Assembly: GCA_022821445.1 (NCBI GenBank)
Contig: JAJEDQ010000105.1
Span: forward strand, 1 to 34,012
Source: Acidimicrobiia bacterium
Lineage (GTDB): Bacteria > Actinomycetota > Acidimicrobiia > Acidimicrobiales > Bin134
Length of the DNA stretch: 34,012 nucleotides
Direction of reading: 5' to 3'
Position 1 is the stretch's first letter, and each line of letters opens with the position of its first letter. A model generated the notes under the pieces. The model saw nothing but the letters and a program-made list of their open reading frames with translations, was not told the origin of the DNA and did not search any database. Position numbers and translations under genes: made by a program. Positions 1 through 34,012 of the stretch are shown piece by piece.

Positions 1-522
1 GCCGAAGGGCTCTCCGCCGAGGAGGGCGGTGAGCACGGGGTCGGTAACCAGGTCCAGGCCGCCGGACAGATCGACCACCCCGGTCACCCGATAGTCGGTT
101 TGGGCGAAGGAGGTTTCGCGCTCGAAGGTGAAGTCGCGGAACACGTCGTCGGAGTTGAAGATCTCGGCCAGCACCGACTCAAGCTGCTCAGGCGAGCTGA
201 AGGGCTTGGGGGCCGAGAAGCTGGTTCGGCCCTCGTCGTCGATACGGGGCTCGTTGTAAGACCAGCCCGACGCCGGGTCCTCGATGTCCTCGGTCAACAG
301 CGAAGAGGAAATGTCGGGGGCGAGATCCATGGCCCGCTCGTCGAGGGCCACATCCACGGTCACCACCCCAGAGCCGTCCTCGTTGAAGCCGATTCCCACC
401 TCCACATCCACTTGGCAGGCGGTCAGCCCCAATATCAGCACCAGAAGGAGCGCCCCCTTCCTGGCCTTTGCCGACAGGCCAGCCCGTTGCCTCGCGGCCC
501 CCCTACGAACCCCCGCCGGCAT
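1..522 (-). CDS. Putative lipoprotein, LppM-like (partial, 3' end outside window)
   Basis: The gene starts with ATG at 522, five bases after the clpC stop codon, and stays open for 174 codons to the window edge, so its C-terminus is missing. The N-terminus has Arg/Lys residues, a hydrophobic stretch and a lipobox LTAC (Cys36), so a membrane-anchored lipoprotein exported by Sec is expected. The mature part begins with a strand-rich segment containing VEVGIGFNEDGSG and a run of VTVDVAL. This resembles the start of the actinobacterial LppM/DUF3153 lipoproteins, but I cannot confirm that from this fragment. No clear Shine-Dalgarno sequence is seen, and the tight spacing suggests co-transcription and translational coupling with clpC. 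The lipoprotein nature is well supported; the family assignment is tentative. Confidence 0.75.
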   Translation of the reverse strand, partial: MPAGVRRGAARQRAGLSAKARKGALLLVLILGLTACQVDVEVGIGFNEDGSGVVTVDVALDERAMDLAPDISSSLLTEDIEDPASGWSYNEPRIDDEGRTSFSAPKPFSSPEQLESVLAEIFNSDDVFRDFTFERETSFAQTDYRVTGVVDLSGGLDLVTDPVLTALLGGEPFG

Positions 523-527
523 GGCTG

Positions 528-3041
528 CTAGGCGCCGGCCAGCTCTTCCACCGGAGGCGGTTCGAAGCCCTCGATCGCCCGGAAGCAGATCCGGTCCGCG
601 CCGGGCTCGTCGGGATCGTCCTCCGCGTCCACCATGATGGTCTCGCCGGCCCGGAACTCCTTCCACAGCAGCCGCTCCGACAACGGGTCCTCTACCAGGC
701 GCTGGATGGCTCGGCGCAGCGGGCGGGCCCCCAGCGTGGGGTCGTAGCCCAGCAAGGCCAGCAGCACCTTGGCCGACTCGGTGAGCTCCAGCCCGATGCC
801 CTGGGCCTCGAGCTGGTTCTGTAGCCTCTTGATCATCAGGTCGACGATGCGGGTCACCTCTTCGCGGGTCAGCTCGTGGAACACGATCACCTCGTCGATG
901 CGGTTCAAGAACTCGGGGCGGAAGTGGTCCTTCAGCGCGTCGGTGACCTTCTCCTTCATGCGCTCATAGGTGATGGCCTCGTCGGCCTTGGTGAATCCCA
1001 GGTTGGCCTTGCGCAGGTTCTGGGTGCCCAGGTTGGAGGTCATGATGAGCACGGTGTTGCGGAAGTCCACCGACCGGCCTTGGCTGTCGGTGAGGCGGCC
1101 CTCCTCCAGAATTTGCAGGAGGGTGTTGAACACGTCGGGATGGGCCTTTTCGATCTCGTCGAACAACACCACCGAGAACGGCTTGCGGCGCACCGCCTCG
1201 GTGAGCTGCCCGCCCTCCTCGTAGCCGACGTAGCCCGGAGGCGAGCCCACCAGCCGGCTGACGGTGTGCTTCTCCATGTACTCCGACATGTCCAGGGCGA
1301 TGAGGGCCTGCTCGTCGCCGAACAGGAACTCGGCCAGCGTCTTGGCCAACTCGGTCTTGCCCACCCCCGACGGGCCCAAGAAGATGAACGACCCGCTGGG
1401 CCGCTTGGGGTCTTTGAGCCCGGCTCGGGTGCGGCGGATGGCCTGCGACACCGCCTTGATGGAGTCCTCTTGGCCCACAACCCGCTTGTGCAGCTCGTCT
1501 TCCATGCGCAGGAGCTTGGCCGTCTCCTCCTCGGTGAGCTTGTAGACGGGAATGCCGGTCCAGATGGACAGCACCTCGGCCACCGCCTCCTCGTCCACCT
1601 CGTCGAACAGGTCCACGCCCTTGGCCCGGATCTCCTCCTCCATCTGCTCCTTGCCGGCCAGCAGCTCCTTCTCCTGGTCCCGCAGCCGTCCGGCCTCTTC
1701 GAAGTCCTGCTGCTCCACCGCGCTCTTCTTCTGGGCCACAACCTGGGAGAGCTGGGTCTCGAAGTCCATGTACTCGGTGGGGGTGTCCATCCGCTTGATG
1801 CGCAGGCGGGAGCCGGCCTCGTCGATGAGGTCGATGGCCTTGTCGGGAAGGTGGCGGTCGGAGATGTAGCGGTCGGCCAGGTTGGCCGACGCCACGAGCG
1901 CCTGGTCGGTGATGGTCACCCGGTGGTGGGCCTCGTAGCGGTCTCTCAGCCCCTTGAGGATCTCGATGGTGTGGGCGATGGTGGGCTCGTCCACCTTCAC
2001 CGGCTGGAACCGGCGCTCCAGCGCGGAGTCCTTCTCCAGGTGCTTGCGGTACTCGTCCAGGGTGGTGGCCCCGATGGTCTGGAGCTCGCCCCGGGCCAGC
2101 ATGGGCTTGAGGATGGAGGCGGCGTCGATGGCCCCCTCAGCCGCGCCCGCACCCACCAGGGTGTGCAGCTCGTCGATGAACAAGATGATGTCGCCCCGGG
2201 TTTTGATCTCCTTGAGCACCTTCTTGAGGCGCTCCTCGAAATCCCCCCGATAGCGAGACCCGGCCACCAGCGCGCCCAGGTCGAGGGTGTAGAGCTGCTT
2301 GTTTCGGATGGTCTCGGGCACGTCGTCGGCCGCGATCTTCTGGGCCAGGCCCTCCACAATGGCGGTCTTGCCCACACCGGGCTCGCCCACCAGCACCGGG
2401 TTGTTCTTGGTGCGCCGAGACAGCACCTGCATCACCCGCTCGGTCTCCCGCTGGCGGCCGATCACCGGGTCGAGCCCGCTGTCTTTGGCCAGCTTGGTGA
2501 GGTTCCGGCCGAACTGGTCGAGCACCAGCGAGCCTGATCCCGTCTCGCCGCGGTCGCCGGGAGAGGTGGTGGCCTTATCCGGCGATCCCGAGCCCTGGGG
2601 GCCGCCGTAGCCCGACAAGAGCTGGATCACCTGCTGGCGGACGCGCGAAAGGTCGGCCCCCAGCTTCACCAGCACCTGGGCGGCCACCCCCTCGCCCTCT
2701 CGGATCAGGCCCAGCAGGATGTGCTCGGTGCCGATGTAGTTGTGGCCGAGCTGCAACGCCTCCCGCAGCGACAACTCCAGCACCTTCTTGGCCCGGGGCG
2801 TGAACGGGATGTGGCCCGACGGTGACGACCCGCCCTGGCCGATGATCTCCTCAACCTGGTTGCGCACCGCCTCCAGGGAGATGCCCAGCGACTCCAGCGA
2901 TTTGGCCGCCACACCCTCGCCCTCGTGGATCAGGCCCAGCAGGATGTGCTCGGTGACGATGTAGTTGTGGTGGAGCAGGCGCGCCTCTTCCTGGGCCAGC
3001 ACAACAACCCGGCGGGCACGATCTGTGAATCTCTCGAACAC
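528..3041 (-). CDS. clpC: ATP-dependent Clp protease ATP-binding subunit ClpC
   Basis: This is a Hsp100/AAA+ unfoldase that feeds substrates to ClpP in the cytoplasm. Domains in order: two N-terminal Clp-N repeats (about residues 1-145), first AAA+ module with Walker [11 protein letters not shown] (about 220), a UVR-type middle coiled coil (about 420-470), second AAA+ module with Walker [11 protein letters not shown] (about 555), and a ClpB D2-small C-terminal domain. At 837 residues it is of usual ClpC length. The start is GTG, which gives the conserved [11 protein letters not shown] opening, with GGGAG six bases upstream as ribosome binding site. A TACACT hexamer (reverse strand, 3072-3077) could be the -10 element, but no good -35 accompanies it. 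In mycobacteria clpC follows lysS; here two accessory genes and a divergent prenyltransferase gene lie between them. Confidence 0.98.
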
Positions 3042-3189
3042 GGCAAACTCCCGATAGAGGGCTCAACTCTGAGTGTAACCATCCCACCCTCGCATTTTGT
3101 TCCTGAAGCCCCAACCGCCTCTCTGACCGGCCAATTCGATGCCGAGTCTGGATGGGGGAAACAGCCGATGGCGCCACTACGCTTGCTCC

Positions 3190-4182
3190 GTGGTTCGCAG
3201 CCCCCTCGACCTGATTCCCACCATGGCGCGCGACCTCGAACGGCTGGAACTGCGCCTGGAAGACTCAGTGCAAACCCAAGACCCGTTGCTCACCGAAGTG
3301 GCCGGCCATCTCATTCGGGCGGGGGGCAAGCGGGTCCGACCGGGGTTCGTGATCGCTTCGGCGGCCATCTCCCAGAATCAGCCGGCGCCGGCCGCCGATG
3401 ACGTGCTCACCGGCGGTGTGGCGGTGGAGTTGGTCCATCTGGGATCGCTGTACCACGACGACGTGATGGACGAGGCCCAGGTTCGGCGCAACGTGGCCAG
3501 CGTGAACGCGAAGTGGGGCAACCTTCGAGCCATCCTGGCCGGCGATTTCCTGCTGGCCCGGGCATCGGAACTGGCCGCCTCCCTCGGCACAGAGGTGGCC
3601 GGGCTGCTGGCCGCCACCATCGGACGGCTGTGCGAAGGCCAGGTGCGGGAGTTGCAGGACACCGGCAACCCCGACCGCACCGAGAGTTCCTACACCGACT
3701 CCATCGAGGGCAAAACTGCCTCGTTGCTGGCCACCTCGTGTCGCATCGGCGGCCTGGTAGCCGGACTGGATCGGCCGACGGTGGATACCCTCACCGAGTT
3801 CGGCCGCCACTATGGGCTGGCCTTCCAAGTGGTGGACGACATATTGGACATCGTGGCCACCGACGAGCACTTGGGGAAGCCCTCGGGCAACGACCTCCAC
3901 GAGGGCATCTACACCCTTCCGGTGATCCGGGCGCTGCACTCCGACTGCGGCCCCCAGTTGCTGGAACTGCTCGGCGGAACGCTGTCGGACGCCACCGTCC
4001 GCTCTGCCCTTCAGCTAGTGCGGGCCAGCGGCGGCGTTGAAGAAGCCCTCGATGTGGCCCGGCAGTACGTCCAGCAGGCCTCCACCAGCCTTCACTCGCT
4101 ACCCCCTACCACGGCCACCGCCGCCCTCCAGGTGGCCACCGACCACCTGATCGACCGAGCCCGCATCCCCCTCCAGACCTGA
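3190..4182 (+). CDS. Polyprenyl diphosphate synthase (long-chain trans-prenyltransferase)
   Basis: The enzyme condenses isopentenyl diphosphate onto an allylic primer to make a long prenyl chain, probably for the menaquinone tail. Both aspartate-rich motifs are present: DDVMD (residues 90-94) and DDILD (216-220). GGKRVRP near residue 45 and GNDLHEGIYTLP near 233 are also family signatures. I prefer GTG at 3190 (330 residues) because the family opening (SPLDLIPTMARDLERLE) begins there. An in-frame ATG at 3139 would add 17 residues without family character. No ribosome binding site precedes the GTG; TACGCT at 3178-3183 could act as a -10 element for a leaderless transcript, but this is weak. 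The gene is divergent from clpC and convergent with the lipoprotein gene to its right. Chain length cannot be fixed from the motifs alone. Confidence 0.93.
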   Translation: MVRSPLDLIPTMARDLERLELRLEDSVQTQDPLLTEVAGHLIRAGGKRVRPGFVIASAAISQNQPAPAADDVLTGGVAVELVHLGSLYHDDVMDEAQVRRNVASVNAKWGNLRAILAGDFLLARASELAASLGTEVAGLLAATIGRLCEGQVRELQDTGNPDRTESSYTDSIEGKTASLLATSCRIGGLVAGLDRPTVDTLTEFGRHYGLAFQVVDDILDIVATDEHLGKPSGNDLHEGIYTLPVIRALHSDCGPQLLELLGGTLSDATVRSALQLVRASGGVEEALDVARQYVQQASTSLHSLPPTTATAALQVATDHLIDRARIPLQT

Positions 4183-4217
4183 TTGCCCCCTTCCAGGTCC
4201 CTGCAATATAGCCCTTC

Positions 4218-6584
4218 TCAGGAGGAACCCCCTATCCACACTTGATGGTGGATAGGGGTACCGTCTTGAAGTTGGTCATTTCGCGGCAAGGTAACCAGAA
4301 GCCGCACAGCACTGGGAGAATGAACATTCGGGGTAGGTATACTGTTGACTTCTAAGAGCTCCATTGAATCAGTACTTACCTGATATACGTCCGTAAATGG
4401 CTGCAACATCTCAACATCCACTACTCGCCCATTAGAATCAAATGTAGCGACATATGCCTTCAATTCTGAAATATATTGATTTCTAATTATAGTACGGAGG
4501 CTCGGGTGAGAGTCAGGCACTTCGATTTCGGTGTGGTATTCGTAGAAGTAGCTATTCTCCGTTTCAATTGCGGAGTCCATAACCGCAATTTCCGGGTAAG
4601 TTGCTAAAAACTTCTCAATTGATAAATGCAGTGGGACAATAGGACGGAAAGTCGCATAGACACCAGGAATACCCAGATCCGAAAGATAATAGAAAGAATT
4701 CTTTGTTGGATTGTATAGTACCGGCCCCACAGGACCTCCGACCGTTCCAACATTACTTAGGAGTACTTGGAATGCTCTAGATACATCTATAATATCACTC
4801 ATCAATGCAGACACAATTATTGATAAGCCCTCAGGATTCTGAGTGTCGTTGGAAATAGGAATTTCAAATGGGGCTCTTTCCCCTGGCTGTATAGTCAACG
4901 GCCACCGCCAGACCATTACCACATTTTCGTCCCAAGAATAGCGAAAGCCAACTTCCACATTTCGGGCATATCTATAGCTCGAGGTATTGTGAATCAAACC
5001 TCTCAGTACTCCGTTGGTGATATGAACCGTATCATGGTCGACTGCAATCGGACCCTGACCAACATTTGAATTGACCATGCTAAAAACAGATGACACAACT
5101 CCGTCTACTGCTTCTTCGCCTGCACTAGGCGAAGATTCAAAAGCATCAAATACACCAAAGTAACCCATTGGAGTACCTGTTTCAACAAAAGTATCTGAAC
5201 CCAATTCTGATGTCTTCAAGTATACATTGGTCCAAGTAAGCCCGCCTGTCCGAGGGTCACAAGGTGCTGATTTGACCCCATCTCGTGACACATCTTCAAA
5301 GCCATTGAAAGTCGTTTCCTGATATGACCATGGGTTAACGTTATTAGCATCCCCAATCCACAAAAAGGCTCTTCGGTTAGGGAGAAACTGAAATTCTCTG
5401 TCGTCGGGTGTCGTCGCTGGCACTAATGAAAGGATATTGAACTGTTCAGTAGGGTATCCAGAACTAACGGACAGAGGTTCACCTATATGCCCACCAACTG
5501 GGATCATAGTATAGTCCTTATTCTCTTCATCTATTCGCCTATGTTCTTCCATTACGAAGGGAAGTAACTCCCTAACATCAATTACGCGATCCTCCTGCAA
5601 AGATCCATTATCAACCCGTTCAATAATTGCCTGATATACTCGTATATCTTCGAAGACGATCTCTTCGCTAGGACTACTACCAATATCAATTTCTGAGGGA
5701 ACGTAGTGTACTTCAGAAAATAACGGCCCTTCCCAAATAGAGATAGCCGCGCCAATGTCGTCACTCGCCATGAATTCTCGCGGATACAAGGCATCAAACT
5801 GATTCTGATGAATCAAGACATGACTGCGAGGCAACCTATGTCTAATATCTGTACCACGCAAAGCGTAAAAGTTATTTCGAAATATATGCCAGAAAGGATA
5901 ATATTTATTGTTGCCATAATTGCGCTGGGTCTCGTCATAGTTTTTGGAAAACGCCCGACTGGGATCTGGCACTTCCGTCCCTTCAGCAGATATTTCAAAT
6001 TCTACGAAATCAGTCCATATTTCGGGTTCACCAAACCAGGAGTAAGGAGAAGTAGTGGGCCATTCTATAGTAATTTCAAAAGGTGCGGCTTCCCCAGGTC
6101 TAAGAGTCAAAGGCCATCGCCATTCAATACTAGCACCCTTATCCGGGGAGCTAGCCACGATCGACACGTCGCGGGCATACCAAATGTCTGATGTGTTCTC
6201 CACTAAACCTCTGACCACACAGTCTTTATAGGACAACGAAGTTTGTACCAAATCAAGCCATGGCTCAGAATACTTTACAACCGGTTGATCAGCTACCTGG
6301 GCGGAACTCTCTAGAATATGTGTCTGAGAAGAGCTATCGATCGCGCTATTCGACGGAGAATATGTCAAACTAGAGGCCGACCCAGTCGAACTCTTATAAG
6401 ATTGTGATGCTATTCCAGAGTTTAAGACTCCTTCGACTACTTCCAACGTTGGGTCGACAATGATGTTAGGTCGTACAATTGGTGATTTATCCGAAACTTC
6501 TTCAATACCACTGCCGCAAGCACTGAGAACTACTACGATTACGACTGCAAGTCCTAGAATATGACATCTCTTGGCGAAGCACAT
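4218..6584 (-). CDS. Large lipoprotein with an internal tandem duplication (function unknown)
   Basis: I chose ATG 6584 because it begins a signal peptide with a lipobox LSAC (Cys23); the open frame upstream encodes 30 residues with no signal character. The 788-residue protein is an exported lipoprotein. After a Ser/Thr-rich linker (about 25-110) it contains two versions of the same unit, roughly residues 112-412 and 510-787. Each unit begins with a strand-rich module, VRGLVENTS...WRWPLTLRPGEAAPFEI in the first and LRGLIHNTS...WRWPLTIQPGERAPFEI in the second, which recalls FxLYD-like domains. Each continues with SRAF, an NxFY segment, a (V)IDVxxLxPF-type motif and ends in FLWIGDA or QVWIGGS. 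No enzymatic motif is seen. The gene is AT-rich (22 of 60 G/C at 5881-5940) and lies 61 bases after the fibronectin-repeat gene on the same strand, so the two are probably co-transcribed. It is unlikely to be native to the surrounding chromosome. Confidence 0.85.
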   Translation of the reverse strand: MCFAKRCHILGLAVVIVVVLSACGSGIEEVSDKSPIVRPNIIVDPTLEVVEGVLNSGIASQSYKSSTGSASSLTYSPSNSAIDSSSQTHILESSAQVADQPVVKYSEPWLDLVQTSLSYKDCVVRGLVENTSDIWYARDVSIVASSPDKGASIEWRWPLTLRPGEAAPFEITIEWPTTSPYSWFGEPEIWTDFVEFEISAEGTEVPDPSRAFSKNYDETQRNYGNNKYYPFWHIFRNNFYALRGTDIRHRLPRSHVLIHQNQFDALYPREFMASDDIGAAISIWEGPLFSEVHYVPSEIDIGSSPSEEIVFEDIRVYQAIIERVDNGSLQEDRVIDVRELLPFVMEEHRRIDEENKDYTMIPVGGHIGEPLSVSSGYPTEQFNILSLVPATTPDDREFQFLPNRRAFLWIGDANNVNPWSYQETTFNGFEDVSRDGVKSAPCDPRTGGLTWTNVYLKTSELGSDTFVETGTPMGYFGVFDAFESSPSAGEEAVDGVVSSVFSMVNSNVGQGPIAVDHDTVHITNGVLRGLIHNTSSYRYARNVEVGFRYSWDENVVMVWRWPLTIQPGERAPFEIPISNDTQNPEGLSIIVSALMSDIIDVSRAFQVLLSNVGTVGGPVGPVLYNPTKNSFYYLSDLGIPGVYATFRPIVPLHLSIEKFLATYPEIAVMDSAIETENSYFYEYHTEIEVPDSHPSLRTIIRNQYISELKAYVATFDSNGRVVDVEMLQPFTDVYQVSTDSMELLEVNSIPTPNVHSPSAVRLLVTLPRNDQLQDGTPIHHQVWIGGSS
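4229..4258. terminator. Perfect 11-bp inverted repeat between convergent genes
   Basis: CCCCTATCCAC at 4229-4239 pairs perfectly with GTGGATAGGGG at 4248-4258 around an 8-base loop. It lies inside the last codons of the reverse-strand lipoprotein gene and about 50 bases after the polyprenyl synthase stop, so it could end transcription of the forward gene. Neither side has a T-tract, so termination is an inference. It also sits at the left edge of the AT-rich block. Confidence 0.4.
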
Positions 6585-6645
6585 GGGCCATCTCGTTTGA
6601 AAATTCTGATGCAGCCTTCCAAATTCATGTAGATCGACTAACATG

Positions 6646-9600
6646 TCATACGTGTTCCCACCAGCAGAGTGCATGAGGTTGGTGAACGCCTGGAACTGTA
6701 CCGCAGTGCGCCAACTGGAGGCTGTGTCGAATTATATCCGAGCCGCTGCCTGCATAAGGAACAGAGTCATTAAACCAACCCGATATAATCTTATTCTCCC
6801 CACTGACATCTACCTGCATTTTAATTTTACCGAAAGGATAATAAGTCCCTTCAGCACAGTCTTCTGAATCACTTACCCTGTCCCCGCTTTCTGGAGTTTC
6901 ATCTCTTCCGGGGCTACAACGCACAACCTCATTCGGCATTACTGCCCGATATATGGTCGTTCCTGTTTCTACGACTTCAGAAGGCCACGACAGTATACCA
7001 GTAGTATAGGGCCATGATTTAGGCCATACTGCGTACTTGATCTTAGTCTTAGAGTCTGTAAAAGAAATGAAAGCCAACGGTAACGGAGTTGGTCCGGATT
7101 TGAAGTCGGGCTCGGTAGCACCTTTTGGAATTTGACCACTCTTGTCATAGGTGACCATAGCTCCTTCTGCTGCTTCCGGATTGTACAGGTAGCAAGACAT
7201 GGGCACTTTATCAGAACTCCAACGGCACTGACGTTCAGTCACACCGCCATCGACTTGCTTCAGTCCCGCAACACGGACAATGTTTAGTTTGTCTGACTCA
7301 GAATCATAGATTTCAGAGAGATAGGTATTATAGCATCTATCAGACATATTATTTTTGTCGCAACCATGCCACTTATTATTTAGAGCTGCCTTCAATGCAC
7401 CTACGCTTGTGCATAATTGTCCTAGAAGATAATCGGCTATATACACGCCACCATTTGTAATATCCGCTCGCTGAGCATGATTTAGATGTTTCGTGGTGTC
7501 AAATGGGTCTATCTGCCAGAGTCCCACCCCTGGAGCCCAATGAGCCCGCAGATTATCTGCTTCAGTCATGTGGGAAAAAAGTCTAATATTGAGACTTTTT
7601 AGTTCACTTGTCTTATCGTTGTCGCTCTTGGCGTCTCTCTGTAAGAACTGAGACAAGTTATCCCAACGAGACAAGGTCATAGGGGACCGGGCATTTCCTT
7701 CTTCTCTAATCAAATCTATTTCATGCACTGGGATGGACAGCATTATTGCCGCCAATTGGTTTCTTGTTGGCATCGCTGCTGCACACCCTTTTCTATTCAT
7801 TATTGCTTCATCAGCAGCGTAGAGGACTCCCTTTATTGTTCCGTCTGTGAAGTGGTACTTTCCGGTGCCTGATAACACGTCACCGGGTACCTTTGAGAGC
7901 GTTTTCATCTTGGTTTTACAGGTGGAGTCTTGTGACCAGCCTTGGGGATTCCAAGCTTGGACTGCGATGTCGTAGGTCTTTCCTTCTGCGAGGCCAGAGA
8001 AGGTGTAGGCGGTTGAGTTTGTGATGATCCACTCGCGGTCGGTTTGGGTGCTGTCGAGGGTTATGCGGTAGCGGTCGGCCCCGTTGGGCTCCCAGCGGAT
8101 TGTCCCGTCGACGTCGGCTGCCTGGGGGCAGGGGGCGAGCACCGGACTGCTCGGTTTCGTGTGGCAGTGGGGGAACGGAGTGCGCGCCTCCCATGCGTCG
8201 GTGCTCGCCATCCGGCGCTCAACGGCGAACCAATACCTGGTTTGGTCGTCTAGCCCGGAGAATGTTGTACGAGTGTTATCGCCTTTTGCAATAGTTCTGG
8301 TTTCGGCATACTGGTTGATGCCGGTGATACGGGCTATTCGCCACTCGTATTCTTTGTCGGCGTCGTCCCAGGCCAGTGTGACGCTGGTGGCGGTGGTGGC
8401 TTCGCAGCGGGTGGGGGACGCGTCGTGGCCGGCTGTGACCGGTGCGCTGTCGTTGCCCTGGTGGTCCACCGCCCGGAGCTGCACGGTGTACCGGGTGCCG
8501 GGCGTGCGTTCGGTGAAGGTGTGGAACGTTCCGGTGGAAACCACCGTCTCCCAGGCCTGCTCGCCCTGGCCGCCGTTTTGGCCGGCGGTGCCGGACGCGC
8601 CCGCCGGGCTGATCTGGACTTGGTAGCGCTGGGCGCCGTCTACGGGTTCCCATTGGATGGTTATGGTGTTGCCGCCGGTGGTGTGCCCGGTCAGCACTGG
8701 GGTGTCGAGGTGTTTGGTGTAGCAGCGGGAAGCGGGGTTCACTTTGTGCCATTTCTCGTCTTTTCCGTACCACCACAGGTGGATCTCGTACTCTGAGCCT
8801 CTGGCCAGGCCGGTGAACTCGGTGTGGCTCTCCGTGTACTCGGTTCGGGGATCGGTCCAAGAGCTGCCAGTCCAGATGGCCGCGTACCAGTACTGGGCCT
8901 CGTCTATAGGCGCCCATTCCAGCACCACGCTGTCAGATGTGGTCTGATCGCAGTCCACCCCCGCCGCCGCGGTCGCGCACCGGACTTGCGCGACGTTCCC
9001 CCAGCCCTTCTCGCCGCCCGACTGCACGGTGACGGTGTGCATCGTGCCCGCGGCCAGCCCGGCGAACACATGGGTAACGCTGGGCGCATGGGGGTCAGGC
9101 TCGATATCGTCCGACCAGGCCCCGCCGCCGACCCTCGCCCGGTACTTGGCGGCCCCGACAACCTTCGGCCACGACACCGACACGCTGTTCGAGGTCGCCG
9201 TACACGACAGGACCGGCGCCGCTATGTCGGCCAGGGTGGTGCAGTACACGCCCGCGAAGTGCTGGGCCCTGCCGCCCTTGACCGCCAGCACGCTCACCCA
9301 GTACCTCGTGGACGCAGCCAGACCGCCGAACACCACCGTCGTGGACACAGTGGCCATCTCGGTCTGCGCGCTGTTCGGCGCGGCCAACTGGACCTTCGCC
9401 GAATAGCCGTCCGCGCCCGCCACCGCATCCCAGGAAAACCTGATCCGGGAGGAAGTGGCCTCGCACTCCAAGCCCGTGGGCCCCGGCAAAACCGACGCCG
9501 CAGTCGCACAGCTCGCCGTGCCGGTCTGGCCCCAGCCCGCAGAGTTCCACCCCTGCACCCGCACCGTATAGGCGGTGGACTCCGCCAGATTCGAGAACAC

Positions 9601-10722
9601 GTGCGACAGCCCCGAAGCCGACGCCCACCCGCTGCCCCTCGACACCCGGTACCGGGACGCGCCCCTGACCGATTCCCAACTCGCCGTGATCGTGCTCGCC
9701 GTCGCAGTACAAGACACCACCGGCGCCGCAGGCGGCGCCGCCGTAGTGCACACCGCGCTGGGATGCACCTGGCTCCACACACCGGCAGGCGACGCCCGCC
9801 ACCAGAAAAAGAACGTATAGTCCACATTCGCCGCCAACCCGGTGAAAACCGTCGACAAAACCGACCCCGCCAACGCCCTGCCATCCACATACTGGCCGCC
9901 AGCGGTCGCCCGGCCCACATACCACTGATGCACCCGCGAATCGGCCCTCCACACCAGCTGAGCGCCGCTGCCCGACACCACACCACAGCTCGGCGGGCCC
10001 ACCGCCGTCGTGCAGTACACCCCCGAGTAATACTGGGCCACACCCCCCACATTCGAATGCACCCCGATGTAATACGTCGTAGAAGACGACAAACCCGAAA
10101 ACACCGCCGACGTCCCAAAAGTCGTCCTCACCGTCTGGCCACCCTGCCCCGACCCCAACTGCAACTTCGCCGTATACCCATCAGCCCCCGACACCGCATT
10201 CCACGAGAACACGATCACCGAAGCCGTCACCGAACACGACAACCCCGTCGGCCCCGGCAAATACTGCGAGTTGCCGCACGCATGTTCCCCGGCGCACATC
10301 GCCAAACCCCCGAACCCCTCAGGCGCAGCACCCCCCACCGCCTCCACCTCAACCGGCGCCTCCAAAAAACCGCCCCCGAACACCTCCGCCACCGGACCCG
10401 CCACCCCCACCTGGCCCGAAACCGGACCATGCGCCCCCGACAAATCCAAACGGCCCAAACCCTCGTCCAACGGGCCATCCAAAGGAGGCGAACCCGTCTC
10501 CGCCACAACCCCCACAAAACCATCCTCTGCGCCACCCAAAACCCCATCAACCTGCCCCGCCACCAACCCGCCCCCAACACCCGAAGGAGGCTCAACCCCA
10601 ACCGGCAAACCCACCCCAGACTGCGCCCCAACAGGCACCCCCAACCCAACCGACACCAACAACCACACCAACACCACAACCAGCAAACGCCTCGCCGAAA
10701 ACGCGCTAGAACTCCTACCCAT
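6646..10722 (-). CDS. Secreted fibronectin type III repeat protein with lysozyme-like C-terminal region
   Basis: ATG 10722 is the only plausible start; an in-frame TAA lies four codons upstream. Residues 1-34 form a signal peptide (Arg-Arg, hydrophobic core, VGAQS), with no lipobox. A Gly/Val-rich linker (35-155) is followed by nine fibronectin-III-like repeats at about 157-240, 241-327, 330-407, 412-495, 500-584, 588-669, 671-766, 768-855 and 857-938. Eight of the nine carry one Cys near each end. The C-terminal region (940-1358, ten Cys) contains PVHE (Glu1001), GVGLWQID (1065-1072) and a following helix-rich segment, a layout recalling goose-type lysozyme/SLT transglycosylases (catalytic Glu, then GLMQI-like motif). 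A peptidoglycan-cleaving tip on a repeat stalk is my inference. DNA for the C-terminal region is AT-rich (18 of 60 G/C at 7321-7380) while the stalk is GC-rich (38 of 60 at 9661-9720). No convincing promoter was seen upstream. Confidence 0.88.
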   Translation of the reverse strand: MGRSSSAFSARRLLVVVLVWLLVSVGLGVPVGAQSGVGLPVGVEPPSGVGGGLVAGQVDGVLGGAEDGFVGVVAETGSPPLDGPLDEGLGRLDLSGAHGPVSGQVGVAGPVAEVFGGGFLEAPVEVEAVGGAAPEGFGGLAMCAGEHACGNSQYLPGPTGLSCSVTASVIVFSWNAVSGADGYTAKLQLGSGQGGQTVRTTFGTSAVFSGLSSSTTYYIGVHSNVGGVAQYYSGVYCTTAVGPPSCGVVSGSGAQLVWRADSRVHQWYVGRATAGGQYVDGRALAGSVLSTVFTGLAANVDYTFFFWWRASPAGVWSQVHPSAVCTTAAPPAAPVVSCTATASTITASWESVRGASRYRVSRGSGWASASGLSHVFSNLAESTAYTVRVQGWNSAGWGQTGTASCATAASVLPGPTGLECEATSSRIRFSWDAVAGADGYSAKVQLAAPNSAQTEMATVSTTVVFGGLAASTRYWVSVLAVKGGRAQHFAGVYCTTLADIAAPVLSCTATSNSVSVSWPKVVGAAKYRARVGGGAWSDDIEPDPHAPSVTHVFAGLAAGTMHTVTVQSGGEKGWGNVAQVRCATAAAGVDCDQTTSDSVVLEWAPIDEAQYWYAAIWTGSSWTDPRTEYTESHTEFTGLARGSEYEIHLWWYGKDEKWHKVNPASRCYTKHLDTPVLTGHTTGGNTITIQWEPVDGAQRYQVQISPAGASGTAGQNGGQGEQAWETVVSTGTFHTFTERTPGTRYTVQLRAVDHQGNDSAPVTAGHDASPTRCEATTATSVTLAWDDADKEYEWRIARITGINQYAETRTIAKGDNTRTTFSGLDDQTRYWFAVERRMASTDAWEARTPFPHCHTKPSSPVLAPCPQAADVDGTIRWEPNGADRYRITLDSTQTDREWIITNSTAYTFSGLAEGKTYDIAVQAWNPQGWSQDSTCKTKMKTLSKVPGDVLSGTGKYHFTDGTIKGVLYAADEAIMNRKGCAAAMPTRNQLAAIMLSIPVHEIDLIREEGNARSPMTLSRWDNLSQFLQRDAKSDNDKTSELKSLNIRLFSHMTEADNLRAHWAPGVGLWQIDPFDTTKHLNHAQRADITNGGVYIADYLLGQLCTSVGALKAALNNKWHGCDKNNMSDRCYNTYLSEIYDSESDKLNIVRVAGLKQVDGGVTERQCRWSSDKVPMSCYLYNPEAAEGAMVTYDKSGQIPKGATEPDFKSGPTPLPLAFISFTDSKTKIKYAVWPKSWPYTTGILSWPSEVVETGTTIYRAVMPNEVVRCSPGRDETPESGDRVSDSEDCAEGTYYPFGKIKMQVDVSGENKIISGWFNDSVPYAGSGSDIIRHSLQLAHCGTVPGVHQPHALCWWEHV

Positions 10723-10802
10723 ACCGGTACGTTAATTCCCCTAAACACCTCACCACGCGGATTTCAACCTCGGGTGCGAGAAATAAGACACCAGGACTTT
10801 CA

Positions 10803-10831
10803 GGGGTCTGTCCGAAGACATGGGCTACCCC
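10803..10831 (-). terminator. Hairpin with UUCG loop downstream of lysS
   Basis: Read on the reverse strand, GGGGT...ACCCC encloses TGTC-TTCG-GACA, a perfect four-pair stem with a UUCG tetraloop. It starts about 38 bases after the lysS stop codon. There is no T-tract, which is common in high-GC actinobacteria. It could end the cofactor/lysS transcript and insulate the fibronectin-repeat gene. Termination is inferred from position and shape. Confidence 0.45.
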
Positions 10832-10869
10832 GGAATACATCCACGTTATCGGCCTCAACGAGGCTAGCT

Positions 10870-12279
10870 CTACCGCTCCGGGGGTTCGGGACGGAGGGTG
10901 GGGAACAGGATTACTTCGCGGATGCTGGGGACGTCGGCCAGCAGCATGGCTAAGCGGTCCATGCCGACTCCGAGACCGCCGGTGGGGGGCAGGCCGAACT
11001 CGAGGGCTCGCAGGTAGTCCCAGTCCACGGCCATGGCCTCGGCATCGCCCGCGTCCCGGTCGGCCGCCTGGTCTTCGAAGCGGGCCCGCTGCTCTTCGGG
11101 ATCGGTGAGCTCGCTGAAGGCGTTGGCCAGCTCCCGGCCGGCCACGATGGCCTCGAATCGCTCCACCCAGCCGGGATGGTCGCGGTGCTCCCGGGCCAGC
11201 GGCGACACCTCTTTGGGGTAGTCGCACACAAACACCGGACCCCAGAGCTCGGCTTCGGTGGTCTTCTCGTACAGCTCCAAGAGGAGCTTGCCCGGACCCC
11301 AGCGGTCTTCCACCGGGATCTCCCGCTCGGCACAGTGCAACCGCAGCTCCTCCAGAGGAGTGTCGAGGTCCACCTCCAAGCCGCTGTGGGTGGCCAGCAA
11401 GTCAACGAACCGGGAACGGGGCCAGGGCGGGGTCAGGTCCAGCTCCCGACCGCCGTAGCTGATAACGGTGGTTCCCTTGAGCTCGGTGGCCAGATGCGCC
11501 ACAAGCTGCTCGACCATCTCCATGATGTCGCCGTAGTCGGCGTAGGCCCAGTACAGCTCCAGCATGGTGAACTCGGGATTGTGGCGGGTGGAGATCCCCT
11601 CGTTGCGGAACACCCGGGCAATCTCGTACACCCGCTCCAACCCGCCTACCACCAGCCGTTTCAGGTACAGCTCAGGAGCGATCCGCAAGAACAGCTCCAT
11701 GTCCAGCGCGTTGTGATGGGTGCTGAACGGCCGGGCCAGCGCGCCGCCGGGCACCGGGTGGAACACCGGGGTCTCCACCTCCACGAAATCCCGATCCTCC
11801 AGCCAGCGCCGGGTGAGCGACATCATCTCCGAGCGCAGCCGGAAGGCCTCGCGGGCCTCCTCGGTCACCCACAGGTCCACATAGCGCTGGCGGAACCGGA
11901 TGTCGGGATCCGACAAACCGTGCCACTTGTCGGGGAAGCTCCGCCGGGCCTCGGCCAGCAGCTCCCAGTTCTCTACCTTGACCGACAGCTCCCCTTTCCG
12001 GGTCTTCATCACCTCACCGGTCACCCCGACCCAGTCGCCCAGCGACAAGGCGCAGAACCCCTCGTAGTCGGGGGTGACCTTGGCGGGGGCGAACAGCTGG
12101 ATGCGCCCGGTGGCGTCTTGGAGGGTGGCGAACGCCAGCTTGCCCTGCACCCGCCGCAGCATGATCCGGCCCGCCACCGACACCGTCTGGCCGGTCTCGG
12201 CGCCGGCCTCGATGTCGCCGTGGCGCTGGTGGCACTCGGCGGCGGAGGCGGTGGTCTCGAACCGGTAGGGGGTGCTCAC
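10870..12279 (-). CDS. lysS: Lysyl-tRNA synthetase, class II
   Basis: The enzyme charges tRNA-Lys with lysine in the cytoplasm. The N-terminal OB-fold anticodon-binding domain spans about residues 32-115, followed by the class II catalytic core. Motif 2 is visible as RVFRNEGISTRHNPEFTMLE (about 222-242) and motif 3 as GLGVGMDRL near the C-terminus. I prefer GTG 12279, nine bases after the coaX stop, with AGTAGG as a possible ribosome binding site, giving 469 residues and the usual TPYRF opening. An ATG at 12315 would overlap coaX by 28 bases and add 12 unlike residues. It is the last gene of the cofactor cluster. In mycobacteria lsr2 and clpC come next; here unrelated surface-protein genes intervene. 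Confidence 0.97.
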   Translation of the reverse strand: MSTPYRFETTASAAECHQRHGDIEAGAETGQTVSVAGRIMLRRVQGKLAFATLQDATGRIQLFAPAKVTPDYEGFCALSLGDWVGVTGEVMKTRKGELSVKVENWELLAEARRSFPDKWHGLSDPDIRFRQRYVDLWVTEEAREAFRLRSEMMSLTRRWLEDRDFVEVETPVFHPVPGGALARPFSTHHNALDMELFLRIAPELYLKRLVVGGLERVYEIARVFRNEGISTRHNPEFTMLELYWAYADYGDIMEMVEQLVAHLATELKGTTVISYGGRELDLTPPWPRSRFVDLLATHSGLEVDLDTPLEELRLHCAEREIPVEDRWGPGKLLLELYEKTTEAELWGPVFVCDYPKEVSPLAREHRDHPGWVERFEAIVAGRELANAFSELTDPEEQRARFEDQAADRDAGDAEAMAVDWDYLRALEFGLPPTGGLGVGMDRLAMLLADVPSIREVILFPTLRPEPPER

Positions 12280-12287
12280 CGGCCGGC

Positions 12288-13082
12288 CTACTGGTTGCGC
12301 CCGTGGACCAGCCACAGGCCGTGGAGGGTGAGGTAGGGCTCGACGTGCTGGATGGTGTCGGACAGGGGGGCGATGAGGTGGGCAAGCCCGCCGGTGGCGA
12401 TCACGAACGCCTCGCCAGCCAACTCCTTGGAGAAGCGGGTCACCATGCCGTCGATCTGGGCCACGAACCAGTAGATGACGCCCGATTGGATCGACTCTAT
12501 GGTGGTCTTGCCGATCACATTGCGGGGCTCGGTGAGCGCCACCGGCCCCAGGGCGGCGGCCCGACCCACCATGGCTTCCAGGCTGACTTCGATTCCCGGC
12601 CCGATGGCCCCGCCCATGAACTCACCGGCCTCGGAGATCACGTCGAAGTTGTTGGTGGTGCCGAAGTCAACCACCACCGCAGGGCCACCGTAGAGGTGGT
12701 GGGCGGCCACCGCGTTGGCGATGCGGTCGGCGCCCACCTCGCGGGGGTTGTCGTACAGGATGGGGATGCCGCTGCGGGTGCCGGGCTCGATCACCACCGG
12801 GTCGAACTCGAAGTAGCGCTGCACCATCATCCGCACGCTCTCGCGGATCTGGGGCACCCCGGAGCACACCGCCACCCCGGTCAGGTCGTCTTCCATCACC
12901 ACGTCGATGCTGTCCAGCAGGCTGCGCAGCAGCACGGCCACCTCGTCGGGGGTGCGCTCGTGCACCGTGGACAGCCGCCAGTGCTCTATCAGGCCGTCGT
13001 CGGCCCGGCAGTCCTCGGCCCGCTCGGCCTCATATAGGCCGACCACAGTCTGGGTGTTGCCAATGTCGAGGGCCAACAGCAT
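12288..13082 (-). CDS. coaX: Type III pantothenate kinase
   Basis: CoaX phosphorylates pantothenate, the first committed step of coenzyme A synthesis. The 264-residue protein shows the family's ATP-binding and substrate motifs in order: DIGNTQT at residues 6-12, PGTRSGIPI and GADRIANAVAAHH in the middle, VDFGTTNNFDV as the variant of the phosphate-binding VDFGTATTFD motif, and GGAIGPGI after it. The ATG start has AAGGG five bases upstream. It follows nadC after a 78-base spacer that contains a degenerate copy of the nadC 3' end, and it comes downstream of panC in the same direction, so pantothenate synthesis and its use are encoded together. panD, often next to panC, is not in this window. 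Confidence 0.96.
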   Translation of the reverse strand: MLLALDIGNTQTVVGLYEAERAEDCRADDGLIEHWRLSTVHERTPDEVAVLLRSLLDSIDVVMEDDLTGVAVCSGVPQIRESVRMMVQRYFEFDPVVIEPGTRSGIPILYDNPREVGADRIANAVAAHHLYGGPAVVVDFGTTNNFDVISEAGEFMGGAIGPGIEVSLEAMVGRAAALGPVALTEPRNVIGKTTIESIQSGVIYWFVAQIDGMVTRFSKELAGEAFVIATGGLAHLIAPLSDTIQHVEPYLTLHGLWLVHGRNQ

Positions 13083-13086
13083 AGGA

Positions 13087-13189
13087 ACCCTTGTTTACTC
13101 TTCTTGTGCGCTGATCGGAACATCCAAAGAGGGCATCGACTTCACCGGCAAGACCCTTGTTTACTCCTCTTCTGCGCGTACCGGAACAT
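13087..13189. repeat. Direct repeat: degenerate copy of the nadC 3' end
   Basis: The 37-base segments 13087-13123 and 13153-13189 match at 32 of 37 positions, 66 bases apart. The second copy is the true end of nadC; read on the reverse strand it encodes NVPVRAEEE-stop. The first, in the spacer before coaX, encodes DVPISAQEE-stop and weaker similarity continues to about 13135. The coaX ribosome binding site lies at the edge of the copy. Confidence 0.85.
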
Positions 13190-14069
13190 TGCCAACATCG
13201 AGGGCGATGTCAAGCACCGGCGCCGAGTTGGTGATGCGGCCCACCGAAATGAAATCCACGCCAGTGGCTGCGTACTCGGCCACCGTCTCCAGCGTGATGC
13301 CGCCGCTCACCTCCAAGAAGCAGCCATGTCCGGCGGCCTGCGCCACGCAGGCCTGCACCGCATCGGGAGTCATGTTGTCCAGCAGCAGGGCATCGGGCCC
13401 GGCCGCCAATGCCTCTTCAACCTGTTCGATGCGGTCGCACTCCACATAGACAACGCGATCCGGCCAGCTCCTGCGGGCGGCCGCCACCCCGTCGGCAATG
13501 GACATCCCCGCCAGATGGTTGTCTTTGAACATGACCCATTCCGACAGCCCCATCCGGTGGTTGTCGCCCCCGCCGGCCCGAACTGCGGCCTTCTCCAACA
13601 CCCGAAGACCGGGCGTGGTCTTGCGGGTGTCCCGGATGCGGGCGCGGCCCTCACCGGCCGACGCCGCGGCCGCCACGTACCGGGACACCTCGGTGGCGAT
13701 GCCCGACAGGTGGCTCAAAAAGTTCAATGCGGTGCGCTCGGCAGTGAGCACTGAGGCCCGAGGCCCGACAACTGCGGCCAAGCACTGACCAGGGACCACC
13801 GGGTCGCCGTCGGCGGCCTGCCACTCAACCGTCACCGAGGGGTCCACCTGCCGGAACACTTCGGCGGCACAGGCCCGCCCCGCCAGACGACCAGCGTCTC
13901 GAGCGGCGATCTCCGCGGTGATGCTTCCAGGGGGGACAAGCGACGACGTGAGGTCGCCCTCCGGGCCCACGTCCTCGGCCAGGGCCAGCTTCACCGCGGC
14001 TTGTACCACTTCGACCGGAGGATCAAGGCCGGGCACAGTCAACACCCCAGTCAAATCCTCCGCAACCAT
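13161..14069 (-). CDS. nadC: Nicotinate-nucleotide diphosphorylase (quinolinate phosphoribosyltransferase)
   Basis: NadC converts quinolinate and PRPP into nicotinate mononucleotide in de novo NAD synthesis. The 302-residue protein has the full set of family motifs: DTRKTTPGLR, then GGGDNHRMGL, KDNH, LLDNM, EVSGGI and ISVGRIT near the end, which bind the phosphoribosyl and quinolinate groups. The start is ATG 14069, 14 bases after the panC stop, with only a weak upstream ribosome binding site, so translational coupling is likely. No nadA or nadB gene lies in this window. The 3' end is partly duplicated in the downstream spacer. Confidence 0.96.
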   Translation of the reverse strand: MVAEDLTGVLTVPGLDPPVEVVQAAVKLALAEDVGPEGDLTSSLVPPGSITAEIAARDAGRLAGRACAAEVFRQVDPSVTVEWQAADGDPVVPGQCLAAVVGPRASVLTAERTALNFLSHLSGIATEVSRYVAAAASAGEGRARIRDTRKTTPGLRVLEKAAVRAGGGDNHRMGLSEWVMFKDNHLAGMSIADGVAAARRSWPDRVVYVECDRIEQVEEALAAGPDALLLDNMTPDAVQACVAQAAGHGCFLEVSGGITLETVAEYAATGVDFISVGRITNSAPVLDIALDVGNVPVRAEEE

Positions 14070-14083
14070 CCTGTTCAGGTGAG

Positions 14084-14956
14084 TCAGCGCTGATCACAAC
14101 TGACCCCCAGATTGTCGATGAGGCGGGCCCTACCGACGCGGGCTGCCACCAGCAGGCGCAACTCGCCGTCCAGCACATCGGGTCGATCCAGCGTGGCGGC
14201 GTCAACCACGGCGGCGTAGTCGGGAGACGCCTCGGGCTCAGCGGCCAGCACCGCGGCCATCACCGCCTCCACCTCGTCGGGGCTCCGGCTGCCCTGCACC
14301 ACCGCATCCCGCCCCGCTTGCAGCGACCGCCACAGCACCGTGGCCGCGGGCCGCTCCTCGGCGGTCAGGTACACGTTCCGGCTCGACATGGCCAGGCCGT
14401 CGGACTCTCGGAATGTGGGACAACCCACGACCTCCACCGGCAGGGACAAGTCGGCGGTCAACCGGCGGATAATGGCCAGCTGCTGGTAGTCCTTCTCCCC
14501 GAAATAGGCCCGACCCGGCCCCAGCATCGCGAACAGCTTGGCCACCACGGTTGCCACTCCATCGAAGTGGGTAGGACGAACCCGCCCCTCCAACACGGCG
14601 TTGAGCCCTTTGACCGTCACCGAGGTGACAGGGGCCTGCGGATACATCTCGTCGGGGGAAGGAGCGAATACCAGTCCGGCCCCCGCCGCGGCACACATCT
14701 TCCGATCCCGTTCAAGGTCCCGGGGATAGCTCCCGTAGTCCTCCCCCTCGGCGAATTGAAGCGGGTTCACGAAGATGCTCACCACGGTCAGGTCGTTCTC
14801 GGCCGCCGAGCGGGTCACCAAAGACTGGTGGCCCTCGTGGAGATACCCCATGGTGGGCACCAAGCCGACCGAGCCGCCTTGGGCGCGAGCGGCCTCCACT
14901 GCGTCCCGCAGCTCAGATACCCGCTCAACCAGGGGAATCTCGGCACCGGCGCTCAC
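14084..14956 (-). CDS. panC: Pantothenate synthetase (pantoate-beta-alanine ligase)
   Basis: PanC joins pantoate and beta-alanine with ATP. Motifs in order: PTMGYLHEGHQSLV (HIGH-like nucleotide-binding site), VSIFVNPLQFAEGEDYGSYPR region, RPTHFDGVATVVAKLF, FGEKDYQQL and MSSRNVYL. The frame is open far upstream into folK, but homology begins with the GTG at 14956, giving 290 residues, normal for the family. The GTG overlaps the folK stop as GTGA, a coupling arrangement. It stands between folate and NAD genes in the same transcription unit. Confidence 0.96.
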   Translation of the reverse strand: MSAGAEIPLVERVSELRDAVEAARAQGGSVGLVPTMGYLHEGHQSLVTRSAAENDLTVVSIFVNPLQFAEGEDYGSYPRDLERDRKMCAAAGAGLVFAPSPDEMYPQAPVTSVTVKGLNAVLEGRVRPTHFDGVATVVAKLFAMLGPGRAYFGEKDYQQLAIIRRLTADLSLPVEVVGCPTFRESDGLAMSSRNVYLTAEERPAATVLWRSLQAGRDAVVQGSRSPDEVEAVMAAVLAAEPEASPDYAAVVDAATLDRPDVLDGELRLLVAARVGRARLIDNLGVSCDQR

Positions 14957-15435
14957 GAAATGCCCTTGCCTGTTCGAGGGACGAACTCGTCCCAATCCCC
15001 CAATCGGTGGCAGCCGCCGGTGTCGGGATCGCTCCACCCCTCGAACAGATCGGGGGCCAATTCTCCGATGGGCACCATCACGAATGCCCGCTCGAACATC
15101 CGGGGATGGGGCACCACCAGGTCGGGCTCGTCCACCGTCTCGCCGTCCACCCACAAGACATCGACATCCAGCGTACGGGGGCCCCAGCGCACTTCCCGCA
15201 CTCGGCCCGCCGATGCCTCCAACGCCTGGCAAAGCTCCAATAGGCCTCGGGCCGACCGACTGGTGTCCAGCTCGACCACCACGTTCAGGTATTGGCCCTG
15301 TTCGGGGCCGCCCACCGGTTCGGTCTCATACACCCCGGAAACCGCGGCACAGTCGTCCATGGCCGCCACCGCGTCTTCGAGGTAGCCCATGCGGTTGCCC
15401 ATGTTGGACCCCAAGCCCAGAAATGCTCTGGTCAT
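14953..15435 (-). CDS. folK: 6-hydroxymethyl-7,8-dihydropterin pyrophosphokinase
   Basis: FolK transfers pyrophosphate from ATP to hydroxymethyl-dihydropterin in folate synthesis. At 160 residues it matches the usual length. GLGSNMGNR opens the protein, followed by VYETEPVGGPEQGQYLNVV, RWGPRTLDVDVL (the Mg-binding DxD) and VPHPRMFERAFV. I start it at ATG 15435, where the family homology begins; the longer open frame upstream lies over folB in another frame. The start overlaps the folB stop as ATGA, and its own stop overlaps panC as GTGA. Confidence 0.96.
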   Translation of the reverse strand: MTRAFLGLGSNMGNRMGYLEDAVAAMDDCAAVSGVYETEPVGGPEQGQYLNVVVELDTSRSARGLLELCQALEASAGRVREVRWGPRTLDVDVLWVDGETVDEPDLVVPHPRMFERAFVMVPIGELAPDLFEGWSDPDTGGCHRLGDWDEFVPRTGKGIS

Positions 15436-15800
15436 TGCCGGTGGCGAGTAATGCGAACACCGCTGGTCGACAGGTGCTGGGGCACCGGCGGACGCAGCTT
15501 GCGGACTTCCACGGTTGCCCACTCCACCCGTCGGTCTGCGCCCAGGCAAACCGAGGCCACCCTCTGGGCCATGGCCTCCATCAGGGTGAACTGCTCTCCC
15601 TCTGACGCCGCGGCCACGGCGGCGCACACCGCCCCGTAATCCACAGTGTCGCCCAAGTCGTCGGAACTGCCCGACGGCACCAGATCGGCGCCGATCTCGA
15701 TATCCAACTCAAACGGCTGAACCCGGTCCCTCTCCTCGGGAAGGGCCCCGCACAGAGCCATCACCCGAAGGCCCCGAAGCAGTATGCGGTCTTCAGCCAT
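15432..15800 (-). CDS. folB: Dihydroneopterin aldolase
   Basis: FolB cleaves dihydroneopterin to hydroxymethyl-dihydropterin. The 122-residue protein shows GALPEERDRVQPFELDIEI near the N-terminus (conserved Glu and substrate contacts), DTVDYGAV in the middle and the final VEVRKLRPPVP with the catalytic Lys region. ATG 15800 is chosen because the longer upstream frame encodes Ser/Arg-rich residues overlapping the previous gene. The start overlaps the end of the upstream phosphatase-like gene by eight bases, and the stop overlaps folK, so the three are tightly coupled. Confidence 0.94.
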   Translation of the reverse strand: MAEDRILLRGLRVMALCGALPEERDRVQPFELDIEIGADLVPSGSSDDLGDTVDYGAVCAAVAAASEGEQFTLMEAMAQRVASVCLGADRRVEWATVEVRKLRPPVPQHLSTSGVRITRHRQ

Positions 15801-16368
15801 CTTCGGGAATCTCTTCTCGCTGCTCCTCTTGCTCCTCGCGGTCTTCAACGAGGGAGAGGTGCACTTCGGGTTTGGGGAGTGCGGCGGCCGCGTTGACAAT
15901 GCGGCGGCCCACCGAGCCGATCGGGCGCTCGGTCATCTTCTCCATCACAACCACCGCTTGCGACTCGCCGGAGACCATTCCCGTCCACACCAGATAGCCC
16001 GCCAAAAGGCCGCACACCTCGTCGCTCAAACCACGGCGGTGTACCAGCAACTTCTCTCCCTTGGCCAACAGTGACTGCAACTCGATGAACAGCGGGCCGA
16101 GTCGGGTGGAGTATTCCTCGTTGTCCGTGATGGGCCAGTGACTCCAGGCGATGTTCTGCTCGCTGTAGTTGTGGAGGTTGTGGGTGGAAGGAATCAGCGA
16201 CACCACCCGGGTGAAGCCCTGCTGGCGAATCCAATTGATCTCCTCAGTGCGCCTAACCCGCCGATGGCTCTCCCCCCTTCCTCCCGGACGCTCGCAGATT
16301 GCCAGCCGGTCCTTCATGATCCAGTAGAAGTTGCGCGGTTGGATTCCCGCAGCCCACTTGCCCTTCAC
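15793..16368 (-). CDS. Dual-specificity-phosphatase-like protein lacking the catalytic Cys and Arg
   Basis: This 191-residue protein sits between folP and folB and has the outline of a cysteine-based phosphatase: a WIRQQGFTRVVSL strand-helix segment, an AWSHWPI strand, then GEKLLVHRRGLSDEVCGLLAGYLV where the P-loop HCx5R should be. In that loop the catalytic Cys is replaced by Arg111 and the phosphate-binding Arg position is Glu117, so normal phosphatase chemistry looks impossible. The C-terminus (about 174-191) is a highly charged tail rich in Glu. GTG 16368 is used because the GIQPRNFYWIMKDRLAICERPGG segment looks like part of the folded domain; Met18 is an alternative. It overlaps folB by eight bases, which suggests a role tied to the folate genes. 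The fold assignment comes from pattern reading and is moderately certain; the function is unknown. Confidence 0.8.
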   Translation of the reverse strand: MKGKWAAGIQPRNFYWIMKDRLAICERPGGRGESHRRVRRTEEINWIRQQGFTRVVSLIPSTHNLHNYSEQNIAWSHWPITDNEEYSTRLGPLFIELQSLLAKGEKLLVHRRGLSDEVCGLLAGYLVWTGMVSGESQAVVVMEKMTERPIGSVGRRIVNAAAALPKPEVHLSLVEDREEQEEQREEIPEDG

Positions 16369-16405
16369 GGCGCCACCGCCCTCGCGCTGCCGCTGCCCTC
16401 GCGCC

Positions 16406-17203
16406 TCACGCCGCTACCACCTTCATGGTCCCCACGGTGGCGGCCACGTCGTGGACCCGAACCACGGCCGCCCCCTGGGCAAACGCCCAGGCCGCGGCGG
16501 CCAGCGACCCCTCGAGTCGGTCGTCGGTCGGCACTTCCTCCCGGTCGCCGCCATCGCTCATGGCGTGCAGCTCCCCGATGAAACGCTTGCGGCTGGCGCC
16601 CACTACCACAGGTGCTCCCAGTGCGCTGAGCTGTCGCAGGTTGGCCAGCAGCTCCAGGTTGTGGCCGGTGGTCTTGCCGAAGCCGATTCCCGGATCGATC
16701 CACACTTCGGGAGCTCCCACAGCTCGTCCCCGCTCAACGGCCTCGATCAGAAAGTCGCGCACCTCGGCCACCACATCGGCGTAGCGGGGCGCGATTTGCA
16801 TGGTGGCCGGGGTGCCCTGGCGATGGACCGCAATCCAGGTCACGTTCAGCTCCGCAGCCACCTCGTGCAGCGAGGCGGAGACGTCGTTGAGGATTTCAGC
16901 CCCTGCGGCCACTGCGGCCCGGGCCACCTCGGGCTTGGTGGTGTCGATGGAGACCCGACCGTGCGGGGCCAATCCGGCCACCACATCCACCACCCGAGCC
17001 AGCTCTTCGTGTACCGGCACTGGCTCGGCGCCTGGACGGGTGGACTCGCCGCCCACATCCACCACCGCGGCGCCCTCGTCGAAAAGCTTGCGGCCACGGG
17101 CCACGGCTGCCTCGGGCGAGGAGAACCGGGTCCCGTCGGAAAACGAGTCAGGCGTCACGTTGAGGATCCCCATGACCATCGGCCCCGTTTTCAGCGTCTC
17201 CAC
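16406..17203 (-). CDS. folP: Dihydropteroate synthase
   Basis: FolP joins hydroxymethyl-dihydropterin pyrophosphate with p-aminobenzoate. The 265-residue TIM-barrel protein has MGILNVTPDSFSDG near residue 11, VDVGGESTRPGA, SIDTTKPEVA, NDVSA, DPGIGFGKT, GASRKRFIG and VRVHDV. The loop usually reading MHMxGxPxTMQ is AVHRQGTPATMQ here. GTG 17203 is the first in-frame start, with GAGG very close upstream; ATG at 17179 is possible. A 123-base spacer separates it from folE and contains a partial copy of the folE end. Confidence 0.96.
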   Translation of the reverse strand: METLKTGPMVMGILNVTPDSFSDGTRFSSPEAAVARGRKLFDEGAAVVDVGGESTRPGAEPVPVHEELARVVDVVAGLAPHGRVSIDTTKPEVARAAVAAGAEILNDVSASLHEVAAELNVTWIAVHRQGTPATMQIAPRYADVVAEVRDFLIEAVERGRAVGAPEVWIDPGIGFGKTTGHNLELLANLRQLSALGAPVVVGASRKRFIGELHAMSDGGDREEVPTDDRLEGSLAAAAWAFAQGAAVVRVHDVAATVGTMKVVAA

Positions 17204-17256
17204 GGCCTCAGAATACCGCCGAATTTAAGGGCGCCACTATGCCAAGTGGCTGTGGA

Positions 17257-17343
17257 GCAGCGATTAGCGGTCGATAAACCCTCAAGGCCACCCCACTGGA
17301 GACCGAATAGGATTTCTGGGCAGCCCCTAGCGGTCGATAAACC
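17257..17343. repeat. Direct repeat: copy of the folE 3' end
   Basis: The 24-base segments 17257-17280 and 17320-17343 agree at 21 positions, with 16 consecutive identical bases, 63 bases apart. The second copy is the true end of folE (reverse strand, FIDR-stop, TAG). The first lies in the folE-folP spacer and would read FIDR-stop with TAA. Confidence 0.8.
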
Positions 17344-17917
17344 GCATCGCCTCGGCTCGGGTGGCGATATCGGTCCGAAACAGCCCTCGCACCGCGGAGG
17401 TCACCGTGTTGGCCCCCGGTTTGCGGATGCCCCGCATCGACATGCACAGGTGCTCGGCCTCCACCACCACCAGCACGCCGCGTGGGTTGAGGACGCCTTC
17501 AATGGCATCGGCAATCTGAGTGGTGAGCCGCTCCTGCACCTGGGGCATCCGGGCATACCCATCCACCACCCGGGCCAGCTTCGACAGCCCGGTGATGCAC
17601 CCGTCTTCGTTGGGGATGTAGCCCACATAGGCTTTGCCCAGGAACGGGATCAGGTGGTGCTCGCACAGCGAGTACAGGGGGATGTCCCGCACCAGGATCA
17701 TCTCGTCGTGGTCGGCTTCGAACTGGCGGGTCAGGTGAGAGGCCGGGTCTTCGTGAACCCCCCCGCAGATCTCGGCGTACATGCGGGCCACCCGTCCCGG
17801 TGTGTCCAACAGGCCGTCTCGGTTGGGGTCCTCGCCGATAGCGGCCAAGATCTCCCTTACCGCGGCCTCAATCCGAGGCTGGTCCACCACGCCCGTTATG
17901 TCGTCGCCCATCGCCAC
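17327..17917 (-). CDS. folE: GTP cyclohydrolase I
   Basis: FolE turns GTP into dihydroneopterin triphosphate, the entry step of folate synthesis. The 196-residue protein has [14 protein letters not shown], then [10 protein letters not shown] (zinc-binding Cys and catalytic His), [19 protein letters not shown] and [17 protein letters not shown] with the second zinc Cys. GTG 17917 or ATG 17911 could be the start; neither has a clear ribosome binding site. It is the first gene of the reverse-strand cofactor cluster and is divergent from the CoA-transferase gene across a 64-base spacer, so both promoters must be packed there. Confidence 0.97.
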
Positions 17918-17941
17918 CGACGGTAGCCCGCTATTGTCACG

Positions 17942-17992
17942 AACTCATGGTTGGGCGTTAGTCCGGTAATCTCGAAAACTCATGGTTGGGCG
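17942..17992. repeat. Direct repeat of the CoA-transferase start region
   Basis: AACTCATGGTTGGGCG occurs identically at 17942-17957 and 17977-17992. The second copy holds the gene's ATG; the first reads ATG GTT GGG CGT TAG and stops after four codons. The copies lie 35 bases apart in the spacer between folE and the CoA-transferase gene. A translated upstream mini-ORF is possible but unproven. Confidence 0.8.
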
Positions 17993-20417
17993 GCCAGCGT
18001 TGGACGGGGTTCGGGTGGTCGATCTGGGCTGGGGCATCGCCGGGGGCTACGCCACCAAGCTGTTGGCCGACGCCGGGGCCGAGGTGATCAAGGTGGAGTT
18101 GCCCGAGGGCGACCCGCTCCGGGGCTATTCGGCCTCCTTTGCCGCCGTCGAAGGTTACGGGCCGCTGTTCCGGTTCCTCAACACCACCAAGCAGGGGGTG
18201 GTGCTTGACTACCGGAACGCGGCCGACCGCGACCGGCTGCTCGAACTGTATGCCACCGCCGATCTGGTGATGGAGCGATCCGAGCCCGGCGAGATGGAGA
18301 GCCTGGGGGTGGGCTGCGAGGCGCTGGCCAGCCTGCGGCCCGACGCCACCATGGTGTCGGTGTCCAACTTCGGCCGGGGCGGCCCGTGGAGCCAGCGCCC
18401 GGCCAACGAGTTCACCCTGATGGCCATCGCCGGTTCCACCGCCACTCGGGGCCAGCCTGGCCGGATTCCGTTCAATGCCGGGGGACGCATCGGCGAATGG
18501 ATGGGCGGTGTGACCGCGGCCGTGGCCGCCATCGCCGCGCTGCGCCGGGCTCGCCGCACCGGAGTGGGCGACCATGTGGACCTCTCGCTGTTGGAAGCCA
18601 TCACCCCCACCTGCACCAACGTGCAGACGCTGTGGGGATCGTTCACCGGCGACTACGACACCAAGGCATTGCTGGAGGTGCCTTCGGTGGAGCCCACCCG
18701 GGACGGCTACGTGGGGTTCTGCGTGTTCACCGGCCAGCAGTGGCAAGACTTCACCGTGCTGGTGGGCCACCCGGAGTGGGCCGACGATCCCCAACTGGCC
18801 ACCATGGGCGGGCGCATCGCCGCCGGCGAGTCCATAGCCGGCGCCATCCGGGAGTGGACCTCGGCGCGCACCACCGAGGAGGTGGTTCACGAGGCCATCC
18901 TGCTGCGCATCCCCGTCGCCCCCATCGGCAACGGCGCCAATCTTCCCGAGTTCGACCAATTCGCCCCGCGGGGGGTGTACGTGCCCCACCCCGGCGGCGG
19001 ATTCCTCCAACCCCGGGTGCCGTACCGCAACAGCACCCATCCATCGGTTGCCTTTCGGCCCGCACCTCGCCTGGGCCAGCACACCGACGAGGTGCTGGAA
19101 GGGCTGACATCAGGCGACGGTCCTGCTGGCGCGGCCCGAACGGTGGGCACAGATCCCGAGGCATCGGCCGATGCCCTTCCCCTCGACGGGGTCCGGGTGG
19201 TTGACATGACCGCCTTTTGGGCCGGCCCCTACGCCACATTGGTGCTGGCCACCCTGGGGGCAGACGTGATCCACATCGAGTCGGTGCAGCGCCCCGACGG
19301 AATGAGATTCGGCTCGGCCCGCACCCCCGCCGATGACCAGTGGTGGGAGTTTGGCCCCACCTTCCAGCACGCCAACGTGGGCAAGCGATCAATCACCCTC
19401 GACCTGACCCGGCCGGAGGGCATGGCGCTGCTGCACCGGCTCATAGGCGTGTCCGACGCGCTGGTAGAGAACTTCTCCCCCCGGGTCATCGACCAGTTCG
19501 GACTCGACTGGGACACGGTCAGCGCCCTGAACCCCCATCTGGTGATGGTGCGGATGCCCGCCTTCGGGCTCGACGGGCCATGGCGCGACCGAGTTGGCTT
19601 CGCCCAGACCATGGAGCAGGTCAGCGGCATGTGCTGGCTGAGCGGCTATCCCGACACCGCCCCCCAGCTGGCCCGCGGCCCGTCCGATCCGCTGGCCGGC
19701 CTCCATGCCGCCTACGCGGTGATCTGCGGGCTGCACGCCCGGGAGCGCACCGGCTCGGGCAGTTTTGTGGAGGCCACCATGGTGGAGACCGCGCTCAACG
19801 CCTCCGCCGAACAGGTAGTGGAGCACACCGCCACCGGCCATCTGATGCAGCGGGAGGCCAATCACCACCCCCACGCCTGCCCCCAAGGCGTGTACCCGTG
19901 CGCCGACGGCCAGCTCATTGCCTTGTCGGTGGAGACCGAGCAGCACTGGCAGGGGCTGCTGGCTGCGGTGCCCGAACTGGGGTTGGACCAGGTGTCGGCC
20001 TCGGATGAATTGGCCGACCGGTATTCCGCCCGCCACCGCTTCGACGAGCTGATCGAACCATGGTGCGCCAGCCTTGCGGCCGCCGACATAGTCGAGCGGC
20101 TCATATCGTCCGGCGTGCCTGCCGCCGAATTGGAGATAAGCCGAGGTGGGGACCGCAATCCCCAGGTCAACGCCCGCGGCTTCTACGAAGCAGTGGAGCA
20201 CCCGCTGGCCGGCACCCACCGCTTTCCGGCTATGCCGGTGCGCTTTGGCCGCCAGCCCGACCAATGGTTCGCCCGCCCCGCTCCGATGCTCGGCGAGCAC
20301 AATGCCGAGGTGCTGGGCGGCCTGCTCGGGATAGAAGATGACGAGCTGGCCCGACTGGAGGCCGCGCAGATCATCGGCACCCACCCGGCGTTTGCTCCAG
20401 CCAGCCCGGCCGTCTAG
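17982..20417 (+). CDS. Double-domain family III (CaiB/BaiF) CoA-transferase
   Basis: This 811-residue protein contains two consecutive family III CoA-transferase domains, about residues 5-375 and 398-790, joined by an Ala/Gly/Asp linker. Both start with the same LDGVRVVD strand and Rossmann-like segment (GAEVIKVE; GADVIHIE). Family III enzymes move CoA between acids through an anhydride on a conserved Asp. The second domain has it at Asp569 (RGPSDPLAGLHAAYAV), whereas the first has Glu172 at the equivalent place (NAGGRIGEWMGG). Thus the second half is the likelier catalytic one. The substrate cannot be read from sequence. ATG 17982 is the second copy of a duplicated start region. It is followed after 83 bases by the indolepyruvate oxidoreductase gene in the same direction, which suggests a linked keto-acid/acyl-CoA pathway. 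Confidence 0.93.
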   Translation: MVGRPALDGVRVVDLGWGIAGGYATKLLADAGAEVIKVELPEGDPLRGYSASFAAVEGYGPLFRFLNTTKQGVVLDYRNAADRDRLLELYATADLVMERSEPGEMESLGVGCEALASLRPDATMVSVSNFGRGGPWSQRPANEFTLMAIAGSTATRGQPGRIPFNAGGRIGEWMGGVTAAVAAIAALRRARRTGVGDHVDLSLLEAITPTCTNVQTLWGSFTGDYDTKALLEVPSVEPTRDGYVGFCVFTGQQWQDFTVLVGHPEWADDPQLATMGGRIAAGESIAGAIREWTSARTTEEVVHEAILLRIPVAPIGNGANLPEFDQFAPRGVYVPHPGGGFLQPRVPYRNSTHPSVAFRPAPRLGQHTDEVLEGLTSGDGPAGAARTVGTDPEASADALPLDGVRVVDMTAFWAGPYATLVLATLGADVIHIESVQRPDGMRFGSARTPADDQWWEFGPTFQHANVGKRSITLDLTRPEGMALLHRLIGVSDALVENFSPRVIDQFGLDWDTVSALNPHLVMVRMPAFGLDGPWRDRVGFAQTMEQVSGMCWLSGYPDTAPQLARGPSDPLAGLHAAYAVICGLHARERTGSGSFVEATMVETALNASAEQVVEHTATGHLMQREANHHPHACPQGVYPCADGQLIALSVETEQHWQGLLAAVPELGLDQVSASDELADRYSARHRFDELIEPWCASLAAADIVERLISSGVPAAELEISRGGDRNPQVNARGFYEAVEHPLAGTHRFPAMPVRFGRQPDQWFARPAPMLGEHNAEVLGGLLGIEDDELARLEAAQIIGTHPAFAPASPAV

Positions 20418-20500
20418 TGGCGCTCTGGTTCGCCGACTCCTCCCAATTGGACAGATTGCACAGCCCCATTGCGAGAACTTGCTCCTAGACTGACCTCGAC

Positions 20501-23500
20501 ATGACGGCCACCGAGTCGAACCGCAGCTACCGGCTCTCCGATCGCTTCACCAACGATTCCGGAACGATCTTCCTCACCGGCATTCAAGCCATGGCCCGGC
20601 TCCCGCTGGAGCAACTGCGAGCCGACCGGGCGGCGGGGCTGAACACCGCGGCGTTTGCCGCGGGCTATCCCGGTTCGCCGGTAGGCGGGCTCGACTCCGC
20701 TTTGGAGCGGGCCGTGAGGGAATCGGGGGAAAGCGCGGTTGTGCTGCGGCCGTCGGTGAATGAGGAGTATGCGGCCACTGCGGTGATGGGCAGCCAACTG
20801 GCCGCCTCCCGACCCGATGCCCGCTACGACGGCGTCATCGGGATCTGGTACGGCAAAGCCCCCGGCGTCGACCGGGCCTCCGACGCCATCCGCCATGCCA
20901 TGTTCGCCGGCGCCGACCCCAAGGGCGGCGTGGTGATGCTGGCCGGCGACGACCCCAACGCCAAGTCGTCCACTTTGCCGTCCACCTCAGCCGGGGTGCT
21001 GGCCGACCTGCACATCCCGGTGCTCTACCCCGGCGATCCCGCCGATGTGTTGGAGTTGGGCCGCCACGCCATCGCCATGAGCCGGGCCACCGGGCTGTGG
21101 GTGGGGATGAAGATCGTGGCCAACGTGGCCGACGGGTCGGCCGATGTCAGCCTCGACCCCAACCGGGTCGATCCGGTCATACCCCTGCACGAGGGCAAGC
21201 CCTACCAGCACCGCCCCGACACCCGCCTGCTCACCCCCTACACGCTGGACTTTGAGCGCGAGATCGTGGAGGTCCGCACCAATCTGGCCCTTCAATACGC
21301 CGAACTGAACCACCTCAATCGGGTGGTGGTCGACTCCCCGGATGCGTGGATCGGGATCATCGCCTCGGGCATCACCTACTGGGAGGTGCGGGAGGCGCTG
21401 GCGGTAATCGGCTTGGAAAGCGACGAAGCGATCTCCAACGCCGGGATCCGCATGTTGCGCATGGGTCTCCCCATTCCCTTCAACGCTTCCACCATCAGGG
21501 ACTTCGCCGCCGGGCTGGAGGAGGTCTTCGTCATCGAGGAGAAGACCCCCAACGTGGAATCACGGGTGAAAGACGCCCTGTACAACACCTCTCACCGGCC
21601 CCTCATCGTGGGCGAATTCGACGAATACGACCAACGCCTCATCAAGAGCCACGGCACCCTCCACGCCGACGACCTGGTGGGCCCGCTGCGCAGCCGACTG
21701 GCCCGGCTGGCTGATCGGCTGACCCCGGCGCCCCCGGCGCGAGAGCGCATCCCCCTGGCGGTGAACCGCACCCCGTACTTCTGCTCAGGCTGCCCCCACA
21801 ACCGCAGCACGGTCACCGACCCCGGTACCGCGGTGGGTGCCGGGATCGGCTGCCACACCATGATCCTGCTGGGGGGCGAAGAGCGCTACGGCGACATCGC
21901 CGGACTCACCTGCATGGGCAGCGAGGGCACCCAGTGGATTGGCATGGCCCCATTCGTGGACACCCCCCATCTGATCCAGAACATGGGCGACGGCACGTTC
22001 TTCCACTCCGGGCAACTGGCCATGACCGCGGCCATCGCCGCAGGAGTCAACATCACCTACAAGCTGCTGTGGAACGGCGCGGTGGCCATGACCGGAGGTC
22101 AGAACCCCACCGGCGGAATCCCCCTCGACCGGGTGTGCCGGTCGCTTCTGGCCCAGGGCGTGGCCCGCATCATCATCACCTCCGACGATCCGGCCCGCAC
22201 CCGCCGCCTCCGGCTTCCCTCCGAGGTGGATGTGAGAGACCGCACCGAGCTGGCCGAAGTCCAGCAGGAGCTGGCCGCGGTGGCCGGGGTAACCGTGCTC
22301 ATCCACGACCAGCGGTGCGCCGCCGAGCTGCGCCGAGACCGCAAGCGGGGCAAGATCAGCCCACCCCGGACCCGGGTGGCCATCAACCACCGGGTGTGCG
22401 AGGGGTGCGGCCACTGCGCCGAAGTCTCCAACTGCCTGTCGGTGCAGCCCTTCGACACCCCGTTCGGCCGCAAGACCACCATCGACCAGGACAGCTGCAA
22501 CATTGACTTGTCGTGCCTGGAAGGCGACTGCCCGGCGTTTGTCACCATCACCCGGCCCAAGCGCTCCCGCAGAAAACGGGCCACGGCCCCGGCCAGTCTG
22601 CCGGTGCCCCCTACCGCAATCCCCGCCCCACCGGAGTCGGCCAGCGCCGACGTGAACATCCACATAACCGGCATCGGCGGAACCGGGGTGGTGACCACCG
22701 CCCAGCTCATCGGCACCGCCGCCATGCTGGACGGGTCCAACGTGCAGGGGCTCGACCAGATCGGCCTCTCGCAGAAGGCCGGCCCGGTGGTCAGCGATCT
22801 GCGCATCACCCGCCACGGCCGCTCGGGCAGCAACCGGCTGGGCGACCGCCAAGCCGACCTGCTGCTGGCCTTCGACCTGCTGGTGGCGTCGTCGGCCACC
22901 GGACTGGACGCGTCCGACTCTGCCCGCACCGCGGTGGTGGGCTCGCTCGACGTCGTGCCCCCCGGCGCCAAGACAGCCCACCCCGAAATCGACATGCCCA
23001 CCGCCGATGAGCTGTTGGAGCGGGTGCGGGCCGAGACTCGGGCCGACGCCCAGTTCTGGGCCAGCGCATCCGACTTGGCCCAGATGCTGGCGGGCGATGC
23101 GGTGGGGGCCAACGTGTTCGTGGTGGGCATGGCCACCCAGACCGGACTGCTGCCGGTGACGCCCGAGGCGCTGGAAGCCGCCATCGAGCTCAACGGAGTG
23201 GCCGTCGAGCTGAACACCGCCGCGTTCCGATGGGGCCGCTGGTGGGTGGCCGACCCCGAACAGGTTGAGGAGGCCATCGCCCTTGCCCCGGCGCCCGATA
23301 CCCACTCGCCCGATTGGATTGCCGGTGGCGACAGCAGTGCGGTGTTGGGGGAAAAACTGAGCGACCGCATTGCGGGGCTGGCCGACGGCGACGCCGTACT
23401 GGCCGCCGTCCTGGAGTTGTTCGCCTCCGAGTTGGTGCGATTCCAAAACCGGGTCCTGGCCCACCGCTATCTGGACGAGGTGGCCGAATTCGCGGCCGTG

Positions 23501-24016
23501 GAGCGTCGGGTTAACCCCGGCTCTGCGGCGCTGACCGCGGCAGTGGCCGCTGGGCTGTACCAGCTCACCGCCTACAAAGACGAGTACGAGGTGGCCCGCC
23601 TGCTGCTCGACCCCAATGGCCACTATCCCGCCGCCACGGTTGCCCAGCCCGGTGACCGCCTGGCCTGGAAGCTGCACCCCCCAACCCTGCGGGCTCTGGG
23701 CCGCAAGAAGAAGATCGCCCTGTCAGTGAACCGCTGGCGGCCGATGATCCGGCTATTGGCCAAGGGCAAGCACCTGAGGGGAACCCCGTTCGACCCCTTC
23801 GGCCGGGCCAAGGTCCGCCGCGAGGAGCGCCGCCTGCCCACTGAGTACCTCACCGCCCTCCGCCAAGCCGTCGAAAACGCCGCCGCCCCCGCAGACCTCC
23901 AAACCGCCCAAGCCATAGCCGAGGCCGCCGACCTCGTTCGCGGCTACGAGCACATCAAGCTGGCCAATATCGCCCAATTCCGCTCCCGCCTCGCCGCCCT
24001 GGTCAAAACACCCTGA
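20501..24016 (+). CDS. Indolepyruvate ferredoxin oxidoreductase, fused alpha/beta type
   Basis: The enzyme oxidatively decarboxylates aryl-2-keto acids to aryl-acyl-CoA using thiamine diphosphate, CoA and ferredoxin. The 1171-residue chain combines what is iorA and iorB in archaea. In order: pyrimidine-binding domain (about 20-230), TPP-binding domain (about 430-560, with CMGSEGTQWIGMAPF and NMGDGTFFHSG), a Cys-rich iron-sulfur segment (VCEGCGHC near 633 and CNIDLSCLEGDCPAF near 666), the gamma-type domain (GIGGTGVVTTAQLIG near 724) and a C-terminal extension like DUF6537 in fused bacterial enzymes. The length fits that group. No ribosome binding site is seen before ATG 20501; TAGACT at 20486-20491 could be a -10 giving a leaderless mRNA. 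A downstream CoA-thioester step by the neighbouring CoA-transferase is plausible. Confidence 0.95.
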   Translation: MTATESNRSYRLSDRFTNDSGTIFLTGIQAMARLPLEQLRADRAAGLNTAAFAAGYPGSPVGGLDSALERAVRESGESAVVLRPSVNEEYAATAVMGSQLAASRPDARYDGVIGIWYGKAPGVDRASDAIRHAMFAGADPKGGVVMLAGDDPNAKSSTLPSTSAGVLADLHIPVLYPGDPADVLELGRHAIAMSRATGLWVGMKIVANVADGSADVSLDPNRVDPVIPLHEGKPYQHRPDTRLLTPYTLDFEREIVEVRTNLALQYAELNHLNRVVVDSPDAWIGIIASGITYWEVREALAVIGLESDEAISNAGIRMLRMGLPIPFNASTIRDFAAGLEEVFVIEEKTPNVESRVKDALYNTSHRPLIVGEFDEYDQRLIKSHGTLHADDLVGPLRSRLARLADRLTPAPPARERIPLAVNRTPYFCSGCPHNRSTVTDPGTAVGAGIGCHTMILLGGEERYGDIAGLTCMGSEGTQWIGMAPFVDTPHLIQNMGDGTFFHSGQLAMTAAIAAGVNITYKLLWNGAVAMTGGQNPTGGIPLDRVCRSLLAQGVARIIITSDDPARTRRLRLPSEVDVRDRTELAEVQQELAAVAGVTVLIHDQRCAAELRRDRKRGKISPPRTRVAINHRVCEGCGHCAEVSNCLSVQPFDTPFGRKTTIDQDSCNIDLSCLEGDCPAFVTITRPKRSRRKRATAPASLPVPPTAIPAPPESASADVNIHITGIGGTGVVTTAQLIGTAAMLDGSNVQGLDQIGLSQKAGPVVSDLRITRHGRSGSNRLGDRQADLLLAFDLLVASSATGLDASDSARTAVVGSLDVVPPGAKTAHPEIDMPTADELLERVRAETRADAQFWASASDLAQMLAGDAVGANVFVVGMATQTGLLPVTPEALEAAIELNGVAVELNTAAFRWGRWWVADPEQVEEAIALAPAPDTHSPDWIAGGDSSAVLGEKLSDRIAGLADGDAVLAAVLELFASELVRFQNRVLAHRYLDEVAEFAAVERRVNPGSAALTAAVAAGLYQLTAYKDEYEVARLLLDPNGHYPAATVAQPGDRLAWKLHPPTLRALGRKKKIALSVNRWRPMIRLLAKGKHLRGTPFDPFGRAKVRREERRLPTEYLTALRQAVENAAAPADLQTAQAIAEAADLVRGYEHIKLANIAQFRSRLAALVKTP

Positions 24017-24040
24017 TCAAGGATATTTCCTGACGGAATC

Positions 24041-24072
24041 TGACTGCATGACTGCTACCATGCAATCATGCA
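24041..24072 (+). promoter_or_regulatory. Putative autoregulatory operator of the toxin-antitoxin module
   Basis: Before and across the antitoxin start lie TGACTGC repeated directly (24041-24047 and 24049-24055) and an inverted pair TGCATG (24045-24050) and CATGCA (24059-24064), followed by another ATGCA at the start codon. Ribbon-helix-helix antitoxins often bind such short repeats to repress their own operon. TACCAT at 24056-24061 could be a -10 element. Function is inferred from position. Confidence 0.4.
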
Positions 24073-24364
24073 GCAAGTCACCTGGAGAGCTGACAAAGAA
24101 CTCGTCACCCGAGTCAAGCTGAGGGCTCAAGAACTGGAAGTCTCGATGAACGAGTTCCTCACCCGGATCGCGCAAGCGGCAACCGACCCTTCAAACTCAT
24201 CAAATCCCGTTGAAGAGATCAGATCGCGGCTCAAACTCGCCGGCCTGCTCTCTGATTTTCGGGCCCCCGATGTGGAACCACCTGATGAAGAGGCAGTCGC
24301 CGCCGCCCGCAAGAGGGCGGGACAGGGAACCCCGCTGTCTGAAATCGTTCGCGCCAATCGATGA
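24068..24364 (+). CDS. Ribbon-helix-helix antitoxin (VapB/FitA-like)
   Basis: The 98-residue protein begins with a short strand (QQVTWRADKEL) followed by two helices (VTRVKLRAQELE and SMNEFLTRIAQAAT), the pattern of a MetJ/Arc-type DNA-binding dimer. The C-terminal half (about 50-98) is charged with a LAGLLSDF segment and a basic end, the kind of tail that wraps its toxin. It overlaps the PIN-domain gene by four bases (ATGA). This pairing is the main evidence for its role; the binding partner and DNA site are inferred. It lies 51 bases downstream of the oxidoreductase gene. Confidence 0.85.
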   Translation: MQQVTWRADKELVTRVKLRAQELEVSMNEFLTRIAQAATDPSNSSNPVEEIRSRLKLAGLLSDFRAPDVEPPDEEAVAAARKRAGQGTPLSEIVRANR

Positions 24365-24792
24365 CGGCGTTTCTCGATTCATCGGCCATAGTCAAGCGCT
24401 ACGCCGACGAGCCAGAAAGCCACTTGGTTCAGGCCGTGTCAGAACCGGTATTCGCCAGCGACCTTGCTGCTGTGGAAGTCCCAGCCGCGCTTTGGCGCAA
24501 GCACCGCGTCGATGAAATCTCCGCATCCGAGGCCCAGACCCTGTGCCAACGATTCCTAGCCGACGTCTCCGTTTCAAGCCTGAATCGAAACACCGTCCTC
24601 ATGAGGGTGGGCGAAGACATCCTCCACGAAGCAATCGGACTCGTCGCCCACCACCCGTTGCGGGCATACGATGCCGTGCAATTGGCATCCGCGCTCGCAG
24701 CGTCTCGCCTCATGGGCGGCTGCACTTTCGGATGCTTCGACCAGCAGCTCTCGACGGCCGCCGCCATCGAGGGCCTACCCCTGCTCTGGTAG
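24361..24792 (+). CDS. vapC: PIN-domain ribonuclease toxin (VapC-like)
   Basis: The 143-residue protein has the PIN-domain metal-binding acids: Asp6 in FLDSSAIVKRY, Glu39 in ASDLAAVEVPAALWR, Asp104 in LRAYDAVQLASAL and Asp127 in GCFDQQL. Such proteins are Mg-dependent RNases that block translation when freed from their antitoxin. All four acids are intact, so the toxin is probably active. Its ATG overlaps the antitoxin stop, so translation is coupled. It is convergent with the permease gene to the right, with 16 bases between them and no terminator recognised. Confidence 0.92.
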   Translation: MTAFLDSSAIVKRYADEPESHLVQAVSEPVFASDLAAVEVPAALWRKHRVDEISASEAQTLCQRFLADVSVSSLNRNTVLMRVGEDILHEAIGLVAHHPLRAYDAVQLASALAASRLMGGCTFGCFDQQLSTAAAIEGLPLLW

Positions 24793-24808
24793 GCGCACGG
24801 CCGCGTTC

Positions 24809-25870
24809 TCAGATTTGGGCTTCGCGGGGGTCCCAGCGCTCGCGGGCCTTGTCGCCCACCCGGTTGAGGGCGAACACGGTCATGAACATCACGATGCCGG
24901 GCACGAACACCAAGTGGGGATGGTCCTTGTAGTTCTCCTGGCCCGCCTCGATCATGTTGCCCCACGTTGGTTCAGGGGGCTGGATCCCCACGCCCAGGAA
25001 GCTGAGGGAGGCCTCAGCCACTATCAGCACCGCGGTCACCAAGAAGGCATACGAAACCATGGGCAGCGCCACGTTGGGCATCAGCTCCCGAAAAATGACG
25101 CGCCGGTCCCCCGACCCCATGGACTTGGCGGCCAAAACAAACTCCCGCTGGGCGAAGGTCAATGTGTTGGCCCGAGCCAATCGTATGTAGGTCGGGATGC
25201 CCAACAGGGACAGTTCCAGCGCCATGGTCCATTGGTTCTGGGTGAATATCGTGGCCATCGCCACCAGCAGGATCAGCGGAGGAAAGGCCAGCAGGGAGTC
25301 GGCCATAATCCCGACCCCGCTGTCAAAGGGGCCCCGGTAATAGCCCGCCGCGATTCCGATAATCCCCCCGATCAACAAGCCGATGGCCACCGCCCCCAGG
25401 CTGATGATCAGAGACGTGCGCGCCCCCCACATCACCCCGCCCAATATGTCGAGCGCTTGGGAATTGGTTCCGAGGGGATGTTCAGAGAAGAGATCGGGCC
25501 GAAGGCGCGGGGTGTCGCCTATCGTGTTCTTCACCAACTTGGACTCTTGCAGCGGCAGCCAAGCCACAGTTATGGCCGAAAGCCCAATGAGCACCAGCCA
25601 GAACCCCGACAGCCACGCCGAGGTGTCGAAGCTAGATCCCCAGCTCCTCTGACAAAGCGCGTCTAGGCCGAAGTATCCGCCCACGATCCCCGCCAGCACC
25701 AGGGCGACCCTGATCTCGGCGGTCACATCGTTGAGCACCATGGTGCCCACGAAAATCACCGCAATGCCGATGGGCAGCAGCGGCCAGAGCCAGAAAGGCC
25801 GGGGCTCGGCGCTGCGAGCTCGAACCTCAGCCTCGCCTAGGGCGATTGTGTCATTCGTCGTCTCAGACAC
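24809..25870 (-). CDS. ABC transporter permease, DppC/OppC type (cassette 1)
   Basis: This is the second membrane subunit of a peptide/nickel-type importer. The conserved core begins near HPLGTNSQALDILGGVMWGARTSL (residue 131), and the EAA loop that docks on the ATPase lies near 246-266 (LAAKSMGSGDRRVIFRELMP). With 353 residues it is longer than the usual 290-310, because the N-terminal part has extra hydrophobic segments (about 29-46, 54-72 and 87-105) instead of a single helix. The start is GTG 25870, overlapping the permease B gene by eight bases. It closely resembles the cassette 2 copy at 28996-30072. No ATPase gene follows; the next gene is a convergent toxin. Confidence 0.95.
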   Translation of the reverse strand: MSETTNDTIALGEAEVRARSAEPRPFWLWPLLPIGIAVIFVGTMVLNDVTAEIRVALVLAGIVGGYFGLDALCQRSWGSSFDTSAWLSGFWLVLIGLSAITVAWLPLQESKLVKNTIGDTPRLRPDLFSEHPLGTNSQALDILGGVMWGARTSLIISLGAVAIGLLIGGIIGIAAGYYRGPFDSGVGIMADSLLAFPPLILLVAMATIFTQNQWTMALELSLLGIPTYIRLARANTLTFAQREFVLAAKSMGSGDRRVIFRELMPNVALPMVSYAFLVTAVLIVAEASLSFLGVGIQPPEPTWGNMIEAGQENYKDHPHLVFVPGIVMFMTVFALNRVGDKARERWDPREAQI

Positions 25871-26990
25871 GGCCCCGCCTGATCCTGGGATCGAGGTACT
25901 GGTAGGAGATGTCGATGATGGCGTTCAGCATCACGTAGCCCACGGCCAGCACAAGCACACCGCCTTGCACGATGGTGTAGTTCTTGGGGATCACCCCGGT
26001 GCCCACGATCAGCTTGCCCAGCCCCTCCAGGCCGAAGATGGTCTCGATGATGACCGTTCCGCCGATGAGCCGGCCCAGCGTGATTCCGGCCACGGTGATG
26101 AGAGAGAACGACGACGGCCGCAGCGCGTCGCGGAACAAGATCCGCCATGTGGGCATGCCCTTGGCCCGAGCGGACAGCACAAACTGCTCCTGAAGGGTCG
26201 ACAGCATGTCGGCCCTCAACAGCCGGGTGAACACCGCGATCTCGCTCAAGGCCAGGGCCAGCGCGGGCAAAAACAGCGAGCGAATCTGCTCACGCCAGTT
26301 GTCGTCGTAGCGGTGAGAGGCCGTGCGGGGGAAGTCGGGCCACTGGACGAACACCCACATCATGAGACCGGCCACCACCAGCGTGGCAATGGCGTACCCG
26401 AACCACCCCGAGAGGTCGGCGCGGTCTTCGGCCAATCGGCTGATGGCCAGATAGAGCAACCGCAAAACGATCAGTCCCATGCCGATGACCCAAATCCAAC
26501 GGGGGATGGATTCGCGGAATACGAAGAAGAAGATGAACAGCAGGCCGGCCAAGAACGTGGGGACCGAGATGAAGCCGAACATGGTGCCGCTCACCAACCG
26601 GTCGACCCGAGTTCCAGCCGCCTGAGCCGACCAGACCCCCAAGAAGATGGCGGTGGTGAACGACATTCCCAATGCCATGGCCGACAAGCGCAACGTGGGC
26701 CCAACGCTGCGCTGGATCAGGTCGGTGACCGGCTCATTGGGGGACCGCAACGACAGACCCAAATCGCCGCTCAGCGCACCGCTCAGCCAGTCCACGTAAC
26801 GGTCGGTGATCGGCTTGTCCAGCCCCAGCGACTTTCTGACCGCCTCTAGATCCTCGAGAGTGGCATCAGTGCCCAGCATATTGGCGGCCGGGTCGCCGGG
26901 AATCAGATCGACCAGGAAGAAGGTGGCCAAAGAAACGAGGAAGAGCACCGGCACGAGCCGGATCAGCTTCAAGCCGATCACCCGTAGCAC
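25863..26990 (-). CDS. ABC transporter permease, DppB/OppB type (cassette 1)
   Basis: This is the first membrane subunit of the importer. The N-terminal helix with VPVLFLVSLATFFLVDLIPGDPA is typical, as are the GFISVPTFLAGLL helix, the EAA loop SARAKGMPTWRILFRDAL (273-290) and the C-terminal MLNAIIDISYQYLDPRIR. At 375 residues it exceeds the usual 305-340. The excess is an insertion at about 163-235 with two hydrophobic segments, also present in the cassette 2 copy. It starts 53 bases after the binding-protein gene and overlaps the permease C gene by eight bases, so the three form one operon. Confidence 0.95.
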   Translation of the reverse strand: MLRVIGLKLIRLVPVLFLVSLATFFLVDLIPGDPAANMLGTDATLEDLEAVRKSLGLDKPITDRYVDWLSGALSGDLGLSLRSPNEPVTDLIQRSVGPTLRLSAMALGMSFTTAIFLGVWSAQAAGTRVDRLVSGTMFGFISVPTFLAGLLFIFFFVFRESIPRWIWVIGMGLIVLRLLYLAISRLAEDRADLSGWFGYAIATLVVAGLMMWVFVQWPDFPRTASHRYDDNWREQIRSLFLPALALALSEIAVFTRLLRADMLSTLQEQFVLSARAKGMPTWRILFRDALRPSSFSLITVAGITLGRLIGGTVIIETIFGLEGLGKLIVGTGVIPKNYTIVQGGVLVLAVGYVMLNAIIDISYQYLDPRIRRGRV

Positions 26991-27043
26991 GGTGCTCTTC
27001 CCCGCTTTAGAGCTTCAGTTGCTCAGCAATGCTCCCTTCGAGA

Positions 27044-28894
27044 TCAGTTCTCGATATAGGCGTTGCCGAACAGGAAGATGGTGGCGCCAGCCCGCTGGAC
27101 GCCCTTGATGTTCGGGGCGAGTGCCAAGCCCTCCTCGGTCACCGAGTAGACCATGGCGGGCAGATGCTCTGCCCACACGCACTGCACGGCTGCAATTGCG
27201 GCCCGCTGGTCATCCACGTTCGCCGCTCCGTAGAGCTCGCCCAGCGCGGCGTCCATGTCCGGGTGGGCGAAAGCCATCCGGTTGGAGCCGCTGGTGGACA
27301 GGAGGTTGTCGTTGAGCGACGCCACCCAAGTGGCACCGTCGGCGTTGAAGCCCCAACCGGCCATCTCGTAGTCGGCCTGGATGATGACCCTGGGAATCAG
27401 CACGGTTGTGACGGGACCGAGGTCCACCTCAATATCGAAGCCGGCGGCCTCCAGCATTCCCTCTACCGCCTGGGCGATCTCGGGTCCGGGATCTGTGTCG
27501 GCGTGGACCAGCAACATGGAGCCGTCCCAGCCAGTGTCAGCCTTCACCTCTTCAACCAGCGCCGCGGCGGCATCGGGATCGTAGCTCGGTGCCTGATCGG
27601 CGCATTCCTGCAACTCGGGCGACCACAGCAAGGTGCCCTCAGCAGCAATGGCGTTGGTGGTCTTGAGCTTGCCCTCGAAGGCCCGCTCGTTGATGATGTC
27701 CCGGTTGATGGCGTGGTGGACGGCCCGGCGGATTCTGATGTCCTTGCCGATCACATCGGCACCACGGACGCCCTGGTTGAACAGGAACAGCCCGCCGATG
27801 TTCTGATCCTCAGAGCTCAGAATTGCACCGGCCTCCCGAGCGTCGGCGAACACCCGGGGATCACGCAGGAAGGCGGCGTTGAAGTCGCCGGCCTGGAATG
27901 CCTCCCAGTTGGCCACCGAGCTGCCCGGCCAGGTGAACTCGATCTCCTCGATGCACACCGGGCCGCCCCAGTAGTTGTCTCGGGCCCGCAGCACGGTTCG
28001 CACGTTGGGCTCCACCTCGGCCACCTCATAGGGTCCGAAGCTGGCTGCGTTGACCAGTTCGGGGGTCACCGCCATCCGGTTGCGCACCAGTCGGGCTGCG
28101 CTGGTTTCCTCGGTGGCGTTGGCCGCCTCTTCGTCCAGAAGCTGGGCGATGATGCGCGGGTTCACGATCATGCCGGGCTCGTCGCCCAACAGCGTATGGA
28201 AGGTGCTCCACCCTCGATGGAGTCGGAATATCACGGTGCTGTCATCGGGGACTTCGGTGCTGTCGAAGTCGATGAGGGCCACCGATCCAGCCGCACGGTT
28301 AGTCATGCCGTCGCCGCGGGAGTCGAAGAACCGGAGCATCGAGTCGACCACGTCTTGGGCAATGAACGCATCGCCGTTGCCGTAGGTGATGCCCGAGCGG
28401 ATCTTCAGCGTCCACTCGGTGAAGTCGTCGTTGGGGGTCAGCGACTCAGCGGCCTGGCCGTTGGATACGCCAGCCGCGGGGTCGAACGCCATCAACACGT
28501 CCCACACGTTCACAATCTGGGTTCCGCCTACCAAGGCGCCGCTGCTGCCGGTCGGATCCATGTTGGCGTTGGGCGAGTACACCGCGTAGTTGACCTTGGT
28601 GCCCGGCACTGTGGCTTCGCAGCCATCCATCATCTCCTCTGATGCGGAAGGCTCGTCGCCATCGTCGGCGGCCGGCGCCGGCTCATCGTCGCCATCGTCG
28701 GCGGCCGGCGCGGGCTCATCGTCGCCATCGTCGGCGGCCGGCGCGGGCTCATCGTCGCCATCACCAGACGGCGCGGCGGGTGCGGACTCGTCTGGCCCGG
28801 CGGTCACCCCGTCATCGTCGTCGTTGCCGCAGGCCGCGGCCACCAGACCGAAAACCATAAGCAGCGCCAAGAGCTTGAAAAGCCAGGAATGCAT
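27044..28894 (-). CDS. ABC transporter substrate-binding lipoprotein, SBP family 5 (cassette 1)
   Basis: The 616-residue protein is a lipid-anchored binding protein that presents a ligand to the permeases. A signal peptide ends in a VAAAC lipobox (Cys22), followed by an acidic Asp/Glu-Pro-Ala linker (about 23-88) made largely of an 11-residue repeat, then the solute-binding domain. Features of the family include the early SLTPNDDFTEWTLKIRSGI region, the DNYWGGP motif and the C-terminal lobe ending in a hydrophobic strand. The ligand (peptide, nickel or another compound) cannot be told from sequence. ATG 28894 has AGGGGG nearby upstream, and a good promoter lies at 28927-28955. It is paralogous to the protein at 31298-33094. 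Confidence 0.95.
   Translation of the reverse strand: MHSWLFKLLALLMVFGLVAAACGNDDDDGVTAGPDESAPAAPSGDGDDEPAPAADDGDDEPAPAADDGDDEPAPAADDGDEPSASEEMMDGCEATVPGTKVNYAVYSPNANMDPTGSSGALVGGTQIVNVWDVLMAFDPAAGVSNGQAAESLTPNDDFTEWTLKIRSGITYGNGDAFIAQDVVDSMLRFFDSRGDGMTNRAAGSVALIDFDSTEVPDDSTVIFRLHRGWSTFHTLLGDEPGMIVNPRIIAQLLDEEAANATEETSAARLVRNRMAVTPELVNAASFGPYEVAEVEPNVRTVLRARDNYWGGPVCIEEIEFTWPGSSVANWEAFQAGDFNAAFLRDPRVFADAREAGAILSSEDQNIGGLFLFNQGVRGADVIGKDIRIRRAVHHAINRDIINERAFEGKLKTTNAIAAEGTLLWSPELQECADQAPSYDPDAAAALVEEVKADTGWDGSMLLVHADTDPGPEIAQAVEGMLEAAGFDIEVDLGPVTTVLIPRVIIQADYEMAGWGFNADGATWVASLNDNLLSTSGSNRMAFAHPDMDAALGELYGAANVDDQRAAIAAVQCVWAEHLPAMVYSVTEEGLALAPNIKGVQRAGATIFLFGNAYIEN
28650..28762. repeat. 33-bp tandem repeat in the binding-protein linker
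   Basis: A 33-base unit occurs as a 30-base variant (28650-28679), two full identical copies (28680-28712 and 28713-28745) and a 17-base partial copy (to 28762). It encodes the DDGDDEPAPAA linker repeat between the lipid anchor and the binding domain. The frame is preserved, so copy number can change without breaking the protein. Confidence 0.9.
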
Positions 28895-28926
28895 GTCACT
28901 TCCCCCTCATGGATTGTGGTGCCGAC

Positions 28927-28955
28927 ACTCTAGGAAAGCTCCGCTCAGGGGGCAA
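28927..28955 (-). promoter_or_regulatory. Promoter of cassette 1 (TTGCCC-17-TAGAGT)
   Basis: On the reverse strand TTGCCC (28950-28955) and TAGAGT (28927-28932) are separated by exactly 17 bases and lie 33 bases before the binding-protein start. The same two hexamers with the same spacing precede the paralogous cassette 2, which strongly supports function. The pattern fits the housekeeping sigma factor. Confidence 0.65.
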
Positions 28956-28995
28956 CTGATTCCGCCGCCCTCAATACAGGCAACAAAGCCGAGAG

Positions 28996-30072
28996 CTAGA
29001 GATTCGCTTGTCGGGGGTCCCAGAGCTCGCGGGCCTTCTCTCCCACACGGTTGAGCGCAAACACGGTGAGGAACATGGCGATGCCGGGCGCGAAGACGAG
29101 GTGGGGGTGCCGGTCGAAGTCGTCTTGTCCGGCCGCGATCATGTTGCCCCATGTGGGGTCGGGTCGCTGGATGCCCAAGCCGAGGAAGCTCAACGAGGCC
29201 TCGGCCACGATCAACACCGCGATGATGATGAAGGCATAGCTGAAGATGGGCAGGGCCACGTTGGGCACCAGTTCTTTGAAGATGATGCGGCGCCGGGTTG
29301 ATCCCATGGCCTGGGAAGCCAGCACAAACTCCCGTTCGGCAAACACCATGGTGTTCACCCGGGCCAGGCGGATGTAGGTGGGAATCCCCAGCACGGCAAG
29401 GGCGATGGCCATATTGCGGGGGCTGCGGTCCATCACGCTGGCCAACGCCAGCAACAGGATCAGCGGCGGAAAGGCCAGCAGCGAGTCGACAAACACCCCG
29501 ACGCCGGTGTCCAGCTTGCCCCGGAAGAACCCGGCCACCACACCGATGGTACCGCCCACCAATATCCCGATGGCCACGGCCAGCACGCTGACTTGCAGCG
29601 ACACCCGGGCCCCGTAGATGATGCCTCCGAGAACGTCGAGGGCCTGGCGGTCGGTTCCCAGCGGATGGGCCGATAGCAGGTCCGGCCGCTTCAGGGTGGG
29701 CGTGCCGTCGAAAATCGTGGCCGAGGCATCTTTGGCCTCGGAGATGGGCAGGAAGTCGGCGAACGCGGCCGAGAGCCCAACAATGGCCACCCAAAAGACC
29801 GACAGCCACAGCCCGGTCTCGAACCGCGACCCACAGACGAGCTTCCCCGCGCTGTCGAGGGCCATGAACAGCAGCACCAGCCCTCCCACGGTCAGCACCA
29901 CCCGGTAGCCGGCGTTCGCGTCGGTCAGCACCATCAGACCGATGACGATGGCGGCCACTCCGCCGATCAGCCCCACCGCCAAGCGCACCAAGCGCTGCGC
30001 GTGGGTGAGGGGGTCCACCAGTTCGCCGGCCACATAGCCGCTGTCGAGCGCAAGCCCAGTGTCAGCGGCCAC
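28996..30072 (-). CDS. ABC transporter permease, DppC/OppC type (cassette 2)
   Basis: This 358-residue membrane protein is the paralogue of the cassette 1 permease C. The core starts at about HPLGTDRQALDVLGGIIYGARVSL and contains the EAA loop LASQAMGSTRRRIIFKELVPN. It ends with FALNRVGEKARELWDPRQ, nearly the same as the other copy. The N-terminus again has several extra hydrophobic segments before the core. The start is GTG 30072, overlapping the permease B gene by 11 bases. After its stop, a spacer of about 100 bases carries the promoter of cassette 1. Confidence 0.95.
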   Translation of the reverse strand: MAADTGLALDSGYVAGELVDPLTHAQRLVRLAVGLIGGVAAIVIGLMVLTDANAGYRVVLTVGGLVLLFMALDSAGKLVCGSRFETGLWLSVFWVAIVGLSAAFADFLPISEAKDASATIFDGTPTLKRPDLLSAHPLGTDRQALDVLGGIIYGARVSLQVSVLAVAIGILVGGTIGVVAGFFRGKLDTGVGVFVDSLLAFPPLILLLALASVMDRSPRNMAIALAVLGIPTYIRLARVNTMVFAEREFVLASQAMGSTRRRIIFKELVPNVALPIFSYAFIIIAVLIVAEASLSFLGLGIQRPDPTWGNMIAAGQDDFDRHPHLVFAPGIAMFLTVFALNRVGEKARELWDPRQANL

Positions 30073-31183
30073 GTCGCAACCTCGGGTCCAGATAGCTGTA
30101 AGAGATGTCGATGGCGCCGTTCAACACCACATAGAAAGTGGCCAGGATGAGCACGCCGCCCTGCACTACGGGGAAGTCACCGGTGTTCACCCCGTCGTTC
30201 ACGATCAAGCTGCCCATGCCGGGCAGGCGGAAGATAGACTCCACGATAACGGTCCCGCCGATCAGGCGACCGAAGGCCACACCCGCCAGGGTGATGAGCG
30301 AGAACGACGACGGACGAAGCGCGTCTCGAGCCAGGATCCGCACCGGCGGCATCCCCTTGGCCCGGGCCGACAAGATGAAATCCTCTTGGAGGGTTGCCTG
30401 CATATCGCCGCGCAAGAGCCTCATGAACACCGCTATCTCCGTGAGGGCGACCGTGACCGCGGGCAGAAATGCGCTGCGGAAGTTCTCGAGTCTGCCTTCA
30501 TCAGACGTCCAACGCACGAATCCCTGGCGGGGGAACGAAGGCCACTTGTTGGCCAGCCAAACCGTCAGCCCGGCCACAACGATGGCCGCCGCCGCCCTCA
30601 AGAGCATCCCCCGCGCCTGGTCGTGCCGGTTCAGCACCGCGCTCCACAGCAGCCACAGCGACCAGGCCAAACCCAAGATCAGCACCGCATAGCGGGGAAC
30701 GCTGGCGTGGAATACGAACATGAATACCAACAGCAAACCAGCCAAAAAGCTGGGGATGGAGATGATGCCGAATGCTGCTCCGCTGCTTACCCGGTCGAAA
30801 CGCGTCCCGGCTCGATACGCCGCCCATGATCCCAGCGGCACCGCAATGAGCAGGGCCATGGCCATTCCCATGAGAGATATCTGGATGGTGACTGGGAAGG
30901 TCTGCTTGAGCCTGTCGGCCACCTTGACCCCGGGACGGGTGATCTGCTCCCCGAAGTCTCCTTGGAAGATGCTGCCCAGCCAGTCGAAATAGCGGGAAAC
31001 CACGTTCTCGTCGAGGCCTAGCTCCTTCTCGATGCGCTCGTAGTCGCCCGGCTCCCCCTCCATGCCGATGATGGCCAAGATGGGATCGCCGGGGACCAGT
31101 TCGATGAGTAGCGAGGTGGCCAAGCTGACGATGATCAGCACCGGTACGAGCCGGACCAGTTTAAGCCCGATGGTGCGCAGCAC
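30062..31183 (-). CDS. ABC transporter permease, DppB/OppB type (cassette 2)
   Basis: This 373-residue permease is the paralogue of the cassette 1 permease B, with the same opening (MLRTIGLKLVRLVPVLIIV), the same EAA loop type (SARAKGMPPVRILARDAL), and the same ending around ISYSYLDPRLRRGR. It also carries the extra central insertion with two hydrophobic segments between PRYAVLILG and RSAFLPAVTVAL. It starts 114 bases after the binding-protein gene, a gap that contains a hairpin, and overlaps permease C by 11 bases. Confidence 0.95.
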   Translation of the reverse strand: MLRTIGLKLVRLVPVLIIVSLATSLLIELVPGDPILAIIGMEGEPGDYERIEKELGLDENVVSRYFDWLGSIFQGDFGEQITRPGVKVADRLKQTFPVTIQISLMGMAMALLIAVPLGSWAAYRAGTRFDRVSSGAAFGIISIPSFLAGLLLVFMFVFHASVPRYAVLILGLAWSLWLLWSAVLNRHDQARGMLLRAAAAIVVAGLTVWLANKWPSFPRQGFVRWTSDEGRLENFRSAFLPAVTVALTEIAVFMRLLRGDMQATLQEDFILSARAKGMPPVRILARDALRPSSFSLITLAGVAFGRLIGGTVIVESIFRLPGMGSLIVNDGVNTGDFPVVQGGVLILATFYVVLNGAIDISYSYLDPRLRRGR

Positions 31184-31258
31184 GCCTGCTCAACCCCCTT
31201 CCCAGGTGATCGTGATCGGGACCATCGGCTGTCGCCTAGGTCCGGTGGTGGAGTGCCA

Positions 31259-31285
31259 GCCCGCCAAACCGAGTGCTCGGCGGGC
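31259..31285 (-). terminator. Intercistronic hairpin after binding protein 2
   Basis: GCCCGCC (31259-31265) pairs with GGCGGGC (31279-31285), and inside it CGAG/CTCG can pair further. It begins 12 bases after the stop of the binding-protein gene and has no T-tract. Such hairpins can partly stop transcription or protect the upstream mRNA, so binding protein is made in excess over permease. The role is inferred. Confidence 0.45.
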
Positions 31286-31297
31286 CGGTCAGTCCAA

Positions 31298-33094
31298 TCA
31301 GCCCTGGTCGAGGTAAGCGTCGTGGAACAGCAAGGAGCTTGCCTGGCTTCCCACAATCCCCTTCACATGGGGCTTCCAGATGAAGAACTCCTCGATGGTC
31401 TCATAGATGGCGCTGGGCCAGCTCTGCTGCCAGACCGACCAGATCTCGGCCAGAGCGGCCTGGATCTCGTCATTGTTGGTGGCCACTTGGAGCTTGTCCA
31501 AAGCAGCATCCATGTTGGGATCGGCGTAGCCGATACGGTTGTTGCCCGCATCCGAGCGGAACTGGAGCACGGGGATGAATGGCGTTTCATCGGACACGTT
31601 GAATCCCCAGCAGGCCAGATCGAAATCGGCGTTCACCAGCACGATTCCGATCAAGTCCAAGATGGTGCCGTCGTTATCCACCTCCACTTCGAACCCGGCC
31701 GCTTCCAGGAGGGCTTCTGCCGCGATGGCCCAGTCGATGCGGCTGGGCGCGTTGTGGCAGGCCAGCCTGATTGTGCCGTCCCAACCGGTCTCGTCCTTGA
31801 CCTCTTGCACCAGGGCTCGGGCCCGCTCGAGGTTGGGCTGAATCGGGGCGAACAACTCCTCGTCCCAGTAGATCGAATCGGTGGAGAGCAGGGAGGCCCC
31901 GGGCTTGCCGAGACCCTCGTTTGCCCGCTGGTCCATCACCGCCGGATCCACGGACAGGGCGATGGCCTCACGCAGCCGCACATCAGTGGTGGGAGGCGTT
32001 GATCCCCTGACGCCGTTGTTCACGAACACGACGCCGCCCGCGTTCTGCAAGAACACATGGCCGTTGGCGCCTTCGCCGTCTTCTCGGGCTTCGGAGATCA
32101 CCCGGGGCTCACGCAGGAACGCCACCTGGATCTCGTCGTTCTTGTAGGCCTCGTAGGTGGCCGGGGCACCGGGAATGCGGATGAAGCGAACGGTCTCGAT
32201 GCACACCGGCCCGCCCCAGTAGTCATCCTTGGCGGTGACCACGATCTCCTCGCCCGGCGCGTAGCGCTCGATGTTGTAGGGGCCGAGGCCGGCGTTCACC
32301 GGGTTGAGGTTGAACTCCTCGTTGCCGATGGCCTCCACAACGGTCGGGTTGACCATCATGCCCGTCTCGTCGGAAAGGGCGTACGGGAACGTTCCCCATG
32401 GACGGTCCAGATGGAAGACCATGTTGAGGTCGTCGATGATCTCGAACTCCTCAATCCAGGCCACATAGGCGCGGCCCTGGTTGCGCCCGCCCTCGCGCAG
32501 GAACCGCTCCATGGTGAATTGAACCACTGAGGTGTCCAGAGGCGTGCCGTCGGGAAAGGCTATGTCCGGACGCAGCGTGAGGGTCCACTCGGTCAGGTCG
32601 TCGTTGGACGAGAACGACTCAGCCAAGTGGGGCACGTACTCCTTGTTGATCTGGTCGTAGATCACCAGCACGTCGTACAGGGTGGCCAACTCGATCATGC
32701 CGGTGGTTCCAGAGCCGGAGGACACCGTTGGGTCTAGTCCCGCGGTCTCCGAGAAGATGCCCATGGTGATCTCCGAGCCCGGCACCGTGGCGTCGCAATT
32801 GTCCATCATCTCGCTGTCCGCCGGCGCGGCGATACCGCCGTCGTCGTCATCTGCGGGTGCCGGCGCCGCATCGTCATCCGCGCCGTCGTCGTCATCTGCG
32901 GGTGCCGGCGCCGCATCATCGTCGGCGCCGTCGTCGTCATCTGCGGGTGCCGGCGCCGCATCATCGTCGGCTTGGGCGGGTGCCGGCTCATCGGGGCCGG
33001 CGGTCACCCCTTCATCGTCGTCGTTGCCGCAGGCCGCGGCCACCAGGCCGAACGCCAGCATCAGGGCCAGCAACTTCAAGAACCATGAACGCAT
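31298..33094 (-). CDS. ABC transporter substrate-binding lipoprotein, SBP family 5 (cassette 2)
   Basis: I chose ATG 33094, which has a strong purine-rich ribosome binding site (GGAGGGGGAG) and yields a clean signal peptide with VAAAC lipobox (Cys22), 598 residues. An ATG at 33130 would add 12 charged residues and would overlap the promoter. An acidic linker made of a 15-residue repeat (about 30-90) precedes the solute-binding domain, with SSNDDLTEWTLTLRPDI, DDYWGGPVCIE and FLREPRV motifs shared with the cassette 1 protein. The two binding proteins are clearly related but differ in much of the ligand-binding half, so they may bind different ligands. The ligand is unknown. Confidence 0.95.
   Translation of the reverse strand: MRSWFLKLLALMLAFGLVAAACGNDDDEGVTAGPDEPAPAQADDDAAPAPADDDDGADDDAAPAPADDDDGADDDAAPAPADDDDGGIAAPADSEMMDNCDATVPGSEITMGIFSETAGLDPTVSSGSGTTGMIELATLYDVLVIYDQINKEYVPHLAESFSSNDDLTEWTLTLRPDIAFPDGTPLDTSVVQFTMERFLREGGRNQGRAYVAWIEEFEIIDDLNMVFHLDRPWGTFPYALSDETGMMVNPTVVEAIGNEEFNLNPVNAGLGPYNIERYAPGEEIVVTAKDDYWGGPVCIETVRFIRIPGAPATYEAYKNDEIQVAFLREPRVISEAREDGEGANGHVFLQNAGGVVFVNNGVRGSTPPTTDVRLREAIALSVDPAVMDQRANEGLGKPGASLLSTDSIYWDEELFAPIQPNLERARALVQEVKDETGWDGTIRLACHNAPSRIDWAIAAEALLEAAGFEVEVDNDGTILDLIGIVLVNADFDLACWGFNVSDETPFIPVLQFRSDAGNNRIGYADPNMDAALDKLQVATNNDEIQAALAEIWSVWQQSWPSAIYETIEEFFIWKPHVKGIVGSQASSLLFHDAYLDQG
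32838..32971. repeat. 45-bp tandem repeat in the second binding-protein linker
   Basis: Copies lie at 32838-32882, 32883-32927 and 32928-32971 (last copy one base short of a full match). They encode an Asp-rich unit of the type DDDGADDDAAPAPA. The unit differs in length and sequence from the 33-base repeat in the paralogue, at the same place in the protein. Confidence 0.9.
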
Positions 33095-33128
33095 GGATTT
33101 TCTCCCCCTCCTGCAAGTTGGTTCCGAC

Positions 33129-33157
33129 ACTCTATGGAACCCACCACGTCAGGGCAA
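33129..33157 (-). promoter_or_regulatory. Promoter of cassette 2 (TTGCCC-17-TAGAGT)
   Basis: On the reverse strand TTGCCC (33152-33157) and TAGAGT (33129-33134) are 17 bases apart, 35 bases before the binding-protein ATG. Both hexamers, the spacing and the GTCGG just after the -10 are the same as at cassette 1. Confidence 0.65.
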
Positions 33158-33174
33158 ACAAGGCCAAGCGCCCG

Positions 33175-33921
33175 CTAGCGGAGTTCCCATGTGACAGGGT
33201 CGGCTTCAAAAGCAACCGCGGCGGCAAAGTCCTCGGTGCCGACGTCTTCCAGGCGCCATGTGAATCCGGGGATCTGCGGGGTTCGGAAGAGGGCAGAAAC
33301 CGCTCCGCGGCGCATGTCCTCGGGGAGCTCCAATGCTGAGGCTCTCATGGAAAGGCCCGTTCCGTGGGCTTTCAACAGCGCCTCCTTGATGGTCCAGAAG
33401 CGATAGATCGCATGCAGCTTCTGCGGCTCGTCAAGCGATTCCAGCTCAGTCCTCTCGCTCGGGCTGAGCACGCCCTCGATGAGGCTCTCCAGGCTTCGGC
33501 GAGGCACCCGCTCTTCGACATCTGCCCCCAGGCGGCCCTTGGGCGCCACCACCAAGAGCCCGTGGCTGCCGCTGTGGCTCACATTGAAGCTGACCGGGGC
33601 AGACCGGCCGTAGACCAGGGCGAAGGGCTTGCCGTGGCGGGCGACCTCGAATGCCAACGACTCGTTGGCACAGCCGATGTGTCGGCAAAGAACGGCGCGG
33701 AGCGCGGAGCGGCACAGCACAAACCGCCGTCGAGCGGCAAGAGATCCAAAACCCTCCCAGCGAGAGCGTTCTGGCCCGTCGAGCCATCCAAGGGATTCGG
33801 CTTCCCTGCCCTCATGGGGAGCTAGATCAACATGGAAAACGGTGATGTCCCCGATTCTCTTGAACGGGCGGTCGGCCAACGAGTTCCGGCTTCCATCCTC
33901 GCCTCCGACCAATCTCTCCAT
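33175..33921 (-). CDS. 4'-phosphopantetheinyl transferase, Sfp type
   Basis: The enzyme moves the phosphopantetheine arm from CoA to carrier proteins of fatty acid, polyketide or peptide synthases. The 248-residue length fits the Sfp class. Motifs: RRRFVLCRSALRAVL (about 65-80), FNVSHSGSHGL (CoA contact), GADVEERVPR (Mg-binding Asp/Glu) and FWTIKEALLKAHGTGL with the catalytic WxxKEA pattern. ATG 33921 has no obvious ribosome binding site. It lies eight bases after the stop of the partial gene at the window edge, and could be co-transcribed with it. No carrier-protein gene is visible in the window. Confidence 0.94.
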   Translation of the reverse strand: MERLVGGEDGSRNSLADRPFKRIGDITVFHVDLAPHEGREAESLGWLDGPERSRWEGFGSLAARRRFVLCRSALRAVLCRHIGCANESLAFEVARHGKPFALVYGRSAPVSFNVSHSGSHGLLVVAPKGRLGADVEERVPRRSLESLIEGVLSPSERTELESLDEPQKLHAIYRFWTIKEALLKAHGTGLSMRASALELPEDMRRGAVSALFRTPQIPGFTWRLEDVGTEDFAAAVAFEADPVTWELR

Positions 33922-33929
33922 TGTCGAGG

Positions 33930-34012
33930 CTAACCCGTGCCTTTGACCTGAACCGTCACCACATCCAGGCCGTGGTATTTCTGATGGTGGACCGTTGAGG
34001 CGTAGTGCCGCA
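33930..34012 (-). CDS. Possible 3' end of an unidentified gene (partial)
   Basis: On the reverse strand one frame is open from the window edge to a TAG at 33930-33932, encoding 26 residues with an ordinary composition (HYASTVHHQKYHGLDVVTV in the middle). It ends eight bases before the phosphopantetheinyl transferase start, as expected for the preceding gene of an operon. The stretch is too short to identify, and an 83-base open frame in GC-rich DNA may be chance. Confidence 0.4.
   Translation of the reverse strand, partial: RHYASTVHHQKYHGLDVVTVQVKGTG

What the first reader, a model, noticed from the sequence alone, without database searches (positions are those of the whole stretch)
4218..6250. 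Lipoprotein made of two diverged copies of a roughly 300-residue unit
Seen: residues 112-412 and 510-787 align along their length: VRGLVENTS/LRGLIHNTS, WRWPLTLRPGEAAPFEI/WRWPLTIQPGERAPFEI, SRAF/SRAF, NNFYAL/NSFYYL, VIDVRELLPF/VVDVEMLQPF and LWIGDA/VWIGGS. The order of blocks is the same. Inference: an ancient internal duplication of an unnamed exported module with an FxLYD-like start. I know of no described family with this full arrangement.
Basis: seen in the sequence. Interest (0 to 1): 0.6.

Follow-up and report, generated by a model that had tools for sequence, protein, structure and literature searches.

The report
Two-unit lipoprotein paired with secreted-protein tip
In a little-known group of bacteria, a membrane-anchored protein built from two diverged copies of one unit travels as a swappable package with the business end of a large secreted protein, and it looks like the part that shields the cell from that secreted protein, though this has not been tested.

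Summary
The 818-codon ORF at 4218-6674 (-) encodes a lipoprotein whose halves align at E 2e-16; profiles of 14 relatives per half align over 260 columns at E 2.4e-38. Each half forms one clade, so the doubling happened once. No Pfam, NCBIfam or PADLOC model matches.

Directly upstream lies a secreted FN3-repeat protein with an unnamed ~400-residue C-terminal tip. All 25 such tips with readable downstream sequence are followed by a one- or two-unit lipoprotein gene. In two-unit loci tip and lipoprotein form a low-GC block (46/44% against 66-68%). Shafts stay 57-82% identical while synonymous sites in tip and lipoprotein are saturated: an exchanged module. Of 25 lipoprotein genes in the genus, ten have an intact enzyme gene, ten intact ones lack it or have it broken; the reverse was not seen.

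Best reading: immunity or inhibitor lipoprotein of a polymorphic-toxin-like system. Wall-cutting by the tip is motif-based only: SLT membership was tested and not met, the structure job failed, and unrelated tips on the shaft were not found. Protection is untested.

The parts
4218..6674 (-). Two-unit lipoprotein gene (818 codons from the first ATG; likely start at the ATG at 6584)
6516..6584 (-). Lipoprotein signal peptide with lipobox LSAC; Cys to be acylated = ORF residue 53
5346..6272 (-). Unit 1 (one clade, 100/98 support); carries the conserved Cys of DCVVRG
5049..5345 (-). Linker with a CD..GGL ... GYFG motif resembling the N-domain of one-unit relatives (hhalign E 0.002, probability only 14%)
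4221..5048 (-). Unit 2 (one clade, 98/95 support; groups with the one-unit proteins)
7867..10722 (-). Shaft of the partner: Sec-type signal (by eye) and FN3 repeats, 66% GC, 63-82% identical to the shafts of L037, L044, L041 and L047 and 57% to L036
6649..7866 (-). C-terminal tip domain of the partner: unnamed, about 46% GC, invariant E in MLxIPxxE, SPMxLxRxDN-like and VGxWQxD motifs
6646..6674 (-). Overlap between the partner gene's end and the lipoprotein ORF's first ATG; the genes abut or overlap in the other paired loci too

Best explanation
The protein is the cognate immunity or inhibitor lipoprotein of the tip domain of the FN3-shafted secreted protein encoded directly upstream. Tip and lipoprotein travel together as one low-GC module that is joined to a conserved shaft, as toxin tips and immunity genes do in polymorphic toxin systems. 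The lipoprotein sits on the outer face of the cell membrane and would bind and block tips, made by the cell itself or by siblings, before they damage the envelope. The two-unit form arose once, probably when tandem one-unit genes fused after loss of the tip gene between them. Shown here: the duplication, the pairing, the module exchange and the loss asymmetry. Inferred: binding, inhibition, the target (peptidoglycan) and the route of fusion.
For: Pairing: 25 of 25 tips whose downstream sequence could be read are followed directly by the lipoprotein gene. Module: GC drops from 66% (shaft) to 46% (tip) and 44.5% (lipoprotein), flanking genes 67-68%; the step lies at the tip boundary in 6 of 7 two-unit loci with a shaft, L047 being weak. 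Exchange: window-L044 shaft dS 0.27, tip pS 0.74, lipoprotein pS 0.82; window-L037 shaft dS 0.38, tip pS 0.79; lysS dS 0.17-0.21 between the same genomes. Asymmetry: of 25 lipoprotein genes, 10 intact ones have an absent or broken enzyme gene; no intact enzyme without lipoprotein was seen. Clean deletion of the enzyme in the window's orthologue. G015 and G020 carry the lipoprotein but no tip and no shaft hit. Purifying selection: dN/dS 0.37 window against orphan L034, 0.20 orphan L035 against L036.
Against: No unrelated alternative tip was found on the same shaft, only tip-less shafts (L146, L148). Distant relatives of the tip core in other families have no such lipoprotein nearby, 0 of 11 loci read of 27 genomes with such hits, so the domain can exist without it. 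The tip has no recognised fold: no Pfam or PDB match, SLT comparison negative, model pLDDT 32. The enzyme gene is about twice as long as the lipoprotein gene, which alone makes it the likelier one to break (rough chance of 10 to 0 at 2 to 1 is 0.017); some breaks may be MAG errors (the TGA in L036), and L054 has stops in both genes. No binding or protection was tested.
Confidence: 0.5

Rival explanations
1. Surface adaptor: the lipoprotein captures or positions the FN3-tip protein on the cell's own envelope, for wall remodelling or adhesion, and does not inhibit it.
For: Tight gene order and overlap; a lipoprotein and a secreted FN3 protein are a natural anchor and cargo; related tip cores elsewhere carry SLH or FG-GAP domains, which suggests envelope housekeeping.
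Against: Ten intact lipoproteins have no intact cis enzyme; G015 and G020 have no tip or shaft hit at all. An anchor should follow the shaft as well as the tip, yet the lipoprotein tracks the low-GC tip and not the shaft (the correlations rest on 6-7 loci).
Confidence: 0.28
2. Host-facing pair: FN3 protein and lipoprotein act on an animal host's cells or matrix rather than on bacteria.
For: FN3 repeats are often listed among eukaryote-like proteins of symbionts (recalled; only search listings seen).
Against: The source of the genomes was not established; the conserved part is tip plus lipoprotein, not the repeats, and the repeat type changes between families while the pairing stays.
Confidence: 0.1
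3. The lipoprotein is a general-purpose envelope protein, kept for its own sake, that is merely co-transferred with the tip.
For: Orphans under purifying selection.
Against: 25 of 25 tips are followed by it across four families, and distances of tip and unit correlate (r 0.83, n 18, 0 of 5000 permutations), though co-inheritance along the species tree also gives this.
Confidence: 0.08

Closest known systems
Polymorphic toxin systems, in particular TANFOR proteins of Bacteroidetes (PMC7073777; passages read)
   Same: Large secreted proteins, often with Fn3 repeats, C-terminal effector domain, cognate immunity gene directly downstream and highly diverged
   Different: There many unrelated toxin domains sit behind one N-terminal domain; here one tip family only, in Acidimicrobiia, and the candidate immunity protein is a large lipoprotein, in one clade built of two units
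Lysozyme-inhibitor lipoproteins (MliC/PliC, SliC, LprI; abstracts in the search listing)
   Same: Membrane-anchored protein that would block a wall-cutting enzyme
   Different: No Pfam match; encoded with its presumed target rather than against a host lysozyme
Effector-immunity pairs with peptidoglycan hydrolases, e.g. T6SS of Acinetobacter baumannii (PMC6833914; passages read)
   Same: Peptidoglycan-directed effector with cognate immunity gene
   Different: None of the window genes scanned around the pair matched a secretion-system family (eight genes scanned); delivery would be by Sec and a repeat shaft
SLT / GH23 lytic transglycosylases (PF01464)
   Same: Motif order in the tip (Glu, later GxGxWQxD) resembles theirs by eye
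   Different: Profile comparison gives probability 0.1-0.2%; no Pfam hit

Membership tests
Polymorphic toxin system | Conserved delivery region with a diverging C-terminal effector region | tested here: met
   Window against five loci: shaft 57-82%, tip 45-53% identity; tip synonymous sites saturated, shaft dS 0.27-0.69 in three of four pairs and 1.81 in L047
Polymorphic toxin system | Unrelated effector domains on the same delivery region | tested here: not met
   Shaft search in 22 genus genomes: tips of one family or no tip among the loci read; several end at contig edges
Polymorphic toxin system | Cognate gene directly downstream, with orphan copies | tested here: met
Polymorphic toxin system | Downstream protein neutralises the effector | not testable with these tools
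   needs expression and binding tests
SLT lytic transglycosylase (PF01464) | Profile-level similarity over the catalytic core | tested here: not met
   probability 0.1% (tip plus distant core) and 0.2% (distant core), negative control 0.3%; Pfam scan of 12 tips: one chance-level hit to an unrelated family
FxLYD domain family | Match to a Pfam model | tested here: not met
   0 families for the window's unit 2 at E up to 10; three chance-level families among the 14 members
Ig-like beta-sandwich (first ~83 residues of the unit) | Predicted or solved fold | tested here: inconclusive
   Six strands at block pLDDT 55-78 (residues 1-80), whole model 39.8; Foldseek best E 9e-4, most hits weak with large rmsd
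MliC/PliC/LprI lysozyme inhibitors | Match to a Pfam or NCBIfam model | tested here: not met
   0 families for the lipoprotein

The most novel reading that the evidence does not exclude
A new polymorphic-toxin-like class in Acidimicrobiia: Sec-exported FN3-shafted proteins with exchangeable envelope-damaging tips of an unrecognised fold, whose immunity lipoproteins pile up as orphans and tandem copies and have fused into two-unit proteins that guard against two tip types at once.
Probability: 0.33. Interest if true: 0.78.

Novelty: new variant of a known kind. Interest (0 to 1): 0.62.

Why it matters
If true, it adds a conflict system to a bacterial class for which the searches made here listed no paper on such a system, gives a function to a lipoprotein family and a tip domain that none of the libraries searched names, and offers natural snapshots (scar, remnants, tandem genes, fusion) of how immunity genes become orphans and then fuse into possibly multi-specific proteins.

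Tried and rejected
Chance similarity of the halves: rejected. SLT identity of the tip: rejected as membership. Solved-structure relatives by sequence: none above chance for the lipoprotein or the tip. Viral contigs: three scans, no relative. G011 as a genome with lipoprotein and no enzyme: dropped, because a shaft ends at a contig edge there. Alternative tip on G012:C7 and G003:C21: dropped, both run off the contig. Wider spread: 3 of 296 class genomes and 2 of 296 phylum genomes match, the only one outside the order being G696 at E 2.4e-4. Tip against U1 or U2: correlations 0.44 and 0.52 on 7 loci do not say which unit faces the tip. L054 was left out of the distance tests (broken lipoprotein).

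Full report
The observation. The minus-strand ORF at 4218-6674 has 818 codons; the lipobox LSAC ends at residue 53, so the internal ATG at 6584 is the likely start. All six quoted block pairs occur in order. The two halves align by BLASTP at E 2e-16, 32% over 234 residues; the Smith-Waterman score of 181 compares with a mean of 37 and a maximum of 60 in 500 shuffles. Profiles of 14 first units and 14 second units align over 260 columns at E 2.4e-38, up to the closing WIG motif.

The family. Pfam, NCBIfam and PADLOC know neither the lipoprotein nor the partner's tip (for the partner Pfam finds FN3 and FN3-like domains). A search with the window protein in 99 genomes found matches in 11, all of them among the 22 genus genomes G000-G021. 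A profile of unit 2 found 18 of 397 genomes of the order: the same 11 and seven more from three other families. In 296 genomes of the class 3 match, and in 296 of the phylum 2, one of them outside the order and weak; these sets overlap with the earlier ones. Two-unit genes: 14 read, all in the genus, plus L043, cut at a contig edge. One-unit genes occur in the genus and are the only kind in the other three families. In a tree of 48 units, first units form one side of a branch (100/98), second units another (98/95), and second units lie with the one-unit proteins (rows L037-L039 are near-copies). So the two-unit form arose once, and unit 2 is the more ancestral type.

Anatomy. Every one of the 14 two-unit proteins has, besides the presumed lipid-bearing cysteine, one cysteine in the first strand of unit 1 and one in a C-rich motif (CD..GGL in the window) before unit 2; one-unit proteins have a pair, mostly 30-40 residues apart, in an N-terminal domain (several rows have more cysteines). 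The linker resembles that N-domain at hhalign E 0.002 but with a probability of only 14%, which suggests, no more, that two complete one-unit proteins fused. A regular expression finds a lipobox in 27 of 33 lipoproteins (the L079 hit, at residue 4, looks spurious); the other six have, by eye, a cysteine after a hydrophobic stretch in a less usual setting. A model of unit 2 from four rows is poor (mean pLDDT 39.8); its first 83 residues form six strands, and the best structural matches are beta domains with large deviations.

The neighbour. Directly upstream on the same strand, overlapping the ORF, is a 1358-residue protein with signal peptide (by eye), FN3 repeats and a C-terminal region of about 400 residues. 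In an alignment of 12 (A4) this region has invariant positions including the Glu of MLxIPxxE, SPMxLxRxDN-like and VGxWQxD motifs. Its resemblance to lysozyme-type enzymes is mine, by eye. A profile of SLT domains (20 loci taken, one row, L172, off target but kept) against tip plus distant cores gives probability 0.1%, no better than the lipoprotein control at 0.3%. I therefore call it the tip and do not file it as an SLT enzyme; below, enzyme gene means the whole shaft-plus-tip gene.

Pairing. In one search, 42 of 397 genomes of the order carry the tip or its core; at most four candidates per genome were scored. I read 25 tips (some of them broken) of the lipoprotein-bearing families with sequence left downstream; 25 of 25 are followed directly by the lipoprotein gene, one of these (G000:C162) by its start before the contig ends and one (G004:C16, L054) by a copy with a stop inside. 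G137:C40 is cut inside the tip. G009 adds one more pair, both genes cut. Outside the genus 8 of 9 loci have the tip gene directly upstream, with other kinds of shaft; the ninth ends at the contig edge. Against the reading, distant core relatives in other families have no such lipoprotein within the 3.4-14 kb read, 0 of 11 loci out of 27 genomes with such hits; of seven scanned, four carry FG-GAP or SLH domains.

Module exchange. In the window the lipoprotein is 44.5% GC (GC3 0.39) and the last 440 codons of the partner 46.4% (GC3 0.43), while the rest of the partner is 66.1% and flanking genes 67-68%. The step lies at the tip boundary in six of seven two-unit loci with a shaft (weak in L047) and is slight or absent in the one-unit loci measured. 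Between the window and L044 the shaft is 82% identical with dS 0.27, the tip 48% with pS 0.74 and the lipoprotein 31% with pS 0.82; with L037 the values are 77% and dS 0.38, 47% and pS 0.79, 36% and pS 0.80; L041 and L047 are less sharp (shaft dS 0.69 and 1.81). lysS of the same genomes has dS 0.17 (G003, which holds L044) and 0.21 (G019, which holds L037). Tip and lipoprotein thus have a history different from the shaft; homogenised shafts instead of exchanged tips would also give part of this. Over six loci shaft and tip distances do not correlate (-0.03), tip and unit 2 do modestly (0.43); over 18 pairs tip and unit correlate at 0.83. Six to seven loci are few.

Insertion site. In 11 genus genomes (L100, L102, L104-L112) lysS is followed directly by the prenyl synthase gene, with no room for the pair; L103 has another neighbour there, and two cut copies (L113, L114) say nothing. 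The pair is present there in the window and, as lipoprotein only, in G012. In that orthologue the lysS downstream flank joins the last codons of the partner gene, the rest being gone, and the lipoprotein ORF is open, 86% identical.

Asymmetry. Twenty-five lipoprotein genes were read in the window and genus loci L034-L055. Ten have an intact enzyme gene upstream: window, L037, L038, L041, L044, L047, L049 first copy, L050 plus strand (its lipoprotein reaches the contig end), L053, L055. Ten intact ones do not: L034 (deletion scar), L035, L046, L048 (nothing found), L036 (in-frame TGA), L039 (lost and shifted N-part), L040 (deletion through the tip core), L051 (transposase-like sequence, IS110 by eye, fused to the tip), L049 second copy and L050 minus strand (short tip remnants). 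L054 has stops in both genes. Four are undetermined at contig edges: L042, L043, L045, L052. An intact tip without lipoprotein was not seen; a decayed tip in G192 has none before the contig ends. With an enzyme gene about twice as long, 10 to 0 has a chance of roughly 0.017 (my arithmetic; the events are assumed independent). G015 and G020 have lipoproteins but no tip or shaft hit (completeness 94% and 89%). Orphans evolve under purifying selection: dN/dS 0.37 for window against L034 and 0.20 for L035 against L036, lysS 0.15; part of the divergence may predate the losses.

Mechanism and standing. A secreted protein whose tip and adjoining lipoprotein gene are exchanged together, tips not seen without the lipoprotein in these families, and many retained orphans: this is how toxin and immunity genes behave. 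I put 0.5 on an immunity or inhibitor role, 0.28 on an adaptor. It works like a polymorphic toxin system but is not filed as one, because unrelated tips on the same shaft, a defining feature, were looked for and not found: apart from shafts that run off the contig, the close shaft genes read carry this tip or, in L146 and L148, none. The tandem one-unit genes of L049 (with a tip remnant between) and L080 are plausible stages on the way to the fused form. TANFOR proteins (PMC7073777, passages) are the nearest published architecture found. Searches for FxLYD, for Acidimicrobi with polymorphic toxin, and for FN3 with transglycosylase or polymorphic toxin and immunity protein listed no paper whose title or abstract describes this system; that covers the held library only.

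Noticed in passing
24809-33130: Three neighbouring minus-strand genes (353, 375, 616 aa) are followed by a second set of the same families (358, 373, 610 aa): a tandem duplication of a three-gene block (clusters c27-c29).
   Followed up: no
L098:1334-2179 and L099 (G696, same phylum): A 281-aa lipoprotein weakly similar to the unit (E 2.4e-4) lies directly downstream of a protein with FG-GAP-like repeats (by eye) and a DHVHFS motif: possibly the same fold beside a different secreted protein.
   Followed up: partly
L084-L094: The tip's core is a wider unnamed domain of the order (invariant E, PMTLxRxD-like, WQxD-like motifs, conserved Cys), in some proteins fused to FG-GAP or SLH domains.
   Followed up: partly
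L146:2648-5245 and L148:3885-6464: FN3 shafts of the same family that end without a tip; L146 also has an in-frame TGA.
   Followed up: partly
L051:9092-10741: Transposase-like sequence (IS110 by eye, not searched) fused in frame to the tip of the partner gene; the lipoprotein downstream is open.
   Followed up: no
G006:C1 about 2496992-2501617, G014:C1 about 2290050-2293784: Very long FN3 arrays in ORFs of 2652 and 2368 aa in genus genomes without a match to the lipoprotein.
   Followed up: no
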